From contig JAOZHO010000035.1 in the NCBI GenBank assembly GCA_026014875.1, positions 62,001-126,000 of the forward strand: DNA of 64,000 bases, in the 5' to 3' direction. Positions 1-64,000 of this stretch are shown here, one piece after another. The notes beneath the pieces are model-generated. The model saw nothing but the letters and a program-made list of their open reading frames with translations, was not told where the DNA came from and did not search any database. Within the stretch, counting starts at the first letter, position 1, and the number at the start of each line of letters is the position of its first letter. Source of the stretch: Candidatus Bathyarchaeota archaeon (GTDB taxonomy: Archaea > Thermoproteota > Bathyarchaeia > TCS64). The position numbers were made by a program, and so were the translations under genes.

Positions 1-118
1 GGTGACATAAAGTTAATACCGATCTCGGCTATCGAGTAGAAACCTTGTCTCCCGTGGGTTGATGAATTCCTTAATTTGAAGTACTCCCGTTGATACACTT
101 GAGACGTTGGGTAACAGA

Positions 119-835
119 ATGAGTGAGAAGACAATTGGCATCCTCGGGGGTATGGGCCCCGAGGCCACGGCAGATCTTTTCTACCGGATAGTGAAGGCCA
201 CACAGGTAGAGAGAGACCAGGATCACCCCAGAACCATCGTCTACAGCAACTCCAAGGTCCCGGATAGAACCCCGGCGATCGCGGGGGGAGGGGAGAGCCC
301 CCTGCCCGAGATGCTCATGGCGGCGAGGAGCCTGGAGGGAGCGGGGGCCGACTTCCTCATCATCCCCTGCAACACTGCCCACCACTTCATCGAGGAGCTG
401 AGAAGCGAGCTCGGGATCCCCGTGCTCCACATGATCAAGATGACCGCAAGGCTCGCAGCCAGGGAGTATCCGGATGCGAGGCGGGTGGGGCTCATCGCGA
501 CGGACGGCACCTTGAGGAGCGGGATCTACGAGAGGTTCTTCGGGGAGGCCGGGATGGAGGTTCTGGTCCCGACCGCTGATCTTCAGTGCCGCGCGATGGA
601 CGCCATCTACGAACATATCAAGAAGGGGGATTTGGACACCGGGAAGAAGATATCTCTGGATGTGGCCCGGGACCTCGTGGGGCGTGGCGCGGACCTGGTC
701 ATCTGTGGCTGCACTGAGATCTCCCTGGTCCTCAAGGATGGCGACATAGCGGTACCCGTGGTGGATCCCCTGCAGGTCCTCGCCGAGGTTGCGGTCAGGG
801 TCGGCCGCGGGGAGCTGGAGCCAGAGGACGTTTAA
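119..835 (+). CDS. Aspartate/glutamate racemase family protein
   Basis: A PLP-independent amino-acid racemase of about 238 residues, the usual family length. The protein opens with the glycine-rich phosphate loop GILGGMGPEATADLF. Both catalytic cysteines of the family are visible, one in PCNTAHHF in the first half and one in GCTEISL near the end. The family interconverts L- and D-aspartate or glutamate in the cytoplasm; the substrate cannot be read from sequence. An in-frame TTG lies at 107, but the ATG at 119 gives the natural N-terminus. The last bases overlap the end of the convergent membrane-protein gene by 4 bp. Confidence 0.85.
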   Translation: MSEKTIGILGGMGPEATADLFYRIVKATQVERDQDHPRTIVYSNSKVPDRTPAIAGGGESPLPEMLMAARSLEGAGADFLIIPCNTAHHFIEELRSELGIPVLHMIKMTARLAAREYPDARRVGLIATDGTLRSGIYERFFGEAGMEVLVPTADLQCRAMDAIYEHIKKGDLDTGKKISLDVARDLVGRGADLVICGCTEISLVLKDGDIAVPVVDPLQVLAEVAVRVGRGELEPEDV

Positions 836-3276
836 GGGGTCTCGCTTCCGTTATCCGGCAACGGTTCTAGGAGGATGTGCCCCAGCTGGACCTCGTAGTC
901 CTGGGAGGGGTTGATCCCCCTTAACTCGACGACTGCTTCCTCCCATTCGACTCTGAACTCGAGCTCGACCCTGGACCATCCCTCCGAGAGCCCCTCGTGG
1001 TCGAGGTCATAGGGCCTCACATCAATATGGGCTAGCCCGTACCTCCCGTGTTCCTGGGTGGCGTCCAGGGTCAGGAGGGGTCCGGAGGCGTCCCGCGTCA
1101 GGGGAACGGCTTTCAAGTAGAATGTGGCGCGGTATCTTCCCCTGGGCAGTGTATGGTATGGGCCGTACCAGGACGGCTCATCGGCGGTGGAGTTGCAGAT
1201 CATTATGCCCCCCTGGATCACCGTGGCTTCCCCTGCTTGGAGGTCTCTGTAGTTGAATGTGGTGGAGGATGCGTGGTATCCCTCGGGGTTCACGGCCCGG
1301 ATCAGCTCGACCCTGTCTAGGATGATATCGCATGCGCCGACGGTGTAGACTCTGAACTCCACCATCTCCCGGGGCCTGTCCAGGGCGAGCCTGATCCCCA
1401 CGGATCTCCATCCCTCGCTGTGGAACTCGTATCCATATAGGTCCCTCTTAGCGATGACGCTCTCCCCCCTGTCGCTGGTGACCTCGAATGTCCCCAGGTA
1501 CCCCTCCCCGTGGTTCTCGACTTTGAGGTGGAGTACTGCGTCGTAGGCCGGCTCGAGGAGGTAGGTGTAGGGGCCGTATAGGCAGTATCCCCGTTCCGAG
1601 CCTTTCCTGGAGCGTATCGCGAGGCCGCTGTCAGCCCCGGGTTCGTGCACGATGTCCCCGGAGCCGATGTGGAGGTCCTCGTGGGCGTGGAAGACTTTCC
1701 GGACTGGGTGCGCCACCGTCTCCATGTTGGCCTCCCCTCGTTTGAAGAGGATCATCATGTCGTTGAAGGCGGTGACGCCGAACTCTGGGCTTCTGGAGAG
1801 GGCCCTGTGGGCATGGAGGGTCCAGGTGTCCCCTGACTTTAGGTCTAGGAGGGCATAGTCGACACCCTCGATCAGGGTCGTGACATAGGTCTCGAGGAGT
1901 CTGTTCTGCCTCTCGGAGTAAGTCGTGATGGGTAAGACGTACGCGTTTATCCTGTCTGAGACGTGGGGGAAGATGTGGTTCTGGGTCAGTATGTGGGCGT
2001 CCCCCGGGATGGAGTCGATGATGCTCAATGTCCAGCGGGTCCTCTCCGTAATTTTCGCTGGTGCCGGGTACCAGAGTACGGCTCCCTGGCGGTTCACGAT
2101 TGCTGAGACGGGGCTGACAGGGCTGAGCATGGAGATCACCAGGATCGAGGCTACGAGCATGTACTTCGCTGTGGATCTGCTCTCTTCTGGGCCCCTGGAT
2201 TTGAGGGTGTACGCCGTCGCGATGAAGAGGCCGGGGAGGATGTAGAGGGCGTAGTGGGAGCCAATCATGTAGTACGCCCTGTAGTTGGATAGAAGAAAGG
2301 GAAGGAGGAGTAGTAGGTTTGCCGCCATGAAGCGGTTCATGAGGGGGAGGAATAGGAGGGGGGCGAAGAGGAACAGTATGTAGAGGAACTTGAGGAAGAC
2401 GTCGTGGGAGAGTCCCTCAAGGACTTTGCCTAGATTAACCAACGCGTAGAACGGTAGACTCACGGTATCTCCGCTATAACCTATCGCCGTGAAGACGTTG
2501 GTGGCCTTGTAGATCGGGAGGAACTCTGGGGTGATCGGGAACCGGCTGATGTATCCCTTCACGAAGCTGTAGTACAACAGGCAGACGGGGACGGAGAGAA
2601 ACGGTATAGTGTGCCTGTTAAGTTTTGGGTGCCTTAGAGTTGTTATCACTTCCCCCAATTTTTCGCGGCTGAGGTACCCCAGGATCATGGCTATCAATAT
2701 GGTGAAGACGTGCTCCTGGATGAACAATGTCAGCAGGAGGGAGGCAGTGTAGGCGATCCATCGCCTCTCCAGGAGAAATAGGAATGTTGTGAACACGAGG
2801 AGGGGGATGAATATCTGGGGTTGGAAATCGAACCAGTTTGCTCCTTGGAGTCCGGGGTTGAGGAGGTAGGCGACGCTGATTATGAGGCTCGTGAGGTCGC
2901 TCCCGGTCAGCTTTCTTGAGATATAGTAGAGGGGTATCGCGGCTGCGCTAAGGATCGCTGACTTCAGGAACAACAGCGTAAGGACGGAGGGGAACAGGGC
3001 GTAGATGGGGAATATGGTTAGCAGTATCGGGCTGAAATGGATCGCTAGGTAGGAGCCCTGGGGATTCATGTAGAGCTCTGGAGTATAGTAGAAGAGCTTG
3101 CCTTCGAAGACGGATGAGTATATGAGCTGATTGAATATGCCTAGATCCCACGCGAAGCTGGAGAACGAAAGATGCTTCAGGTACGTGTGATATGTAAAAA
3201 TTGATGTGTAGATAATTACGCATAAATAAAGTGTATTTTCATACTTCTTTTTCAAAATGAACTGAATGATATTCAT
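832..3276 (-). CDS. DUF2079-family polytopic membrane protein with two C-terminal beta-sandwich-like repeats
   Basis: 814 residues. Roughly the first 390 residues are a multi-pass membrane domain with the DUF2079 pattern: a FAWDLGIFNQ motif after the first membrane segment, then the NPQGSYLAIHFSPIL stretch. DUF2079 proteins resemble GT-C glycosyltransferases, so a role in envelope glycans is possible but inferred. The C-terminal 400 residues look soluble. They contain two related segments, each starting at a YGPY motif followed by strands rich in R/V/E, which suggests tandem carbohydrate-binding-like domains outside the cell. The gene starts at an ATG in a noticeably AT-rich 5' end. It converges on the racemase gene with a 4-bp overlap. 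Confidence 0.75.
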   Translation of the reverse strand: MNIIQFILKKKYENTLYLCVIIYTSIFTYHTYLKHLSFSSFAWDLGIFNQLIYSSVFEGKLFYYTPELYMNPQGSYLAIHFSPILLTIFPIYALFPSVLTLLFLKSAILSAAAIPLYYISRKLTGSDLTSLIISVAYLLNPGLQGANWFDFQPQIFIPLLVFTTFLFLLERRWIAYTASLLLTLFIQEHVFTILIAMILGYLSREKLGEVITTLRHPKLNRHTIPFLSVPVCLLYYSFVKGYISRFPITPEFLPIYKATNVFTAIGYSGDTVSLPFYALVNLGKVLEGLSHDVFLKFLYILFLFAPLLFLPLMNRFMAANLLLLLPFLLSNYRAYYMIGSHYALYILPGLFIATAYTLKSRGPEESRSTAKYMLVASILVISMLSPVSPVSAIVNRQGAVLWYPAPAKITERTRWTLSIIDSIPGDAHILTQNHIFPHVSDRINAYVLPITTYSERQNRLLETYVTTLIEGVDYALLDLKSGDTWTLHAHRALSRSPEFGVTAFNDMMILFKRGEANMETVAHPVRKVFHAHEDLHIGSGDIVHEPGADSGLAIRSRKGSERGYCLYGPYTYLLEPAYDAVLHLKVENHGEGYLGTFEVTSDRGESVIAKRDLYGYEFHSEGWRSVGIRLALDRPREMVEFRVYTVGACDIILDRVELIRAVNPEGYHASSTTFNYRDLQAGEATVIQGGIMICNSTADEPSWYGPYHTLPRGRYRATFYLKAVPLTRDASGPLLTLDATQEHGRYGLAHIDVRPYDLDHEGLSEGWSRVELEFRVEWEEAVVELRGINPSQDYEVQLGHILLEPLPDNGSETP

Positions 3277-3312
3277 CTTGTCTATGTATTTTTAATGCCT
3301 AAGCTGAAATAA

Positions 3313-3334
3313 GGCGCATGTTCTATTTTGCGCC
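3313..3334. repeat. Inverted repeat in the divergent promoter region
   Basis: GGCGCA (3313-3318) and TGCGCC (3329-3334) form a 6-bp inverted repeat with a 10-nt spacer. It lies about 40 bp upstream of the DUF2079 gene start, where an operator or a short hairpin could sit. Nothing links it to a specific regulator. Confidence 0.35.
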
Positions 3335-3510
3335 GTTGACATGTGACATCCCTAAGTTTACCCGAATTTATCGATTCCGCTGTGATTTTACGCAGTTCAT
3401 GAAAAATTTGCCTATCCAATTATACACGAAGTTGATATTTTCTGGTCGTTAGAAAACCAGTCTTTAGTAGATTTTTGAAAACGGGGTTGAAACTGTCATG
3501 GTATTTAACG

Positions 3511-3520
3511 TATTTAAATA
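3511..3520 (+). promoter_or_regulatory. TATA box for the orphan gene upstream of TBP
   Basis: The sequence TATTTAAATA is centred about 34 bp upstream of the ATG at 3550. This spacing places transcription start within a few bases of the ATG, so the mRNA would be nearly leaderless. It is the evidence for choosing 3550 over the upstream in-frame start at 3475. Confidence 0.6.
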
Positions 3521-3549
3521 GAGGTTTTTTGGCTTATATATGGAAGGCC

Positions 3550-3876
3550 ATGAAGTTTGTTCATCTTAAGACGTTGAGGGACCTCGTGATGCTCGTCGCA
3601 TCGTCCCCGACGATGAATGTTATACAGCACCTCCAGAATGGCAAGTTCCACCTGTACTTCATCATCGGTGGCACGTTGAGTGAGATATTCCTGTACTTCG
3701 TGAAGCTGGAGAAAGCCATCGAGGGTACATTCATCACTTACAACTCCTACACGGGGGAGATCGGCTTCAGCGACAAGCTGGCTCATGAGCCGAACCTGAA
3801 CTCGTTTCCTCTCGTGGAGATCGAGAATCAGGATCTGCTACCGAATGATCTACTCTCCAAGGTGAACAGCCTCTGA
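3550..3876 (+). CDS. Conserved-looking hypothetical protein upstream of TBP
   Basis: 108 residues, not recognised. The N-terminal half is helical and amphipathic (LKTLRDLVMLVASSPTM, then a FHLYFIIGG stretch). The C-terminal half is polar and ends in NDLLSKVNSL. There is no cysteine cluster or obvious catalytic motif. The reading frame is open to 3475, but the TATA box at 3511-3520 lies inside that longer frame, so the ATG at 3550 is preferred. It stands 33 bp upstream of the TBP gene on the same strand and probably shares its transcript. Confidence 0.65.
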   Translation: MKFVHLKTLRDLVMLVASSPTMNVIQHLQNGKFHLYFIIGGTLSEIFLYFVKLEKAIEGTFITYNSYTGEIGFSDKLAHEPNLNSFPLVEIENQDLLPNDLLSKVNSL

Positions 3877-3909
3877 GCCGTGAGCGAGACTTAGCGTGGT
3901 GTGAGAGAT

Positions 3910-4473
3910 ATGGCTGAAGAGAAAAAGATTGACATAAGCATCGAGAACGTCGTAGCGTCTGCATCGCTGGACCAGAAGATCGACCTCCTGGCAATCATGA
4001 AGGTTTTCCGGAACGTCGAGTACAGGCCCAAGCAGTTCCCGGGGCTCGTCTTCAGGCTTAAGAGGCCGAAGACGGCGACCCTGATCTTCGGTTCGGGGAA
4101 GATGGTGTGCACAGGGGCCAAGTCGGAGAAGATGGCCCGGAGCGCCGTGAATAAGGTCGTGCGGGAGCTCAAGGGCAACGGGATCGTCATCCTGGGTAAG
4201 CCCTCCATCGTCATCCAGAATATCGTTGCGTCGGCTAACCTCCATGGGAAGATCGACCTAGAGATGGCTGCGGATATCATGGACAACGTGATGTACGAGC
4301 CCGAGCAGTTCCCCGGCCTCATCTACAGGATGGCGGTGCCCAAGGTGGTGATGCTCCTCTTCGCGAGCGGGAAGCTGGTCTGCACTGGAGCTAAACACGA
4401 GGACATGGTCAAAGATGCCGTCTTCAAGCTCCACGGCATCCTCGAGGAAGACGAGCTCATCTACTACGATTAG
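3910..4473 (+). CDS. tbp: TATA-box-binding protein (TBP)
   Basis: The general transcription factor that bends promoter DNA and recruits TFB and RNA polymerase. The 187-residue protein has the two direct TBP repeats. Each carries an IENVVAS/IQNIVAS strand, a FPGL(V/I)(F/Y)R segment and a (L/K)VCTGAK strand. The C-terminus is acidic (EEDELIYYD), as is common in archaeal TBPs. The ATG at 3910 is preferred to the in-frame GTG at 3901. A TFE-beta-like factor follows 20 bp downstream, so two initiation factors appear to be co-transcribed. Confidence 0.95.
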   Translation: MAEEKKIDISIENVVASASLDQKIDLLAIMKVFRNVEYRPKQFPGLVFRLKRPKTATLIFGSGKMVCTGAKSEKMARSAVNKVVRELKGNGIVILGKPSIVIQNIVASANLHGKIDLEMAADIMDNVMYEPEQFPGLIYRMAVPKVVMLLFASGKLVCTGAKHEDMVKDAVFKLHGILEEDELIYYD

Positions 4474-4493
4474 ATGTTGGATGGGGTGGAGAA

Positions 4494-4856
4494 TTGCCGA
4501 GGAAAAACGATCTAGAGCGCAAAGCCCTCCAGTTGGTCTTCGAGGCAAGTTCTGAAGGGCTACTCCAGAGCGACATGTGGAAGGCGTTAGGTGTAACAAG
4601 CCGCGAGGGATCGAGGCTCGCTCTAAAGTTCGAGGAGAAGGGCGCCGTCGAACGGAGGAAGGTCCTCCATAACGGGAGATGGACGTACAAGCTGTTCTCC
4701 CAGACGAAGCTCGTGACCCTCGAATCCATCAAGGGTTGTCCCTGCATCGTCTGCGAGGACTTGGACAAGTGCTTCGAAGGCGGTCAGATTTCTCCGCTCA
4801 ACTGCCAGCCGCTTAGCCTCTGGATGGTACCGAGCACAGCCGAAGAAGACGCCTGA
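4494..4856 (+). CDS. TFE-beta / RPC39-like transcription initiation factor (winged helix plus Fe-S domain)
   Basis: 120 residues. Residues about 5-70 form a winged helix (SDMWKALGVTSREGSRLALKFEEKG, then a basic wing). The C-terminus carries four cysteines arranged as CPCIVCEDLDKC and then NCQPLSLWM. This matches the cubane Fe-S domain described for archaeal TFE-beta and the RPC39/hRPC39 family, which supports open-complex formation with TFE-alpha. The start is TTG at 4494 with a GGGGTGGA ribosome-binding site just upstream. It directly follows TBP. A generic Fe-S winged-helix regulator is the alternative. Confidence 0.65.
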   Translation: MPRKNDLERKALQLVFEASSEGLLQSDMWKALGVTSREGSRLALKFEEKGAVERRKVLHNGRWTYKLFSQTKLVTLESIKGCPCIVCEDLDKCFEGGQISPLNCQPLSLWMVPSTAEEDA

Positions 4857-4876
4857 ATAATCAAGACGGGAAAGAC

Positions 4877-5863
4877 TTGGAAGGCTGGAAAGAGTACCTA
4901 AAATATTTCCTTTTTTTCATAATCTTAGCAGGCATCGCCCTCGGTGGCATGCAGGTCTTAAAGTCGAGTTTCAAGACCAAGTACCCCGTCATGGTTGTGG
5001 TATCGCAGAGCATGGTACCCACCCTCGGAGTCGGGGATTTCATTATCGTGGGGCGGATAGAGGACTTTGAGGATGTAGTCGCAGAATCGATGCCCGAGGG
5101 TGAGATAATCGTCTTCTTGAGGCCTGGGTCGACGAATGAGTATATCGTCCACAGGGCTGTAGACAAATTCTTCATGAATGGTGAGTGGCAGTTCGTCACT
5201 AAAGGCGACCACAACAATGTCCAGGACAGCCGACCCGTGAGCGAAACTAGGGTCATGGGCAAGGTTGTGGGCAAGATCCCTGTTCTGGGGTATTTCCCTC
5301 TGTTCATCAAGACCTCCCGGGGTTTCCTCTTCGTTGCGGGGCTCATGGCGCTGGTGTTTTTCGCGGATTACTTGATGCCTGAGAAGAGAGTCGAGAAGGC
5401 TGGTGGGCGTTTCCCCCTTCTATCGTTGATCCCCTTCGCCGTTGCGCCCATCGTGCTCCTTTTGTTCATGACGATGCCCGACACCCACTTGGAGTACGAG
5501 ATTTTCGCGCTGGGGGCATGGTATGTGGGATGTCTGATCGCACCCTTCGCGTTCGATGACGATGACATGGGGCTGATGTTCTGGCTGTATCATTTCGTGC
5601 TGGTGATGATCCCCCTGGCCAACGATATGGTCTGGTGGATAACACGTATTACCCCGAGCAATTGGTGGTTGGTCTCAGGGAGCACGGTCCCCATCACGTG
5701 GCTGCTCCAGAAGGAGTCGCCTTTCTTCTTCGAGGCGTTCAACAAGCTCGCCCTTCTCCTAGTTCCAGGCTGCCTGCTCTTTCTGGCGCTCACGGCTTTG
5801 AAGCGTAGGGGTGTGGGGGGTCTGACGATGCTCAGCGCGAGGCTGCGGCGATTTCTCTGGTGA
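4877..5863 (+). CDS. Signal peptidase I (SEC11-type, S26B) with C-terminal multi-spanning extension
   Basis: Cleaves signal peptides from exported proteins at the outer face of the membrane. One N-terminal membrane helix (residues about 8-26) precedes the catalytic domain. Ser45 sits in SQSMVPTL, His92 replaces the bacterial lysine in YIVHRAV, and the acidic residues lie in TKGDHNNVQD (Asp111, Asp117), the archaeal/eukaryotic Ser-His-Asp pattern. After residue 150 there is a further region of about 180 residues with several hydrophobic segments; SEC11-type enzymes normally end near there. The start is TTG with a GGGAAAG ribosome-binding site. It lies 20 bp after the TFE-beta-like gene. Confidence 0.85.
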   Translation: MEGWKEYLKYFLFFIILAGIALGGMQVLKSSFKTKYPVMVVVSQSMVPTLGVGDFIIVGRIEDFEDVVAESMPEGEIIVFLRPGSTNEYIVHRAVDKFFMNGEWQFVTKGDHNNVQDSRPVSETRVMGKVVGKIPVLGYFPLFIKTSRGFLFVAGLMALVFFADYLMPEKRVEKAGGRFPLLSLIPFAVAPIVLLLFMTMPDTHLEYEIFALGAWYVGCLIAPFAFDDDDMGLMFWLYHFVLVMIPLANDMVWWITRITPSNWWLVSGSTVPITWLLQKESPFFFEAFNKLALLLVPGCLLFLALTALKRRGVGGLTMLSARLRRFLW

Positions 5864-6097
5864 TTAGTGAATAACGCCGCGCGCTGTTGTGGTTTGTGTT
5901 TATTCTCTTAGGGGTGGCGGTGAGGGTTTGGATCTCTCCCGGGTTACCATGTTCTCTGGTTGAACGGCTGGCTTAGGATAAGGGTTTTCGGGGGGTTGTG
6001 TGTTCCGTGTGAAGGGGGTGTGTTTTTGTGGGGGGGGTGTTTGGTTTTCCGTTGAAGGGCGTGGGTGTGGCTGTTCAGAGGCTTTGAGCCCCTCGAT

Positions 6098-6114
6098 GGG
6101 GGTTCGAATCTCAC
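6098..6114 (+). other. tRNA T-arm-like sequence without a complete tRNA
   Basis: GGGGG, the loop TTCGAAT and CTCAC resemble a tRNA T-stem and loop, but one pair of the stem is a mismatch. The following bases (TTGGCTACCC) would be the 3' acceptor strand, yet no matching 5' half is present upstream. It may be a remnant of a tRNA 3' end, for example an old integration scar, or chance. A related GGGGTTCGAATC-N-CACT sequence lies on the minus strand near 41800. Confidence 0.3.
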
Positions 6115-6138
6115 TTGGCTACCCGTCTTCTAGTGTGC

Positions 6139-6166
6139 GGGGGGCATGGGCCCCTCCCCTTTTTTT
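6139..6166 (+). terminator. Hairpin followed by T-run
   Basis: GGGGC (6141-6145) pairs with GCCCC (6150-6154), followed by CTCCCC and seven T residues. This resembles an intrinsic terminator on the plus strand. No gene ends just upstream, so it may end a short untranslated transcript that includes the T-arm-like sequence. Confidence 0.4.
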
Positions 6167-6617
6167 GGATGTGGTGTTTTGCTTGTTTTGTTGTTTGGCG
6201 GTATTTTGCGGTCTGTTTTGGGTGTGTTTTGCTACTGAATAGCTACTGGTTTGCTCGAGTGTGGCTTCCTTTATCGTGTCCGTCTCGTCGATGATGTGCT
6301 CTGGGTCCCTTGGTCATTAATCCTTTAGATGATATACCATAATTGGGTTGTAACCTCGATTAATTTATTAGATTTCGAAACTCATCGCGTGCTGGGTGGC
6401 TCATCCCATACTCTTTTCTTCACTTCACCCTTATCCACAATGTGCGCGCTTGTATCCATTTTCTGCATGAAAACATGGAATTATCTTCCTAATCCCGAGT
6501 TTTTGTCCCATTTATCCGGGATAAAAAAGGTTAAACGGGGGTTGAGCGAGCGAAACATACACGAAAACAATCACAGGAGCACATATCGTCATTTACCCGT
6601 CATTTTCACCGCGATAA

Positions 6618-6627
6618 TAGTATATAA
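6618..6627 (+). promoter_or_regulatory. TATA box of the hdrCB-fdhA operon
   Basis: TAGTATATAA lies at 6618-6627. Transcription would begin near 6650, which is downstream of the TTG at 6640 and so argues for the later start at 6667. It is the only clear promoter before three translationally coupled genes. Confidence 0.5.
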
Positions 6628-6666
6628 CACTGAGTTCATTTGTATCGGATAGCCTTGGTCATCCTT

Positions 6667-7158
6667 GTGAATTATGATGCTGACGATAACCTCTCGGTTG
6701 TCGAGGCTTCGGAGATCTGCTTAAAGTGCGGCGTCTGTTGCGTGGTGAAGGGGCATTCCTGTCACGCACAGCTCGACGGCCAGTTCGATCCGAAGCACAC
6801 GTATGTTTATGATTGTCTTGGAATGGATTCGCCGTCCGAGAACCCCAACATATGGCTGTGTGTCTCGTGTCACAAATGTGAGGAACTGTGCCCCTATGAC
6901 GTCTCACCGATTCGTTTCATTGAGTCCATGAAGGCTGAGGCCTTCGAGAATGGGCGCGCACATCCAGTCATCTTTGGCGAGGTAGCCAATATAGTCTCCA
7001 CCGGGTTTGCGTTTCCTCTTACAACCTCATCCAGGCGTCAGCGCCAGCAGCTGGGTCTGGAGCCCCTCGACGAATCAGCGGCAGAAGACTTGATGAAGAT
7101 CGCCGAGATAACCGGGCTCTCGGAGAAGATTGCTCAGTATCGGGGGGAAGAGCGTTGA
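6667..7158 (+). CDS. hdrC: Heterodisulfide reductase subunit C-like iron-sulfur protein
   Basis: A cytoplasmic electron carrier with two [4Fe-4S] motifs. The first is ICLKCGVCC with a later Cys in GHSC; the second is LCVSCHKCEELCPYDVSP. The length (163 residues) and cysteine spacing are those of HdrC, which relays electrons between a flavin subunit and the HdrB catalytic subunit. The frame is open from a TTG at 6640, but the TATA box position favours GTG at 6667. The stop codon overlaps the start of hdrB by 4 bp. No hdrA or mvhD is present in the window. Confidence 0.8.
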   Translation: MNYDADDNLSVVEASEICLKCGVCCVVKGHSCHAQLDGQFDPKHTYVYDCLGMDSPSENPNIWLCVSCHKCEELCPYDVSPIRFIESMKAEAFENGRAHPVIFGEVANIVSTGFAFPLTTSSRRQRQQLGLEPLDESAAEDLMKIAEITGLSEKIAQYRGEER

Positions 7159-8045
7159 GGTACAGTTTCTTCAAAGGGTGCTTCCTGCCGGTGAGACTGC
7201 CCCACATCGAGAAGGTCTCCGTGAACGTGCTGGGGGAGTTGGGAGTGGAACTCAAGGAGACTCAGGGGTTCAGCTGCTGCCCTGAGCCGGTGGGCTTCCT
7301 GTCCACTGACAGGTTGACGGGGATGGCTATCGCTGCCCGGAATATTTCACTGGCTGAGGAGGAGGGCCTCGACATACTCACCCTCTGTAACGGTTGCACG
7401 TATTCCCTCAGGCACGTCAATCATACGCTGAAGGCGGATGAGGAGGCGAGGGAGAAGGTCAACGAGGTTCTCAGCGCAACCGACCACCAGTTCAGGGGGA
7501 CTGTGGATGTCAAGCACTTCGCCTCGGTCCTCATGGATGACATTGGGCTGCACCATATCACGGGGAAGGTCGAGAAACCGTTGGAAGGGCTCACGGTTGC
7601 GGGTCACACGGGTTGCCACATCGTCAGCCCCCCTGAGATCATGGCGTTCGACGATCCTTTCGATCCTCAGGTGCTGGATAAGATGGTTAGTGTATTGGGC
7701 TCAGAGCCTGCCGATTTCGATCTCAAGACCCTCTGCTGCGGCTGGACCCTCACCAATTACGGGGATAAAAGCGGGTCAGACAAGCTTCTCGGTGCCAAAC
7801 TCGAGGCGATGCACAGAGCTGGGTCGGACTGCATCTCAGTGATCTGCCCCCAGTGCTTCTACCAGTTCGATATGGGGCAGCTTCTCGCCTCCAGGAGGCT
7901 GGGGCTCGAGTTCAGTGTGCCCGTTCTATTTTATCTTCAGCTCCTGGGCTTAGCTATGGGGTATAGTTTGGAGGATATCGGGCTCAAGCGCCATAGGACA
8001 AAGTCATCCGGGTTCGAGGAGAAAATTCTGGAGGTCTTAGGATGA
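7155..8045 (+). CDS. hdrB: Heterodisulfide reductase subunit B-like protein (two CCG domains)
   Basis: 296 residues with two cysteine-rich CCG domains, which ligate the noncubane [4Fe-4S] clusters at the disulfide-reducing site of HdrB. The motifs FSCCPEPVGF and LCNGCTYSLRHVN form the first half; HTGCHIV, LCCGWTLTNYG and CPQCFYQFDMGQ form the second. The start is TTG at 7155, overlapping the hdrC stop by 4 bp, and its own stop overlaps the fdhA ATG by 4 bp. Whether the substrate is CoM-S-S-CoB or another disulfide cannot be told; methanogenesis genes are absent here. Confidence 0.85.
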   Translation: MRYSFFKGCFLPVRLPHIEKVSVNVLGELGVELKETQGFSCCPEPVGFLSTDRLTGMAIAARNISLAEEEGLDILTLCNGCTYSLRHVNHTLKADEEAREKVNEVLSATDHQFRGTVDVKHFASVLMDDIGLHHITGKVEKPLEGLTVAGHTGCHIVSPPEIMAFDDPFDPQVLDKMVSVLGSEPADFDLKTLCCGWTLTNYGDKSGSDKLLGAKLEAMHRAGSDCISVICPQCFYQFDMGQLLASRRLGLEFSVPVLFYLQLLGLAMGYSLEDIGLKRHRTKSSGFEEKILEVLG

Positions 8046-10078
8046 AGGTCCCGACTGTATGCATATACTGCGGGGTAGGGTGTAGACTTTTCCTCGTGGT
8101 CCGCGACGGGAAAGTGATCAGGGTTCTCCCCCATCAGGAGACCCCGGGCGAGGGGAAGCTCTGCATCAAGGGGTGGAGCGCCCACGAGTTCGTCCATCAT
8201 CCAGAGAGGTTGACCACTCCACTGATCAAGGAAGGACAGGGTTTCAGGGAGGCGACCTGGGATGAAGCCCTCGACAGAGTCTCAGAGGAACTTGGAAAAG
8301 CCAAGGGTCGTCACGGGAGCGACTCCCTGGGGTTCCTTTCCTCTGCCAAGACCACCAACGAGGAGAACTACCTGATGCAGAAGCTGGCCCGGGCCGTCAT
8401 CGGGACCAACAACATCGACCACTGCGCTAGACTATGCCACGCGAGCACCGTCACGGGGCTGGTATCGTCCTTCGGGAGCGGTGCAATGACCAACTCCCAG
8501 GAGGACATCGAGGAGGCCGACGTGATCTTCGTGATCGGATCCAACACCTCGGAGCAGCACCCCCTCATCGCGAGACGGATGATAAAGGCCGCGAAGAAAG
8601 GGACCAGAATCATCGTGGCGGACCCCCGGGAGATCGGCCTCACAGCCCATGCAGTACTACATCTCAAGCACAGACCTGGGTCCGATGTTGCGCTCTTGAA
8701 TGGGATGATGAACGTGATCCTTGAAGAGGGTCTCCAGGACGATACGTTCATCGATTCCCGCACAGAAGGGTATGAAGAATTCAGGAAAACGATCAGGAGA
8801 TACTCCCCCGAACTGGTGGAGCCGATAACGGGAGTACCCGCGGGAGATATCAGGGAGGCGGCGCGGCTGTTCGGGGAGGCGGGTAAAGCCGCCATCTTTT
8901 TCTCCATGGGGATAACCCAGCACACCACAGGCGTCGACAACGTCGTCTCGACAGCCAATCTGGCGATGCTCACAGGAAACGTGGGGACGCCCGGGACGGG
9001 GGTCAACCCCCTCAGAGGCCAGAATAACGTCCAGGGGGCATGCGATATGGGGGGTCTTCCGGGTTATCTACCGGGTTATGTCAGAGTCAAGGACGATGTG
9101 AGGCGGGGGCCTATCGGGGAGGCATGGGGATGCACCCTTCCGACGATGAAGGGGCTCACCCTCATGGAGATGATCAACGAGTGCGGCGACGGTATCCGCG
9201 CCATGTTCATCATGGGGGAGAACCCTATGCTATCCGACCCAGACACCAACCACGTGAGGGAGCAGCTCGGTAAACTCGACTTCCTTGTGGTCTCCGAGCT
9301 CTTCATGAGCGAGACCGCCAAGTTGGCGGATGTGGTTCTTCCCGCTGCTAGCTTTGCGGAGAAAGACGGGACCTTCACGGCTACAGATAGGCGTATCCAG
9401 ATGATCAGGAAGGCTGTCGATCCTGTAGGTGGCAGCCACCCCGATTGGGTGATTATCTCGGATATATCTAGGCGATTAGGGTTCCAGATGAACTACGAAT
9501 CCCCATCGGATATCATGGATGAAATAGCCAGCCTTGGGGGGATATACGGCGGCGTCAGCCATGAGAGGCTGGAGAATGAGGATTTACGATGGCCATGCCC
9601 CCACAAGGAGCACCCCGGGACCCGGATCCTCCATCAGGACAAGTTCAGCCGGGGTCTAGGAAAGTTTCAGACGATAGAATACAAGCCTCCAGCCGAGGAG
9701 CCCGACGAGGAGTATCCCTACATCCTGACGACGGGGAGGCTCCTCTTCCACTGGCACACTGGAACCATGACGAGGAGGTCCGAGACCCTGACGGAACAAG
9801 TGAACGAGGCGATAATGGAGATAAACCCCGCAGACGCCCGCATCGTTGGCGTGGTAGACGGGGACACAGTCAAGGTCACGAGCAGGCGAGGCGAGATCTC
9901 CCTAAAGGCCTGGGTTACGGACAGCATCAAGGAAGGTGTGGTCTTCATACCCTTCCACTTCGCGGAGGCCGCCGCCAACGTATTGACCAATCCCGCTTAT
10001 GATCCCTTGGCGAAGATACCCGAGTTGAAGGTCTGCGCGGTGAGAGTGGACCGGATCAAAGATGGACGAACAGAGTAG
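8042..10078 (+). CDS. fdhA: Formate dehydrogenase alpha subunit (molybdopterin oxidoreductase)
   Basis: 678 residues, the size of FdhA/FdhF. Cys7, Cys10, Cys14 and Cys41 (CIYCGVGC and LCIKG) bind a [4Fe-4S] cluster. The metal ligand position is Cys132 in DHCARLCHASTV, encoded by TGC, where selenoproteins have selenocysteine; the following His of the formate site is present. The middle has the bis-MGD-binding ADPR and GTGVNPLRGQNNVQGACDMG segments, and the C-terminus is the molydopterin-binding barrel. It probably oxidises formate, or reduces CO2, and exchanges electrons with HdrBC. An FdhB flavin subunit is not encoded nearby. Confidence 0.85.
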   Translation: MKVPTVCIYCGVGCRLFLVVRDGKVIRVLPHQETPGEGKLCIKGWSAHEFVHHPERLTTPLIKEGQGFREATWDEALDRVSEELGKAKGRHGSDSLGFLSSAKTTNEENYLMQKLARAVIGTNNIDHCARLCHASTVTGLVSSFGSGAMTNSQEDIEEADVIFVIGSNTSEQHPLIARRMIKAAKKGTRIIVADPREIGLTAHAVLHLKHRPGSDVALLNGMMNVILEEGLQDDTFIDSRTEGYEEFRKTIRRYSPELVEPITGVPAGDIREAARLFGEAGKAAIFFSMGITQHTTGVDNVVSTANLAMLTGNVGTPGTGVNPLRGQNNVQGACDMGGLPGYLPGYVRVKDDVRRGPIGEAWGCTLPTMKGLTLMEMINECGDGIRAMFIMGENPMLSDPDTNHVREQLGKLDFLVVSELFMSETAKLADVVLPAASFAEKDGTFTATDRRIQMIRKAVDPVGGSHPDWVIISDISRRLGFQMNYESPSDIMDEIASLGGIYGGVSHERLENEDLRWPCPHKEHPGTRILHQDKFSRGLGKFQTIEYKPPAEEPDEEYPYILTTGRLLFHWHTGTMTRRSETLTEQVNEAIMEINPADARIVGVVDGDTVKVTSRRGEISLKAWVTDSIKEGVVFIPFHFAEAAANVLTNPAYDPLAKIPELKVCAVRVDRIKDGRTE

Positions 10079-10084
10079 GGCCGG

Positions 10085-10282
10085 TCACATCTTCTCAAGC
10101 ATGAAGCTGAAGCCCCCCCCGCAAATCGGGACCTCGGGGGATTTCCCCGTCTCCAATGCCGCCTCGAATAGTTCATGACTCCTTGTTCTGATACTCTTAG
10201 CCGCCTCGAAGCGGGTAAGAGGCATCGAGTTCTCCTCGAGGCCCTCTATCTCGAAATATGTGACATGGCTGCCTAGGGACAA
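10085..10282 (-). CDS. Small hypothetical protein with an Rpo6-like motif
   Basis: 65 residues from a TTG start. Codon use matches the GC-rich neighbours rather than the AT-rich lpd that follows. Residues 21-36 (MPLTRFEAAKSIRTRS) resemble the LTR(F/Y)E-A-R segment of RNA polymerase subunit Rpo6/omega, but the rest, ending GGGFSFMLEKM, does not continue that family, so no function is assigned. It converges on fdhA 6 bp away. Confidence 0.45.
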   Translation of the reverse strand: MSLGSHVTYFEIEGLEENSMPLTRFEAAKSIRTRSHELFEAALETGKSPEVPICGGGFSFMLEKM

Positions 10283-10470
10283 AAAACACTTGTTTTAATG
10301 CGTTTTCCATAGCATTACATTAACAAAAGGGGCAGTGAAAAATATCGTTTTTTTCAATGTTAAAAAAAATTATCTCAACTATAATAATTGAAAGTGTGAG
10401 AGTAAAAGATAAAAATATTGGTGAAATTACATCAGCAATCCAAATATTTTAAACATTTACCAATATCAAA

Positions 10471-11832
10471 TCAAGCCCTAAGAACAGCTTCCCATATCAG
10501 TTCTGATAGTGTTGGATGCGCGTGAATAGTCTTGATTATGTCTTCAACTTTAACATTTAGTTTTAATCCCAATGACATTTCACCTATTAATTCGCTCGCA
10601 TGTGGAGCGATTATCTGTGCCCCCAGTAACTCGCGTGTTTTCTTATTGAAAATAATTTTCATGAATCCATTTTTCTGTCCTAAGGTTAAAGCTCTCCCAT
10701 TAGCTCTTAGTGGAGTTTGAGCTGTTCCCACATCATCATGTTCTTCCTCGGCTTCATCTTCGGAATATCCAATGAATGCTACCTCAGGATAAGTAAATAC
10801 ACATCTTGGGATAATTTCATATTTTATCGATACGTCTCTTCCAGTAACATTTTCACCTGCAACCCTACCCTCATGCATAGCAACGTGCGCCAACATCGAT
10901 TTTCCGACAACGTCACCTACAGCATAGATGTTTTCCGTGGTTGTCCTCATATGATCATCCACAATTATGGATCCTCTATTCATTTCAACTAATTTTTCTA
11001 AGCCAAGTTCCTTTGTATTAGGGGATCTGCCTGTGGCGATAAGAACTAGGTCTCCTTTAACCTCTTCTTCGTCTTCTAGATTAAGGATTAGCTCATTATT
11101 AATCCTTGAAATCTCATTTACACTTGTATCTGTTAATATGTTGATGCCTTGTTCTTCGAGTATATTTCTAAGGTAGAGGGTTACTTCTTCATCTTCTCTT
11201 GGAAGAATGTCTGGCATCATCTCAATTATAGTGACCTCAGATCCTAAAGACCGGAATATGGTGGCCCATTCTAGGCCAATTGGTCCTGCTCCTATGATGA
11301 TCAATCTGTTAGGTTTTCGATAATTTTTAAAAAGTGAGTCGCTTGTAAACACACCATCGTTATCTGAACCAGTTATTGGGGGGATCCAAGGGGAGGCCCC
11401 AGTCGCAATAATTATTTTTTTAGTTTCGATAAGTGTCTCATTGTGATTATTTGTCAATAATACTGTTTTATTATCAACTAATCTCCCCGTACCCTTTAGA
11501 ACCTCTACTCCGCTAACCCTCAGCATTTCCTCTATTTGGAAACGAATCTCACCTGCCACTTTTTCAGCATATTGCATCATCTTTGAAAAATCAAGTTCGG
11601 AATCATCTAAACCTATATTATAGTTCTTCAATTGACTGGAATCTAGCAAAGTCTGTCCAATGTGTATTAGTGTCTTAGTTGGAATACACCCTCTATTAAC
11701 GCAGACACCTCCAATTAGATCTTTCTCTATCAGTTTTACATTTGCTCCTAACTGAGAAGCGCGACTAGCAGCCATATATCCCCCCGGTCCCCCTCCTATG
11801 ATAGTAACATCAGTTTGGATTATCTTTTTCAT
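10471..11832 (-). CDS. lpd: Dihydrolipoamide dehydrogenase (E3)
   Basis: A flavoprotein disulfide reductase of 453 residues that reoxidises dihydrolipoamide with NAD+. It has the N-terminal FAD loop GGGPGGYMAA, the redox-active pair in GGVCVNRGCIPTK, the NAD loop GAGPIGLEWA, the second FAD motif YAVGDV, and the C-terminal His-Glu pair in IHAHPTLSELIWEA. The ATG at 11832 has an AGGTGA ribosome-binding site; the frame extends further upstream but only into the NDH-2 remnant. The gene is strikingly AT-rich next to its neighbours, which points to acquisition by transfer. No 2-oxoacid dehydrogenase or glycine-cleavage partner is seen here. Confidence 0.9.
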   Translation of the reverse strand: MKKIIQTDVTIIGGGPGGYMAASRASQLGANVKLIEKDLIGGVCVNRGCIPTKTLIHIGQTLLDSSQLKNYNIGLDDSELDFSKMMQYAEKVAGEIRFQIEEMLRVSGVEVLKGTGRLVDNKTVLLTNNHNETLIETKKIIIATGASPWIPPITGSDNDGVFTSDSLFKNYRKPNRLIIIGAGPIGLEWATIFRSLGSEVTIIEMMPDILPREDEEVTLYLRNILEEQGINILTDTSVNEISRINNELILNLEDEEEVKGDLVLIATGRSPNTKELGLEKLVEMNRGSIIVDDHMRTTTENIYAVGDVVGKSMLAHVAMHEGRVAGENVTGRDVSIKYEIIPRCVFTYPEVAFIGYSEDEAEEEHDDVGTAQTPLRANGRALTLGQKNGFMKIIFNKKTRELLGAQIIAPHASELIGEMSLGLKLNVKVEDIIKTIHAHPTLSELIWEAVLRA

Positions 11833-11837
11833 TTTTT

Positions 11838-12251
11838 TCACCTGAATTCGTACATAATCTCTCTTTGGAGAGCGCACGCACGCGCGGGAGTATTCCTTCG
11901 TCGCTCTTGTCCTCGGGCTATAACGCATATATCGTAGGGGATATCGCCCTTGTCCGAAGTGACTATCTTCCCTTCAGTGTCTATGTTTTGGACCGACGCT
12001 TGACGGAAATCCACTCTCTTGCTCAGAATTCTCGAAAGGGGGGAAATGATCTCCTTTTCCTCGTATTCGAGGTTGCAGACCTCATGAATTTGGTATAAGA
12101 GTTGATTATAGTCGTTCTCATCGAGCAGTTTGATACGTGCTTCGGAAGGTTTAAGACGGCGCCCGAGTCCATGTGCCACTCGCAGCCCAGCGACGCCGGC
12201 CCCAAGCATGAGGCTTCTCTTTGGGTCTCTGACCATCATAGATATCTCCAA
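11838..12251 (-). pseudogene. Truncated NADH dehydrogenase (NDH-2-type) remnant
   Basis: The first 110 or so residues match the N-terminus of a type II NADH dehydrogenase/FAD oxidoreductase: GAGVAGLRVAHGL, LDENDYNQLLYQIHEV, and a YDICVIARG where family members read on into an ALGS-type loop. After about 11915 the similarity stops and the frame continues in arginine-rich sequence to a stop at 11838. Family members are near 380 residues, so more than two thirds is missing. The break lies exactly at the AT-rich lpd gene, suggesting that arrival of lpd removed the 3' part. Confidence 0.65.
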
Positions 12252-12895
12252 ATCTCCCTGTACGTTGGTGGCACCTGATATTTAACTGGATAGCCGCCTA
12301 TCCATCAGGATCTTTTTAGCTATTGATCGCCAGTCAAGGTGTAAATTGCATGTTTTTTAAGGGCTATCCTATCCCACGAAGTTTTTCTTTTGGCCATCTG
12401 ATCCTGCGGTGCAGATAAAGTGCTTTGCGAGGTCGTTCTCTTCCTCTTGAATGCAGGCCCCACAAAGACCGTCCATCTCCCGCTGAATCTTCACACTGAC
12501 CTCGCTTTCGCAAAACCATTCCTCAGTCTCCACAGCTATGCAGGTTGGTCAATTTTGATATCTACATAATTGAAGCACTGATTCAGATAGGTGTAGATCA
12601 GCGGTGAACCATTCTCGATCATCTCCAGATCGATGCCGTCCTGTCTAGTCAGGTCTCTCGTTGAATCCTGAGTATTTTAACTGTTATGAAATCTAAACGC
12701 CTCTCCATTTAGAGAGAAAAAGGATTAGCGGCAGGGTCTTTCCATCATGTGTCGAATGGAGTGCCCCACATATACGAAGCAGCAGTACTTCTGCTGGTTT
12801 ATGCCACCCAAATCGAGGATTTGTAGCGTGTGACACATGTTTGATATTAGAAAGCATTAAAATCACTGGCGATAAAATAGAGGGGATTGCGAACA
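12252..12895. other. Gene-poor spacer with a decayed small gene
   Basis: Between the NDH-2 remnant and the next reductase there is no intact gene. A frameshifted small reading frame occupies 12369-12669 on the minus strand. The rest is spacer carrying the promoter of the downstream gene. Confidence 0.4.
12369..12669 (-). pseudogene. Frameshifted small cysteine-containing ORF
   Basis: Two adjacent minus-strand frames read like one protein. The upstream frame gives LEMIENGSPLIYTYLNQC and stops at a TAG. The other frame overlaps it at that point and gives CIAVETEEWFCESEV, LCGACIQEEEN and HFIC before a stop at 12369. One frameshift near 12540 would join them. Cysteine spacing suggests a small metal-binding protein. 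The family is not recognised. Confidence 0.35.
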
Positions 12896-14269
12896 ATGGG
12901 TGAAAAGAAGACTCAGGAATCGCGTAGAATCGTGATAATTGGCCTCGGGACTGGTGGTCTCTACTCATCGAGGGCCGCTACACGGTATGATCGGAATGTC
13001 GGGGTTACCGTCGTGGAGAGGCGTGAATACGACATGTTCTCTCCCTGCGGACTACCTTACGCAATCGAGGGAATCGTGGACAGCTTCGAAGATCTTAAGC
13101 ACACAGTCCCCTCGACTAGGCAGCTCAATAAATTGCTTAGACATGAAGCTCTTTCGATCGATACGGAGGGTAAGAGAGTCCAAGTGGAAAATCTTGAGAC
13201 CGGAGAGGTCTCATGGATCGGCTATGATTCCCTCATATTATCTATGGGGAGCCAACCCATCATCCTGCCCATACCCGGGGCTAGAGAGTTCTTGGGCCGC
13301 GGAGTGCACGTGGTCACCAATCCAGACAACGCAGAAGAGCTCAGGGACGAGGCGCTGAAGTCCAAGAAAGCCGTGGTCGTCGGCGGAGGCGCAATAGGGC
13401 TGGAGATAGCCTTCGCGTTGAAAGAGCTGGGGCTGGAGGTCTGGGTCACCAAGAGGAGCCCTCCACCTTTCCCCCGGAACTTGGACCCCGATATGGGAAA
13501 GATCATCCGTGAATACCTTGACTCCCAGGGGCTCCACATCCTCTTCGGAAAGGGGATCGACTCAGTCAACGGCGAGGATCACATCGAATCCGTCGTGATT
13601 GCAGGTGAGACCATACCCACAGACATCGTCGTTATGGCGGTCGGCGTAAGGCCGGCGTCAGAGCTTGGGGAGAAGGCCGGATTGGAAACTGAGAGGGGTG
13701 CTTTAGTGGTCGACGAGAGGATGGAGACCAGCGTCAAGGACGTCTACGCAATAGGCGACTGCGCCCAGTCGTTCAGCGGCGTCGACGGAAAACCCTCATA
13801 CGTCGCCCTAGCCACGACCGCCTTCAAACAGGCAACGGTTGCCGGCGTGAACGCCGCCGGTGGCAACATGGTCTTCGGGGGCAACCTCGGCACATTCGTC
13901 TCCTTCATCGGGAACCTCGAGGTCTCCTGCACAGGATACAACTCGACTGCAGCAGAGAGGAACGGCTTCAAGGTAGTGACTGGAAGAGCAAACATGGCGA
14001 CCAAACCCAACTGGATGCCGGGGGCTAAGGACATCTCCGTGAAGCTGGTGGTCGACGCCGGGACGGGGCGTATTCTTGGCGGTCAGGCGATCGGTGAGGA
14101 GGGAGCGGCTTGGAGGATGAACGTTGTGGCTCTGGCGATCAAGCAGAAGATGACGATTCGGGAGTTCAGCACCATCGAGCTTGCCTACTGCCCTGCGGTG
14201 TCAGAAGTGTATGATCCCTTGTTGGTCGCAGCTGACATAGCTATAAGGCGGCTTTCCAGGGCTCGATAG
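12896..14269 (+). CDS. CoA-disulfide reductase / NADH oxidase-family flavoprotein
   Basis: A 457-residue FAD and NAD(P)H-dependent oxidoreductase. It has an N-terminal FAD loop (GLGTGGLYSSRAA), the single conserved redox cysteine of the Nox/Npx/CoADR group in FSPCGLPYAI, the NAD(P) loop GGGAIGLEIAFAL, the second FAD motif YAIGDC and a C-terminal dimerisation domain ending with AYCPAVSEVYDPL. Members reduce CoA disulfide, oxygen, peroxide or polysulfide; the substrate is not decidable here. The ATG at 12896 has an AGGGG ribosome-binding site. Confidence 0.85.
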   Translation: MGEKKTQESRRIVIIGLGTGGLYSSRAATRYDRNVGVTVVERREYDMFSPCGLPYAIEGIVDSFEDLKHTVPSTRQLNKLLRHEALSIDTEGKRVQVENLETGEVSWIGYDSLILSMGSQPIILPIPGAREFLGRGVHVVTNPDNAEELRDEALKSKKAVVVGGGAIGLEIAFALKELGLEVWVTKRSPPPFPRNLDPDMGKIIREYLDSQGLHILFGKGIDSVNGEDHIESVVIAGETIPTDIVVMAVGVRPASELGEKAGLETERGALVVDERMETSVKDVYAIGDCAQSFSGVDGKPSYVALATTAFKQATVAGVNAAGGNMVFGGNLGTFVSFIGNLEVSCTGYNSTAAERNGFKVVTGRANMATKPNWMPGAKDISVKLVVDAGTGRILGGQAIGEEGAAWRMNVVALAIKQKMTIREFSTIELAYCPAVSEVYDPLLVAADIAIRRLSRAR

Positions 14270-14392
14270 TCGAGTGCCCCGACCCTTCTTTTCTCTCAAC
14301 ATTTTGAGACATTCACTATGTTTAATGTAACGTCTCCATTACTTGTGTCGACTACTTTATTATCTACTAAGATACAAAAATTACTGAATCTT

Positions 14393-14749
14393 ATGGAAGT
14401 ATATTTGTATGTAAATGCGAGGTTAAAGGCTTCATATCCTTACATCACCTTCGCGCTGCTTTTTTCGTTGTTATTGTTCGAGGCCTATCCCGTTTCAGTT
14501 CCTTTCGAGAGAGGGATAGAGATCGTGAAGAGCAGAGGATATGAGCTGAATGGGGACGTCAGCTTGACCCGGACTGAGGCGAACATCAAGGTCTCTGGGA
14601 GACCTATGAAGGAGTTCCTCCGGCTCTGCGAGGCGATGCGTTCTGAAGAGGGAGTGGTCCGGGTTTTCTCCGATATGGACGCGAGGGTGCTCTTCCTCGT
14701 CTTCCCTGATTCCGAGGAGGGGCAGTTGATCGTGTGCAGGTTTAGATGA
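14393..14749 (+). CDS. Hypothetical membrane-anchored small protein
   Basis: About 118 residues with one hydrophobic N-terminal segment (YITFALLFSLLLFEAYPV), then a soluble alpha/beta-like domain (GYELNGDVSLTRTEANIKVSG, VVRVFSDMDARVLFLVF). The open frame begins at 14318, but the ATG at 14393 gives a normal membrane anchor. Not recognised. It lies between the flavoprotein and the diaminopentanoate-dehydrogenase-like gene. Confidence 0.5.
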   Translation: MEVYLYVNARLKASYPYITFALLFSLLLFEAYPVSVPFERGIEIVKSRGYELNGDVSLTRTEANIKVSGRPMKEFLRLCEAMRSEEGVVRVFSDMDARVLFLVFPDSEEGQLIVCRFR

Positions 14750-14786
14750 GGAGAGCGGACGGTTACCGGTCAGGGCTCTCAAGATA

Positions 14787-14797
14787 GATATATAATC
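14787..14797 (+). promoter_or_regulatory. TATA box of the DAPDH-like gene
   Basis: GATATATAATC is centred about 37 bp before the ATG at 14829. A GAGAGGT ribosome-binding site follows at about 14816-14822, so this transcript would have a short leader rather than none. Confidence 0.6.
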
Positions 14798-14828
14798 CAT
14801 CTGCACCCTTTATTTGAGAGGTCCGAAA

Positions 14829-15860
14829 ATGGAATCGGTTAAAGTCGTTTCTTACGGGGTCGGTGTAATCGGGAGGCGCTTGGCGAGGCACCTGCTCACC
14901 AAGAAAGGAGTGGAGATCGTCGGGGCCATCGACATCAACCCTGCGATCGTCGGCAAGGATCTGGGGGAGGTCCTGGGCGTCGATAAGCTGGGGGTCGTCA
15001 TCTCGAATGACACCGACGGAGTCCTGTCCACGACCAAGCCTGACATCGTCTGCCATACCACCATGTCCTACTTGAGGCAGACCTACGATCAGTTCGCCCA
15101 GATCCTCAAGCACGGTGTGAATATCGTTTCCACCTGCGAGGAGCTGGCTTATCCCTATGCAACGGAGGAGGGGGGAGAGTACGCCGAGAAGCTCGATGAG
15201 TTGGCCAAGGAGAGCGGCGCCACACTATTGGGGACGGGGATCAACCCTGGATTCTTGATGGACACCCTTCCCATATTCCTGACGGGGGTCTGCACCAGAG
15301 TCGATGACATCTACATAACGCGGCAGATGGACGCCGCCACGCGCAGGGTCCCCTTCCAGAAAAAGATCGGTGCGGGGCTCAGCGTGGAGGAGTTCAATGA
15401 GAAGATCGCCACTCATGAGATCACAGGCCACGTTGGCCTCGAGCAGTCGATCCAGATGATCGCCGACGCTGTGGGCTGGGAGCTTGACGAGATCAAGGTG
15501 GATCAGGTCCAGCCAGTGGTGCTCGACAAGGATGTTGCTAGCGACGCTATCGAGGTTCCCAAGGGGCACAACGCGGGCTCGATGCAGATGGCATACGGGG
15601 TGAAGGGGGGAGAGGCACTCATCACCATGGACTTCAAAGCCTACATCGGGGCCCCGGAGGAGTTCGACAGCGTCACCATCCGGGGGGAGCCCCCCATAAA
15701 CGAGAAGACGTCGCCCTGCGTCCACGGGGACTTTGGAACCATCGCGATCACCGCGAACATGATGCCCCAGGTGATCAACTCGGGTCCGGGCTTCAAGACC
15801 ATGGTGGACATGCCGCCGCCCCATGCTACCTCGGCCCACATGAGAAAGTACATCAAGTGA
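14829..15860 (+). CDS. 2,4-diaminopentanoate dehydrogenase-like oxidoreductase
   Basis: 343 residues. It has an N-terminal Rossmann domain (YGVGVIGRRLARHL) of the dihydrodipicolinate-reductase type, followed by the C-terminal domain of the Ord/2,4-diaminopentanoate dehydrogenase family (GTGINPGFLMDTLP; HVGLEQSIQMIADAVGW). Characterised members act in ornithine fermentation. Relatives without other ornithine genes are common, and none of those genes occur here, so the substrate is inferred only to be an amino-acid-like compound. Confidence 0.7.
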   Translation: MESVKVVSYGVGVIGRRLARHLLTKKGVEIVGAIDINPAIVGKDLGEVLGVDKLGVVISNDTDGVLSTTKPDIVCHTTMSYLRQTYDQFAQILKHGVNIVSTCEELAYPYATEEGGEYAEKLDELAKESGATLLGTGINPGFLMDTLPIFLTGVCTRVDDIYITRQMDAATRRVPFQKKIGAGLSVEEFNEKIATHEITGHVGLEQSIQMIADAVGWELDEIKVDQVQPVVLDKDVASDAIEVPKGHNAGSMQMAYGVKGGEALITMDFKAYIGAPEEFDSVTIRGEPPINEKTSPCVHGDFGTIAITANMMPQVINSGPGFKTMVDMPPPHATSAHMRKYIK

Positions 15861-15932
15861 CATCCCCTTATCGCCGAGGGGCCATCATTTTTTCCCAATG
15901 TTTTAGTCCTCGAAATCAGCATATAGACAGGG

Positions 15933-18023
15933 TTGACTGAGCGGGTCCTGGTCGTCTGCGAAAAGCCTACAGCAGCGAGGAGGTTAGCTCAGGCTCTCGA
16001 TGACGGCGGGGCGCCCGAGAGCTTCTCGGAGAGGGGGGTTCCTTATCATGTTGCTCGGCGCGGGAAGCTCGACCTTATCGTCGTCTCCGCCCTGGGGCAT
16101 CTGTTCTCCGTCGCCCAGAAGGGGGGGAAATGGACGTATCCAGTCTTCGATTACGAGTGGGTGCCCTCCCACGTTGCGGATAAGAAGATGGCGAGGACGA
16201 GGCGCTTCGTGGAGTTGATCGGGAAGCTCTCTCTGGGGGTGGGGAGTTACGTGAGCGCCTGCGACTACGACATGGAGGGGAGCCTCATCGGCTACATGAT
16301 CCTGCGCCACGTCTGCGGAGAGGAGAGCGTCGCGAAGGCCAGGAGGATGAGGTTCTCTACCCTTACTGATCGGGACCTCAACCGCGCTTGGGATGAGATG
16401 TCCGATTCCCTCGACTTCCCCCTTATCGAGGCCGGTCGAACCCGTCACGAGGTGGACTGGCTCTTCGGGATCAATCTGACTCGAGCCCTCACGTTGGCTG
16501 TGAAGAACGCCACGGGCTTCTACAAGGTCCTAAGCGTAGGGAGGGTGCAGGGGCCAACCTTGAACTTCATCAAGGAGAGGGAGTTGGAGATCCAGACGTT
16601 CGTCCCGGCTCCTTTCTGGCTCATCAAGGCGGAGGTCCGACTAGGAAGAAAAAAGTTCGTTCTGGAGCACGAGGCGTCCCGGATCCACAGTGATTCCAAG
16701 GCGGCAAAGATCGTCGCAGAGTGCGAGGGGAAGGAGGGGGATTTGAAGGAACTCGAAACTGCGAGAACCGAGCTTTCCCCCCTCCTCCCCTTCAGCCTCG
16801 GGGACCTCCAGAGGGAGGCGTACAGCAAGCTCCGCTATTCCCCCCGGACCACCCTCCGGGCCGCTGAGAGGCTCTACCTCGGGGCGCTGATAAGCTACCC
16901 CCGGACATCGAGCCAGAGGCTCCCCCCCTCCATCGACCTGAGACGGATACTTGAGGGGCTCAGAGAGCAGAAGGGATACGCCGATTTCGCATCGAGGCTC
17001 CTAGGGAAATCCTCGCTGAGGCCGCGGCAGGGGAAGAAAGATGATCCCGCCCACCCCGCTATCCACCCGACGGGGAAGAAGCCAGGCAGGCTGGAGAAGG
17101 TGGATGCCAGGGTCTACGATTTGATCTGCCGGAGGTTCATGGCCTCCCTGGAAGATCCTGCGGTCAGGGAGAGCACGAGGGCAACCGTTGATGTAAACGG
17201 CCACATCTTCTACCTTAAAGGCTCTAGGCTCGTGGAGAAGGGCTGGACCGAGGTCTACGGACCATATTTCAGGGATAAAGGGGTAGTCTTACCCGCCCTC
17301 AAGATCGGCCGAAAAATCCCGATCAGGAATGTTGAAGCGCCTCGGAGGCTGACGAGGCCGCCGCCGAGATTCAACCCGGGCAGCCTACTCGCTCTCATGG
17401 AGCGCGACGGCATCGGGACCAAGGCGACCCGCTCCGACATCATCGACACCATGTTCAAGCGGGGCTACGTCGACGGCAGGGAGATCGGCGTCACCGATCT
17501 CGGGTTCACCGTCGTGGAATCCCTCGATAGGATAGTTCCGGAGATTCTTTCCGTTGAGATGACCCGGAAACTTGAGGAAGACATCGAGGATATCCGGGAG
17601 GGGGAGACGAACGCTGATACAGTTGTCGAGGAGGCGATAAGGGTCCTTGGACCGGCCCTATCGGAGTTCAAGCTGAACGAGGAGAGCATCGGAACCGCGA
17701 TCAATGAGGCGCTGCTCAGGGCTTCGAGGAAGGGTAACACGCTGGGGACCTGCCCTGTCTGCGAGACGGGGGAGATTCAGATCATCACGAGCAAGCAGAC
17801 CGGAAAGCGGTTTGCGGGCTGCACCAACTACTTCCAGGGATCGTGTGACGCGAGTTACCCGCTACCTCAGAAAGGAAAGATCCAGGCGACGGGCGGCAAG
17901 TGTTCGGTGTGTGGTGCTCCCCTGATCAAGGTGCTCAGGCGACGTAGGCGTCCGTGGGATCTGTGCATCAACATTGACTGCCCCAGCAAGAGGAAGGAGG
18001 ACCCGGCTGATGGCCAGATGTAG
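15933..18023 (+). CDS. topA: DNA topoisomerase IA
   Basis: Relaxes negatively supercoiled DNA through a transient 5'-phosphotyrosine break. 696 residues: an N-terminal TOPRIM domain with the DxDxE metal site (Asp111, Asp113, Glu115 in ACDYDMEGSLIGY), the catalytic domain with Tyr322 in GALISYPRTSS, and two C-terminal four-cysteine zinc ribbons (CPVC to C-x6-C, and CSVC to CINIDC). This is the archaeal topoisomerase I/III layout without a reverse-gyrase helicase. The start is TTG at 15933. The 3' end overlaps the next small gene by 14 bp. Confidence 0.9.
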   Translation: MTERVLVVCEKPTAARRLAQALDDGGAPESFSERGVPYHVARRGKLDLIVVSALGHLFSVAQKGGKWTYPVFDYEWVPSHVADKKMARTRRFVELIGKLSLGVGSYVSACDYDMEGSLIGYMILRHVCGEESVAKARRMRFSTLTDRDLNRAWDEMSDSLDFPLIEAGRTRHEVDWLFGINLTRALTLAVKNATGFYKVLSVGRVQGPTLNFIKERELEIQTFVPAPFWLIKAEVRLGRKKFVLEHEASRIHSDSKAAKIVAECEGKEGDLKELETARTELSPLLPFSLGDLQREAYSKLRYSPRTTLRAAERLYLGALISYPRTSSQRLPPSIDLRRILEGLREQKGYADFASRLLGKSSLRPRQGKKDDPAHPAIHPTGKKPGRLEKVDARVYDLICRRFMASLEDPAVRESTRATVDVNGHIFYLKGSRLVEKGWTEVYGPYFRDKGVVLPALKIGRKIPIRNVEAPRRLTRPPPRFNPGSLLALMERDGIGTKATRSDIIDTMFKRGYVDGREIGVTDLGFTVVESLDRIVPEILSVEMTRKLEEDIEDIREGETNADTVVEEAIRVLGPALSEFKLNEESIGTAINEALLRASRKGNTLGTCPVCETGEIQIITSKQTGKRFAGCTNYFQGSCDASYPLPQKGKIQATGGKCSVCGAPLIKVLRRRRRPWDLCINIDCPSKRKEDPADGQM

Positions 18024-18219
18024 TCTCTGCCACAGGGAGGGCTCCGAGGGGGGTTATTGCGGGTATCACCGGGATGCCCATGCGAACCTCGTTGCGGCCT
18101 ACGAAGCGTGGAGAAAATCCACCGAGCTCAGTTGGACTGGGTTCCTGGAGGAGATCATCCAGGCGAAGGAGACGGGAGAATGGGCTAGGGAAGTTGCTCA
18201 GAGTCTCCTCTCTAAATGA
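18010..18219 (+). CDS. Small zinc-finger-like protein coupled to topA
   Basis: 69 residues. The N-terminus MARCSLCHREGSEGGYCGYH has three cysteines and two histidines in a compact zinc-binding pattern. The rest is helical (EAWRKSTELSWTGFLEEII). The ATG overlaps the end of topA and is preceded by a strong AGGAAGGAGG ribosome-binding site 9 bp away, so the two proteins are probably translated together. Not recognised as a named family. Confidence 0.65.
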   Translation: MARCSLCHREGSEGGYCGYHRDAHANLVAAYEAWRKSTELSWTGFLEEIIQAKETGEWAREVAQSLLSK

Positions 18220-18461
18220 TCGGGGGGGGGGAAATCCTCTAACAATTTTCCATAATCCAATTGGATTCGGATACTTTGTTTCGGAGTGGAAAGCCTTTCC
18301 CAACAGCGTGGTGTTTAGTCATGATCGAGGCTGTAGACCCCTTGGAAATCGTCAAGAAAAACAGGGGGTATCAATAGACTTACTACGCGCGTGTATATTT
18401 TGGAACAGCCGTTCCAAAGCAAGCCTGATATTGCTGAAACAGAGACAAAGTATTGGTAAGT

Positions 18462-19772
18462 ATGTTACAATCGAATAATCGAAAATATGCAACTGCAATA
18501 ATTTTAATGATGCTTTTCTCCGTGACCACTGTTCTGGGTGCGGGAATGGGCGGTGGCTCAGGTTCATCGGGGCCCCCGGATCCACCTGGGGATGCAAATA
18601 GAGTTAACAGGCCTGATACTGTGCCCAGTGGCTTTGCCTATAGGTATAATGCCTCCGGGCCCCAGGTTTTCCAGTTCAGGAATATGACCATGCAGTTCCA
18701 CGCTAATAGGCAGATGGAGATGAACATATCCTGTGAACCAGGTCTACGGCTTCACTATCTGGATATGCAGCTTCAACTGCAAAACAGCCTCACGCTACAC
18801 GTCAATGCACGTCTAGGACCCCCTGAGGGTATCGATCCCCCACGTGACGGCGTATACCACTATCTGGAGATTGAGCCCAATAATACCGAGGGAATCCAGG
18901 CAAGAATGCGGCTATACATCGATGAGGAGGAGATGCAGGGTCTGGCCAACAGGAGTATCAACAGGCAGCAGCTCCGCTGGTCTTACTGGAATGGCAGCGA
19001 TTGGGCTCCAGTCCACAGCTGGATGGACGATGAGGGCTTCCTCGTCTGCGATACTAACCATTTCAGCTCCTGGACTGTAAGGGAGATGAAAGATCCCCCT
19101 TCAATGCCTACCCCTAATATCCCCGGTATATCTGAACACGCCAAAGCCTACAATTACAGCCACATGACCCCTCAGGGATTCCAGTGGACAACCCGCGAGA
19201 ATGAAGGTCTGATGTTCGCCTTCCAGAACATGAACATGCTGTTAAACTGCACGAGGAACATGGAGATGAATATCACGGCAGGCGATGGCGTAGTCGAGAG
19301 GCTCTTCCGATTACAGTTGAATCCCGGAGAACCCGTTCAACTCCGCATGAATCTCCAGTTGAATCCAATGGGCGGTGCGGAGGCGCCCGAGAATGGTATA
19401 GGGTTCTACGCTGAGATAGAGTCCAATGGGACTGGACCTATGGATGCTAAGCTGGGACTCCATGTGGATGCTGAAATGCTGCAACAGAAGCTCAACAGGG
19501 AAGTGAATGCCTCCCAGCTCCGGTGGGCCTACTGGAGTGGCTCCTCATGGCAGGTTGTGGACTCAACTCTGAATGATGAAAGCATACTGGAGTGTGAGAC
19601 AGACCACTTCTCCACGTGGACAATCCTAGAGATAGCCCAGGAGACCGGCGACGTTGCTTCTGATGATGTAGATGATGAGAAACCAGGCGGCATACCCGGC
19701 TTCCCATACCACTCGGTAGTAATCGGGGTGCTCTTGGCAACGCTAATCGCATACATGTTCAGACAAAAGTAG
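18462..19772 (+). CDS. Secreted two-repeat protein with a PGF-type C-terminal sorting tail
   Basis: 436 residues. There is an N-terminal signal peptide (KYATAIILMMLFSVTTVLGAG). Two related domains of about 160 residues follow, each ending with a tryptophan-rich block (LRWSYWNGSDWAPV and LRWAYWSGSSWQVV) and then a short C-x-T-(N/D)-H-F-S-(S/T)-W-T motif. Both halves carry several N-glycosylation sequons. The tail is PGGIPGFPYHSVVIG, a hydrophobic helix and a basic end, the tripartite layout of PGF-CTERM-like substrates of archaeosortases. An archaeosortase is encoded at 53735. The function of the repeat is unknown. Confidence 0.7.
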   Translation: MLQSNNRKYATAIILMMLFSVTTVLGAGMGGGSGSSGPPDPPGDANRVNRPDTVPSGFAYRYNASGPQVFQFRNMTMQFHANRQMEMNISCEPGLRLHYLDMQLQLQNSLTLHVNARLGPPEGIDPPRDGVYHYLEIEPNNTEGIQARMRLYIDEEEMQGLANRSINRQQLRWSYWNGSDWAPVHSWMDDEGFLVCDTNHFSSWTVREMKDPPSMPTPNIPGISEHAKAYNYSHMTPQGFQWTTRENEGLMFAFQNMNMLLNCTRNMEMNITAGDGVVERLFRLQLNPGEPVQLRMNLQLNPMGGAEAPENGIGFYAEIESNGTGPMDAKLGLHVDAEMLQQKLNREVNASQLRWAYWSGSSWQVVDSTLNDESILECETDHFSTWTILEIAQETGDVASDDVDDEKPGGIPGFPYHSVVIGVLLATLIAYMFRQK

Positions 19773-19821
19773 TTCAGGCAGCGGTGGTCACCGTCAGGGT
19801 TCCCCCGTTTATCTCCAGTAT

Positions 19822-20232
19822 CTATTCCAGAGCTTCCTTCCTGATCTCCCAGCGGCTGGAACGCCCGTCCCTGATCCATCCTCCCCCTAAGGTGCGGATG
19901 GCCTCGTTGATGGGGCCCCATAGGTCGCCGAGGAACTTTTTGGGGCTCACCGATACGATGTCATCCCCTTCCTCGACATCCACAAGGGTGAGGTCCACGC
20001 CTGCTGCGGCCAGCTTCTCCTGTACTCCTCCCTGGGCAATGACCGGTGCAGTGGGGACAATCTGAGCCTGGGGCGGTGCCGGGACCCCAGTAGCAGATTT
20101 ACCCACCGAGATAACTACGCCAATTTTCGACCCGCAGTCGGGGCACGTGACCCACGTGATGTTAGAGTCTTCCCTGTCAGACAACTTTGGCTCACTCCTC
20201 TTATTGACATCTGGACCTCTTAAAAGTTGCAT
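19822..20232 (-). CDS. Hypothetical protein with a zinc-ribbon half-motif
   Basis: About 136 residues. A CPDCGSK motif sits near residue 30, a proline-rich linker follows (VPAPPQAQIVPTAP), then an acidic alpha/beta segment ending with LGGGWIRDGRSSRWEI. The open frame reaches 20274, but its first codons are made from the GTCTCAT palindrome at 20251-20276, so the internal ATG at 20232 is the more likely start. Not recognised. Confidence 0.5.
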   Translation of the reverse strand: MQLLRGPDVNKRSEPKLSDREDSNITWVTCPDCGSKIGVVISVGKSATGVPAPPQAQIVPTAPVIAQGGVQEKLAAAGVDLTLVDVEEGDDIVSVSPKKFLGDLWGPINEAIRTLGGGWIRDGRSSRWEIRKEALE

Positions 20233-20250
20233 TGTTGGCGAAGTGCCTTC

Positions 20251-20276
20251 TTTTGTCTCATATTTATGGGACATAA
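20251..20276. repeat. GTCTCAT palindrome, copy 1
   Basis: GTCTCAT (20255-20261), spacer ATTT, ATGGGAC (20266-20272), with a TTTT flank. One of six copies of an 18-bp dyad with a constant 4-nt spacer, all intergenic or at gene starts. Here it overlaps the longer start of the minus-strand hypothetical gene. Confidence 0.7.
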
Positions 20277-20396
20277 TCCTACTCCGCTCCCCAAAATCAG
20301 CGATTCTCCATGCGTAGCGACGATGTTCATTTAGGGAAAATTGTATTAATCAGTTAGAAGATACAAAGTTACGGGTATACTCCTTTGACAGTCCAA

Positions 20397-20549
20397 ATGG
20401 AGAGGTACCAGTGTCCATACTGTGATAGGCAGGCTGCGAGCCCGGGAGGGGTGCGATTCCATGTCAAGCTTGATCATCCTGACAAGCTCGACGAGTTCAA
20501 CGAGATGCACTACCCGGGGATGGCCGAGAGATTCAAGATCCAACTATAA
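20397..20549 (+). CDS. 50-residue C2H2 zinc-finger protein
   Basis: A single classical zinc finger: Y-x-CPYC near the N-terminus, then FHVKLDH, giving a C-x2-C / H-x4-H pattern. A short tail ends YPGMAERFKIQL. An in-frame TTG at 20385 would add four residues. Single-finger proteins of this size are common archaeal putative DNA- or RNA-binding proteins. It stands alone between the divergent hypothetical gene and the MBL gene. Confidence 0.7.
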   Translation: MERYQCPYCDRQAASPGGVRFHVKLDHPDKLDEFNEMHYPGMAERFKIQL

Positions 20550-20583
20550 AGACAGTGTACACTGATCTCGTTCTGAAGCTGCA

Positions 20584-20641
20584 GGGACAGTATTCCAGTC
20601 CATAATTTTGAAGGTATATATATTATAAGGCGTCGTGAAAA
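20584..20641 (+). repeat. Composite intergenic element, copy 1
   Basis: GGGACA and AGTCC form an imperfect dyad, then comes AATTTTGAAGGTATATA, then ATTATAAGGCGTCG. The same order and spacing occur at 28270-28322 (reverse orientation) and 34781-34834. This copy points toward the MBL gene, whose ATG is about 210 bp downstream. It contains TATA-like DNA and may be a promoter of an untranslated RNA or a short mobile repeat. Confidence 0.65.
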
Positions 20642-20671
20642 AACATCGAATATTCTTCGAATATCCCGGTA

Positions 20672-20687
20672 CAACCCATACGGGTTG
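20672..20687. other. Short hairpin downstream of composite element 1
   Basis: CAACCC (20672-20677), loop ATAC, GGGTTG (20682-20687). It follows the composite element by about 35 bp and would be part of any transcript started there. Confidence 0.35.
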
Positions 20688-20847
20688 CATGGGAAAGTAA
20701 ATTTAGTGCCTCACACGACCCCTGTTCGATACTTCGATCCCTCAGATCAGCCAAAGAATGTGTCTATCTGGAAAACAGGGTTTTTTCTACAGTTTGGAGG
20801 GATCGATTAATAGCTCACACGTTCTAATTCGTATCAAGGCTGATTGT

Positions 20848-21570
20848 ATGAAACTCACTGAGAATATCTACCTCGTCGGGGGATATGGTTACGGTTACTC
20901 CGCCGTGGGGGACTGCAATATCTACATGATCGACTGCGGGGGGAGCCTCGCGATAGTCGATACGGGCGGAGGGAAGGGCGTGCCCCAGATCATAGGCAAC
21001 ATCGAGAGGATGGGATTCGACGCCGATGACTTGGAGGTCGCGTTCATATCCCACTGCCACTTCGACCACATCGGCGGCAACAAAGGCTTCAAGGAGGCAA
21101 CGGGGTGCCGTATAGCCGCCCACGAGGCCGAGAAAGAGGAACTGGAGGGACTGGGAGAGATGACCCTCTACTCGATGGGGCTGGAGAGGGGCCTTAGTTT
21201 TGAGCCCGTGAAAGTCGACACCGTCTTGAGGGGCGGGGAGAGCGTCAAAGTGGGAAGCGTCGCGTTCCAGGTCGTGCATACCCCGGGCCACTCTCCCGGG
21301 GGAATCTCCCTTCTGATCGAAGACGGTGGTTCGCGATGCCTTTTCCCGGGGGACACCGCCTCCGCCCTAGGCAGGCTGGGGTTCATCAACGGTCCCGGCT
21401 TCGTCCTGCCGGAGTGGAAGTCCTCCATCAAGAAGATGATGGCACTAGAGCCCGACATGATGTTTCCTGGACACGGAACATTCCTCCTATCCGGGGCGAT
21501 GGAGCACCTCGCGGTCTACGACGAGAAGCTGAATTCTCCCTGGGTCAACATAGTAACCTCCGTGGGCTGA
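20848..21570 (+). CDS. Metallo-beta-lactamase-fold hydrolase
   Basis: About 240 residues with the MBL signature SHCHFDHIGG, downstream His in VVHTPGHSPGG, Asp in FPGDTA and a last His in FPGHG, which together bind two metals. The length and motif order fit the glyoxalase-II/hydroxyacylglutathione-hydrolase-like group of small cytoplasmic hydrolases. The frame is open to 20758, but the ATG at 20848 starts the conserved domain (MKLTENIYLVGG). The substrate is not known. Confidence 0.8.
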   Translation: MKLTENIYLVGGYGYGYSAVGDCNIYMIDCGGSLAIVDTGGGKGVPQIIGNIERMGFDADDLEVAFISHCHFDHIGGNKGFKEATGCRIAAHEAEKEELEGLGEMTLYSMGLERGLSFEPVKVDTVLRGGESVKVGSVAFQVVHTPGHSPGGISLLIEDGGSRCLFPGDTASALGRLGFINGPGFVLPEWKSSIKKMMALEPDMMFPGHGTFLLSGAMEHLAVYDEKLNSPWVNIVTSVG

Positions 21571-21595
21571 ACGCCCCCGGCTCCCCTTTTATTTC

Positions 21596-22099
21596 TCAAG
21601 GGTGGACAGGAATCCCGAGAATAGTGGGGGAGGATTTCTTTCTCCCGGATGTATTGAAACTGAATTTCTCCTTTTCGATCTCTAGGTTCCCGATTGTTGC
21701 CACGGTCTTGAGTGGGACCTCCTCGATATCTTCTTCGCTGGGAGGCTCCTCGTATTCACTGCCAACCTTAGGCTGAGGCTCTGCAGCAACGCTTTCCTCC
21801 TTCGCGTAATCACATATCTCTTGGTGGAATATCCGCTCTAGAATATCCTCCATGCGCCTCCCCAGGACCTCAGAGAAAACCTCGATCTCGTCCCCATTCA
21901 AGGGCCGGTTGAACATGGCGAGACTGCTTGCGTTGAGCCGGGATCGGGCGCTGCCGGCGACATAACCCATCAGGAAAAATCTCTTCGACTCCTCAGGGAC
22001 ACCCAGTTCCATGAGTAGGCCTGAATATTCTTGGGTAAGCGATTTATCAGGAAAGCCGTCGATCTGTAGCTCACACAGCCCTCTGAGTAGCACATCCAT
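21596..22099 (-). CDS. Hypothetical protein
   Basis: 167 residues, not recognised. Residues 1-100 are helical (LMELGVPEESKRFFLMGYVAGSA; SEVLGRRMEDILERIF). An acidic linker follows (EEPPSEEDIEEV), then a basic C-terminus. A TATA-like ATAAATATTA lies about 45 bp upstream on the minus strand. It converges on the MBL gene with a 25-bp gap. Confidence 0.55.
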   Translation of the reverse strand: MDVLLRGLCELQIDGFPDKSLTQEYSGLLMELGVPEESKRFFLMGYVAGSARSRLNASSLAMFNRPLNGDEIEVFSEVLGRRMEDILERIFHQEICDYAKEESVAAEPQPKVGSEYEEPPSEEDIEEVPLKTVATIGNLEIEKEKFSFNTSGRKKSSPTILGIPVHP

Positions 22100-22248
22100 C
22101 GGGATCTAACCCCATTACCCGCCGTCGGGAGATAGATCTGTAATATTTATAGTGGTTATGTATCTGGGATTCATCTCTTTCCCGCTTTAGAATGCTGATC
22201 TTTGATTGCTGAGCAATTTCCATTTAATATAGTGAGGCGTATAATCCG

Positions 22249-23043
22249 TTGGAGGCCCATACCCTGAAAGGCAACAGTCGAAACAACATGATACTAGATG
22301 CCCCGACTGTTGAGGAGGCATACCAAGCCGTGATAGGCGGGACCTCCAGGCATAAGACTGTCATCATTTCTGGGAACTGCTGGGTGGACTACCAGGGCAG
22401 GGCCAGCTCGACCCTGGAACCCGGGGAGAGGATTGTCATGTTGAAGCCGGATGGGTCGGCCCTCGTCCACCGCCCCACGAACTACGCCCCAGTGAACTGG
22501 CAGCCTCCGGGGGCCATCTTCAGGACCGCCATCAAGGGCGATAACCTCTCTATCCGGGCTTTTAGGAGGAAGGAGAACGAGACCCTCGAGGTGACCTTCG
22601 ACAGGATAATCATGGTCGCCGTCTTGGACCTCCAGGACTCGGGAGAGTTCTACCTCCATGCCAGCGAGAAGGACATGCAGGAGGCGATCCTTTTCCAGCC
22701 CGATCTCCTCGAGGAGGGCTTCAGGCCCATCAAGGCCGAGAAGCCGGTGGAACCGGGATTCATAGACATCATGGGAGTGGACAAAGACAACGTCCTCACC
22801 ATCGTGGAGATCAAGAGGAACCCGGCGACGAGCGAGGCGGTGCTCCAGCTCCAGAAGTACATGGACGTCTTCAAGAACGATTCCACCCGGAGGATAAGGG
22901 GGATACTCGTGGCGCCGGAGCTCGCCAGGGGCGCTCAGGGGCTCCTCGCGACACTGGGGCTCGAATTCAAGGCCCTGTCCCCCAAGGTCTGTTCTGAGGT
23001 GCTGAAAAGGAAGAGGTCGAAGACGCTAACCGAGTTCTTCTGA
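22249..23043 (+). CDS. nucS: Endonuclease NucS (EndoMS)
   Basis: A mismatch- and branched-DNA-specific endonuclease that works with PCNA in archaeal non-canonical mismatch repair. The N-terminal half-barrel DNA-binding domain includes GNCWVDYQGRASSTLEPGER. The C-terminal RecB-like nuclease domain has the Asp in PGFIDIMGVD and Glu-x-Lys in TIVEIKRNPATS, then the QLQKYM motif. The annotated start is TTG at 22249. An ATG at 22288 would give 251 residues and is also plausible, given the TATA-like TTTAATATA near 22223-22231. Confidence 0.9.
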   Translation: MEAHTLKGNSRNNMILDAPTVEEAYQAVIGGTSRHKTVIISGNCWVDYQGRASSTLEPGERIVMLKPDGSALVHRPTNYAPVNWQPPGAIFRTAIKGDNLSIRAFRRKENETLEVTFDRIIMVAVLDLQDSGEFYLHASEKDMQEAILFQPDLLEEGFRPIKAEKPVEPGFIDIMGVDKDNVLTIVEIKRNPATSEAVLQLQKYMDVFKNDSTRRIRGILVAPELARGAQGLLATLGLEFKALSPKVCSEVLKRKRSKTLTEFF

Positions 23044-23111
23044 GTTCCCGCTTACCTCATTGAGAAACGTGATAAATGGGGCGAGGGGATAGGTCCCCAA
23101 GGGTGAACTGA

Positions 23112-24233
23112 TTGAGGGTCGAATCTTTCAGGGTGGAGAAGTGGCTCAACGAATACGAGCACGACGTCGAGGTCAACGTCTCGGAGACCTGCGTGGAGCC
23201 CTTCACGATCGGGGAGTTCCTCCACCTCATGGGGCGGGAAAACTTCTTCAACGAGATGTGGGACACCCAGCTCACATACGGTTACATACCGGGATCCCTA
23301 GGGCTAAGGACCGGAATATCAAAGCTATATGAAGGACTGGGGCCAGAGAACATCCTGGTGGCGGGAGGCGCAATAGGGGCCAACTTCCTGGTCCTCTACA
23401 GCCTCGTCGAGCCCGGGGACAACATCGTCTCGGTCATCCCCACTTACCAGCAGCTCTACAGCGTGGCAAAGTCTTTCGGCGCCGACGTAAAGTTCTTGAG
23501 GCTGAAAATGGAGGACGGATGGCTGCCGGACACTGACGAACTGCGGAGGCTCGTCGACGACGGCACCAAGCTTATCGTCATCAACAACCCCAACAATCCC
23601 ACGGGGAGCCTCATCGGCGACGAGATGCTGAAGGAGTTATGCGAGATCGCAGAGGAAGCGGGGGCCTACCTCCTCGACGACGAATCCTACAGGGGCGTCT
23701 ACGTCGACCCTTCAGAAAGGGTCTCCTCGGTTGTCGAACTCTACCATAATGGAATAGCGACCGGCTCGTTCTCGAAGCCCCTTTCTCTCACAGGGTTGAG
23801 GCTGGGCTGGATCGCGGCCAACGAGGATGTTATCTCGAAATGCGAGGACCGCAGGGACTATACGACCATTAGCAATGGGATGATTGACGATGCCCTGGCG
23901 ACCCTCGCCGTGGAGAACGTGGAGAGGATCACGAAGAGGAATGCGGGGATCGTACGCCGTAACTATGAGGTGCTCTCGGATTGGGTGGAGGGAGAGCCTC
24001 TCATAGACTGGATTCCCCCAAGGGGAGGCACCATTGCATTCCTGCGATACGATCTCGATATGGCCTCGGAAGAACTATGCCGCCGTCTGATAGACGAAAA
24101 GAGCACCCTCCTTGTTCCGGGGAGCTGTTTCGAGACAGAGGGTTTCGTCAGGATCGGGTGGGGTGGGGATGCGGAGATGCTGGCGGAGGGGCTGTCTCGA
24201 TTCAAGGAGTTCCTCGATGAGCACAGAGCTTGA
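23112..24233 (+). CDS. PLP-dependent aminotransferase, class I/II
   Basis: 373 residues of fold-type I. Substrate-binding and cofactor residues are visible: GYIPGSLGLR, the VINNPNNPTG loop, the Asp in LLDDESYRG, and the Schiff-base Lys222 in ATGSFSKPLSLTGLRLGW. The start is TTG at 23112. The amino donor is not evident; relatives act on aspartate, aromatic or alanine-type substrates. It follows nucS by 68 bp and may be co-transcribed. Confidence 0.8.
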   Translation: MRVESFRVEKWLNEYEHDVEVNVSETCVEPFTIGEFLHLMGRENFFNEMWDTQLTYGYIPGSLGLRTGISKLYEGLGPENILVAGGAIGANFLVLYSLVEPGDNIVSVIPTYQQLYSVAKSFGADVKFLRLKMEDGWLPDTDELRRLVDDGTKLIVINNPNNPTGSLIGDEMLKELCEIAEEAGAYLLDDESYRGVYVDPSERVSSVVELYHNGIATGSFSKPLSLTGLRLGWIAANEDVISKCEDRRDYTTISNGMIDDALATLAVENVERITKRNAGIVRRNYEVLSDWVEGEPLIDWIPPRGGTIAFLRYDLDMASEELCRRLIDEKSTLLVPGSCFETEGFVRIGWGGDAEMLAEGLSRFKEFLDEHRA

Positions 24234-24552
24234 GGAACGGTGCTCATAATAATTCATTTTCCCTCTTTTGTCACGTGAATATGGGACAAAGCCCAGGGTT
24301 CAGGAAGATCAATCCATATTTAGTTTCACGTTCAAATCTCGTAAATATCTCTCCTAAACCTCTCTCCTAAACATTTGTTCCTGATCCATGTTTTTCCCAC
24401 ATATGGAAGATCAATCTAAAATCGGGAAACCATTCCTAATATTGGATAAAAAGGCTTTATTTGTGTGAAATAGGGGAAATAGTTTCTTAATTCGCCAGAG
24501 AAGCCTTATATCTAAATTAAATTCCTTAATATCCAAGGAAGAGGTGTAAAAC
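24234..24552. other. Intergenic region with GTCTCAT palindrome copy 2
   Basis: AT-rich spacer without a gene. The imperfect palindrome TTTTGTCAC...GGGACAAA occupies 24266-24290 just after the aminotransferase. The TATA box of the winged-helix gene (CTTATATCTAAATT, about 24505-24518) lies near the end. Confidence 0.5.
24266..24290. repeat. GTCTCAT palindrome, copy 2 (imperfect)
   Basis: GTCACGT, spacer GAAT, ATGGGAC with TTTT and AAA flanks. It deviates at two positions but keeps the 7-4-7 layout. It is preceded by a pyrimidine-rich CCCTC, as is copy 5 at 35164. Confidence 0.5.
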
Positions 24553-24798
24553 GTGAGAAGAAACGACCTCGATATCTGCGCCGACATCCTCCAAGTGGCG
24601 AGGGCGGGCGCTAAGAAGACACAGATCGTGTATCAGGCCAACCTGAACTTCAAGATCGTAAAGGGCTACCTTCAGAGGCTCATCGCCAACGGGATGCTGG
24701 ACCCTAGCCAGGAGGGGAGGCTCTTCGTGACCACTAGTGTGGGGGTCGATTTCCTCGAGCGGTACAGGGCTCTCGTGAGCCCCTTCAAGGTAAATTAG
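24553..24798 (+). CDS. Winged-helix DNA-binding protein (HTH_45-like)
   Basis: 81 residues forming a single winged helix: CADILQVARAGAKKTQIVYQANLNF, the recognition helix IVKGYLQRLIANGML, and the wing GRLFVTTSVG. This is the archaeal HTH_45-type layout of small transcription regulators. The GTG start has a strong GAGGTG ribosome-binding site and a TATA box 35-48 bp upstream. A tiny membrane peptide gene follows. Confidence 0.75.
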   Translation: MRRNDLDICADILQVARAGAKKTQIVYQANLNFKIVKGYLQRLIANGMLDPSQEGRLFVTTSVGVDFLERYRALVSPFKVN

Positions 24799-24814
24799 GA
24801 AAGGAGGATGGAAT

Positions 24815-24892
24815 ATGTTCGTCATTTATATTCTGATGCTGATTCTGAGCACCCTCTCAGTCGGCGCATCTCTAAAACTGAATAAGCGATAA
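24815..24892 (+). CDS. 25-residue single-span membrane peptide
   Basis: MFVIYILMLILSTLSVGASL followed by KLNKR: one hydrophobic helix with a positively charged C-terminus. A perfect AAGGAGG ribosome-binding site lies 7 bp before the ATG. It begins 16 bp after the winged-helix gene, so the two look co-transcribed. Small membrane peptides paired with a regulator often modulate transport or stress responses; here the role is unknown. Confidence 0.55.
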   Translation: MFVIYILMLILSTLSVGASLKLNKR

Positions 24893-24947
24893 TTCAGGCG
24901 CATTATTCAGCGTCTACAAGACTACCCTTTTTGAGCAGAGTTTCCTA

Positions 24948-26141
24948 CTAAATTATCTCCAGTTTCTTCCCTATTCCCTCAATGGTCCCGATGACGCTGT
25001 CAAGCTTCTCGATGGTGATCTTCGCGTTCATCTGAACCCTGATCCGAGCCCGATCCTGAGCAACCATGGGGAACACAATGGGCACCACGAATATCCCCTC
25101 GAGGTAGAGCATGTCGCTGAGCCTCTTCGCCTTACTGCTCTCCCCGACGATGAGAGGTATGATGGGCGTCTGGGACATCCCCGTGTCGAACCCGAGGTCC
25201 TCCACAGCCTTCTTGAAATACCTCGTGTTCCTCCACAGCCTCTCCACGTGCTGGGGCTCGGTCTCCAGGACATCGATCGCGGCGATAGTCGCTGCGACCA
25301 CCGGGGGCGGATGGGATGAGCTCAGGAGCCATGTCCTGCTCTTGTTCCAGGCGAACTTGGCCAGGCTCTCGGAGCCCGAGATATGCCCCCCGATGGTGCC
25401 GTATGCCTTGCTGAATGTACCCATCTCGACCTGCACCTCCTCGTGGTCGAGGCCAAAGTGGGAGACGATGCCCTTTCCCCCTTCGCCTAGGACCCCTTCA
25501 CCGTGGGCGTCGTCGACGTAGACCATGGCCCCGTGCTCCCCCCCGAGCTTGGCAATCTCGTCGAGGGGAGCGATGTCCCCATCCATGGAGAAGACGCCGT
25601 CGGTGATAATCAGTATCCGGCGGTACTCTGGATTATGCTTTTCCGCATCTTCGAGGACGCGCGCCAAGTCCTCCGTGTCGTTGTGCTTGTAGATCGCCCT
25701 GTCCGCCCTCGTCAAGCGGACGCCGTCGATGATGCTCCCGTGGTTGAGCGCGTCGCTAACTATGAGGTCTCCTCTCCCAACGAGTTGAGGTATTAGGCCC
25801 GAGTTGACCATGAAACCAGTGGGATACGTGAGGGCCGCCTCGGCTCCCTTGAACTTGGCCAGCCTCTCCTCGAGCTCCATGTGGAGATCCATGGTCCCTG
25901 AGATAGCCCTGACTGCACCCGAGCCCACGCCATGTGTTTCGATCGCAGCCAGGGCGGCTTCCTTGAGCCGGGGGTGGGTTGTGAGCCCGAGATAGTTGTT
26001 GGAGCAGAGGACGATGACTTCTCTGCCGTCGACGTTGCAGAAGGGTTCGCTTGGACCATAAAGGGTCTTGAGCCGCCAATCAAGGGATTTCTTTACGAGT
26101 TCCCCGTACTCGTCTGATAGAAACTTCACGGGATTCCTCAA
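24948..26141 (-). CDS. kbl: Glycine C-acetyltransferase (2-amino-3-ketobutyrate CoA ligase)
   Basis: 397 residues of the PLP alpha-oxoamine synthase family. It has SNNYLGLTTHPRLKEAA, the substrate segment GTMDLHMELEERLA, Asp-Ala-His in YVDDAHGEGVLG and the cofactor lysine in GTFSKAYGTIGG. The family also includes 8-amino-7-oxononanoate synthase. The divergent neighbour, a threonine-dehydrogenase-like SDR, favours Kbl: threonine is oxidised to 2-amino-3-ketobutyrate and this enzyme cleaves it with CoA to glycine and acetyl-CoA. Confidence 0.85.
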   Translation of the reverse strand: MRNPVKFLSDEYGELVKKSLDWRLKTLYGPSEPFCNVDGREVIVLCSNNYLGLTTHPRLKEAALAAIETHGVGSGAVRAISGTMDLHMELEERLAKFKGAEAALTYPTGFMVNSGLIPQLVGRGDLIVSDALNHGSIIDGVRLTRADRAIYKHNDTEDLARVLEDAEKHNPEYRRILIITDGVFSMDGDIAPLDEIAKLGGEHGAMVYVDDAHGEGVLGEGGKGIVSHFGLDHEEVQVEMGTFSKAYGTIGGHISGSESLAKFAWNKSRTWLLSSSHPPPVVAATIAAIDVLETEPQHVERLWRNTRYFKKAVEDLGFDTGMSQTPIIPLIVGESSKAKRLSDMLYLEGIFVVPIVFPMVAQDRARIRVQMNAKITIEKLDSVIGTIEGIGKKLEII

Positions 26142-26257
26142 AACGACACACCTATGACTATCACTCCAACAGAGGCCTGTTTAACTTTTACTGAGCATAT
26201 TGACGATCAAGTTATTTACGGATCCAAACCAAAATAGTCTCTAGAGGTGACCTAAAA

Positions 26258-27232
26258 CTGTCCCAAGCCGCCATTAATCGGATTCTCGTCACGGGAGCGT
26301 CGGGTCAGATAGGCTCCGAGCTCACCCCGAAGCTGAGGGAGATACACGGCACCGAGAACGTGATCGCCTCAGGGATCCGGGAGGCGCGTGAGCCACTCAT
26401 CGGTCAAGGCCCCTACGAAATCCTAGATGTGACGGATAAAGAGAGGCTGGAAAGGGTAGTCCATGAGCACGAGATCGATACGATCTTTCACCTAGCCGCG
26501 ATCCTGTCTGCCAAGGGAGAGCTGAAACCCCAGCTCGCCTGGCATGTAAACATCCGGGGGCTTCGCAATGTGCTCGAGGTGGCCCGGGAGCAAGACCTGA
26601 CGAGGATTTTCCACCCAAGCTCCATCGCCGTTTTCGGTCCCGAGACCCCAAAGGACTTAACCCCTCAGGAGACAATTTTACGCCCGAAAACAGTTTACGG
26701 AATAACCAAGGTGGCCGGAGAGCTCCTGGGGGACTATTATTTCAACAATTATGGTGTGGACGTCAGGGGGGTTCGATTTCCCGGAGTCATCAGCAATGTC
26801 ACTCCTCCGGGCGGAGGAACCACGGATTATGCCGTGGAGATCTTTTATGAGGCGATAAAGAGGGGTCGATATACCTGTTTCGTGGAGGAGAGGACCGTTC
26901 TCCCAATGATATACATGCCTGACTGCCTCAAGGCGACCCTGGATATCATGGATGCTGACCTCTCGAGGCTCAAGCATCACACGGACTTTAACGTCGCAGG
27001 GGTTAGTTTCTCGGCCGGAGAACTTGCGTTGGAGATCCGGAAGCATATCCCCGATTTCGAGGTCTCGTATGTCCCTGATTATCGGCAGGAGATTGCAGAC
27101 ACTTGGCCCCGTTCCGTCGACGATTCTGCAGCCCGTGAGGAGTGGGGTTGGGAGCCCCAATATGGTCTTGAGTCCATGACCTCGGATATGTTGGACTGTT
27201 TGAGGTCTCGTAATGAGAGCGGCGGCCTTTGA
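26258..27232 (+). CDS. tdh: L-threonine 3-dehydrogenase, SDR type (probable CTG start)
   Basis: An NAD-dependent short-chain dehydrogenase/epimerase-family protein of about 324 residues. The nucleotide loop VTGASGQIGSEL, the AAILSAKGE region, Tyr-x3-Lys in TVYGITKVAGE and the VRFPGVIS motif match the SDR-type threonine dehydrogenases. A GTG at 26360 would cut off the Rossmann loop. The frame is open upstream, and CTG at 26258 is preceded at 7 bp by AGAGGTGA, so translation very likely starts there; no ATG, GTG or TTG is available. It is divergent from kbl, its pathway partner. Confidence 0.8.
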   Translation: MSQAAINRILVTGASGQIGSELTPKLREIHGTENVIASGIREAREPLIGQGPYEILDVTDKERLERVVHEHEIDTIFHLAAILSAKGELKPQLAWHVNIRGLRNVLEVAREQDLTRIFHPSSIAVFGPETPKDLTPQETILRPKTVYGITKVAGELLGDYYFNNYGVDVRGVRFPGVISNVTPPGGGTTDYAVEIFYEAIKRGRYTCFVEERTVLPMIYMPDCLKATLDIMDADLSRLKHHTDFNVAGVSFSAGELALEIRKHIPDFEVSYVPDYRQEIADTWPRSVDDSAAREEWGWEPQYGLESMTSDMLDCLRSRNESGGL

Positions 27233-27306
27233 TCTTACACGTTCTTATTAATTAGGAGTGGAAGGATAAGGGAAACTTTAATATTCTTTTTTTCTCTGAA
27301 TATTAG

Positions 27307-28053
27307 ATGATGGTGGACCAGACAAATTCCGGGGTTATCACAGATTCTCTGGATATCCGTGCACTAGATCAACTATTCGAAGTGGATCTCAAACCGCTCA
27401 AAAATGCCAATGCGAGGATACTATACAAGATCTTCCTGGATTCGAAAAAATCAAAACACCTCACCACCCTCGACATACAGGACTTGCTTAAGAGCACCGA
27501 CCTCACGCTTCACAAGAAGGAGATAAACGCATGGCTCAGCGGACTACAGATAGCAGGGCTCATAACCAAAGAGCACGAACGAGGAAAGCCCACAACAGTT
27601 GACTATGTAGGCCGATACACATACGACCTCTGGTGTCTCACAGGAAAAGGGCGAGATGTGGCAAAAAAAATAGAGATACTTTCCTCAAAAAGGACTAGTC
27701 TTATTCACCCTGAAAACATTGTGAACGAAGCCGACTTTGAGGAAACGGAGACAATTAGTGGTGCAGGTTCAGACGAATACATCGATCAGGTGATCGTAAC
27801 ACTCCTGAGAGCGGTCCTAGACTCAAAGGACACTGTCACCCTCAACGAACTCAGAGAGAGAATGTCCCCCTCGCAGGAGGCACTCATAGAATTGATGTCT
27901 CAAGGAACTCTCAACGGTCTCCTTAAAGTGAAGACAGTCGGGCCTACGGGCTTTAGAGAGAAAATATTCGGATATCTGGGTATACATAAGAGACGGAAAT
28001 ATCGGCTAGAGGTCACCGATAAGGGTCGACAAATTCTCGTGGGCACCACGTAG
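27307..28053 (+). CDS. Winged-helix regulator-like protein
   Basis: 248 residues. The N-terminal half contains a winged-helix pattern (ARILYKIFLDSKKSKHLTTLDIQDLL, KKEINAWLSGLQIAGLITKE, wing RGKPTTVDYVGRYTYDLWCLTGKG). A second helical region with a possible winged helix follows (LRAVLDSKDTVTLNELRERM). The C-terminus is basic. No ligand domain is recognised. A TATA-like TTTAATATTC lies about 30 bp before the ATG. Confidence 0.6.
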   Translation: MMVDQTNSGVITDSLDIRALDQLFEVDLKPLKNANARILYKIFLDSKKSKHLTTLDIQDLLKSTDLTLHKKEINAWLSGLQIAGLITKEHERGKPTTVDYVGRYTYDLWCLTGKGRDVAKKIEILSSKRTSLIHPENIVNEADFEETETISGAGSDEYIDQVIVTLLRAVLDSKDTVTLNELRERMSPSQEALIELMSQGTLNGLLKVKTVGPTGFREKIFGYLGIHKRRKYRLEVTDKGRQILVGTT

Positions 28054-28141
28054 TTTTTCTGGTGGTTTTCGAGTGCATTTAGACTAGGTATTTAGGTGTT
28101 GAAAAAGAGAATTTATAGGCTTTTTCAGCGAAATCTTGAAT

Positions 28142-28158
28142 GGACATAGAATGTGTCC
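28142..28158. repeat. GGACA-N7-TGTCC dyad
   Basis: GGACA (28142-28146), 7-nt spacer, TGTCC (28154-28158). The same arms and spacer length recur inside the composite element at 28306-28322, 164 bp downstream, suggesting a shared binding factor. Confidence 0.45.
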
Positions 28159-28269
28159 CTCACTCCGGAACATGGTTTTATTCAACGGCAATTCCGAATC
28201 TATTCGTGTAAAAAACGACGGAAAAAGGGTTAAAAAATAACATAATATCGTCAATTTTCTTGTCCGATC

Positions 28270-28322
28270 TTCGACGCCTTATAGTATATGTACCTTCGAA
28301 ATTAGGGACATAAATCTTGTCC
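28270..28322 (-). repeat. Composite intergenic element, copy 2
   Basis: Read on the minus strand: GGACA-N7-TGTCC, then TAATTTCGAAGGTACATA, then ACTATAAGGCGTCGAA. It points away from tes and toward the 3' end of the winged-helix gene, so it is not the promoter of an adjacent protein gene. Confidence 0.7.
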
Positions 28323-28472
28323 ACAGCTTGGGAGGGGGATTTCTTCAATCAACCTCTTCGGAGTCGGTTCATCAACCCATCCAATCCCTTGCAGCAACAT
28401 TCAATAAAAATATACACTAATATTATTGATCAGACATAGGGTAATGGTACAGTTCGCAGAGGGGGATGCCGG

Positions 28473-29975
28473 ATGACCACGATCAGGGTGACGGAAAGCA
28501 TTTGCCCCGAATGCCTGAACGTGTTGCCTGCGACGCTTTTCGTGGAAGATGACAAGGTATACATGAAGAAGACCTGCCCCGACCACGGAGAGTTCAACGA
28601 TCTGGTCTGGGGGGACTACTCCGAATACAAGAGGATTATGTCTTTCTACCGCGTTGGCGCCAGACTTGAGAACCCCAGAGCCCATGTCAAAGCGGGCTGC
28701 CCCTACGACTGCGGCCTCTGCCCCGATCATAAGTCCCAGACCATTCTCGCGATCATCGACGTCACCAATAGGTGCAACCTGAGGTGCTCCATCTGCTTCG
28801 CCCATGCGGGAGCCGCTGGTTACCTGTACGAGCCCACGAAGGAGGAGATCCGGGGCATGCTGGAGAACTTGATTGTAAACAAGCCGGTCATCCCCCCCGC
28901 CATCCAGTATAGCGGCGGGGAGCCCACGGTGAGGGAGGACCTGGTTGAACTGGTCCAGATGGCAGATGAAATGGGCTTCATGCACGTCGAGATCAACTCC
29001 AACGGGATACGTATGGCCCAGAGTCCTGAATACTGCAGGGAACTCAAGAGAGCCGGGACCAGTACCGTCTATCTCCAGTTTGACGGGGTCACCCCTGAGC
29101 CTTACATATACGCGAGGGGATTCAACCTCCTCCCGTTGAAGATCAGGGCCATCGAGAACCTCCACAAGGCGGGCTTGAACAGCATCGTGCTGGTCCCGGT
29201 GCTCATAAGGGGCGTCAACGACGGCCAGGTCGGGGACATATTGCGTTTCGCCATGGAACACCATCGCTCCGTGAGGGCCGTGAACTTCCAGCCCGTCGCG
29301 TTCACGGGGAGGATCTCCAAGGGGGAACGGAAGAAGATGCGTATAACCATCCCCGACCTGATGCGCCTCATGGAGGAGCAGACCAATGGGCTTATCAAGT
29401 GTGCCGATTGGTTCCCCATTCCAGCGGCCAACCCCTTCAGCAGGTTCATGGGCTACCTCAAAGACAAAAAGTCCGTTGACTTCAGCACCCACCCCCAGTG
29501 TGGAATGGCCACTTACCTCATCGTCGAGGAGGGGGAGATCAAACCCATCACCCATTACATTGAGATCAACCAGTTCATCGAGTCCCTCGAGAACGGGAAC
29601 CGGATGATCGAGAACGGGCATAAAACCCGGGCCAAGATCGAGACCGCCGCGAAGGCTCTCCAGAACATCGATCTAGGGTTGTTCAGGAAACACGTTCTCC
29701 CCGTCCTGAAGAATGGGGACTACAAGAGCCTCAGCGACCTCCACCACAAAATGATCCTTGTGGGGGCCATGCACTTCATGGACCCCTACAACTTCGACCT
29801 TGAAAGGGTCTCCCGCTGCGTCATCCACTACGCCGTCCCGGACGGCAGGATAATCCCTTTCTGCACTATGAACGCCATCCACCGTCAGGAGATCGAGCGA
29901 CAGTTCGCGAGGCCCATCGAGACCTCCCGGATCACCCCTCTCGCCGACATCAAAGCGATCCTAAGCGACATGTAA
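28473..29975 (+). CDS. tes: Radical SAM protein of the tetraether lipid synthase (Tes) family
   Basis: 500 residues. The SAM [4Fe-4S] cluster motif is Cys101-x3-Cys105-x2-Cys108 (CNLRCSIC). N-terminal cysteine pairs (ICPECL, KTCPDHGEF, GCPYDCGLCPDH) match the Tes/MJ0619-like group and would hold further metal or cluster sites. SGGEPTVRED and HVEINSNGIRM follow. Characterised Tes joins the phytanyl tails of archaeol lipids to make the membrane-spanning GDGT; other members of this group act on different substrates, so the role is a strong inference. It stands alone, preceded by a long regulatory spacer. Confidence 0.75.
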   Translation: MTTIRVTESICPECLNVLPATLFVEDDKVYMKKTCPDHGEFNDLVWGDYSEYKRIMSFYRVGARLENPRAHVKAGCPYDCGLCPDHKSQTILAIIDVTNRCNLRCSICFAHAGAAGYLYEPTKEEIRGMLENLIVNKPVIPPAIQYSGGEPTVREDLVELVQMADEMGFMHVEINSNGIRMAQSPEYCRELKRAGTSTVYLQFDGVTPEPYIYARGFNLLPLKIRAIENLHKAGLNSIVLVPVLIRGVNDGQVGDILRFAMEHHRSVRAVNFQPVAFTGRISKGERKKMRITIPDLMRLMEEQTNGLIKCADWFPIPAANPFSRFMGYLKDKKSVDFSTHPQCGMATYLIVEEGEIKPITHYIEINQFIESLENGNRMIENGHKTRAKIETAAKALQNIDLGLFRKHVLPVLKNGDYKSLSDLHHKMILVGAMHFMDPYNFDLERVSRCVIHYAVPDGRIIPFCTMNAIHRQEIERQFARPIETSRITPLADIKAILSDM

Positions 29976-30544
29976 GCCCCGGGAGCCCCACTGTAACTCC
30001 TTTGAAGGCACGGTCACACACCACCGAGAAAGGTTGAGTCTGCGACCAAGCCTAATCAAGTTCAACGGAGGGGGCTCTCGTATACTCTAGCAGTTTTCTC
30101 AATAGAATTACCCGCCACCGGATACGGTCAGACGAACCGTGACATCGAGGCGAGAATGGTTTCTCTACATCTCTCTTCCCCTTTCCAACTTGGCTCGAGA
30201 CGACGTAATACGCGCCTATTGATTGTAAAACGCTGAGCCATCTCACCCCATGGAAGCCCCTCAGACTCGTGGTGCCCCACAAATACGGCTACAAGCGCCA
30301 AGTGGGTCAGGAGGATACGGTTCACCGAGACTCAAGAACCCAGGTACTGGGAGACGAGGGGTTACAGCGACACTGCGGGCCCCTGGACCGAGGATCGGTA
30401 CTCCCGCTGATGTTTTGATCACATATCTGTCACAAAAGGGGTAGTCTTAGAGAGCCGGAAAATGCTTCTCAAAAACGTGTATTCAGCCACATTCATAGTG
30501 TGGTAGGGAAAAGGCTGAGTATAGAGAAAGAGAGGAGGCCAGTC
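29976..30544. other. Intergenic region, possible gene remnant
   Basis: No convincing gene. On the minus strand between about 30128 and 30325 a frame reads SEGLPWGEMAQRFTINRRV, winged-helix-like, but it is short and the next frame continues it, so it may be a decayed regulator. The rest is spacer. Confidence 0.3.
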
Positions 30545-31048
30545 CTAGAGGCTAAGGCGATCCTTCGCTGCTATGGATACCGGGACCCCTACTACGCCCG
30601 CGACGATCATCTGAACCAGGTTGAAGGGGGCCTCGGCCATCGCGGCCCCTAAGCCATACATGAATACTTGAACGATGAAGTAGCCGGAGACCATGACGAG
30701 GGCTCCCACGACCCACGCTATGATCGTCTTGTTGAGGGTCCTAGTCTTGGGGTCCCCCGCTATGATGCCCGCAACGTAGCCCTCGGCCCCCTTGATCACC
30801 GCCGTGAAGATGACCCAGTTGTACCAGCCTCCCAGGAGGTCCGCGAGGCCGGATCCCAGCCCCCCTGCTAGGGCCCCCACGACGGGTCCGAAGATGAGGG
30901 CCGTGGTCATGACGATGGCGTCCCCGAAGTTGAAGTATCCCGAGGTAGCGGGGATGGGGAACGCGAATATCATGGTTGCGACGGTGGCGAGGGCGCCCAT
31001 CACCGCTATGGCTGCTATCTCTTTCGTTCCTAATTTGAATCCACTCAT
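30545..31048 (-). CDS. ECF transporter S component
   Basis: 167 residues with five to six hydrophobic segments. The N-terminal helix carries the alanine-rich pattern AAIAVMGALATVATMIF, followed by the FNFGDAIVMTTALIFGPVVGALAGGLGSGLADLL stretch in two parts, typical of vitamin-uptake S components that dock with EcfT-EcfAA'. The vitamin is not identifiable. It is transcribed after the threonine-synthase fusion gene, which needs PLP, but a GTCTCAT palindrome and a TATA-like TTTTAAATAC separate them, so it has its own promoter. Confidence 0.8.
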   Translation of the reverse strand: MSGFKLGTKEIAAIAVMGALATVATMIFAFPIPATSGYFNFGDAIVMTTALIFGPVVGALAGGLGSGLADLLGGWYNWVIFTAVIKGAEGYVAGIIAGDPKTRTLNKTIIAWVVGALVMVSGYFIVQVFMYGLGAAMAEAPFNLVQMIVAGVVGVPVSIAAKDRLSL

Positions 31049-31133
31049 ATCAATTCCTCTTCCTATTCGGTCTTGTTATAGTTACTACTAATGTATTTAA
31101 AAATATTGTAGTTTCAACTATAGTATATCGTGG

Positions 31134-31160
31134 TTTCGTCTCATAATGATGAGACAAAAA
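31134..31160. repeat. GTCTCAT palindrome, copy 3
   Basis: GTCTCAT (31138-31144), spacer AATG, ATGAGAC (31149-31155), flanked by TTTC and AAAAA. Perfect 7-bp arms. It lies about 35 bp upstream of the likely TATA box of the ECF S-component gene. Confidence 0.8.
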
Positions 31161-31193
31161 AGGGAAAAAGGCGGCTCCTAACCCAAAAATCCA

Positions 31194-32606
31194 TTACATT
31201 AGGGATTGGAGGTCCTCGAGGGCGTCTAGCACCTTCCTGCCCTTCTCAGTCAGCTCATGATACCTCCTCTTCCCCTCCGCAGAGGAGGCGACGAGCCCCC
31301 TGGACTCCAGGTCCGAGAGGTGCTGATACACGGCTCCCAGGGTCATCGCCTTCCCCAGCTCCTTCCAGAGAGCGTAACCGTATGTCTTCTTCGTCGCTAT
31401 CCGTCTCAGGATTCTCTCCTTGGTTGCGAGCCTGATCCCCAGTCCCGGAGATTTTCTCCTGAGGTTGAGGCTCCGAATGATATCGTTGGTCTTCAGGCCG
31501 CTGCTGGTGATTATGCTCACGACGGTGTCCGAGCCATCGATGACGCCAGCTTCAAGGAGCTCGGGGATGAAGGCCACCGAGGCGGCGCTAGCGGGCTCGG
31601 CGAAGATGCCCTCGTGTCTGGCTATCTCCTTACCGTAATCGATCATGGCGGAGTCCGAGACGGTCACCGAGAGGCCGTCAGATTCTTCGAGGGCTCTCAA
31701 GGCGGCGGCCCCGAACATGGGCTTCGTTACGCGTATCGCAGTGGCGACTGTGTCTCCCGATTCGAGGCTTATCGGCTCCTCGATATGCTTGTTGAACGCA
31801 TCGGCTATTGGGGCGCAGCCCTCCGCCTGGACGCCGATGAGACGGGGTTTCGAGTCGATCTTCCCCGCCTCCTCGAGTTCGGTGAAGCCCTTCCAGAGGG
31901 AGTGGATCGTGACGCCGCTCCCCATCGCGATCGCCACCCAGTCTGGGACGCCTGACTGCTCCACGAGTTCGTATGAGATGGTCTTGATGGCTTCCATGGA
32001 TAGGGGGTTGAGCTCCGTGGTTGCTTGGTACGCACCTGTCTCATCGGCTATCTTCCTCGCCTTCTCGATGGCCACGTCGATTCCATCCCCCGCTTCCTCG
32101 ACGTGGGCGTCCGAGGCGATCATCTGGGCCAGCTTGCCGAGGTCCAGGTCGGCAGGGACTAAGATTCTGCAGGAGACATCCTCCTTTGCGGAGTATGCGG
32201 CGAGGGATGCGCCGTGGTTCCCATTGGTGGCGCAGACGACTGAGTCGAACCCCTTCCCGACGGCGTCTGACATCATCAGGGCTGCGGACCGGTCTTTGAA
32301 TGAGCTCGTGGGGTTCCGGGTCTCATCCTTCAGGTGCAGATTCTTGAGGCCCAGGTGCTCTCCTAGCCTCTCCGCTTTCCAGTATGGTGTGCCCCCTTCT
32401 CCGAGGCTGACCGCCTTCTCTACCCTGGGCATCACCGGAGCGTAGCGCCAGAACGTCAGCGGTCCCTTGAATTGCACCCCTTTGAGGTACTCGGGATCGA
32501 AGGTGTATTCGAGGAATCCCCCGCAGTCCGCGCACCGGCTGTAGCTGCCTTCCCCCGGTGCTTTCTCGTGGCAGCTGCTGCAGCCCAGGACGTATGGGGG
32601 TTCCAT
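31194..32606 (-). CDS. thrC: Threonine synthase fused to a C-terminal PadR-like winged helix
   Basis: About 470 residues. Residues 1-30 form a four-cysteine zinc ribbon (Cys9, Cys12, Cys25, Cys28). Residues 50-385 are a fold-type II PLP enzyme with the cofactor lysine Lys104 in PTSSFKDRSA, the phosphate loop and SSGLK near the end, as in threonine synthase, which converts O-phosphohomoserine to threonine. Residues about 395-470 are a PadR-type winged helix (TYGYALWKELGKAMTLGAVYQHLSDLESRGL; RYHELTEKG). The fusion suggests a DNA-binding enzyme or ligand-sensing regulator. A TATA-like ATGATATAC precedes the ATG at 32606. Confidence 0.8.
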   Translation of the reverse strand: MEPPYVLGCSSCHEKAPGEGSYSRCADCGGFLEYTFDPEYLKGVQFKGPLTFWRYAPVMPRVEKAVSLGEGGTPYWKAERLGEHLGLKNLHLKDETRNPTSSFKDRSAALMMSDAVGKGFDSVVCATNGNHGASLAAYSAKEDVSCRILVPADLDLGKLAQMIASDAHVEEAGDGIDVAIEKARKIADETGAYQATTELNPLSMEAIKTISYELVEQSGVPDWVAIAMGSGVTIHSLWKGFTELEEAGKIDSKPRLIGVQAEGCAPIADAFNKHIEEPISLESGDTVATAIRVTKPMFGAAALRALEESDGLSVTVSDSAMIDYGKEIARHEGIFAEPASAASVAFIPELLEAGVIDGSDTVVSIITSSGLKTNDIIRSLNLRRKSPGLGIRLATKERILRRIATKKTYGYALWKELGKAMTLGAVYQHLSDLESRGLVASSAEGKRRYHELTEKGRKVLDALEDLQSLM

Positions 32607-32706
32607 GTCAGGTAATACTCTTTTACGATGAATGTATATCATTCGCTGCTCCCATCACTCTTTTATTCCCTCCCTCCCACGTGGAAACGGCACCCGGGGC
32701 AACGTG

Positions 32707-33006
32707 ATGAAGGTATCGGAACTCCGCCCAGGCATGGAGCACGTGGACATCAGAGTCACGCTGAAGGCTCTGAACGAGCCCAGGGAGGTTCTCACCAACT
32801 ATGGGATCACCCATAACCTCGTCGACGGGGTGGCCGAGGACGACTCGGGGAGCGTGGGGGTGACCTTCTGGAACGAGAAGATCGAGCTCCTGGAAGGAGT
32901 AGCTGAGGGTAGTTTAGTCGAACTCGGGGACTGCTTCATCACGTCGTTCAAGGGGGCGTTGAGCATCAACATAGGCAGAGACTCTAAGCTAAAGAAGATC
33001 GAGTGA
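32707..33006 (+). CDS. OB-fold nucleic-acid-binding protein (RPA/SSB-like)
   Basis: 99 residues. MKVSELRPGMEHVDIRVTLKAL opens an OB-fold of the RPA/SOSS-B type, with VGVTFWNEKIELLEGVAEGS as the central strands and helix and a basic last strand (INIGRDSKLKKIE). It probably binds single-stranded DNA or RNA. The frame is open to 32632, but the ATG at 32707 starts the fold. It is divergent from thrC and followed 6 bp later by an HD-domain gene. Confidence 0.7.
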   Translation: MKVSELRPGMEHVDIRVTLKALNEPREVLTNYGITHNLVDGVAEDDSGSVGVTFWNEKIELLEGVAEGSLVELGDCFITSFKGALSINIGRDSKLKKIE

Positions 33007-33012
33007 AAACAT

Positions 33013-33579
33013 ATGAGTGAAAAACTCGAAAAATTAGAGAGAATCGTGAGCGAACTCATACCCCCCCACGGAACCCACGGCCTCGAGCACACGATGCGGG
33101 TTTACAGGACATGCATGGCGCTGGGGAAGGCCCTGGGAGCTGACATGTCGATTTTGCTACCGGCTGTCCTGCTCCACGACATTGTGAGGGACGGCGAGGA
33201 CCATGCGTCGGCGAGTTCCGTCAAGGCAGGAGAGATCCTTCGAGACCTCGGCTACACTGAAAAGGCGATAGAGGATATCTCAAAAACCATTGGAGCGCAC
33301 AGCTTCTCAGCCGGGAGGATGCCGGCGTCGCTGGAGGCGAAGATCCTTTCAGACGCTGATAAACTCGACGCGATTGGCGCCCTGGGAGTCTACAGGGCTG
33401 CGATGTATAGTGCGGAGAACGGGAGGCCCTTGGAGGATTATGTCGCTCACTTCTCCGAGAAGCTCCTCACTCTGAAGGATATGATTTTCACGGATGAGGC
33501 GAAGCGCCTAGCCGAATCCAGGCACAAGTTCATGCTCGAGTATCTGGAGCAGATCGATGGCGAACTGAACCCTGGATAG
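33013..33579 (+). CDS. HD-domain metal-dependent phosphohydrolase
   Basis: 188 residues with the HD signature: His in GTHGLEHTMRVY, His-Asp in AVLLHDIVRDG, His in IGAHSFS, and Asp in ILSDADKLDAIGALG. The family hydrolyses nucleotides or phosphomonoesters (YedJ-like). It lies 6 bp after the OB-fold gene, with an AAAACAT leader, and is likely in the same transcript. Confidence 0.8.
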   Translation: MSEKLEKLERIVSELIPPHGTHGLEHTMRVYRTCMALGKALGADMSILLPAVLLHDIVRDGEDHASASSVKAGEILRDLGYTEKAIEDISKTIGAHSFSAGRMPASLEAKILSDADKLDAIGALGVYRAAMYSAENGRPLEDYVAHFSEKLLTLKDMIFTDEAKRLAESRHKFMLEYLEQIDGELNPG

Positions 33580-33667
33580 GCTTTTTGAGATAGATACGGC
33601 TCACTGACGTTGAGTGCCTTCGATTAACGGGTCAATATCCAATAACGGGGATGGATTAAGACGCCCT

Positions 33668-33940
33668 CTAAGAGTGGGGCGGGGCCTTGGGGTCTATGCA
33701 TATGTATGAGACGTTGTTCCCTCTGATGAAGACGTCGCCGTAGCTCGCGACGAGGCCATTCTGGTCATACTCTTTGGCTCCCTTGAGCATCATGTTCATG
33801 TACCCGTCCGCCCGGGTCATCCTGCCCCAGTACTCCCCCCGGTTCTTGAGGGTGACCGTGACGTTGTTTCCTACCGCCTTTATCAGGACGTTGAGTGGCT
33901 TCTTCCTTGGCTCCAAGCATAACACCTTTTGTAAGGACAT
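33668..33940 (-). CDS. LSm / archaeal Sm-like RNA-binding protein
   Basis: 90 residues. The Sm1 motif (KPLNVLIKAVGNNVTVTLKN, GRMTRADGYMNMML) and Sm2 motif (YGDVFIRGNNVSYICI) form the five-stranded fold that assembles into rings and binds U-rich RNA. The length is typical of archaeal LSm proteins. Confidence 0.9.
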   Translation of the reverse strand: MSLQKVLCLEPRKKPLNVLIKAVGNNVTVTLKNRGEYWGRMTRADGYMNMMLKGAKEYDQNGLVASYGDVFIRGNNVSYICIDPKAPPHS

Positions 33941-34004
33941 CTATTAGCCCATCAAATGCGTATAAAAGAGTTCTGAAATAGCGGTGCAATACTTCTAAAA
34001 ACGG

Positions 34005-34565
34005 TCATAGGTCTATGAAAGCCATCCAATCGTTGAGCCCGGAAGACTCTAGGATTACGAAAGATGAGAAGCTGCCCTCCTCCAGCAGCAACCTGAAAGA
34101 CTCTTTCGTGAACGCCTTCTTGAGGCCCGTGACGCCTACCTTAGCCCTACCGACCCTCTTCATCTCCAAGAGGGCTGACAGGGGATCTGGGATGTTCTGG
34201 AGGAGGGTAACCGAATAGACTTGATCACTGGAGGAGTCTCTGAAAGGAAGAGTCTCTGCATCCCCCAGGACCAGGTGAGATGATCCTTTTCCCCGAAGCC
34301 GGGAGAGAGCCGTGGAGATGAGGACTGCGGAAATGTCGAGACCGATAATCCTCGACTCAAGCCTCTCGGCTAGGAGCCCCGTGCCACAGCCGATGTCCAG
34401 GACTGTTTCGTCGGGTCCGGGGGTCATCGTTTTGAGTAGCGCGTCGTATTTCTCTCCCTGCTCATCGGAGTACCTGAGGTCGTAGATTCTGCCCCCTAGG
34501 GCGTCGTACTTGACTGCGACCTCGCGCTTATCAGGTTCCCCCATCGCTGAACCATTGTCTGTCAT
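34005..34565 (-). CDS. SAM-dependent methyltransferase, class I
   Basis: 186 residues with motif I LDIGCGTGLLAERL, motif II-like IIGLDIS, DAETLPFRDSSSDQV, and a post-motif VGVTGLKK. The substrate is unknown. Start candidates are ATG 34565 and ATG 34544; the TATA-like CATAAAAG adjoining palindrome copy 4 fits the latter. The palindrome sits on the promoter, so a factor bound there should affect this gene directly. Confidence 0.75.
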   Translation of the reverse strand: MTDNGSAMGEPDKREVAVKYDALGGRIYDLRYSDEQGEKYDALLKTMTPGPDETVLDIGCGTGLLAERLESRIIGLDISAVLISTALSRLRGKGSSHLVLGDAETLPFRDSSSDQVYSVTLLQNIPDPLSALLEMKRVGRAKVGVTGLKKAFTKESFRLLLEEGSFSSFVILESSGLNDWMAFIDL

Positions 34566-34576
34566 GATATAACCCT

Positions 34577-34604
34577 TTTATGTCTCGAAATTATGAGACA
34601 AAAA
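34577..34604. repeat. GTCTCAT palindrome, copy 4
   Basis: GTCTCGA, spacer AATT, ATGAGAC, with TTTAT and AAAAA flanks. It overlaps the core promoter of the methyltransferase gene, the closest promoter contact among the six copies. Confidence 0.7.
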
Positions 34605-34780
34605 GCCCTGGAAATGGTGGTTTTCCATGCTTATGCCTAATCGGATCCCCGGAATATCTTATGGATATGTTTTCTATACATTATTGGTAGAATGTGCTAT
34701 CCTCACCCGGATGCGAAAACAAACCAGCAGCCATTCTATTATCGTTTCGCGGGTAAATTGATATAGTATGAGGACCTTTT

Positions 34781-34834
34781 GGGCAGATAATATGTCCCAA
34801 ATTTCGAAGGTATATTATCTATAAGGCGTCGAAA
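34781..34834 (+). repeat. Composite intergenic element, copy 3
   Basis: GGGCA-N7-TGTCCC, then AAATTTCGAAGGTATATT, then ATCTATAAGGCGTCGAAA. Nearly identical to copy 2 over the central part. It points toward ilvD, which starts some 560 bp further on. Confidence 0.7.
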
Positions 34835-35163
34835 CACCTCTCGAAAGAATGACGTAAACTCGTTAAAAAAGGGAGTTAATTCATCAGTTATTTACATATA
34901 AGCGGGCTTAGATCGTTCGAGATAAAAAGGGCGATATTTCTCAGAGACAAAGATACTGGCCATAACTTGATCAATGGCTTTAGGGGTTCTGCTTGGTCTG
35001 GGTCGCGTGAGAAGCGATTTCAGTAGGCCCGGAACTTTGGTATCTTTGATTTTATACATGTAGCCTTGAAATTCGATGATTAGTTACATGGATATAATTC
35101 ATGACCAAATCTTCTGTGGTGGAATCAGTGGGATGATGTTCATGAAAATTGGTTTTCCCCCTC

Positions 35164-35188
35164 TTTTGTCTCGTCATTATGAGACAAA
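35164..35188. repeat. GTCTCAT palindrome, copy 5
   Basis: TTTGTCTC and GAGACAAA form perfect 8-bp arms around GTCATTAT; in the 7-4-7 register it reads GTCTCGT-CATT-ATGAGAC. It is preceded by CCCCTCT. It lies about 200 bp upstream of ilvD. Confidence 0.75.
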
Positions 35189-35237
35189 GGGAGGCGTTTT
35201 CAGCTCACTGATGGCCTGAACCCCTCCTGTTGAATTC

Positions 35238-35363
35238 TCAGAAGCTCCGGACCTCCGTGTCCTCCGGGATGTCTAGCTTATAGTCATCGTTCCCGGTGTT
35301 CCGGTCGAAGTGGACCCCGTAGTTGCGCGCGACGCATTTGAGTTTAACCTTTGGGAAACCCTT
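35238..35363 (-). pseudogene. Start-less small ORF antisense to the ilvD leader
   Basis: The minus-strand frame reads [20 protein letters not shown] and then [14 protein letters not shown] before a TGA at 35238-35240. The codons look protein-like, but the frame has no ATG, GTG or TTG before an upstream TAA. It could be a truncated gene, a gene with an unusual start, or carry a sequence error. The family is not recognised. Confidence 0.3.
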
Positions 35364-35390
35364 TTAGAGAACTCTGGTTCTCCTAGCCCT

Positions 35391-37112
35391 ATGGACTCTA
35401 AATTGTTGGAGAAGCCTCCCGCCCCGGCCGGGTCGTCCGGTGTCCGGGCTAGGAGTTCCAAGGTCTTCGACGGGGTGGAGAGGAGCGTCCACCGCAGCCT
35501 ACTCAAAGGGGTAGGCCTCTCCGACCACGACATCAGCAAGCCCCTCATTGCCGTGGTGAACTCGTGGAACGAGATCGTCCCCGGCCACATTCATCTGGAC
35601 AGCCTCGCCAAACATGTGAAGAAGGGGATAATCGAGGCAGGTGGGACGCCCTTGGAGTTCAACACCATCGGGGTCTGCGACGGCATCGCGATGGGCCACG
35701 AAGGGATGAAGATGAGCCTCCCCAGCCGGGAGCTCATCGCGGACTCGGTGGAGGTCATGGTGGAGAGCCACGGCTTCGACGCGATGGTCTGCCTCACCAC
35801 CTGTGACAAGATAGACCCCGGGATGATGATGGCCGCCGCGAGGATCGACGTCCCCACGATCTTCGTCCTCGGGGGCCCCATGGAGCCGGGGTGCCCCACG
35901 TGGGGCAAGTTCGAGGGGAAGACCATCACAGTCCAGGAGATGTTCATGGTCCCCGCCCTGGTAAAGTCGGGGGAGATCAGCGAGGAGGAGGCGAAATATC
36001 TCGAGGACATCTGCTGCACGGGCGCGGGTGCTTGCGGGGGGATGTTCACCGCGAACTCGATGCAGTGCCTCATAGAGGCCATCGGGATGACACTCCCTTA
36101 CATGGCCTCGGCCCCTGCGACGGGAGCTCACAGGATGAGGCTGGCTTACGAGTCTGGCAGGAGGATCATGGGGCTCCTCGAGGAGGGGGTGAAGCCCAGC
36201 GACATCCTCACCGAGACATCGTTCAGAAACGTCATCGCAGTGGACATGGCCCTGGGGGGCTCCACGAACACCGTGCTCCACCTCACCGCCATCGCCCACG
36301 AGGCGGGGATCAAGCTAGACCTAGACCTCTTCGACGAGATAAGCAGGGGGACGCCTCATCTCTGCAACATGGCCCCCGCGGGACCCTACAAGATCAACGA
36401 CCTCCATGACGCCGGGGGCATCCCCGCGGTCATCAAGGAACTCGGGGAACGTATAGACGGAAGCGTCCTAACGATTCAAGGCCCGCTGTCCGAGCGCCTC
36501 GTGAAAGCCCAGGTCATCGACCCGGAGGTCATCCATTCCGTGGCAGACCCAGTTCACGCCCAAGGGGGGATAGCCATCCTCAAGGGCAGCCTCGCCCCCG
36601 ACGCATCGGTCGCCAAGGTGGTGGCAATGAGCCCCAAGATGATGGAATTCGAGGGGAACGCCAAGGTCTACGACCGGGAGGAGGACGCAGTCGAGGCGAT
36701 CCACAGGGGCGAGATAGGCCCCGGGAACGTCGTGGTGATCCGCTACGAAGGCCCCCGGGGAGGCCCCGGGATGAGGGAGATGCTCGTCGCGACCAGCACC
36801 ATCGTGGGATACGGCCTAGAGGAGAGCGTGGCACTGATCACAGATGGGAGGTTCTCCGGGGCCACAGCCGGCCCATGCATAGGCCACATTTCCCCGGAGG
36901 CCTCTGCGGGGGGCCCCATCGGGCTCATCGAGGACGGAGACCGGATCATCATCAACGTGCCAGAGCGGAGGATCGATCTCGACGTCTCGGAGGAGGAGCT
37001 GGAGGCCCGAAGGAAGCACTGGAAGCCCCTGGAACCCAGGGTGAAGAAGGGCTACCTCGCCCGGTACGCCTCGATGGTCTCATCGGCGGACAAAGGGGCC
37101 ATCCTGGGATAG
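35391..37112 (+). CDS. ilvD: Dihydroxy-acid dehydratase
   Basis: Dehydrates 2,3-dihydroxy-3-methylbutanoate and its homologue in valine, leucine and isoleucine synthesis. 573 residues, standard length. The Fe-S ligands are in [11 protein letters not shown] and [16 protein letters not shown]; the [11 protein letters not shown] segment and the C-terminal [10 protein letters not shown] with GHISPEA complete the IlvD/Edd signature. The frame is open to 35310, but the ATG at 35391 (MDSKLLEK) is preferred. No other ilv gene is adjacent. Confidence 0.9.
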
Positions 37113-37215
37113 CCTGGTCGCTGTGAGACCACCTTTTTTCTCTCGTCCTGGGATGATCTAAAATAGGTTCAGCGTCGATGAGAGATGCGACCGCATCAGG
37201 GTGAATTGGGCGTTC

Positions 37216-38400
37216 ATGTCTGAGGATTCAGGAAACGAGAGCCTCCGGGGAGTAATCGCGCTCTGCATCACGATATTCTTCATCGATGCCGCAAACGCCT
37301 CCTCGATCCCCCTCTACCCCTTCTTCGCCCGGAGCCTCGGGGCTTCGGTGGCCCTCATAGGGGCCTTGGCGTCGTCGACGGGGTTGACCATGGTTCTGTT
37401 ATCGATCCCCCTCGGGTCATTGTCCGATCGTCTGGGGAGGAAGAGGATAATGCAGTTAGGGATAGCGTGTTTCATCGTGGCTCCTCTACTTTACACATTC
37501 GCATCGGAGCCCCTCCATCTGCTTCCGGCGAGGATAGTCTTGGGAGTGGCGATGGGCTCCACATTCAGCATCGGCTTCGTGTATGTCACCGAGATCGCTC
37601 CCAAGAACCGGCGGGGGCTCGCCCAGGGATTATATCTCACCTCCATGGGGGCGGGGTTCACCGTCGGGCCGCTCGTCGGGGGCTTCGCCGCCAAGGCGGT
37701 GGGCTACTCCTCGGCGTTCTATCTCACCGCGGGCCTCGCGGCCTGCGGGTTCATCGCGCTCCTCTTCGCCCCGGAGAAGAAGATTGATTTCACCCTGCCG
37801 GCTCGTAGCCCGTTTGAGGGGTTCAGGGGGCTCATCGGGAATCCAAGGCTCCTCTCTGCGGGGGTCGCCAATTTCTTCAACTCCATGATCTTCAACACCG
37901 TCATGATCTTCTTCCCACTCTACGGGATATCCATAGGCCTCGACGAGCCCCAGGTTGGCATGGGGCTCACTGTACGCGGGCTGGCCTCTACGGTGACGCG
38001 GATCCCAGCAGGGATGGCGATGTCCCGGCTGGGGGCGCTGAAAATGATGGCCTTCGGGTTAGGGGCCTCCGCAATGATGATTCTGGCCATCCCGGCTTTC
38101 GACGCCCTCGTTCTTTTGAGCGTGATCCTAGGTTTGCAGGGGATATTTTACGGGATCTATCTGACCTCGGCGAACACGTTTGTCACTGAGGTCGCCCCCG
38201 AGGGGATGGAGGGGGCCTCCATGGGGGTATTCTCCACATTCTCCAACGTCAGCGGGATCGTCAGCCCTATCGTCCTTGGGCTGGTGGCTGAGGCCTGGGG
38301 GATAGGCGCCACGTTTAGGGTCTCCTTCGGCCTCGCCGTCGTGGGGCTTGTGATCTTGAGCGTCTTCTCGAGGATGAAAGCCGGGCCTCGATCTCCTTAA
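37216..38400 (+). CDS. Major facilitator superfamily transporter
   Basis: 394 residues with about 12 hydrophobic segments in two halves. The loop 2-3 signature GSLSDRLGRKRIM and FSIGFVYVTEIAPKNRRGLAQG in the middle are MFS hallmarks; the second half repeats them weakly. The ATG at 37216 is favoured over GTG at 37201. It is followed 37 bp downstream by kynureninase, so kynurenine, tryptophan or a related compound is a possible substrate (inference). Confidence 0.8.
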   Translation: MSEDSGNESLRGVIALCITIFFIDAANASSIPLYPFFARSLGASVALIGALASSTGLTMVLLSIPLGSLSDRLGRKRIMQLGIACFIVAPLLYTFASEPLHLLPARIVLGVAMGSTFSIGFVYVTEIAPKNRRGLAQGLYLTSMGAGFTVGPLVGGFAAKAVGYSSAFYLTAGLAACGFIALLFAPEKKIDFTLPARSPFEGFRGLIGNPRLLSAGVANFFNSMIFNTVMIFFPLYGISIGLDEPQVGMGLTVRGLASTVTRIPAGMAMSRLGALKMMAFGLGASAMMILAIPAFDALVLLSVILGLQGIFYGIYLTSANTFVTEVAPEGMEGASMGVFSTFSNVSGIVSPIVLGLVAEAWGIGATFRVSFGLAVVGLVILSVFSRMKAGPRSP

Positions 38401-38437
38401 AATCTCTCCGGGCAGGTGATTATCGGAGTCTCCACAC

Positions 38438-39721
38438 ATGGTATTCGAGCTAGGAATGGATTACGCGCTCCGGATGGACGCCGAGGACCCCCTCGCCTCA
38501 TTCAAGGACAAGTTCTACCACCTCCCCGGGATTATCTACATGGACGGCAACTCCCTGGGGCTCCTCTCAAGGGACGCCGAGGCGAGCCTCTTGGCGCTCC
38601 TCGAGGAGTGGAAGACCCTCGGGATCGGGGGCTGGGCAGGGGCCAGGATTCCCTGGATCACATACGCCGAGAGGCTGGGGGAGATGCAGGCGGGGATGGT
38701 GGGGGCGGAGCCCGGGGAGGTCGTGGTCTGCGGAGGGACAACAGTCAACCTCCACGCCCTCGTCGCCACGTTCTACGAACCCCAAGGGGCGAGAAAGAAG
38801 ATCCTGGCGGACGAACTCAACTTCCCCAGCGACCTCTACGCCCTGGCGTCCCAGATCAAGCTGAGAGGGGGCGACCCGAATGAGGACCTCGTTCTCGTGG
38901 AGAGCCGGGATGGGCGGACCATCGAGGAGGACGACGTCGTGGAGGCGATGACGGACGAGATCGCCCTCATCCTCCTGCCCAGCGTCTACTACAAGAGCGG
39001 CCAGCTCCTGGACATGGGGAGGCTCACCAGGGAAGCGATGAAGCGGGATATTCTCATTGGATTTGACTGCAGCCACTCCGTCGGGGTCATCCCCCACCGC
39101 TTCGACGAGTGGGGCATCGACTTCGCTTTCTGGTGCAATTACAAATATGTTAATGGCGGTCCGGGCTCAACTGGAAGCGTATACGTTAACAAGCGGCATT
39201 TCGGGAAGACGCCGGGCTTGGCCGGCTGGTTCGGGAACAACAGGTCCACCATGTTCGATATGTCCAACGAGTTCGACCCCGCAGAGGACGCGAGCGCATG
39301 GCAGATAGGGACCACGACGATGCTGAGCACGGCCCCATTGGAGGGCGCATTAGGGATGATAAACGAAGCGGGGATCGAGGCGATCCGGGAGAAATCCACG
39401 AAAATAACCTCCTACCTGATGTATCTTATCGACGAAACCCTCAGCAATGCGCCCTACAGCTTCTCCATCGGGACCCCGAGGCAGCCCGAGAGGAGGGGCG
39501 GCCACGTCGGCGTGGAGCACCTGGAAGCCTGGAGGGTGGCCGAGGCCCTCAAAGCCCGAGGGGTGATACCTGACTTTAGGCCTCCCAACGTGATACGGCT
39601 GGCCCCCATCCCCCTCTACACGAGCTACCTAGATGTGTGGAACGTGGTTCAGCATCTCAAGGCCGTCATCGACAACGGCGAGCATGAAGCCTTCTCCCAT
39701 GAGAGGAGCACCGTCACCTGA
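38438..39721 (+). CDS. kynU: Kynureninase
   Basis: A PLP enzyme of 427 residues that cleaves kynurenine or 3-hydroxykynurenine to (hydroxy)anthranilate and alanine. It has MDGNSLGLLSRDA near the N-terminus, CGGTTVNLHALVATFY, the Asp in IGFDCSHSVGVIPH, the cofactor Lys236 in FWCNYKYVNGGPGS and WFGNNRSTMFDM. The neighbouring M20 amidohydrolase could supply deformylation or decarbamoylation, but no tryptophan dioxygenase is in view. Confidence 0.85.
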   Translation: MVFELGMDYALRMDAEDPLASFKDKFYHLPGIIYMDGNSLGLLSRDAEASLLALLEEWKTLGIGGWAGARIPWITYAERLGEMQAGMVGAEPGEVVVCGGTTVNLHALVATFYEPQGARKKILADELNFPSDLYALASQIKLRGGDPNEDLVLVESRDGRTIEEDDVVEAMTDEIALILLPSVYYKSGQLLDMGRLTREAMKRDILIGFDCSHSVGVIPHRFDEWGIDFAFWCNYKYVNGGPGSTGSVYVNKRHFGKTPGLAGWFGNNRSTMFDMSNEFDPAEDASAWQIGTTTMLSTAPLEGALGMINEAGIEAIREKSTKITSYLMYLIDETLSNAPYSFSIGTPRQPERRGGHVGVEHLEAWRVAEALKARGVIPDFRPPNVIRLAPIPLYTSYLDVWNVVQHLKAVIDNGEHEAFSHERSTVT

Positions 39722-39792
39722 GGGCATGGGGAAGGTTTTGACCGCTTGGAGCAGCAGGGGGCCCATGATCAGTAGAAGAGCCTGTTCTCATT

Positions 39793-41091
39793 TCAGGCGT
39801 TGAGGAGCGCCCATGCGAGGAGCTTGGTGCCCAGTAGTAGATCGTCGAGGTCGATGGACTCGTCGGGGTTGTGGCTCCCATTCTCGTTTCTGATGAAGAT
39901 CATGGCGGAGGGGATCCCATTGAGGCTGAATTCGACGGCGTCGTGGCCCCCACCGCTGATGATGTCGGTGCGGTTGATCCCGAGTCTTCCGCAGCCCCGG
40001 TGGAGTGTCTCCCTCATACCGGGGTCCATGATGGCGGGCTTTGTACGGGAGTATTTGCCCAGCCGGAACTCTACGCAGTGCTTGGCCCCTAGCTCCTCCC
40101 CGAGACACGGCATATAGCGCCCCATGGATTCCAGGACTTGTTCCTCGATGCTCCGGACGTCGATGCTGAAGAAGGTCTCCCCGGCCACCTTGGTGATGGC
40201 GTGGAGCTCGGGGTTGGTGAAGAGCTTCCCTGTGGAGTAGACCATGTCGCGGCTCTCGGCGTCCACCTCCCTCCTCTTCGTATCCATTCTGTTGATGAAC
40301 TCTGCGGTGGCGTTGACGGCGTCGCGGCGGTGCTCGTGGGGGACGCCTCCGCTGTGGGTGTATTCCCCGATGCAGGCGGCGCTCCTGCATCTGATGTTGC
40401 CCCGGATGCCCTCGACGACTCCCACGGGGGTGTCACGGGATGTGAGGATGGGGCCCTGCTCTATGTGGAGCTCCAAGAAGCCCTTGATCCTCCGATCCGC
40501 GAGATGGGGTTCCTTTGCGACGGCCTCAGGGTTCATTCCTCTGTCGAGGAAGTGTTCGGCGAGGCTGCGGCCGTCCCTGACATGTATGGCTGTTTCGAGC
40601 TCCTCTGGGGAGAGTCTCCCGAGGGCGGCCCTGCTGCCGATGTGGCCCCTGTGGTGTCCCTTGTACCATCCGCTGGCCTCTTCCGCACGGCAGGCCATTA
40701 GGATGATGTCTTGGGGTGGCGTGATCCCTGCGTCCTTGATGCTTGTGAGGGCTGTGAGGCTGGCTACGACCCCGGCGGCTCCATCATAGTTTCCGGCGCG
40801 GGGCTGGGAGTCGAGGTGGGATCCGGTCATGAGGGTTTGGGCGTCTCTGTCGGAGCCGGGGAGGCGGATGTAGGTGTTATGGGCGATGTCTGTGTAGACG
40901 TCTAAGCCGAGGCTGGTCGCCTTCTTACTGAGCAGTTCGTGTGCGAAGTCCTCTCCTGGTCCATAGGACTCTCTGGTTATCCCTTCATGGTCTCCCGTCT
41001 TGGTCTCCAATTCGTTGAGGAAGTCGTCTGCGAGGGCCATGTTTCTCTCCACAAGTTCGATGACTTTGAAGATAGGGTCGTGTTGGTTCAT
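39793..41091 (-). CDS. M20-family amidohydrolase (N-carbamoyl-amino-acid hydrolase / allantoate amidohydrolase type)
   Basis: 432 residues. Metal ligands are visible in TGSHLDSQP, NYDGAAGV, CRAEEASGW, LELHIEQGPIL and SGGGHDAVEF. The IEQGP and GEYTHSGGVPHEHRRDAVNA segments, with a dimerisation lid, are typical of the HyuC/AllC branch, which hydrolyses N-carbamoyl amino acids, ureidoglycolate precursors or similar amides. It converges on kynU with a 71-bp gap. Confidence 0.8.
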   Translation of the reverse strand: MNQHDPIFKVIELVERNMALADDFLNELETKTGDHEGITRESYGPGEDFAHELLSKKATSLGLDVYTDIAHNTYIRLPGSDRDAQTLMTGSHLDSQPRAGNYDGAAGVVASLTALTSIKDAGITPPQDIILMACRAEEASGWYKGHHRGHIGSRAALGRLSPEELETAIHVRDGRSLAEHFLDRGMNPEAVAKEPHLADRRIKGFLELHIEQGPILTSRDTPVGVVEGIRGNIRCRSAACIGEYTHSGGVPHEHRRDAVNATAEFINRMDTKRREVDAESRDMVYSTGKLFTNPELHAITKVAGETFFSIDVRSIEEQVLESMGRYMPCLGEELGAKHCVEFRLGKYSRTKPAIMDPGMRETLHRGCGRLGINRTDIISGGGHDAVEFSLNGIPSAMIFIRNENGSHNPDESIDLDDLLLGTKLLAWALLNA

Positions 41092-41154
41092 GCTCCTCCC
41101 TTATCGGTAGTACTAGTAAAAGTCCTCCGGGTCGTTTGCTATGCGCGCTCTACC

Positions 41155-41280
41155 CTTCTGTTTTTTTTAGGGTGGGTTTTGGTTTGTTTTTGGGGGTTTT
41201 TTGGGTGTTTGGGTTTGTTTTCTGTTTGCTTTTGGGTGTTGTTTGGTACTGTATAGCTATGTTTAGCTAACGGTTTGCTT
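41155..41280. other. G/T-rich tract related to the one near 6 kb
   Basis: The plus strand is almost purely G and T for about 100 bp, with long T-runs, and ends in TACTGTATAGCTA and GGTTTGCTTGA. The tract near 6 kb ends in TACTGAATAGCTA and GGTTTGCTCGA at the same relative place (about 6233-6258). Both lie near T-arm-like sequences. Confidence 0.5.
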
Positions 41281-41315
41281 GATGGGATGGAGGGTTGTTT
41301 TCTCTGAGGATGGTT

Positions 41316-41333
41316 CGGTGGGATTCGGACCCA
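41316..41333 (-). other. tRNA T-arm-like sequence, minus strand
   Basis: Read on the minus strand, TGGG, TCCGAAT, CCCA forms a 4-bp T-stem with a near-canonical loop. No complete tRNA fits around it; its surroundings are the G/T-rich tract and the VOC gene promoter. Confidence 0.25.
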
Positions 41334-41335
41334 TG

Positions 41336-41346
41336 TGTATAAATTA
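41336..41346 (+). promoter_or_regulatory. TATA box of the VOC gene
   Basis: GTGTATAAATT is centred about 27 bp before the ATG at 41368, so the transcript should be leaderless. Confidence 0.65.
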
Positions 41347-41367
41347 TGGACGGTGATTGCTTGAGAC

Positions 41368-41784
41368 ATGATGTTTAACAAGCTCATTCCGGAGCTGTCC
41401 GTGGCATGTGTTGATAAGAGTCTTGAGTTTTATGTGGGGGTTCTTGGTTTCGTGATCGAGTATTCCCGACCTGAGGAGGGGTTTTGCTTCTTGTCGCTTG
41501 AGGGTTCTCAGATTATGATTGAGGAGATCAATGACAACTGGTGGACGGGTGAGCTTGAGCACCCGTTTGGGAGGGGGATAAACTTCCAGATCGAGGTGAG
41601 TGATGTGTCTGTTCTCGTTGATAGTCTTGTTGAGGCGGGTGTAGCTCTATTCCGTCCCGTAGGCGAGAGATGGTACAGGGGCGATGATACTGAGTTTGGT
41701 CAGATCGAGTTCCTCGTGCAGGACCCTGATGGATACCTGCTGAGATTTACTCAAGATATCGGAGAGAGAAAACGGCGGGAATAG
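41368..41784 (+). CDS. Glyoxalase/bleomycin-resistance (VOC) superfamily protein
   Basis: 138 residues with two beta-alpha-beta-beta-beta modules: IPELSVACVDKSLEFYVGVLGFVIEY in the first half and INFQIEVSDVSVLVDSLVEAG plus FLVQDPDGYLLRFTQ in the second. This is the size of bleomycin-binding and glyoxalase I-like proteins; metal ligands are not clear enough to assign an enzyme. Two tandem ATG codons start the gene directly behind a TATA box. Confidence 0.8.
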   Translation: MMFNKLIPELSVACVDKSLEFYVGVLGFVIEYSRPEEGFCFLSLEGSQIMIEEINDNWWTGELEHPFGRGINFQIEVSDVSVLVDSLVEAGVALFRPVGERWYRGDDTEFGQIEFLVQDPDGYLLRFTQDIGERKRRE

Positions 41785-41788
41785 GCGC

Positions 41789-41807
41789 GGGCTCAGTGTG
41801 ATTCGAA
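41789..41807 (-). other. tRNA T-arm-like sequence, minus strand
   Basis: On the minus strand this reads GGGGTTCGAATCACACT, matching GGGGTTCGAATCTCACT at 6099-6115 in 16 of 17 bases. Stem pairing is poor and no full tRNA is present. Confidence 0.3.
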
Positions 41808-41895
41808 CCCCACCACCCCGATCCCATTCAAGGCAAAAAACGCTTATCATATGCTACCACTCATACCGACACCCGCCCGCAAGCATAAAACCCCC

Positions 41896-41923
41896 TTTTC
41901 GTCTCATAAACATGAGACAAAAA
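41896..41923. repeat. GTCTCAT palindrome, copy 6
   Basis: GTCTCAT (41901-41907), spacer AAAC, ATGAGAC (41912-41918), with TTTTC and AAAAA flanks. Perfect arms, nearly the same as copy 3. It lies about 70-90 bp upstream of the lhr start. Confidence 0.8.
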
Positions 41924-41991
41924 CAGCCCTGAAGGTCTCTTAGACATGGTTTTTATTCAACACATACAGATAAGACTAGCTGGGCTCCCAT

Positions 41992-44856
41992 TTGTCCGAG
42001 GAAAACGCATTCTCAACGCTCTGCAGGCCAGTGCGGAGGCTCCTCGAGGATAAGGGATTCAAGGAGCCCACGGAGCCCCAGAAGCGCCTCATCCCCAAGG
42101 TCCTCGAGGGCGGCAACGTCCTACTCATCAGCCCCACCGCCACCGGGAAGACCGAGGCTGCAATGCTCCCCGTCCTCCACAAGTACCTTATGTCAGAGCG
42201 CAAGCCCGGCATCAGCATCATCTACGTCACCCCCCTCAGGGCCCTCAACAGGGACATACTGAATCGCATGACCTACTGGTGCAACAGCCTCGACATCCGC
42301 CTCGCGGTCCGCCACGGGGACACCTCCACCCGGGAACGGAACCGCCAGCGCCAGTCCCCCCCGGAGATGCTCATCACCACCCCCGAGACGCTCCAAGCCA
42401 TCCTCAGCGGCCGCACCCTCAGAAGATACCTCAAAGCGGTTCGCTGGGTCATCATCGACGAGATCCACGAACTCGCCGACAACAAACGAGGCAGCCAGCT
42501 CAGCATCGCCCTAGAGCGTATTCGAGAGCTAGCGGACGAAGAATTCCAGATGATCGGCCTAAGCGCCACCATCGGTAGCCCCGACAAGGTGGCCCAGTTC
42601 CTCGTAGGCAAAGACCGAGAAGTGGAGATCCTCCAGGTCGCCGCATTCAGGGACACCCACCTCGAGATCGTCTACCCCGAGCCCGGGCCAAGCGACTACG
42701 ACCTCGCCACGGAACTATTCACCCACCCCGAGGTCGCCGCCCGCCTCAGGGTAATGAGAGGCCTCATCGAGGACCACGAGACCACCCTCGTATTCACCAA
42801 CACACGGAGCACGTCGGAGCTCATAACGAGCCGCTTCAACGTCTGGGACATGGACTTCCCCCTCAGCATCCACCACGGCAGCCTCGCCAAGACCACACGC
42901 ATCGCAGCCGAGAAAGGGCTCAGACAGGGAGACCTCAAGACAGTGGTCTGCACCTCCAGCCTCGAACTGGGCATCGACATAGGCCACATCGACCTCGTCA
43001 TACAGTACAACAGCCCCCGCCAGGTCACCCGACTCCTCCAACGAGTCGGCCGGAGCGGCCACAACATCGGGGAACAGGCCAAGGGAGTCATCATCGCGAT
43101 GAACAGCGAGGACTGCCTCGAATCCATGGTCATCTGCCGCAGAGGCCTCCAGGAGATCATGGAACCCCTCATCGTCCCCGAGAAACCCTACGACGTCGTC
43201 GTCAACCAGATCGTCGCCGAGTTCATGAGCCGGAGCCGAATATACTTCCTCCAAGCCCAGAAACTGTTCAGCAGAGCCTACCCATTCAAAGACATCACGG
43301 AGGACGAGATCCGGTTCGTCGCCCGCTACATGCACAACCGATTCCCCCGGATGGCATGGGTGAGCGAGGAAGACGAGGTCATCATCCGCCCCAGAGGCAA
43401 CCGGAAGACCATCTACCGCTACTTCTTCGACAACCTCAGCATGATCCCCGACGAGAAAACCTACCTAGTCATAGACACCGCCGAGGACGCCCCCGTCGGC
43501 ATCCTCCAAGAGGCCTTCGTCGCAGAATACGCAAAGCCCGGAGTCAAATTCGTCATCAGGGGACGCCCCTGGAAGATCCTCAACATCCACAACGACAAGA
43601 TCTATGTCCGCGCAGAGGACGACCCCACGGGCGCCATCCCCAGCTGGGTAGGAGAGGAGATCCCCGTCCCACAGGAGGTAGCCCTGGAGGTGGGAAGGAT
43701 CAAGGCGAGAGTCGAGGAGGGGGTCCTCCGAGGCGACACGACGAGCCAGATCGCCAAGGAACTGGAGAAAGAATACCCCGCCCAGGCAGCCACCATAGAA
43801 AAGGCCATCTCCGAGATAGTGGAGCACGTCGACCTAGACTACTCCGTTCCCACCGACAAACGGGTCGTTGTCGAGGACTGGGGGGAGAACGTCATCGTCC
43901 ACGCCAACTTCGGCACACTCGTGAACAGGACCCTCGCACGGCTCCTGGGCCACATCATCTCAGAGGACACGGGCTACCCTGTCGGCGTCCAGCAGGAGAC
44001 CTACACGGTGGTCACCCAGACCGTGGGAGCCGTTGACTCGAACTATGTCGCAAAGCTCCTTACCAGCCTCCACGAGAACGACCTCGAGGCCATCATGAAG
44101 GACGCCGTCACCAAGACCGGGCTCTTCAAGCGCCGCCTCATCAACGTGGCCCGGAAATCCGGCGCCCTCAGCAAGTACGCCAACTTTAGCAACATCACCT
44201 TGGGCCGCCTCCTGAAGAGCTTCGAGGGCACCTGCATCTACGAGGAGGCGATGAAGGACACCGAGAGGAAGGACCTCGACCTCCAAGCCACCATCGGGGT
44301 CATCAAGCAGATCGGTGAGGGGGAGATCGAGGTGGTCCGCATCGACAACCGGGGGCAGATCACTCCCCTCGCAGAGATGGTGGTGAAGGGGATGAGCATG
44401 AGAGCCGACATCGTGCCCCCCGACAAGATCACAAGAATCATCGTCGAGTCCGCCAAAGCCCGCATCCTCAACGAGACGAGGACCCTCGCCTGCCTCACCA
44501 AGAGGGACCACGTCGAGACCCACCGGATCAAAGAACTCCCCGAAAAGATCGAGTGCCCCCGATGCGGTTCCACGGAGCTCGGAATATTCGACAGGAACAT
44601 CGACGAGGTCTACCAGGAACTAGGGAAAGAGAAGCCCGGCATCAAGAGGACCGGGGAACGCTGGTGGGAGAGGGGTAAGGACGCCTCCAAGCTCATATCC
44701 ATGTACGGCAGGAGAGGAGCAATAGTAGCCACAGCGAAGCGGGTGGACTTCACCGAGGCCTGGGACCTCCTCGCCGAGACCGAAGGAGAATCCGAGGAAT
44801 TCTACGAAAGAGTCGTCGACGCCGAGAGGAACGCCCTGAAGCGAGGCTTCCGCTAA
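41992..44856 (+). CDS. lhr: Lhr-Core superfamily 2 DNA/RNA helicase
   Basis: 954 residues. Walker A is SPTATGKTEAA, the DEAH-type box is DEIHELADNKRG, motif III LSATIG, and motifs V and VI lie in CTSSLELGIDIGHIDLVIQY and RLLQRVGRSGHN. A winged helix and the large Lhr beta-barrel domain follow. A CPRCGSTELG zinc element sits near the C-terminus, where Lhr-type proteins of this group can carry a metal motif. Lhr unwinds forks and RNA-DNA hybrids in repair. The start is TTG at 41992. A GTCTCAT palindrome lies in its leader region. Confidence 0.9.
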   Translation: MSEENAFSTLCRPVRRLLEDKGFKEPTEPQKRLIPKVLEGGNVLLISPTATGKTEAAMLPVLHKYLMSERKPGISIIYVTPLRALNRDILNRMTYWCNSLDIRLAVRHGDTSTRERNRQRQSPPEMLITTPETLQAILSGRTLRRYLKAVRWVIIDEIHELADNKRGSQLSIALERIRELADEEFQMIGLSATIGSPDKVAQFLVGKDREVEILQVAAFRDTHLEIVYPEPGPSDYDLATELFTHPEVAARLRVMRGLIEDHETTLVFTNTRSTSELITSRFNVWDMDFPLSIHHGSLAKTTRIAAEKGLRQGDLKTVVCTSSLELGIDIGHIDLVIQYNSPRQVTRLLQRVGRSGHNIGEQAKGVIIAMNSEDCLESMVICRRGLQEIMEPLIVPEKPYDVVVNQIVAEFMSRSRIYFLQAQKLFSRAYPFKDITEDEIRFVARYMHNRFPRMAWVSEEDEVIIRPRGNRKTIYRYFFDNLSMIPDEKTYLVIDTAEDAPVGILQEAFVAEYAKPGVKFVIRGRPWKILNIHNDKIYVRAEDDPTGAIPSWVGEEIPVPQEVALEVGRIKARVEEGVLRGDTTSQIAKELEKEYPAQAATIEKAISEIVEHVDLDYSVPTDKRVVVEDWGENVIVHANFGTLVNRTLARLLGHIISEDTGYPVGVQQETYTVVTQTVGAVDSNYVAKLLTSLHENDLEAIMKDAVTKTGLFKRRLINVARKSGALSKYANFSNITLGRLLKSFEGTCIYEEAMKDTERKDLDLQATIGVIKQIGEGEIEVVRIDNRGQITPLAEMVVKGMSMRADIVPPDKITRIIVESAKARILNETRTLACLTKRDHVETHRIKELPEKIECPRCGSTELGIFDRNIDEVYQELGKEKPGIKRTGERWWERGKDASKLISMYGRRGAIVATAKRVDFTEAWDLLAETEGESEEFYERVVDAERNALKRGFR

Positions 44857-44906
44857 CCCCCACGAGCGCCAACGATATAGATTCGAAGCCCCCAGATCAC
44901 ACCGAG

Positions 44907-45575
44907 ATGACCAAGATCGGTATGCTCACCATCGGCCAGTCCCCCCGGGACGACATCATCCCACCCCTCAAGGAGATCCTGGGGCCGGACCACGAGACCC
45001 TCGAGGCGGGAGCCCTCGACGATGTGACCCGGGAGGAGATCGATGATCTGGAGTTCAGACCCGATGATTACCTCCTCGTCTCCCGGCTCAGGGACGGAGC
45101 GGAGGTCAAGATCCACAAGAGGTTCATCCTACCCCACCTCCAGAAGCGAATTCACGAACTCGAGAAGAAAGGAGCGACGCTCACCGTCATCATGTGCACG
45201 GGAAAATTCCCACCCTTCCACTCCCAGGGCCTAGTAGTCACCCCCCAGGAGATCCTCAAAGGCGTCCTCGAAGCTACCCTAAAAAACGGTAAACTAGCAG
45301 TGGTTTACCCGGCGGAAGAGCAAACCCACAAGGCGGAAGGCGATTTCGGAAGGAACGGCATAACAGTCTACGCTGATCACCTGTCCCCCTACGAGGAAAA
45401 AAACGAGCTCGAGCAATTGGCTGAGAGATTAAAGGAGCAGGACCCTGCCCTCATATTCCTCAACTGCTTCGGATATAGCCCCAGGGTCAAAACGATTATC
45501 GCGGAGAGAACGGGCAAACCGGTGATCCATTCAAACGTGGTCGTGGCAAGGGTCCTGAAGGAGCTGGCGAACTAA
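44907..45575 (+). CDS. AroM family protein
   Basis: 222 residues matching AroM over its length: KIGMLTIGQSPRDDI at the N-terminus, the RLRDGAEVKI segment, TVIMCTGKFPPF in the middle and DPALIFLNCFGYSP toward the end. AroM is often found beside amino-acid racemase or hydantoin genes, and its cysteines resemble the Asp/Glu racemase fold; its reaction is not established. A TATA-like GATATAGATT about 30 bp upstream implies a leaderless start. It overlaps the end of rlmE by 4 bp. Confidence 0.8.
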   Translation: MTKIGMLTIGQSPRDDIIPPLKEILGPDHETLEAGALDDVTREEIDDLEFRPDDYLLVSRLRDGAEVKIHKRFILPHLQKRIHELEKKGATLTVIMCTGKFPPFHSQGLVVTPQEILKGVLEATLKNGKLAVVYPAEEQTHKAEGDFGRNGITVYADHLSPYEEKNELEQLAERLKEQDPALIFLNCFGYSPRVKTIIAERTGKPVIHSNVVVARVLKELAN

Positions 45576-46252
45576 CATTCTTCTTCCTCCTCCGGACGGA
45601 ACCCCTCGGGCAACCGCCTAGGCGACTTCAGCCGGTGAGCAACCAAGTATATCTCGGAGCTATGCTTCCTCGAGGCCTTCGGCTTCACTATTTTAACCTG
45701 CTCGAACATCTCCCTGACCTCCTGGACATATAGGTCATGCTCTGCTCCCTGGAACGTTTTCACCACGAGCCAGCCGTCCCTCTGCAGAAGCTCATCAGCG
45801 ATAACAAGGGTTACCCTGGCGAGGTGGATCTGCCGAAATTGGTCCAGATCCCAGTTTCCACTGACATCTGGAGACATATCCGAGAGGATGACATCCACCT
45901 TACCCTGGAAGAACTCACGGATTTCGTTGAGGGTATCATCCGATGTAATATCTCCGACGAGGGTTTCGACGCCGGGAAGCCCCAGAGGACTGATCTCCTG
46001 GAGATCAACCCCCAAGATCAAACCTTCCTCCCCCATTTCCTCACTCGCGACCTGAAGCCACCCACCGGGGGCAGAACCCAAATCCAAGACCTTTCTGGCT
46101 CCTTTGAATAAATGGAACCTCTCCTCGATCTGTATCAGCTTAAACGCGGCCCTGGAAAGGTATCCCTCCTTCTTCGCCATGAGGTGATAATACTCCCTCT
46201 TCCTCTCGCTGAGCCATCTCTTGGACATTGCCGCCCTAGACTCCTTAGGCAT
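45572..46252 (-). CDS. rlmE: 23S rRNA 2'-O-methyltransferase RlmE/FtsJ
   Basis: 226 residues. The RrmJ fold is seen from YLSRAAFKLIQI (catalytic Lys) through LDLGSAPGGWLQVA (SAM loop), LSDMSPDVSGNW (Asp), and LVVKTFQG (Lys) to EIYLVA (Glu), giving the K-D-K-E tetrad. It modifies the A-loop U of large-subunit rRNA. The first ATG overlaps the trm1 stop by 8 bp; an internal ATG at 46228 is possible. The acidic tail EEEEEC is extra. Confidence 0.9.
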   Translation of the reverse strand: MPKESRAAMSKRWLSERKREYYHLMAKKEGYLSRAAFKLIQIEERFHLFKGARKVLDLGSAPGGWLQVASEEMGEEGLILGVDLQEISPLGLPGVETLVGDITSDDTLNEIREFFQGKVDVILSDMSPDVSGNWDLDQFRQIHLARVTLVIADELLQRDGWLVVKTFQGAEHDLYVQEVREMFEQVKIVKPKASRKHSSEIYLVAHRLKSPRRLPEGFRPEEEEEC

Positions 46253-47438
46253 CGGCTTCTAAAATGATTCCCTTTACCGCCTCAACCGGCGCGTCAGTCT
46301 TCAATCCCCTGCTGTCAGTATGACTCCTCGTCGCCTTGAACCCAGCCGCCTTAAGTCCATCAATGACGGGTTCGATACGCCTCGACGCCACGCCCAGATC
46401 CGAACTCAACTCGTCTATCACGAAGAAGCCGGGGGGCATCCCTATTTCCCCTCTGACGTTCCCGATGATCTTCATGAGCCTCCTGTTGCTGCCGATGAAT
46501 GAATCCTCGGAGCACTCGATCATATCGGAGCAGAACCCTGCATCGGCGAGGTCCCCGAGCCAGAGAGGACCCTCCGCTTTCATCTCCGATCCGCAAACAT
46601 CGCAGAAACCCCCTTCCTTAGCGAGTCCGCCTCTCACAGAGCGAAAACTCCTGCACCCGGAGCAGTAGAGGAGGTACCCCATCTCCCTGAGGCTCTCATC
46701 CGCCCTCCTCTTCCCCCTATCCAACCGCATATAAAGCCGAATATAATGGTCTGCGAAGAAACCGAAAACGGGCATCGACGCGACCTCGTGCACAGCGGCA
46801 CCCCTAACAAAGGCACCAGCCAAGATCCTCAACGCGGATTCGTGGCTGTATCCCGTCCTCAGCGACGTGCTCCCGTATTTCCGGAGGCAAGCCCTCACAT
46901 TGACCCCGCAGAGGGGAGCCATATCCGTGGCAGTCAGGGCGACCATCCCGTCTCTCCTGGTAGCCCGCGTGGCCGTATCGATGAATGGAGCGGGAGTTCC
47001 GTAAGGGTCGATATCCGTGTAGTCGAATCGAGCCAGGGGTCGAGCGTGCAGCGACAGGAGAAGATTGGCCTCCATCCTCCTCACCCGTACCCTGTCACCC
47101 ACTCCGTTCATCCGGATGTTCCCCTCGGCGAGCCTGATCGCATGGTAACTCATGTCCCCCAGCACCGCTTCACGGACACCTGGTACCTCGAGGGCCATCC
47201 TGATCCCCCTGATTCCGGTTCCGCACATGGGTTCACATATCGTCAGTGGCCTAGACAGGCGCCTCTGGAGAGCGCCGAGGGCCAGAATCGCCGAGTCCCT
47301 GTTCATTTTCATGACCGGGTTGTAAAAAACAGGCGCCCGAGATCGGGCTCCCTCGAGTGTCTCGCCCTCCGATGGGGAAAGCTTGGGGATCATGATCCTG
47401 GCCATCCCCTCCGTGACGAGGGCCTTGGGGTACTCCAT
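46245..47438 (-). CDS. trm1: tRNA (guanine26-N2)-dimethyltransferase
   Basis: 397 residues. It has VTEGMARIMIP at the N-terminus, VFYNPVMKMNRD, the SAM site ICEPMCGTGIRGIRMA, catalytic DIDPYGTPAPFID, and a C-terminal zinc-binding domain with CSGCRSF and CDVCGSEM. This is the complete Trm1 layout. It modifies G26 of most tRNAs. It precedes rlmE in the same transcript, making a two-gene RNA-methylation operon. Confidence 0.95.
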   Translation of the reverse strand: MEYPKALVTEGMARIMIPKLSPSEGETLEGARSRAPVFYNPVMKMNRDSAILALGALQRRLSRPLTICEPMCGTGIRGIRMALEVPGVREAVLGDMSYHAIRLAEGNIRMNGVGDRVRVRRMEANLLLSLHARPLARFDYTDIDPYGTPAPFIDTATRATRRDGMVALTATDMAPLCGVNVRACLRKYGSTSLRTGYSHESALRILAGAFVRGAAVHEVASMPVFGFFADHYIRLYMRLDRGKRRADESLREMGYLLYCSGCRSFRSVRGGLAKEGGFCDVCGSEMKAEGPLWLGDLADAGFCSDMIECSEDSFIGSNRRLMKIIGNVRGEIGMPPGFFVIDELSSDLGVASRRIEPVIDGLKAAGFKATRSHTDSRGLKTDAPVEAVKGIILEADA

Positions 47439-47534
47439 CCAGACTATCTACAGAGCTCGGGGTTATTACTTTAGCCCATCCAACCGGAAATGCTTATAGC
47501 GTCAAAGATTGTTGACAGTAAAGGGGTTCCATGG

Positions 47535-48596
47535 ATGTCTCTCCGTTTTAAGAAAGGGAGAGCTAACTCCATTACCCCGGAGCTTCTAACTGACCGAAGG
47601 GTGCAGCTCCTCCTGGGATGGTTCGTCCAAGGGGATATCGAGACCCTTCAGCCGGTTCTGGACCAAGAGGACGGCATAAGATACCCCGCACTGGACCCCA
47701 TCGTCGACGATCCGTCCGGTGCTGAACCGTTCCTGGAGTCCCTGGTTTACAACAAGATTCTCGATAAACGTGCCTGCGGATATATTCTCTCCTGTAAAGG
47801 CTGTGGGGCGATCCTTTCCCTAGAGGTGGAAAGAGAGGATGCTTCAAACGGAGACGGGCCAAATCCGACATTTGAATCCAAAATGAGATGCCGACGATGC
47901 GGATCCAACTCTACAATCGACGAATCATCCTTGAGACCCGTTTATAGTTACACGATTCACCCGGATGCCATCGAGGTCGCATCCAGCATGCTCCTCGTGA
48001 AACCCCTTCTTGATTTTCTCTCTGAACGAGGATTCACCACGCATAGCCCGGGAATCCTGACCGGGAATTCCGATATCCAGCACATCTTCGACATCATCGC
48101 GTATCCCGAGGGGCGAGAGGACAGATCTCTGGCCATCGATTTCGCCATCTCCCATCAAGCCCACGGAGAAGCCCCAGTGATCGCCATGTTCGCTAAATCC
48201 TACGACTGTAACCCCTTCAAGTCTCTCCTTGTAGCCATCCCCCGACTCACAAAGTCAGCGAAACTATTGGCGAAACAATATGGAATAGAATGCCTAGAGA
48301 CGAAGGATACGGAAGGGCTCTGGAAGAAGTTGATACGTGCGATACCCCCGGCAGCCAAGATGGATTTCGAGACCCTCGACGTGATGACCCTCCTAGCCCT
48401 CCCGGATCACCTGAGGAAGACGGCCTCCATCGTCTGCGACGAGGGGAGAATAACCGCTCGGGGAGTCTCGGATGTCACTCGGAGGTCGAGGGCGGTGGAG
48501 AGCGGGTACTTGAACCAGCTCGTCCAGATGGGATACCTCCGGAAAGATCGGGGAGGCAGAAGGGTGTATTTCTCTGTCAGGGAGGAAGATGAGTGA
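47535..48596 (+). CDS. Zinc-ribbon, nuclease-like and winged-helix protein coupled to a MinD-like ATPase
   Basis: 353 residues, not a named family. A central zinc ribbon (LSCKGCGAIL and MRCRRCGSNS) is followed by a domain with restriction-endonuclease-like features: FDIIAYPEG, an acidic LAIDFAIS, then VIAMFAKSYDCNPFKSLLVAIPRLTKSAKLLA. A C-terminal winged helix follows (IVCDEGRITARGVSDVTRRS, YLNQLVQMGYLRKDRGGRRVYF). The TATA-like GCTTATAGCG at about 47493 favours the ATG at 47535 over that at 47490. The last 8 bp overlap the next gene. Nuclease activity is inferred only. Confidence 0.65.
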   Translation: MSLRFKKGRANSITPELLTDRRVQLLLGWFVQGDIETLQPVLDQEDGIRYPALDPIVDDPSGAEPFLESLVYNKILDKRACGYILSCKGCGAILSLEVEREDASNGDGPNPTFESKMRCRRCGSNSTIDESSLRPVYSYTIHPDAIEVASSMLLVKPLLDFLSERGFTTHSPGILTGNSDIQHIFDIIAYPEGREDRSLAIDFAISHQAHGEAPVIAMFAKSYDCNPFKSLLVAIPRLTKSAKLLAKQYGIECLETKDTEGLWKKLIRAIPPAAKMDFETLDVMTLLALPDHLRKTASIVCDEGRITARGVSDVTRRSRAVESGYLNQLVQMGYLRKDRGGRRVYFSVREEDE

Positions 48597-49377
48597 AATG
48601 CCCCGGATGATCTCGATCCACTCCAGCAGGGGGGGCACAGGGAAGAGCCTCATCGCCAGCAACCTCGCCGCCATCCTCGCCTCCAGGGGGCTCAACGTGG
48701 CGCTCCTCGATTTCGACTTCAGGGCCCCCAGCCTCTCCACGATATTCCAGGCAGAGAAATGCTCCCACCGCTACATGAACGACTACATCGATGGCAAGGC
48801 CAAGCTCGGAGAGGTCATGGTGGACCTCAGCGAGAGCCTCGGATGCAGTGGGATGCTCAGGGTGGGCTTCGCGAACGTGGAGCTGGACGCCATGCGGGAA
48901 ATCGCGAGGAAAGACAGGAAGTGGCAGGCCAGGGCGCTGAAGAAGGTGCTCCGCCTCAAGGAGGAGCTCTCGGATCTGATGGGCGCCAGCCTGATCCTGA
49001 TTGACACCAGCCCCGGGATCCAGTACTCCTCTGTGAACGCTGTGGTGGGCTCGGATCTCTCCATGATCGTCGCCACCATGGATATCCTGGACCTGGAGGG
49101 GTCCCAGAGGATGTACAGGGACCTCTACCAGCCCTTCGAGAAGAAGGCCCTCATAGTCATCAACAAGGCGATGCCCCACGACATATTCGGGGAAAGCAAA
49201 AACGCCCTCATAGAGGAGGTGAGGACCCGATTCTCCCAGCCCCCGCTCGCAATCATACCCTGCTTCTGCGACATCCTCCTCGCCCAGAGGGCCTCCCTCT
49301 TCATCAAAGACAAGCCGGAGCATCCCTTCACGTGGACCCTGAATGAAATCGCCTTGCGGATCGAGAAGATCATATAG
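48589..49377 (+). CDS. ParA/MinD-family P-loop ATPase
   Basis: 262 residues. The deviant Walker A motif is HSSRGGTGKSLIASN with the signature lysine, switch I is LLDFDFRAPSLS, and the Walker B strand is LILIDTSPGIQYSS. This family dimerises with ATP on DNA or membrane to position other proteins. The ATG overlaps the upstream gene by 8 bp, so the two proteins are probably made together. A diverged copy of its last 50 codons survives at 51186-51338. Confidence 0.8.
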   Translation: MSEMPRMISIHSSRGGTGKSLIASNLAAILASRGLNVALLDFDFRAPSLSTIFQAEKCSHRYMNDYIDGKAKLGEVMVDLSESLGCSGMLRVGFANVELDAMREIARKDRKWQARALKKVLRLKEELSDLMGASLILIDTSPGIQYSSVNAVVGSDLSMIVATMDILDLEGSQRMYRDLYQPFEKKALIVINKAMPHDIFGESKNALIEEVRTRFSQPPLAIIPCFCDILLAQRASLFIKDKPEHPFTWTLNEIALRIEKII

Positions 49378-49511
49378 AAAAATATCTACCAAGCATAGGG
49401 CAACGCACGCGAGGTAAAATAAACAATAGCGATGAGAGTCGATTGATAAGGACAGACAATCACACACGTGAGGAAACCTTAATCGTGATAGATGAAATCA
49501 CTTTCTGAAGC

Positions 49512-49880
49512 TCAGCCCACTTTCTCTGTTGCTCTCATCTCAGCGCTGCCTCTAGGGATTTCAAGTGTTGCCAAGTAGTTTTCAGGCATCTTCATTATAT
49601 CGTCCCTTCTCAAGATAACTGTGGATTTCACATAAATTCGGATGGTTTTCACTTGAAATGTCCACTCAACGGGGTATTTCACAGGAAGTAGACTAGGAGA
49701 GAACTTTGTAATGTCCACGACATCGCTCGAATTATCGGGGTGCAAGAAATAGGCAGATAGCCCCGTTGGAAGAGATGGAGGCGCCAAGATATTTCCTGTA
49801 GATGCATCAAAACCAACGGTTGAGTTGTTGTTTAGGCCAAACAGTAGATTCGCAGAGTATCTCGACGCTTTGATGCTCAA
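49512..49880 (-). pseudogene. Fragment of a surface-protein module
   Basis: 122 residues. The sequence NLLFGLNNNSTVGFDASTGN, APPSLPTGLSAYFLHP, then VEWTFQVKTIRI resembles an N-terminal module of secreted bacterial/archaeal surface proteins (NATxGFD, APPxPPxGxxAYF, W-x-L-x-V pattern). No signal peptide is present and the rest of such a protein is missing, so it is probably a fragment. It starts 10 bp after the fic stop, in the same AT-rich cassette. Confidence 0.4.
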
Positions 49881-49889
49881 TGAGGTTTA

Positions 49890-50882
49890 TCACTCATCTA
49901 ATGCGTCCTCTCTCTTAAGCTGTTTATATTTCATTTCTTTTTGATAATTTATTATTTCCTGTTCCCTTATGTACCATCTATTGTTCTCTTTAAATGCCCC
50001 TATTCTCCCTTTTCTGGCTAATAAACCCAAATAATTTACTGAATAAGAGGTAAGTTTACTTGCCTGTGTTAAAGTAATTATTTTAGGTTCTTCCAATGCA
50101 TTTAAATATATATCTAATGCATTTTCTGCACTTCTTGCTATATAATTTATAAAGGGTTTATAATTACCTAGATCGGCTTCTTGTAAAGAATCAAGGTACT
50201 TCGTTCTTTCTTTCTGTGTAATGTTTATTATGAAAGGATATCCATTTTTCATTAATATGGCATTCATTAACAATCTAGCGGTTCTACCGTTCCCATCAGA
50301 AAAAGGATGAATGTGCACAAATTTATGGTGAAATAATGCGGCCTGTTCTATTGGAGAATATTCTTCAAGATTTTTTTCAAGCCATTTTAACAATTCATTC
50401 ATTAATCTAGGAATTTCTGCACTCTTTGGAGGGGAGAAAGTAGCGCCCGCTATTCTCACCCCTACTTTCCGATATACGCCTGCGTAATCCCCTATATCGT
50501 GCAGTATCAGTGAATGTAGTTTTAAAACAGCCTCTTCAGTTAAAGGAGTATTTTCATAAACTAATTTCTCAATGAAATTTATTGCATACGGATGATTTTT
50601 TGCTCCAAGAGAATCTTGAATTGGTTTCGATCCAATTGTAAGGCCCTCTTCCAATACTAATCGGGTTTCATTGAGTGTTAAAGTACTCCCTTCAATGGCG
50701 TTTGAATTGTATGTGTATTCTATCATCAATTCATGTTTCAATCTTTTAAGAAAAATTGGATCAAAGGGCCGATGAGCATCTAGGACAACCTTTTTCTCAA
50801 TTATTCTTTTATGGATATTTTCGTCAAGCAAACTCATTGGAGTTAATATCATACCGTCAATACGAAACAATATTGATCGCAT
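49890..50882 (-). CDS. Fic-domain AMP-transferase with C-terminal helix-turn-helix
   Basis: About 330 residues. The catalytic motif is HIHPFSDGNGRTARLL. The N-terminal inhibitory helix is present as SNAIEG, making this a self-inhibited class II Fic. The C-terminus has a winged helix (LTQASKLTSYSVNYLGLLARKGRIGAFKENNRW), so it may bind its own promoter. Fic enzymes transfer AMP to hydroxyl groups of target proteins. The frame extends to 50933, but the added codons are made of the upstream repeats, so ATG 50882 is preferred. The gene is strongly AT-rich compared with its flanks. Confidence 0.85.
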   Translation of the reverse strand: MRSILFRIDGMILTPMSLLDENIHKRIIEKKVVLDAHRPFDPIFLKRLKHELMIEYTYNSNAIEGSTLTLNETRLVLEEGLTIGSKPIQDSLGAKNHPYAINFIEKLVYENTPLTEEAVLKLHSLILHDIGDYAGVYRKVGVRIAGATFSPPKSAEIPRLMNELLKWLEKNLEEYSPIEQAALFHHKFVHIHPFSDGNGRTARLLMNAILMKNGYPFIINITQKERTKYLDSLQEADLGNYKPFINYIARSAENALDIYLNALEEPKIITLTQASKLTSYSVNYLGLLARKGRIGAFKENNRWYIREQEIINYQKEMKYKQLKREDALDE

Positions 50883-50912
50883 AATTGCCTCACCAGTCAA
50901 TATAAAAACATA

Positions 50913-51003
50913 TTGATCAATATTGAGGTGCATTGATCCGTGCGATATATGATGTTGATCAATATTGAGGTGTATTGATCCGCGCGATAAAGGGCATTGA
51001 TCG
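50913..51003. repeat. Tandem ATTGATC-containing repeats upstream of fic
   Basis: A 35-bp unit beginning TTGATCAATATTGAGGTG occurs at 50913-50947 and 50955-50989 (period 42 bp), with a third partial ATTGATCG at about 50996. In total five TTGATC sites lie in 90 bp directly upstream of fic. The layout suits cooperative operators, most simply for the winged helix of Fic itself. Confidence 0.7.
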
Positions 51004-51185
51004 AATAAGCCGATAATTGAAGATTCACTAATAAAATCTGAAAAATAAATTGATTTAACGTATAAAGTCTAAACTGAAATCTTCATAGGTAAAAGACTGT
51101 TTTCCTTTAGTCGAAGTTTTCATTCCCTTCGAATTTACAATTTAAGGAAAAAAGGGGAACGAGACGGGAGATATCTCCACTTGTA

Positions 51186-51338
51186 GTGAGGTTCTCTCAG
51201 CCCCCGCTCGCCATTGTGCCGTGTTTCGGCGATATCCTTCTCGCCCATAGGGCCTACCTATTCATCAGAGACAAGCCGGGGCATCCCTTCACATGGACTA
51301 TGAACGAGATCGCTTTACGGGTCGAGAAGATCATATAG
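51186..51338 (+). pseudogene. 3' fragment of a second MinD-like ATPase gene
   Basis: The last 50 codons read RFSQPPLAIVPCFGDILLAH, then HPFTWTMNEIALRVEKII and TAG. They closely match the C-terminus of the ATPase ending at 49377 (RFSQPPLAIIPCFCDILLAQ). Many DNA differences are silent or conservative, so the copy diverged while still functional. Its 5' part is gone, and the AT-rich Fic cassette lies in its place. Confidence 0.75.
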
Positions 51339-51506
51339 AAATTGGGCTCTAACTCGTTTTGGAAATCAAGGGTATATTTTAGTCTTTTTATCATTTACTG
51401 ATAAACCTTTAATCTAAGTTCGGCGGGTCTGGGCTGGACACACCTGCGCATAGACGAAGTGTAGTTGCGTTCAACACAGCCACACATTGAGAAGGGGGAT
51501 GGTGGG

Positions 51507-53738
51507 ATGGCGCCTGTGGGCTTAGCGAACCTGCTCTCGTATGCAGCTCTAACGATTGGTTTGATTTTCTTCGTTTTCGCATGCAAATATTATGCCTCGA
51601 TCCTGATGGCCCTCTACGTTGGCTGGAAGAGTGAACGGAACTCTAGCTCTTTGAATGAGGCGAAAGCAGAAGAAAAGGAATCAGGTAAGAACCTAGAATC
51701 GGAAACATTTAACCCCTCGAGCTTCAAGGGATCTTTCCGAGATCGGGAGCCGCCCTTCGTTTCCATACATCTCCCGTTCTATAACGAGAAGAACGTCGCC
51801 AGGAGGATACTCCAAGCCTGCATCGAGATCGATTATCCCTCCTTCGAGATCCTCGTGGCAGACGACTCGAGGGACGAGACCGTAGAGATATTGAAGGAAG
51901 TGAGCCTGAGCGGGATAGGCCCCCTCGTCAAGGTGGTGCACCGGAAGGATCGCTCGGGGTTCAAGGGGGGCGCCTTGGGGAAGGCCGTCGATCTCATGGA
52001 TCCCAGGGCGGAGTATGTGTCTGTCTTCGACGCTGATTTCATTCCTCCGCGGGATATTTTGTGGAGGTTTCTCTGGTGCTTCGAGGCTCGGAACGGTGAT
52101 GGGGCTGGGGGAGACCTTGTCGAGGAGGTCAAAGGCTGGTACGATAGGAACAGGATAGGGGTCGTCCAGGGCTACCAGCTGCATTGTCTCAACAAGAACG
52201 AGAACTGGATAACCCGGGGGATCCGATGCGAGTACAGCGGCGGTTACATGGTGGAGCGTGTGGCACAGGAGTTCCTTGGGGCGATGAAGATGATCACGGG
52301 GAGCGTCTTCATGATACGGGCGGATATCCTCAAGGAGCTCGGGTGGACCCACAGCATCACCGAGGACTGGGATCTCACCCTCAGGATGTACCTGGACGGG
52401 TATAGGGTCTTCTACACCCCCCTCATCCAAGCCCCTGCAGAGATCCCCACAACCCTCCGGGCCTTGGCCAGGCAGAGGATGCGGTGGGCCGAGGGGCACA
52501 CATACGCCGTGAAGAAGTATTTCAAGGACATCCTTAGGTCCCCTAAGCTTACATTGGGGGAGAAGTTGGAGTTCCTTTATTTCGCCCCGTATTATCTGCA
52601 GTCCCTCCTATTCCTATTAGGCACGGGCTGCTGGCTGCTGGCCGAGATGCTGGGGCACAGCCTCCCCTTCTGGACGGCAGTCTTCGGTTGGAGCCTTCTC
52701 TTCAGCAATCTTCTCGCCCTCCCCCTCATGAGCGTCACCGGCCTCTATCTCGAAGGGTCTGCGAAAGACGACCTGACGGGGGTGTTCTCGATGGTGGTCC
52801 TGACCTATCTGCTTGCTCCTTTCCAGGGTTATGCAGCTTTGAAGGGACTGCTGGAACGGGATGAAGGGGGGTGGATCAGGACCCTTAAAACGGGGAGCAT
52901 CACGGACAGGATCCTCCGGGTCAACCTCAGCGGTTTGTTCGGCTCGATCCTCCGGCCGCCCGCCCCAACCAAAAATGTTGTGGAACAGGAGGGAAAATCG
53001 CGGCTCATGTGGACCCTAGTGATAATGACCTCTTTCCTCCTCCTGATCAACGCATCTGCTCTGTCAATGCCGGACAGCCCTCCCCCCCGCACCTCTCTCT
53101 CCCTTGAGCACGCGGCTCAGCCTGTAGATGTTTTCGGCGTGCTCACGGAGACTATTCTGACTCACCCGGACCACACATCTCTGGGATCAGTGATCGTCGG
53201 ATCTCACTCGCCAGGCTCGAGAGGGTGGAGGAGGGCGTGGGCGTTCTATCTTCATGGGCCCCTCGAGGCGGATTACCGGCTAAAAGGAGAGTTGATAGCG
53301 AGACTCTTCCTCTTCGCAAACGAGCCCCTAGAGACCGACATCGAACTCAAAGTTTACAGGGTTCAGGAAAATAGGCCCGTCAAGAAGGTCACTGTGAGCA
53401 GGTTCCGGAGAGTTCCGCTGTTAGAAGGGATCCCCAGTAGACCTTTCGAATTCAAGGTCGTTCCCCGGAAACCAGTTTTGATAGAGGAGGGGGACACGAT
53501 CCTCGTCGAGATCTGGTTCAAACTTGGAGAATCCGAGGGTGAATCCATAGTCTATCTTGCGTACGACTCTGAGGAAGCCCATTCCCAAGTCGAGTTTCCC
53601 GGTATCGTGATGCCCGAGGCGCTCTTACCCCTCCTACTCGTGGCGCCACTCCTCCCGGGGCTGATGAAAGTTTTCGGAAGCGGTCGAAAAAAGAGCGTGG
53701 GTTCGGTTGTTGATCCCGGAGGCAATGAATCGATATGA
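51507..53738 (+). CDS. Family 2 glycosyltransferase, membrane-bound, cellulose-synthase-like
   Basis: 743 residues. One membrane helix leads to a GT-A domain with VSIHLPFYNE, the nucleotide Asp pair in LVADDSRDET, DAD in SVFDADFIPP, TED in HSITEDWDLTLRM, and QxxRW in ARQRMRWAEG: a processive GT2. Several membrane segments follow, then an extracellular beta-rich domain of about 200 residues, and a final hydrophobic helix after FPGIVMPEALLP with a basic end. The ATG at 51507 follows a purine-rich ribosome-binding site. Its stop overlaps the archaeosortase start by 4 bp, linking glycan synthesis to sorting. Confidence 0.85.
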   Translation: MAPVGLANLLSYAALTIGLIFFVFACKYYASILMALYVGWKSERNSSSLNEAKAEEKESGKNLESETFNPSSFKGSFRDREPPFVSIHLPFYNEKNVARRILQACIEIDYPSFEILVADDSRDETVEILKEVSLSGIGPLVKVVHRKDRSGFKGGALGKAVDLMDPRAEYVSVFDADFIPPRDILWRFLWCFEARNGDGAGGDLVEEVKGWYDRNRIGVVQGYQLHCLNKNENWITRGIRCEYSGGYMVERVAQEFLGAMKMITGSVFMIRADILKELGWTHSITEDWDLTLRMYLDGYRVFYTPLIQAPAEIPTTLRALARQRMRWAEGHTYAVKKYFKDILRSPKLTLGEKLEFLYFAPYYLQSLLFLLGTGCWLLAEMLGHSLPFWTAVFGWSLLFSNLLALPLMSVTGLYLEGSAKDDLTGVFSMVVLTYLLAPFQGYAALKGLLERDEGGWIRTLKTGSITDRILRVNLSGLFGSILRPPAPTKNVVEQEGKSRLMWTLVIMTSFLLLINASALSMPDSPPPRTSLSLEHAAQPVDVFGVLTETILTHPDHTSLGSVIVGSHSPGSRGWRRAWAFYLHGPLEADYRLKGELIARLFLFANEPLETDIELKVYRVQENRPVKKVTVSRFRRVPLLEGIPSRPFEFKVVPRKPVLIEEGDTILVEIWFKLGESEGESIVYLAYDSEEAHSQVEFPGIVMPEALLPLLLVAPLLPGLMKVFGSGRKKSVGSVVDPGGNESI

Positions 53739-54313
53739 ATGGTAGTGCACTGGGAGATTCGGGTGGCTCGGTCTATCGTAGGCTGATATTTTTCACGGTC
53801 TTCGCACTGGTTGTGCTCCCCTTCACGACGAGTTTCAACGAGGCGTTGACCAAGGTTGTGGAGAGGCTGGAGTTCGTCTCCGCGATCCAGTCCTCCGTGG
53901 CGCCTTTGACGGTTCGAGGTGTAGCCAGCATCCTCGGTTTTCTGGGGGTCCCGTGTGTGGCCGCGGGTTCCTCCGTCTATCTCACGGAGGCGTGGATGCC
54001 CTTGGCGATCTACGTGAACTGGAACTGCATCGGATGGCAGAGCATCATCCTCCTGACGTTGACCTTCGTGACCGGGCTCCAGGGAGATTACACTTTCAGG
54101 AGCAAGATGCTTGCAGTGATTTTGGGGCTGGAGGGCACATTAATAGTGAACATCGTCAGGATTGTGGTCCCCACGTTATTGGCGTACGGCTTTGGGCATC
54201 TACCTGCCATCTTTTTCCACGATTATATAGGGGCCCTCATCACGTTGATCTGGCTGGCCTCTTTCTGGTACTATGCGTTCAATCGCATTTTAGTGAAGGA
54301 TGGAGGCGGCTAA
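53735..54313 (+). CDS. Archaeosortase/exosortase-family transpeptidase-like protein
   Basis: 192 residues with about five membrane segments. The catalytic triad of the family is present: Cys98 in VNWNCIGWQS, Arg142 in VNIVRIVVP and His162 in FFHDYIG. Such enzymes cut C-terminal PGF/PEF-type tails from exported proteins and attach the product to a lipid. The start overlaps the GT2 stop by 4 bp. The protein at 18462 (PGFPYHS tail) is a candidate substrate in this window. The exact archaeosortase subtype is not assigned. Confidence 0.8.
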   Translation: MNGSALGDSGGSVYRRLIFFTVFALVVLPFTTSFNEALTKVVERLEFVSAIQSSVAPLTVRGVASILGFLGVPCVAAGSSVYLTEAWMPLAIYVNWNCIGWQSIILLTLTFVTGLQGDYTFRSKMLAVILGLEGTLIVNIVRIVVPTLLAYGFGHLPAIFFHDYIGALITLIWLASFWYYAFNRILVKDGGG

Positions 54314-54385
54314 CAATTCAATGCAGTATTTTACGTTATGATCGGCGTCCTGCTTTGGTTTTCATAATTAAGGGTGTGAGGTTGA

Positions 54386-55267
54386 ATGGGTAGGTTTTAC
54401 ACGAGGCACGAGGACAAGCTGTTTATCTACGTCACGAAGAACGATCCGATGCTCGATGTGGATCTGTTTCCGCCTGATCTGGATCTCTTTCATCATGATG
54501 GGGTGAGGATGGTCAGAGAAAAGATCGCCATCGGTAAGGTCAGAGATGATGATTCTTTCGAGAGAGCTGAGATCGTTCTCAGGCTGAACGGATTCAGGGA
54601 GAACCAGCTCCCCTCAGGTGTGCTTTATCATTATTTTGCTGTAGGTGAAGAGTCGGTTGTCGAGGGAGGATCATTGTTTCTCTCAGAGGTTGAATCAGGA
54701 AAATCGAGGACCGGAATGCCCTCAGGTAAAGGCATTGAAGTAATCATCCCCCGTTCAGTCATCGCTGGGTCGAGCTCGTTGTATCCCCCTATAGAGACGC
54801 TGCTCGAGCAGAGTAGAGGGGAGATCAAGGCGGATAGCTCAATTGAGATAGTTGGCTCAGAAGTGGGGCAAGCTTCAGAGGAAGATGTCCTCAAGAACTT
54901 GAAAGAGTGCATGGAGAGCAAAGGCTTCTTGTTCAATTATCGATACTCGCCCAGAGAAGAGGCGCTTTCGTTGGCTAGTCCGGTTCACATGGATGAAGGA
55001 CGCGAAAACGAGGAAGCCCTTGTCGAGCGTTTAGCAGAGCTAACAAACTTAGTGAAGAAGCTCATTAGAAAGCGTGGCGATGACGCCCTAGATTCGTTCA
55101 TTGAATCTAGATCACGACTCGAAGCTGATGGCTGGGAAACAGATAGAGAATTCGATCTCTATCAAAGATTAAACCCCGAATCCGGGCAAATAAACGCTAG
55201 ACCCTCCAGAGAAATCATCGAATCGATAATGAGCGGATTGGGGAACATGGAGTCCGATCTGGAATGA
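54386..55267 (+). CDS. Orphan protein downstream of the archaeosortase
   Basis: 293 residues, not recognised. The N-terminal 170 residues look like a mixed alpha/beta domain (FYTRHEDKLFIYVTKNDPML, ERAEIVLRLNGFRENQL). The C-terminal 130 residues are charged and helical (ERLAELTNLVKKLIRKRGDDALDSF in part). No signal peptide or membrane segment. The ATG has a GAGGTTG ribosome-binding site. It is followed 18 bp later by another orphan. Confidence 0.6.
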   Translation: MGRFYTRHEDKLFIYVTKNDPMLDVDLFPPDLDLFHHDGVRMVREKIAIGKVRDDDSFERAEIVLRLNGFRENQLPSGVLYHYFAVGEESVVEGGSLFLSEVESGKSRTGMPSGKGIEVIIPRSVIAGSSSLYPPIETLLEQSRGEIKADSSIEIVGSEVGQASEEDVLKNLKECMESKGFLFNYRYSPREEALSLASPVHMDEGRENEEALVERLAELTNLVKKLIRKRGDDALDSFIESRSRLEADGWETDREFDLYQRLNPESGQINARPSREIIESIMSGLGNMESDLE

Positions 55268-55285
55268 GGAGTGGAAATATGAACA

Positions 55286-55867
55286 ATGACTGACGAGAAT
55301 CCCAAACTCAAACATCAGCGAAAAGGAGGACCAGCCCCTCAATTGGTTCAAACGAATGTTTCTAACCAATCGAAGACTACCCCTTCAAAGCTAACAATTG
55401 CCGTGAAACATCAGTTTTCCCTCGACGAGATGGCGAGATATATAATTGGGTACTTGAGACATAAAGGAATCGTCATCACCCAACGGACTCCTCTGCTGAA
55501 CAGCATCGGGTTAACTATAGATGAGGCAGATAAAGCGAAAGTCTCAGAGATCACTACGCATGGAGGATACTTTACGAGGATTGGCTTAGATCTATTTGTA
55601 TATCTAGATGAGAGTTATGCGTCCATCGGACGAGACTTGTTTATGGAAGAATCCAACCTCTTTGGGCCCGAATCAGCTTGGAGCATGAGCAGGCGGATGG
55701 CAATATTCAAAGTCGATGATGAAACCAGCCTCGACAGAATAGAGAAAACACTATCGGAGAAAGGATTCATGAGTAAACATGCCACGAGAGAAGCCCTTGA
55801 AAATGGATTCAAAACAGGCGATACATCGGCTTTGATCAAAGGGAGAACGGTACAACCAAAGACCTAG
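55286..55867 (+). CDS. Orphan protein, second of a pair
   Basis: 193 residues, not recognised. A basic disordered N-terminus leads to a helix (FSLDEMARYIIGYLRHKGIV) and an alpha/beta region (HGGYFTRIGLDLFVYLDESY), then a helical end. Close spacing to the previous gene suggests an operon. The 3' end overlaps that of the convergent KITE-like gene by 4 bp. Confidence 0.6.
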   Translation: MTDENPKLKHQRKGGPAPQLVQTNVSNQSKTTPSKLTIAVKHQFSLDEMARYIIGYLRHKGIVITQRTPLLNSIGLTIDEADKAKVSEITTHGGYFTRIGLDLFVYLDESYASIGRDLFMEESNLFGPESAWSMSRRMAIFKVDDETSLDRIEKTLSEKGFMSKHATREALENGFKTGDTSALIKGRTVQPKT

Positions 55868-56445
55868 GAGGAGGTCTTCCTCCCGAAGCCAACGACCAGA
55901 TCGACGAGCTGCTTCTGATCGACCTCCGCTCTACTCCTCCATCCTATGAACAGGGTGCCTCGGTCGTCCTCCCCTAAGTAACCCTGCCGGATGTAACGGT
56001 CGATGTTCATCTTCGCCCTCCAACCCGGAAGCTTCTCCGATAATATCTTCTCGACCTCGGTCCTCGGAGACTTGCCCTGCTTGGATATCAAATAGGCTAT
56101 CGCCACCGCAAGGCCCGCGATGTCGTCGATCCGCCAACCAATGCTTTTAGACATTTTCTGATCGACCGACCCCCTCATGGTGATGTAGAACCGGGCGTCC
56201 GTCAGCTGAGCCGACGTGGGTTCCACGATATCGGGGTCGTCGAGAGCCCGTGTCACCCTGAGATCCAGCGGTTTCAACTGCTCGTCCAGGACATCGATGA
56301 CCTGGAGCCACTCCGTTCCGAGTTCCTGCCTGAGCTCCCATCCCCGGACACCGGGTAGCCTGTGGTGTGTGAAGAACAGCAGGTGAACCGCGTCCTTCAC
56401 CTTCCTCGAATAGGCCCTCTCCGCTCTGCTCACTCTCTCCGCCAT
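55864..56445 (-). CDS. Tandem winged-helix protein resembling Nse3/MAGE (KITE) subunits
   Basis: About 193 residues. Two winged helices are seen: residues 10-100 ([16 protein letters not shown], then LDDPD and ARFYITMRG) and residues 105-190 ([35 protein letters not shown]). The final stretch [20 protein letters not shown] has the pattern of the MAGE/Nse3 end (FLWGPRA-x-E-x-x-K). KITE proteins bind the kleisin of SMC complexes. The start is ATG 56445 with a GAGGAG site, or GTG 56454, overlapping the kleisin-like gene. Third gene of the SMC operon; homology is by motif only. Confidence 0.6.
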
Positions 56446-57221
56446 CTCTCCCACTCCTCGTAGTCAACCATAACCGGAAGCGAAGTCTTTCCCTCCTCGG
56501 GATCCGGATTGGCCTCATCCAGAGGCTTCACCATGATCTCGTCTCCGAATCTGTCCATCCGTATCATCGCGTACCCATAGGTCACCAGGAACGACGTGAG
56601 GTAGGCCCGCTTCACCGTCTCCTCGTAGGTCTCCGCCCCTATCCAGTCCCAGTAGTGCATCCAGCCATCCCCGGGGGTTTTCGCCTTCATCTCTTCCCAG
56701 AAGGTTTCAAGGGTCTCGCTGAATCCCTCCTCCGGGAAATACCCCAAAGCCCTCGCGTCGCCCATCGAGGCTACGCCGACATCGATCTCGCTCAGGTTGA
56801 AATCGCTCCAACGCTCCCCCAGGGGAAGGAGATCCCCCCAATACCCGAGGGACCCCGCCAGGGTCTTGGCGGAGATCTGCTCCAGCTCCACGATGGGGTG
56901 CCAGGACCTCAGGAAGGCTTTGGCGATGGCCCCCACGTCCATCATCATGAGCTGCTGGCTCAACATGAAGGGGTCCTTGTACAGAGTCGTGGACTGGTGG
57001 TGGATCCACTCGTGCTGCCTCTCCAGGACCGATGAGAGCTCCTTGATCGCCTCGGCGTCGAGGCAAAAGTCCTCGAAGGAGGAGACCTCGGGGTAGTATC
57101 TCCTGATGACTGAGAGGACGTAGTCGACGTCGATATCGAAGGGGTCGAGGGCTCCCACAGAGACCCCCCTGCAGAGGTCGATGACCCCCTCGAGTTGGGC
57201 CCTGGCATCCTTGGCAGCCAA
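56430..57221 (-). CDS. Putative Nse4-like kleisin of the SMC operon
   Basis: 263 residues from a TTG start 1 bp after the SMC stop. The N-terminal helix [18 protein letters not shown] (residues 52-69) resembles the LDA-x-x-L-x-x-x-S Nse4 motif that binds the SMC neck. Residues 199-235 ([20 protein letters not shown], then [15 protein letters not shown]) match the Nse4 C-terminal pattern (TVEN-x-F-x-x-SFLV-x-x-G then a P). The middle is helical and acidic. This fits a kleisin bridging SMC heads and a KITE protein. Motif-level inference; needs structural comparison. Confidence 0.55.
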
Positions 57222-57222
57222 T

Positions 57223-59271
57223 TTACTCCACGACCTGGACCGTGGACTGCCCCTCGGTCTTGTGGATCAGTATGATGTGGATGTCTCTGCCCTGGAATGT
57301 GATCTGGCTCGGGGTGATGGCCATGTACTGGTCGTCGGAGCCCTCCATGGTCTTGACGATGAACTCGGAGACCACCTCCTTGTTCTTGGGGTCCATGTGG
57401 AGATCGAACTCGTCCACCGCCCTGAACGGGGAGACGACGTTCTGCTGAAGCGAGAGAAGGAAAGCCATCACAGAGGTGCTCCGCTCCCCGCCGCTGTGAG
57501 TGTAGGGGTCGAGCCTGCTGGGCACTGCGCCCTTGAAGCCCACCCAGATCTCGAGGCCTGCCTCCTCGATGTCGGTGGCCTCGGTGAGGCGGACCTCTCC
57601 GGTGGCCTGGAGCATCGAGAGGAGGCTCAGGTACTTGGTGTTCACTTCCGTGAGGAGCCCCCGCATCACGTCCCGCCACCGCTTGGTTCTCTGCTCTATC
57701 TCCTCCATGACCTGGCGGCGGCTCTCCCGGACCTGGTCCACCCGCTCCTGGAGCTCGTTGAATGTCCGGGAGTAGGACTCGTACATCTCCTCGGCGTTCT
57801 CGGTGACGTCTGCCATTCCCATCAGTATGCCGCTCACTTTTCGGATCTCCCCGAGGATCTCCTCGGAGCTCCGCCCTGTTTCCACCCTGCCCCCTTTGAT
57901 GAGGGCTTCGGCCTCGGCGTCGTTGAGGTCCCTGAGTAGTCGGTCGATCTCGGCTTTGAGGGAGTCGATCCTCTTCTTGAGCCTTCCTCTCCGGTCCCTG
58001 AGGAGGGCCATCTGGATCCTGGCGTCGATGTATCCGTCGTTGGCTTCGTCGATCCGGGTCGTCACACGCTTCATCTCTTGGATGACGTCTAGGGCTCCTG
58101 CCTCGGCCTCCCCCAGCCTCAGGCCCAGGGAGTCGATGGAGGAGCTTATGTCGCTCCTCTGGCCCTGGAACTCGGTGTTCCAGGAGTCGTAGGCCTCTGT
58201 CTGGGTCTCCTCGATCTCGGTGAGGATGTTGAAGTAGTCGTCGAGGGTGGTGGGTCCCGCTTTGAGGCTGTTCCTGAGGCTTTCGGCTCCTGCCTCGAAC
58301 CTTTTGCGGTTCTCGCTGGAGGTCTGGAGTAGGCCTCCGATCTGGACCAGCTGGTTCTTGGAGTTGTTGATCGTGTATTCGCAGATGCCGATGGTTCTCT
58401 CGAATTCGACTCGCTTCTCCACGAGGCCCATCCAGGAGGTCTGATATCGTTTGAGCTCTGCGTTGGTTTCGAGGACGAGTTTGCCGTTCCTCTCCATCTC
58501 GGCTTCGGCTTCGTGGAGGTCGCCGTCGGCCCTGTTTATCTCTTGCTCGAGGCGGGTCCGCTCTTTTTCGAGGGCGGTGACCCGGCTCCATGCCATCTCT
58601 CTCTGGAGGAAGACGATTCGGGTCTGGTGCTGCTTCTTCACTTGGAGCCTCTCGTTCTGCTCTCGCCAGTAGCTCAGGGTCTCTCTGGCTCGGTCCAGGA
58701 GGTTGATGAGGCTCGACTCTTCGCTCAGTATTCCCCCGAGTTTGGTTTTGGCCTCTACGACGTCGGCGCGGTAGCTTTCGAAGCCGACGGCGGATTCGAG
58801 GATTTTGAGTTTCTCGTGGGGGGGGAGGGCGGCGAAGTGGGTGGACATGTTCTGGTGCATGACTATGAGCATGTTGCTGGGGTCGAATCCCAGGTCGTTG
58901 AGGATGTTCATGACCTCGTATTTCTGGGCGCCTTTCTGGTTGATCTCGAACCAGTATTTGCCGTCTTTGCGGAGGTTCCGGGTGAGTCTGATGACGTCGC
59001 TGTCGAATCTGGGTATGGGTCTACGCCCTTCGTTGGCGGAGTTGTCGAGTAGGAGGCTCACCCTGGCTCTGTCCTCCCCGAAGCGGATGAGGTCGCTGAG
59101 CTTCTTGGACCGTTCCGTGTATGTGTCTCCGAGGGCGACGCATATCCCAAGGAGGAAGCTGGATTTCCCGGATCCGTTGGGTCCGCAGACTACGTTTACG
59201 CCGTCCCCGAGGGGGACTCGGGCGTACTCGTATGACATGAAGTTTTCTAGTATGACCTCTCGGATCAGCAT
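57223..59271 (-). CDS. Compact Smc5-like SMC ATPase
   Basis: 682 residues. Walker A is [12 protein letters not shown] (about residues 29-40). The segment [18 protein letters not shown] matches the post-Q-loop region of SMC5-type heads. Coiled coils run from about 190 to 560, much shorter than the usual 1100-residue SMC, with at most a reduced hinge near 320-360. The signature [18 protein letters not shown] (592-609) and Walker [17 protein letters not shown] (615-630) closely follow the Smc5 versions (QSGGERSVS, PFRVVDEINQGMDP). ATG 59271 is preferred to TTG 59298. Head of a three-gene operon with kleisin-like and KITE-like partners. Confidence 0.8.
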
Positions 59272-59509
59272 CGGTTTTCCCCGGACTTGTAGTCTCAATG
59301 CTCAGCTCATTTTTAAACCCTATCACGGTCCCCTGTCGCGAGGAGGGAAAAGGGGAGATTTGTCTCCTGATTAGAAATGTCTCCGATAATTCCTTTTTTT
59401 CGTAACTCTGTTTCGAATCGCTCTTTCTTCATGATTTATATTCTCGTTATTTTATGTGTAATATTCAGTTGAATCTTACCTGATGAGAATTTTGGGATGA
59501 TGACGGGCC

Positions 59510-59677
59510 ATGGTTGAGAGTCTGGTGATCGAGGTCCCCGTGGAGCTCGTTGAGGGGTTGGACGACATCGTGATGCTGATGGGTTTCAGGAGCAGGGAGG
59601 AGTTCGCTCTTGTGGCTCTTCGGCAGCTGCTGGATAAGCACATGGCATTGATGAAGTGCATCCGTTCGGACGATTAG
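59510..59677 (+). CDS. Ribbon-helix-helix protein (CopG/Arc-like), 55 residues
   Basis: SLVIEVPVELVEGLDDIVML forms the beta strand and first helix, and FRSREEFALVALRQLLDKHM the second, the RHH fold that dimerises and binds operators through the strand. An inverted repeat of 9-bp arms starts 5 bp after the stop codon. A second RHH-like gene lies 440 bp downstream. Confidence 0.75.
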   Translation: MVESLVIEVPVELVEGLDDIVMLMGFRSREEFALVALRQLLDKHMALMKCIRSDD

Positions 59678-59681
59678 AATT

Positions 59682-59742
59682 ATGGAGCGGCGGCGAGAAT
59701 CTATTAGATTGGCGTCATCAAGACTTCGACCGTCCGCTCCAT
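59682..59742. repeat. Inverted repeat enclosing the AGATTGGCGTC motif
   Basis: ATGGAGCGG (59682-59690) and CCGCTCCAT (59734-59742) are perfect 9-bp arms. The 43-nt loop carries AGATTGGCGTCATCAAG. As RNA this would be a stable stem-loop just after the RHH gene, a terminator, attenuator or structured element. Confidence 0.6.
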
Positions 59743-60088
59743 CATTGATAAGTAGTGGGTAATAATTAATTTTCCGTACCTATTGTGTAGCTTTAATGAG
59801 TTACTAGGGGCATATTTAATCGCTATTCGGGGTTCCGAATTAAGGTTATTTGCCTGTTAACGATAATGGGGTCAACGGAGGATATGTTTATTTCATGTAT
59901 CATTTAAACTATACGTGGTTTTCTTGAGTATTTTTTCATTAGTTAGAGCCCTGCTGAAGGGTAAATGTTTTTGCACCTTCAGAGGCTACTAAAAGACCGT
60001 CAACCTACAGGTTTGCTTTAGGCATGCAATGTTGAGTAATGGGTAACTATAGGTAATGATATCTAACACTAAACTGTATCTCTGATCT

Positions 60089-60105
60089 AGATTGGCGTCG
60101 TCAAG
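60089..60105. repeat. Second copy of AGATTGGCGTC-R-TCAAG
   Basis: AGATTGGCGTCGTCAAG differs at one base from the copy at 59706-59722. It lies 9 bp upstream of the second RHH gene, a good operator position. Confidence 0.55.
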
Positions 60106-60114
60106 GGTGGTACC

Positions 60115-60411
60115 TTGATAGATAATTCGAGGTACCGTACAGTATCCATACCCTCCGCTTTGTCTGCGAGGATGGATTTTCTCATGGATGAGCTGGGCTA
60201 CTGGCTCAGCTACGATGTCTTCGTTAGGGAGGCATGTCTGGAGAAGATCTGCGGGGGGGAGCGGATGTTGATGGCGCTCGGGAGAGCCGAGGAGAGGACT
60301 CCCCGATCCGAATGGGGGGAAGAGCCCCGTCGGGGGACTAGATTTGGGAGCCCCCGTGAAACGGCCTGGCGCCTGGATGCGTCCGGCCTGATAGCCCAAA
60401 TAAAAGAGTAA
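60115..60411 (+). CDS. Ribbon-helix-helix-like protein upstream of the giant surface protein
   Basis: 98 residues from a TTG start. The N-terminal half (YRTVSIPSALSARMDFLMDE, then WLSYDVFVREACLEKI) has the RHH strand-helix-helix layout. The C-terminal half is charged and low in structure (RAEERTPRSEWGEEPRRG). It ends 9 bp before the surface-protein ATG, so it may regulate that gene and is probably co-transcribed. Confidence 0.6.
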   Translation: MIDNSRYRTVSIPSALSARMDFLMDELGYWLSYDVFVREACLEKICGGERMLMALGRAEERTPRSEWGEEPRRGTRFGSPRETAWRLDASGLIAQIKE

Positions 60412-60420
60412 GTGAAAAGA

Positions 60421-63400
60421 ATGAAGAAAAAACAATCTTTGTCTAACTCAAAAATATCTAAGAAAAGCATAGTGGTGTTGATGATTGCATCTTTCCTGAT
60501 GCTATCGTTCGTCGCCACATCAAATGCAATTGTCAAAGACTTAACGCCAGATTACAGGAAAGCGGGGAGTCTCATTGATGTCTTGAGCTGGGACATATAC
60601 GCGCCCGGGACTGGCACCAACATGACTCAGATACAGTTCAAGTACAATGGAACCACTCCATCGGATATGAATTACACCTCGTTCTGGGCCAATGATACCC
60701 GTCTAACAGTAGTTTACCAGGAGGGAGTCGTTCTCTTCTCGCCTGCATATCCGATTCTGGCCGGCGAGATGGTCACGATCACTATGAAGATCAAGATCCA
60801 CGACGATGGCCAACACGGTAACTACGTCGATGGATACATCGTGAACTATGTCTTGACCAACCCCGGTGCACCTGGAACGGACGTTATTCCGGCGGACCCG
60901 GCGGGTTACACCATCATCGACAACTATAGGCCTGCGGTGATCTCTGCCTGGGCCGTGCCGGATCCTACGAATGAAGGCCTCGTGACGGTTACTGTCCTGT
61001 TCAACGACACGATGTTGTCTGGCAGCCCAACCGTCAAGGTGACCGGGTTAGCAGACAGTCCATATCTAGTTTCACAGACCAGCTTAACCCAAACCACTTT
61101 CCCCTTCGACACCTGGACTGGAACGTTCCTCCTGGATGACGATAACGAGAATAAGACTGCCACCATCTCCGTCGAAGACGGCGAAGACATGGCCGGCAAC
61201 GTTATGTTTGCGAATTATAGCGCAGGCATCTTCGTGGTCGACACCGTTCATCCCGTCGTTATTGCTTATGGGAGATCTCACCCAGTTATAGTCGAGGACG
61301 ATGTGGGATACTATTTCGATGTGATCATGATGTTCAACGAGTCCATGAATCCATCAGTGAATCCGACAATAACCTTCAACCCTGCTGTATCTTCAACGCT
61401 GAGTTTCAGTAGCGGTGCTTGGACTACTACCAGCAATCCTAACGATCGCTACGTCGCAACGTATCTGATCTCCGATGGTAACGTGGAAGTGTCAGATGTG
61501 AATGTGAACATCAATAGTGCCGAGGACCCCGCGGGCAACGCCCAGGTCCCATTCGTAGCAGTCAATTCGTTCGACATCGACACCATTGTTCCGACGGCTG
61601 ATGATATCGGGGTCAGCGACCTCAACATAACGGAGGCTGACGTGGGAGACTTCTTCTACGTCTCCATGAACTTCAGCGAGCCCATGAATACGACGGTTGC
61701 GCCAACCATCGACTTCAACCCAGACGTTGAGACGTCAGGCACGTTGGCATTCAACAAGGGAGCATGGGACCTAGGAGACACTCGCTACACGGCCAACTAC
61801 ACGATCGCCGACGTCGATGAAACGGCGTATGGCGTCGATGTGACCGTGGGCGCGGCCAAGGACCTAGCTGGGAACGTGGACCCGCTGACCGAACTCGACA
61901 TGTTTGATGTTGACACTGTGAAGCCAGTTGTGAACTCCGCTTCAGCATCTCCAGATCCTGCCATGGACGAAACTGTGACTGTGACCGTTGTCTTCAGCGA
62001 GACGATGGACACCGCCACAAGCCCAACGGTAACCGTGATGGGGATCACAGGTGGTCCCCTCGCGGTCTCCCAGTCCAGCTACTCCGGTGACACCTGGGTG
62101 GGAACCGTTGCCATCCCAGATAACGAGGAGGAGGTAACGGCCACCATCTCGGTAGCCGGAGGGAAGGATGCCAGAGGCAACACGATGGACGCAGATCCGA
62201 CAGCAGGCAGCTTCGAGGTCGACACCAAGAACCCCGGTCTATTCGGTGTTGGGTGCGCCCCAAGGCTGATAACCGATGCCGAGGTCGGCGGGCAGCTCTA
62301 CGCGTTCATAGTATACGACGAGCCCATGGATACGTCCGTAGACCCGATCATAACCTTCAGTCCGGGCGTCTCTACAACGTTGGCGTTAGCTTCTGATGGT
62401 TGGGGAGTATCCGCCGGACGAGACATCTACATGGCCTACTACGACATCTCTGATGGAAACGTAGAGGTGGATGATGTGGACATAAAATACGAAGGTGCTC
62501 AGGACCTAGTGGGCAACGTACAAGTCGTAGTGGACTGGCCTGACGTGTTCGACATCGACACAAAAAACCCGACGGTTGATAATATCGTCGTCAGCGACCT
62601 CAACATAACCGAGGCCGATGCGGGCGATAACTTCACCGTCACTGTAACATTCAGCGAAGCCATGAACATAAGCGTCACCCCAGACATCGACTTCGACCCA
62701 GACGTTGAGACGTCTGGTACGCTGACCTTCAGCGACGATGAATGGAGCTTGGACAACATAACCTACACTGCGAACTACACCATCGCCGACATCGATGAGG
62801 AATCATTTAGTGTCGACGTAAGTGTGAGCGGAGCCGAAGACGCGGTCGGGAACGAAGACCCGACGCCGGTAGCCGATATGTTCGACGTTGATACTGTGAA
62901 GCCGATCGTGAGCTCCGCTTTAGCATCTCCAAATCCTGCCATGGACGAAACTGTGACGGTGACCGTTGTCTTCAGCGAGACGATGGACACCACCATAAGT
63001 CCGACGGTAACCGTGACGGGGCTCATAGGGGGCACCCTCACGGTCGTCGAGTCCAGCTACTCCGGTGACACCTGGGTGGGAACCGTTGCCATCCCCGATA
63101 ACGAGGAGGAGGTAACGGCCACCATCTCGGTAGCCGGAGGGAAGGATGCCAGAGGCAACACGATGCTCGCGGAGCCTTCAGCAGGCTCATTAGAAGTCGA
63201 CACCAAGAACCCCGTGGCAACATCCATCCAAGTCAGCGACGATCTGATAAACGTGGCTGACGTCGGAGGATTCTTCAGGGTTATGGTTAACTTCAGCGAG
63301 CCTCTAGACACATCAGTAACCCCGATCATCAGCTTCACGCCGGACGTGACATCGACTCTGAGCGCAATAGACGATTCATGGTACGACGGAGACAAGTGCT

Positions 63401-64000
63401 ACGTTGTAGACTACCTGATCGTTGACGACAATGAAACGGCGTATGGCGTCGATGTGACCGTGAGCGGGGCCAAGGATCTGATTGGAAATGAGGATCCGAC
63501 CACCGTGGCGGACATGTTCGACGTAGATACGGTAACACCTACAGTGGATGACATCGAAGTATCCGATACGTTCATCAAAGAGGATGACATCCCGGGCACG
63601 TTCGACGTCACCGTTACCTTCAGCGAAGCCATGAACACAAGCGTCATCCCAGACATCGACTTCGACCCAGACGTCTCATCGACTCTGGTGAACGTGAGCG
63701 GTGCTTGGAGTAACGGCAACGAGACCTACACGTTCACATATGACATCGCAGACGCGAACGTCACGGTATATGATGTAAACGTGGCCGTTGGCGGAGCTGA
63801 GGATGCGGCCGGAAACCCCGATCCACTGACAGAGGAAAACATGTTCAACATCGACACACTGCACCACGCAGGAGTACCGGAGTACATAGACGTCTGGGCA
63901 GACTACAGCGCCCCCATGAGCGTAATACTGAACGCGAATGAGGTTGCATGGCCCATGGAGGGAGAGTACAGCGAGTGGAACAGCCCCGAGTACGCGCTCG
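60421..64000 (+). CDS. Giant secreted surface protein with Ig-like repeats (3' end outside the window)
   Basis: At least 1193 residues, still open at the window edge. The signal peptide is KKSIVVLMIASFLMLSFVATSNA after a lysine-rich start. Repeats of about 100-110 residues follow, each ending in a (D/E)DxAGN-type motif and (F/S)(D/E)VDT-x-x-P. Two repeat classes alternate: one with SDLNITEADVG and DFxPDV, another with ETVTVTVVFSETMDT and SSYSGDTWVGTVAIPDNEEE. This is the bacterial-Ig/SwmB-like architecture of adhesins and S-layer proteins. Many N-x-S/T sequons suggest glycosylation. The anchoring tail is not visible. Confidence 0.8.
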   Translation, partial: MKKKQSLSNSKISKKSIVVLMIASFLMLSFVATSNAIVKDLTPDYRKAGSLIDVLSWDIYAPGTGTNMTQIQFKYNGTTPSDMNYTSFWANDTRLTVVYQEGVVLFSPAYPILAGEMVTITMKIKIHDDGQHGNYVDGYIVNYVLTNPGAPGTDVIPADPAGYTIIDNYRPAVISAWAVPDPTNEGLVTVTVLFNDTMLSGSPTVKVTGLADSPYLVSQTSLTQTTFPFDTWTGTFLLDDDNENKTATISVEDGEDMAGNVMFANYSAGIFVVDTVHPVVIAYGRSHPVIVEDDVGYYFDVIMMFNESMNPSVNPTITFNPAVSSTLSFSSGAWTTTSNPNDRYVATYLISDGNVEVSDVNVNINSAEDPAGNAQVPFVAVNSFDIDTIVPTADDIGVSDLNITEADVGDFFYVSMNFSEPMNTTVAPTIDFNPDVETSGTLAFNKGAWDLGDTRYTANYTIADVDETAYGVDVTVGAAKDLAGNVDPLTELDMFDVDTVKPVVNSASASPDPAMDETVTVTVVFSETMDTATSPTVTVMGITGGPLAVSQSSYSGDTWVGTVAIPDNEEEVTATISVAGGKDARGNTMDADPTAGSFEVDTKNPGLFGVGCAPRLITDAEVGGQLYAFIVYDEPMDTSVDPIITFSPGVSTTLALASDGWGVSAGRDIYMAYYDISDGNVEVDDVDIKYEGAQDLVGNVQVVVDWPDVFDIDTKNPTVDNIVVSDLNITEADAGDNFTVTVTFSEAMNISVTPDIDFDPDVETSGTLTFSDDEWSLDNITYTANYTIADIDEESFSVDVSVSGAEDAVGNEDPTPVADMFDVDTVKPIVSSALASPNPAMDETVTVTVVFSETMDTTISPTVTVTGLIGGTLTVVESSYSGDTWVGTVAIPDNEEEVTATISVAGGKDARGNTMLAEPSAGSLEVDTKNPVATSIQVSDDLINVADVGGFFRVMVNFSEPLDTSVTPIISFTPDVTSTLSAIDDSWYDGDKCYVVDYLIVDDNETAYGVDVTVSGAKDLIGNEDPTTVADMFDVDTVTPTVDDIEVSDTFIKEDDIPGTFDVTVTFSEAMNTSVIPDIDFDPDVSSTLVNVSGAWSNGNETYTFTYDIADANVTVYDVNVAVGGAEDAAGNPDPLTEENMFNIDTLHHAGVPEYIDVWADYSAPMSVILNANEVAWPMEGEYSEWNSPEYAL
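61921..62239 (+). repeat. Near-identical internal repeat, unit 1
   Basis: About 300 bp nearly identical to 62899-63215 (offset 978 bp, in frame, 326 codons). It includes identical stretches around the codons for SSYSGDTWVGTVAIPDNEEE. Flanking class-A repeats are more diverged, so this segment was duplicated or homogenised recently. Confidence 0.75.
62899..63215 (+). repeat. Near-identical internal repeat, unit 2
   Basis: Second copy of the 61921-62239 segment, 978 bp downstream. It is a likely target of unequal crossing-over and of assembly collapse. Confidence 0.75.

Follow-up and report, generated by a model that had tools for sequence, protein, structure and literature searches.

The closest described systems to the gene analysed here are the bacterial MocR/PdxR regulators, in which a GntR winged helix is joined to a fold-type I aminotransferase domain and which control pdxST or the vitamin B6 uptake operon pdxKU (PMC5320631, PMC11619246). 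Archaea are stated to lack MocR (PMC5320631), and according to PMC9997740 most B6 transporters have yet to be identified. In a window of 64,000 nucleotides from a Candidatus Bathyarchaeota archaeon (the whole stretch of DNA that was analysed), we found a gene whose product resembles MocR/PdxR in joining a putative sensor derived from a PLP enzyme to a winged helix and, as a functional analogy only, in having predicted operators at pdxS and at genes for PF07155 S components of ECF transporters (henceforth S genes). Unlike MocR/PdxR, the archaeal protein has a type II PLP fold, that of threonine synthase (ThrC), and a PadR-like winged helix at its C-terminus, and its family has lost the Schiff-base Lys in most members. 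Since PLP fold, winged helix and domain order all differ, it is not a member of MocR/PdxR; it would be a convergent counterpart, in which both the PLP enzyme and the winged helix are of another kind. With canonical ThrC it shares the fold, the zinc ribbon and the PLP-contact positions, whereas the fused proteins lack the substrate-site residues and mostly the catalytic Lys, and carry an added DNA-binding domain. With PadR-family repressors it shares a winged helix that scores above the Pfam cut-off, complete with wing and C-terminal helix, and a predicted palindromic operator near the target promoter, but it differs in being fused to an enzyme domain and in the palindrome core, AGTNNNNACT, which we take to be unlike known PadR sites.

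The first-pass annotation, made from the sequence alone, had described one unbroken frame running from a ThrC-like domain into a PadR-type winged helix, with the zinc ribbon and Lys104 in place. Pfam and AlphaFold2 bear this out for a single 470-aa frame with the following features.

31194..32606, minus strand: regulator gene, one open frame of 470 aa with a pseudo-threonine-synthase domain and a PadR-type winged helix
32523..32582, minus strand: N-terminal zinc ribbon, Cys9/12/25/28, kept in canonical and fused proteins
31506..32411, minus strand: aa 66-367, PALP domain of the fold-type II PLP enzymes, with PLP-contact positions retained and canonical ThrC substrate-site positions gone
32295..32297, minus strand: Lys104 codon (AAA) for the Schiff-base residue; the sister lineage and most family members have Arg here, hence a probable reversion
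31200..31436, minus strand: winged helix-turn-helix, aa 391-469, from the PF03551 match and AlphaFold2 secondary structure
31302..31340, minus strand: recognition helix, aa 423-435, with Tyr427-Gln428-His429 invariant in 72/72 clade-1 proteins

The Pfam match to PALP was strong (E 5e-72), and PadR (PF03551) matched aa 399-461 with E 1.2e-9 and 38.5 bits, against a gathering cut-off of 27. Lys104 lies within the motif SSFKDR. An AlphaFold2 model built from 36 sequences (mean pLDDT 88) showed the ThrC fold, a flexible, low-confidence linker at residues 371-393, and a helix-helix-helix-wing-helix arrangement in residues 391-469. The closest solved structures were threonine synthases, all of them, and the nearest named record was from a Bathyarchaeota MAG.

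A misassembly of two genes was ruled out, because the fusion is conserved at full length across the window's order (57-68% identity), across the class (about 50%) and in further families of Thermoproteota, with some copies on single-contig genomes; the first-pass annotation had proposed looking for the fusion in other archaea, and neither a misassembly nor a separately encoded winged helix was seen among the relatives. The genomes compared are mostly MAGs, in which start codons are uncertain. One and two fusion events were indistinguishable (AU test of a single origin, p 0.40).

The architecture is already held in a curated model, NCBIfam NF004170/PRK05638, whose 442-position profile spans both domains end to end and which the window protein matches over positions 4-442 with 345.8 bits, below the 421-bit cut-off. 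The model covers the same two-domain span as the window protein yet is named as an enzyme, "threonine synthase", and its name and shown description are silent on the winged helix and on the active-site loss. In the open-access literature we found no description of a threonine synthase-PadR fusion or of an archaeal B6 regulator. A family labelled threonine synthase that appears to be mostly catalytically disabled should be renamed, which would affect metabolic reconstructions of Bathyarchaeia and other Thermoproteota.

The claim that the enzyme part is a complete biosynthetic threonine synthase did not survive a residue comparison of 86 fused proteins with 18 canonical, unfused ThrCs. Equivalents of Asn197, Ser198 and Arg203 were found in 18/18 canonical proteins and together in 0/86 fused proteins (the window protein has T, E and S at these positions), and the canonical Thr at 128 and 131 was mostly replaced in the fused proteins. 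We take these Asn-Ser...Arg and Thr positions to be the substrate-phosphate contacts of T. thermophilus ThrC. The Schiff-base Lys was replaced in 65 of the 86 fused proteins, by Arg in 48 and otherwise mostly by Leu, Thr, Ile, Met, Val, Ala, Ser or Phe. Largely kept were Asn130, Gly229, Gly231 and Thr367, presumably PLP contacts as in fold-type II enzymes. The window's genome also encodes a canonical ThrC separately, on contig C27. Judged by its residues, the fused protein is a former enzyme from which the canonical ThrC substrate site is gone. The earlier idea of an enzyme that couples threonine or PLP state to transcription thus keeps one half, an apparent DNA-binding protein with a PLP-type pocket, and loses the other, the biosynthetic enzyme. 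A third threonine-synthase-like gene of the same genome (G000:C50:374035-375168; L003, L077) has the lysine motif PTGTFKARG and sits on a long branch.

Lys stood at the Schiff-base position in 21/86 fused proteins, solely in the window's order. In a tree built without the Schiff-base column, these proteins grouped into a single clade (99/94) that is surrounded by Arg lineages and has an Arg protein as its sister; because of this placement, Lys104 looks like a reversion, and the economical reading is that Lys would have been lost at the base of clade 1 and regained once in the window's order. Lys104 in the window's own clade leaves room for some catalysis, which counts against a purely regulatory role. 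A bifunctional protein, that is, an active threonine synthase or other PLP lyase that also binds DNA and uses Lys104 as a competent catalytic residue, would account for the presence of Lys104 in all 21 Lys-type proteins, every one from the window's order, and for the intact state of the other PLP contacts. We nevertheless consider it quite improbable, given that the canonical substrate-site residues are missing from all fused proteins, that the Lys clade is nested among Arg lineages and that a separate canonical ThrC is present; threonine synthase activity in particular is disfavoured by the residue losses and the tree position. It is conceivable, if unlikely, that in the window's order a pseudoenzyme regulator regained the Schiff-base Lys (Arg to Lys) and now binds PLP through a covalent bond, or even converts an amino acid; the aldimine would then be the form in which it senses the PLP/amino-acid state, and the regulator would be returning towards an enzyme.

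The next gene downstream, already recognised in the first-pass annotation as encoding an ECF subunit, is an S component of PF07155 (4.7e-36) and is now the predicted target of the regulator, with candidate control elements between the two genes.

30545..31048, minus strand: gene for the PF07155 S component of an ECF transporter, the predicted target; among solved structures it matches HmpT (4HZU chain S) best
31077..31092, no strand assigned: site 2, operator-like but weaker, at 30 nt from site 1; relatives G007, G013 and G025 likewise have a second site
31094..31106, minus strand: TATA-like stretch ATATTTTTAAATA between both sites, the putative S-gene promoter by sequence reading
31104..31125, no strand assigned: predicted operator 1, TATTGTAGTTTCAACTATAGTA (given on the plus strand), sole match in the 2.5-Mb genome

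The S protein matched HmpT (4HZU_S) with 3e-16 and RibU with 1e-4; in our reading of the alignment, the pocket residues Tyr, Asn and Gln of HmpT align with the S protein, while Glu41 becomes Asp and His84 becomes Lys. Published work found HmpT to carry pyridoxamine (PMC4860826). Besides PdxU and PdxU2/HmpT (PMC9997740), PF07155 includes proteins once assigned to the thiamin precursor HMP (PMC4860826). The window's genome has two PF07155 genes, the downstream one a strong match and the other weak, plus a T component. Most clade-1 loci on which the contig extends far enough have an S gene as the next gene downstream; at clade-2 loci an S gene is divergent from the regulator gene or adjoins it. 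In one family the downstream S gene is followed by an ATPase gene and, by position, T-component-like genes. Lys-type regulators of the window's order for which no adjacent S gene was called are those of G009, G014, G018, G028 and G030.

A palindrome with the consensus TAGTATAGTTNNAACTATACTA lies just upstream of the S gene, at its promoter. With up to 3 mismatches, TAGTATAGTTNNAACTATACTA gave 43 matches in 36 of 44 genomes, against 1 for a reversed-pattern control, and the 2.5-Mb genome of the window holds a single match, at 31104-31125. By gene calls, the site precedes the S gene in 28/30 loci inspected; at a 29th, in G221, a PF07155 match lies where the S gene is expected, and in G233 the S gene follows the regulator. 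In six genomes (G409, G372, G380, G395, G288 and G027) the site stands before an S gene while the regulator is encoded elsewhere, so the link between site and S gene holds in trans as well as in cis. No site within 3 mismatches was found in 8/44 genomes, five of them from the window's order (G009, G010, G016, G028 and G030). Clade 2 has a palindrome of its own, AGCCTATATATAGGCT, found beside the S genes of this clade in several genomes; in G225 it further precedes an S gene that is not linked to the regulator. An earlier pattern, TAWAGTTNNAACTWTA, lacked specificity when 1 mismatch was allowed, its control being about as frequent as the signal, and the 22-mer TAGTATAGTTNNAACTATACTA resolved this. 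A further stretch, GAATGATATACATTC, near the gene's own start looked operator-like by eye and was dropped, as it was not seen upstream of relatives' genes.

The genes kbl and tdh do lie about 5 kb away, as had been noted. The proposed control of these genes, or of the fused gene by its own product, found no counterpart: there was no operator match near tdh/kbl and none upstream of the fused gene itself across 73 clade-1 regions, so that neither tdh/kbl control nor autoregulation is supported in clade 1.

We consider it likely that the fused protein is a one-component regulator derived from threonine synthase, whose PLP-type pocket senses PLP or a PLP-amino-acid adduct and which controls a B6-uptake S gene and, in some genomes, pdxS; very probably, it switches vitamin B6 uptake and synthesis. 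The enzyme-derived domain would bind PLP, or the adduct, as sensor, and the PadR-type winged helix of a dimer would read the AGTNNNNACT palindrome at the S-gene promoter and, in some genomes, also at the pdxS promoter. When PLP is plentiful, binding would block transcription of B6 uptake (and synthesis); repression, rather than activation, is the simplest model because the site coincides with the TATA region or is close to it. Such a protein would be an archaeal regulator of vitamin B6 supply, with no earlier description found, and the S component, whose substrate would be B6, suggests which transporter supplies B6 to archaea without pdxS. Because DNA binding by the fused protein is itself predicted, one might instead regard the winged helix as a structural leftover and assign the operator to another factor. 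This is scarcely credible, since the recognition-helix Tyr-Gln-His (YQH) is invariant across clade 1, the regulator and the S-gene site co-occur in many lineages, and a distant regulator clade comes with a different palindrome.

The link to B6 synthesis comes from pdxS, a gene absent from the window's genome. A clade-1 regulator and pdxS occur together in five genomes. Four of these (G051, G221, G292 and G199) have the operator upstream of pdxS, and G228 has no site there; scores upstream of pdxS differed from those of 27 regulator-free controls (Mann-Whitney p 0.0005). In G048, a clade-2 homologue (Lys to Leu) is divergent from pdxS-pdxT. Presence of pdxS in 5/59 clade-1 genomes against 189/338 others gave a Fisher p of 2e-12, uncorrected for descent, and this association is phylogenetically confounded (p 0.054 within family f26). 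However, pdxS is also missing from many Bathyarchaeia that have no regulator, which counts against the B6 explanation.

These operator positions bear on two further readings of the signal. PF07155 naming history (PMC4860826) and the absence of ThiC from the window's genome and many others would suit a regulator of HMP uptake; this is very improbable, as ThiC is present in many regulator genomes, a distribution that fits poorly, and the operator is found at pdxS. The other reading, in which the pseudoenzyme regulator would respond to threonine, or to an amino acid of the aspartate family, instead of PLP and the S component would move another nutrient, draws on descent from ThrC and on a lineage-specific arrangement in family f11 (L068-L075). 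There the fused gene and canonical thrC are divergently oriented, and several genomes have hom and an ACT-domain gene alongside. We regard this threonine reading as improbable, since no operator match lies upstream of the fused gene, including the thrC-facing intergenic regions of f11, whereas S genes and pdxS do have operators and a regulator homologue adjoins pdxS-pdxT in G048.

Several other neighbours were observed. In the window, OB-fold-like and HD-domain-like genes (by reading; 32632-33579) are divergent from the regulator, and the OB-fold-like gene recurs beside it in G006 and G055. In G055, AIR-synthase-like and 2-phosphosulpholactate phosphatase genes follow the S component (L079 12654-14461). 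Finally, another S-component-like gene adjoins pdxS-pdxT in G292 and G051 (L177 5435-6259 and L178 4437-5306; weak PF07155 matches).
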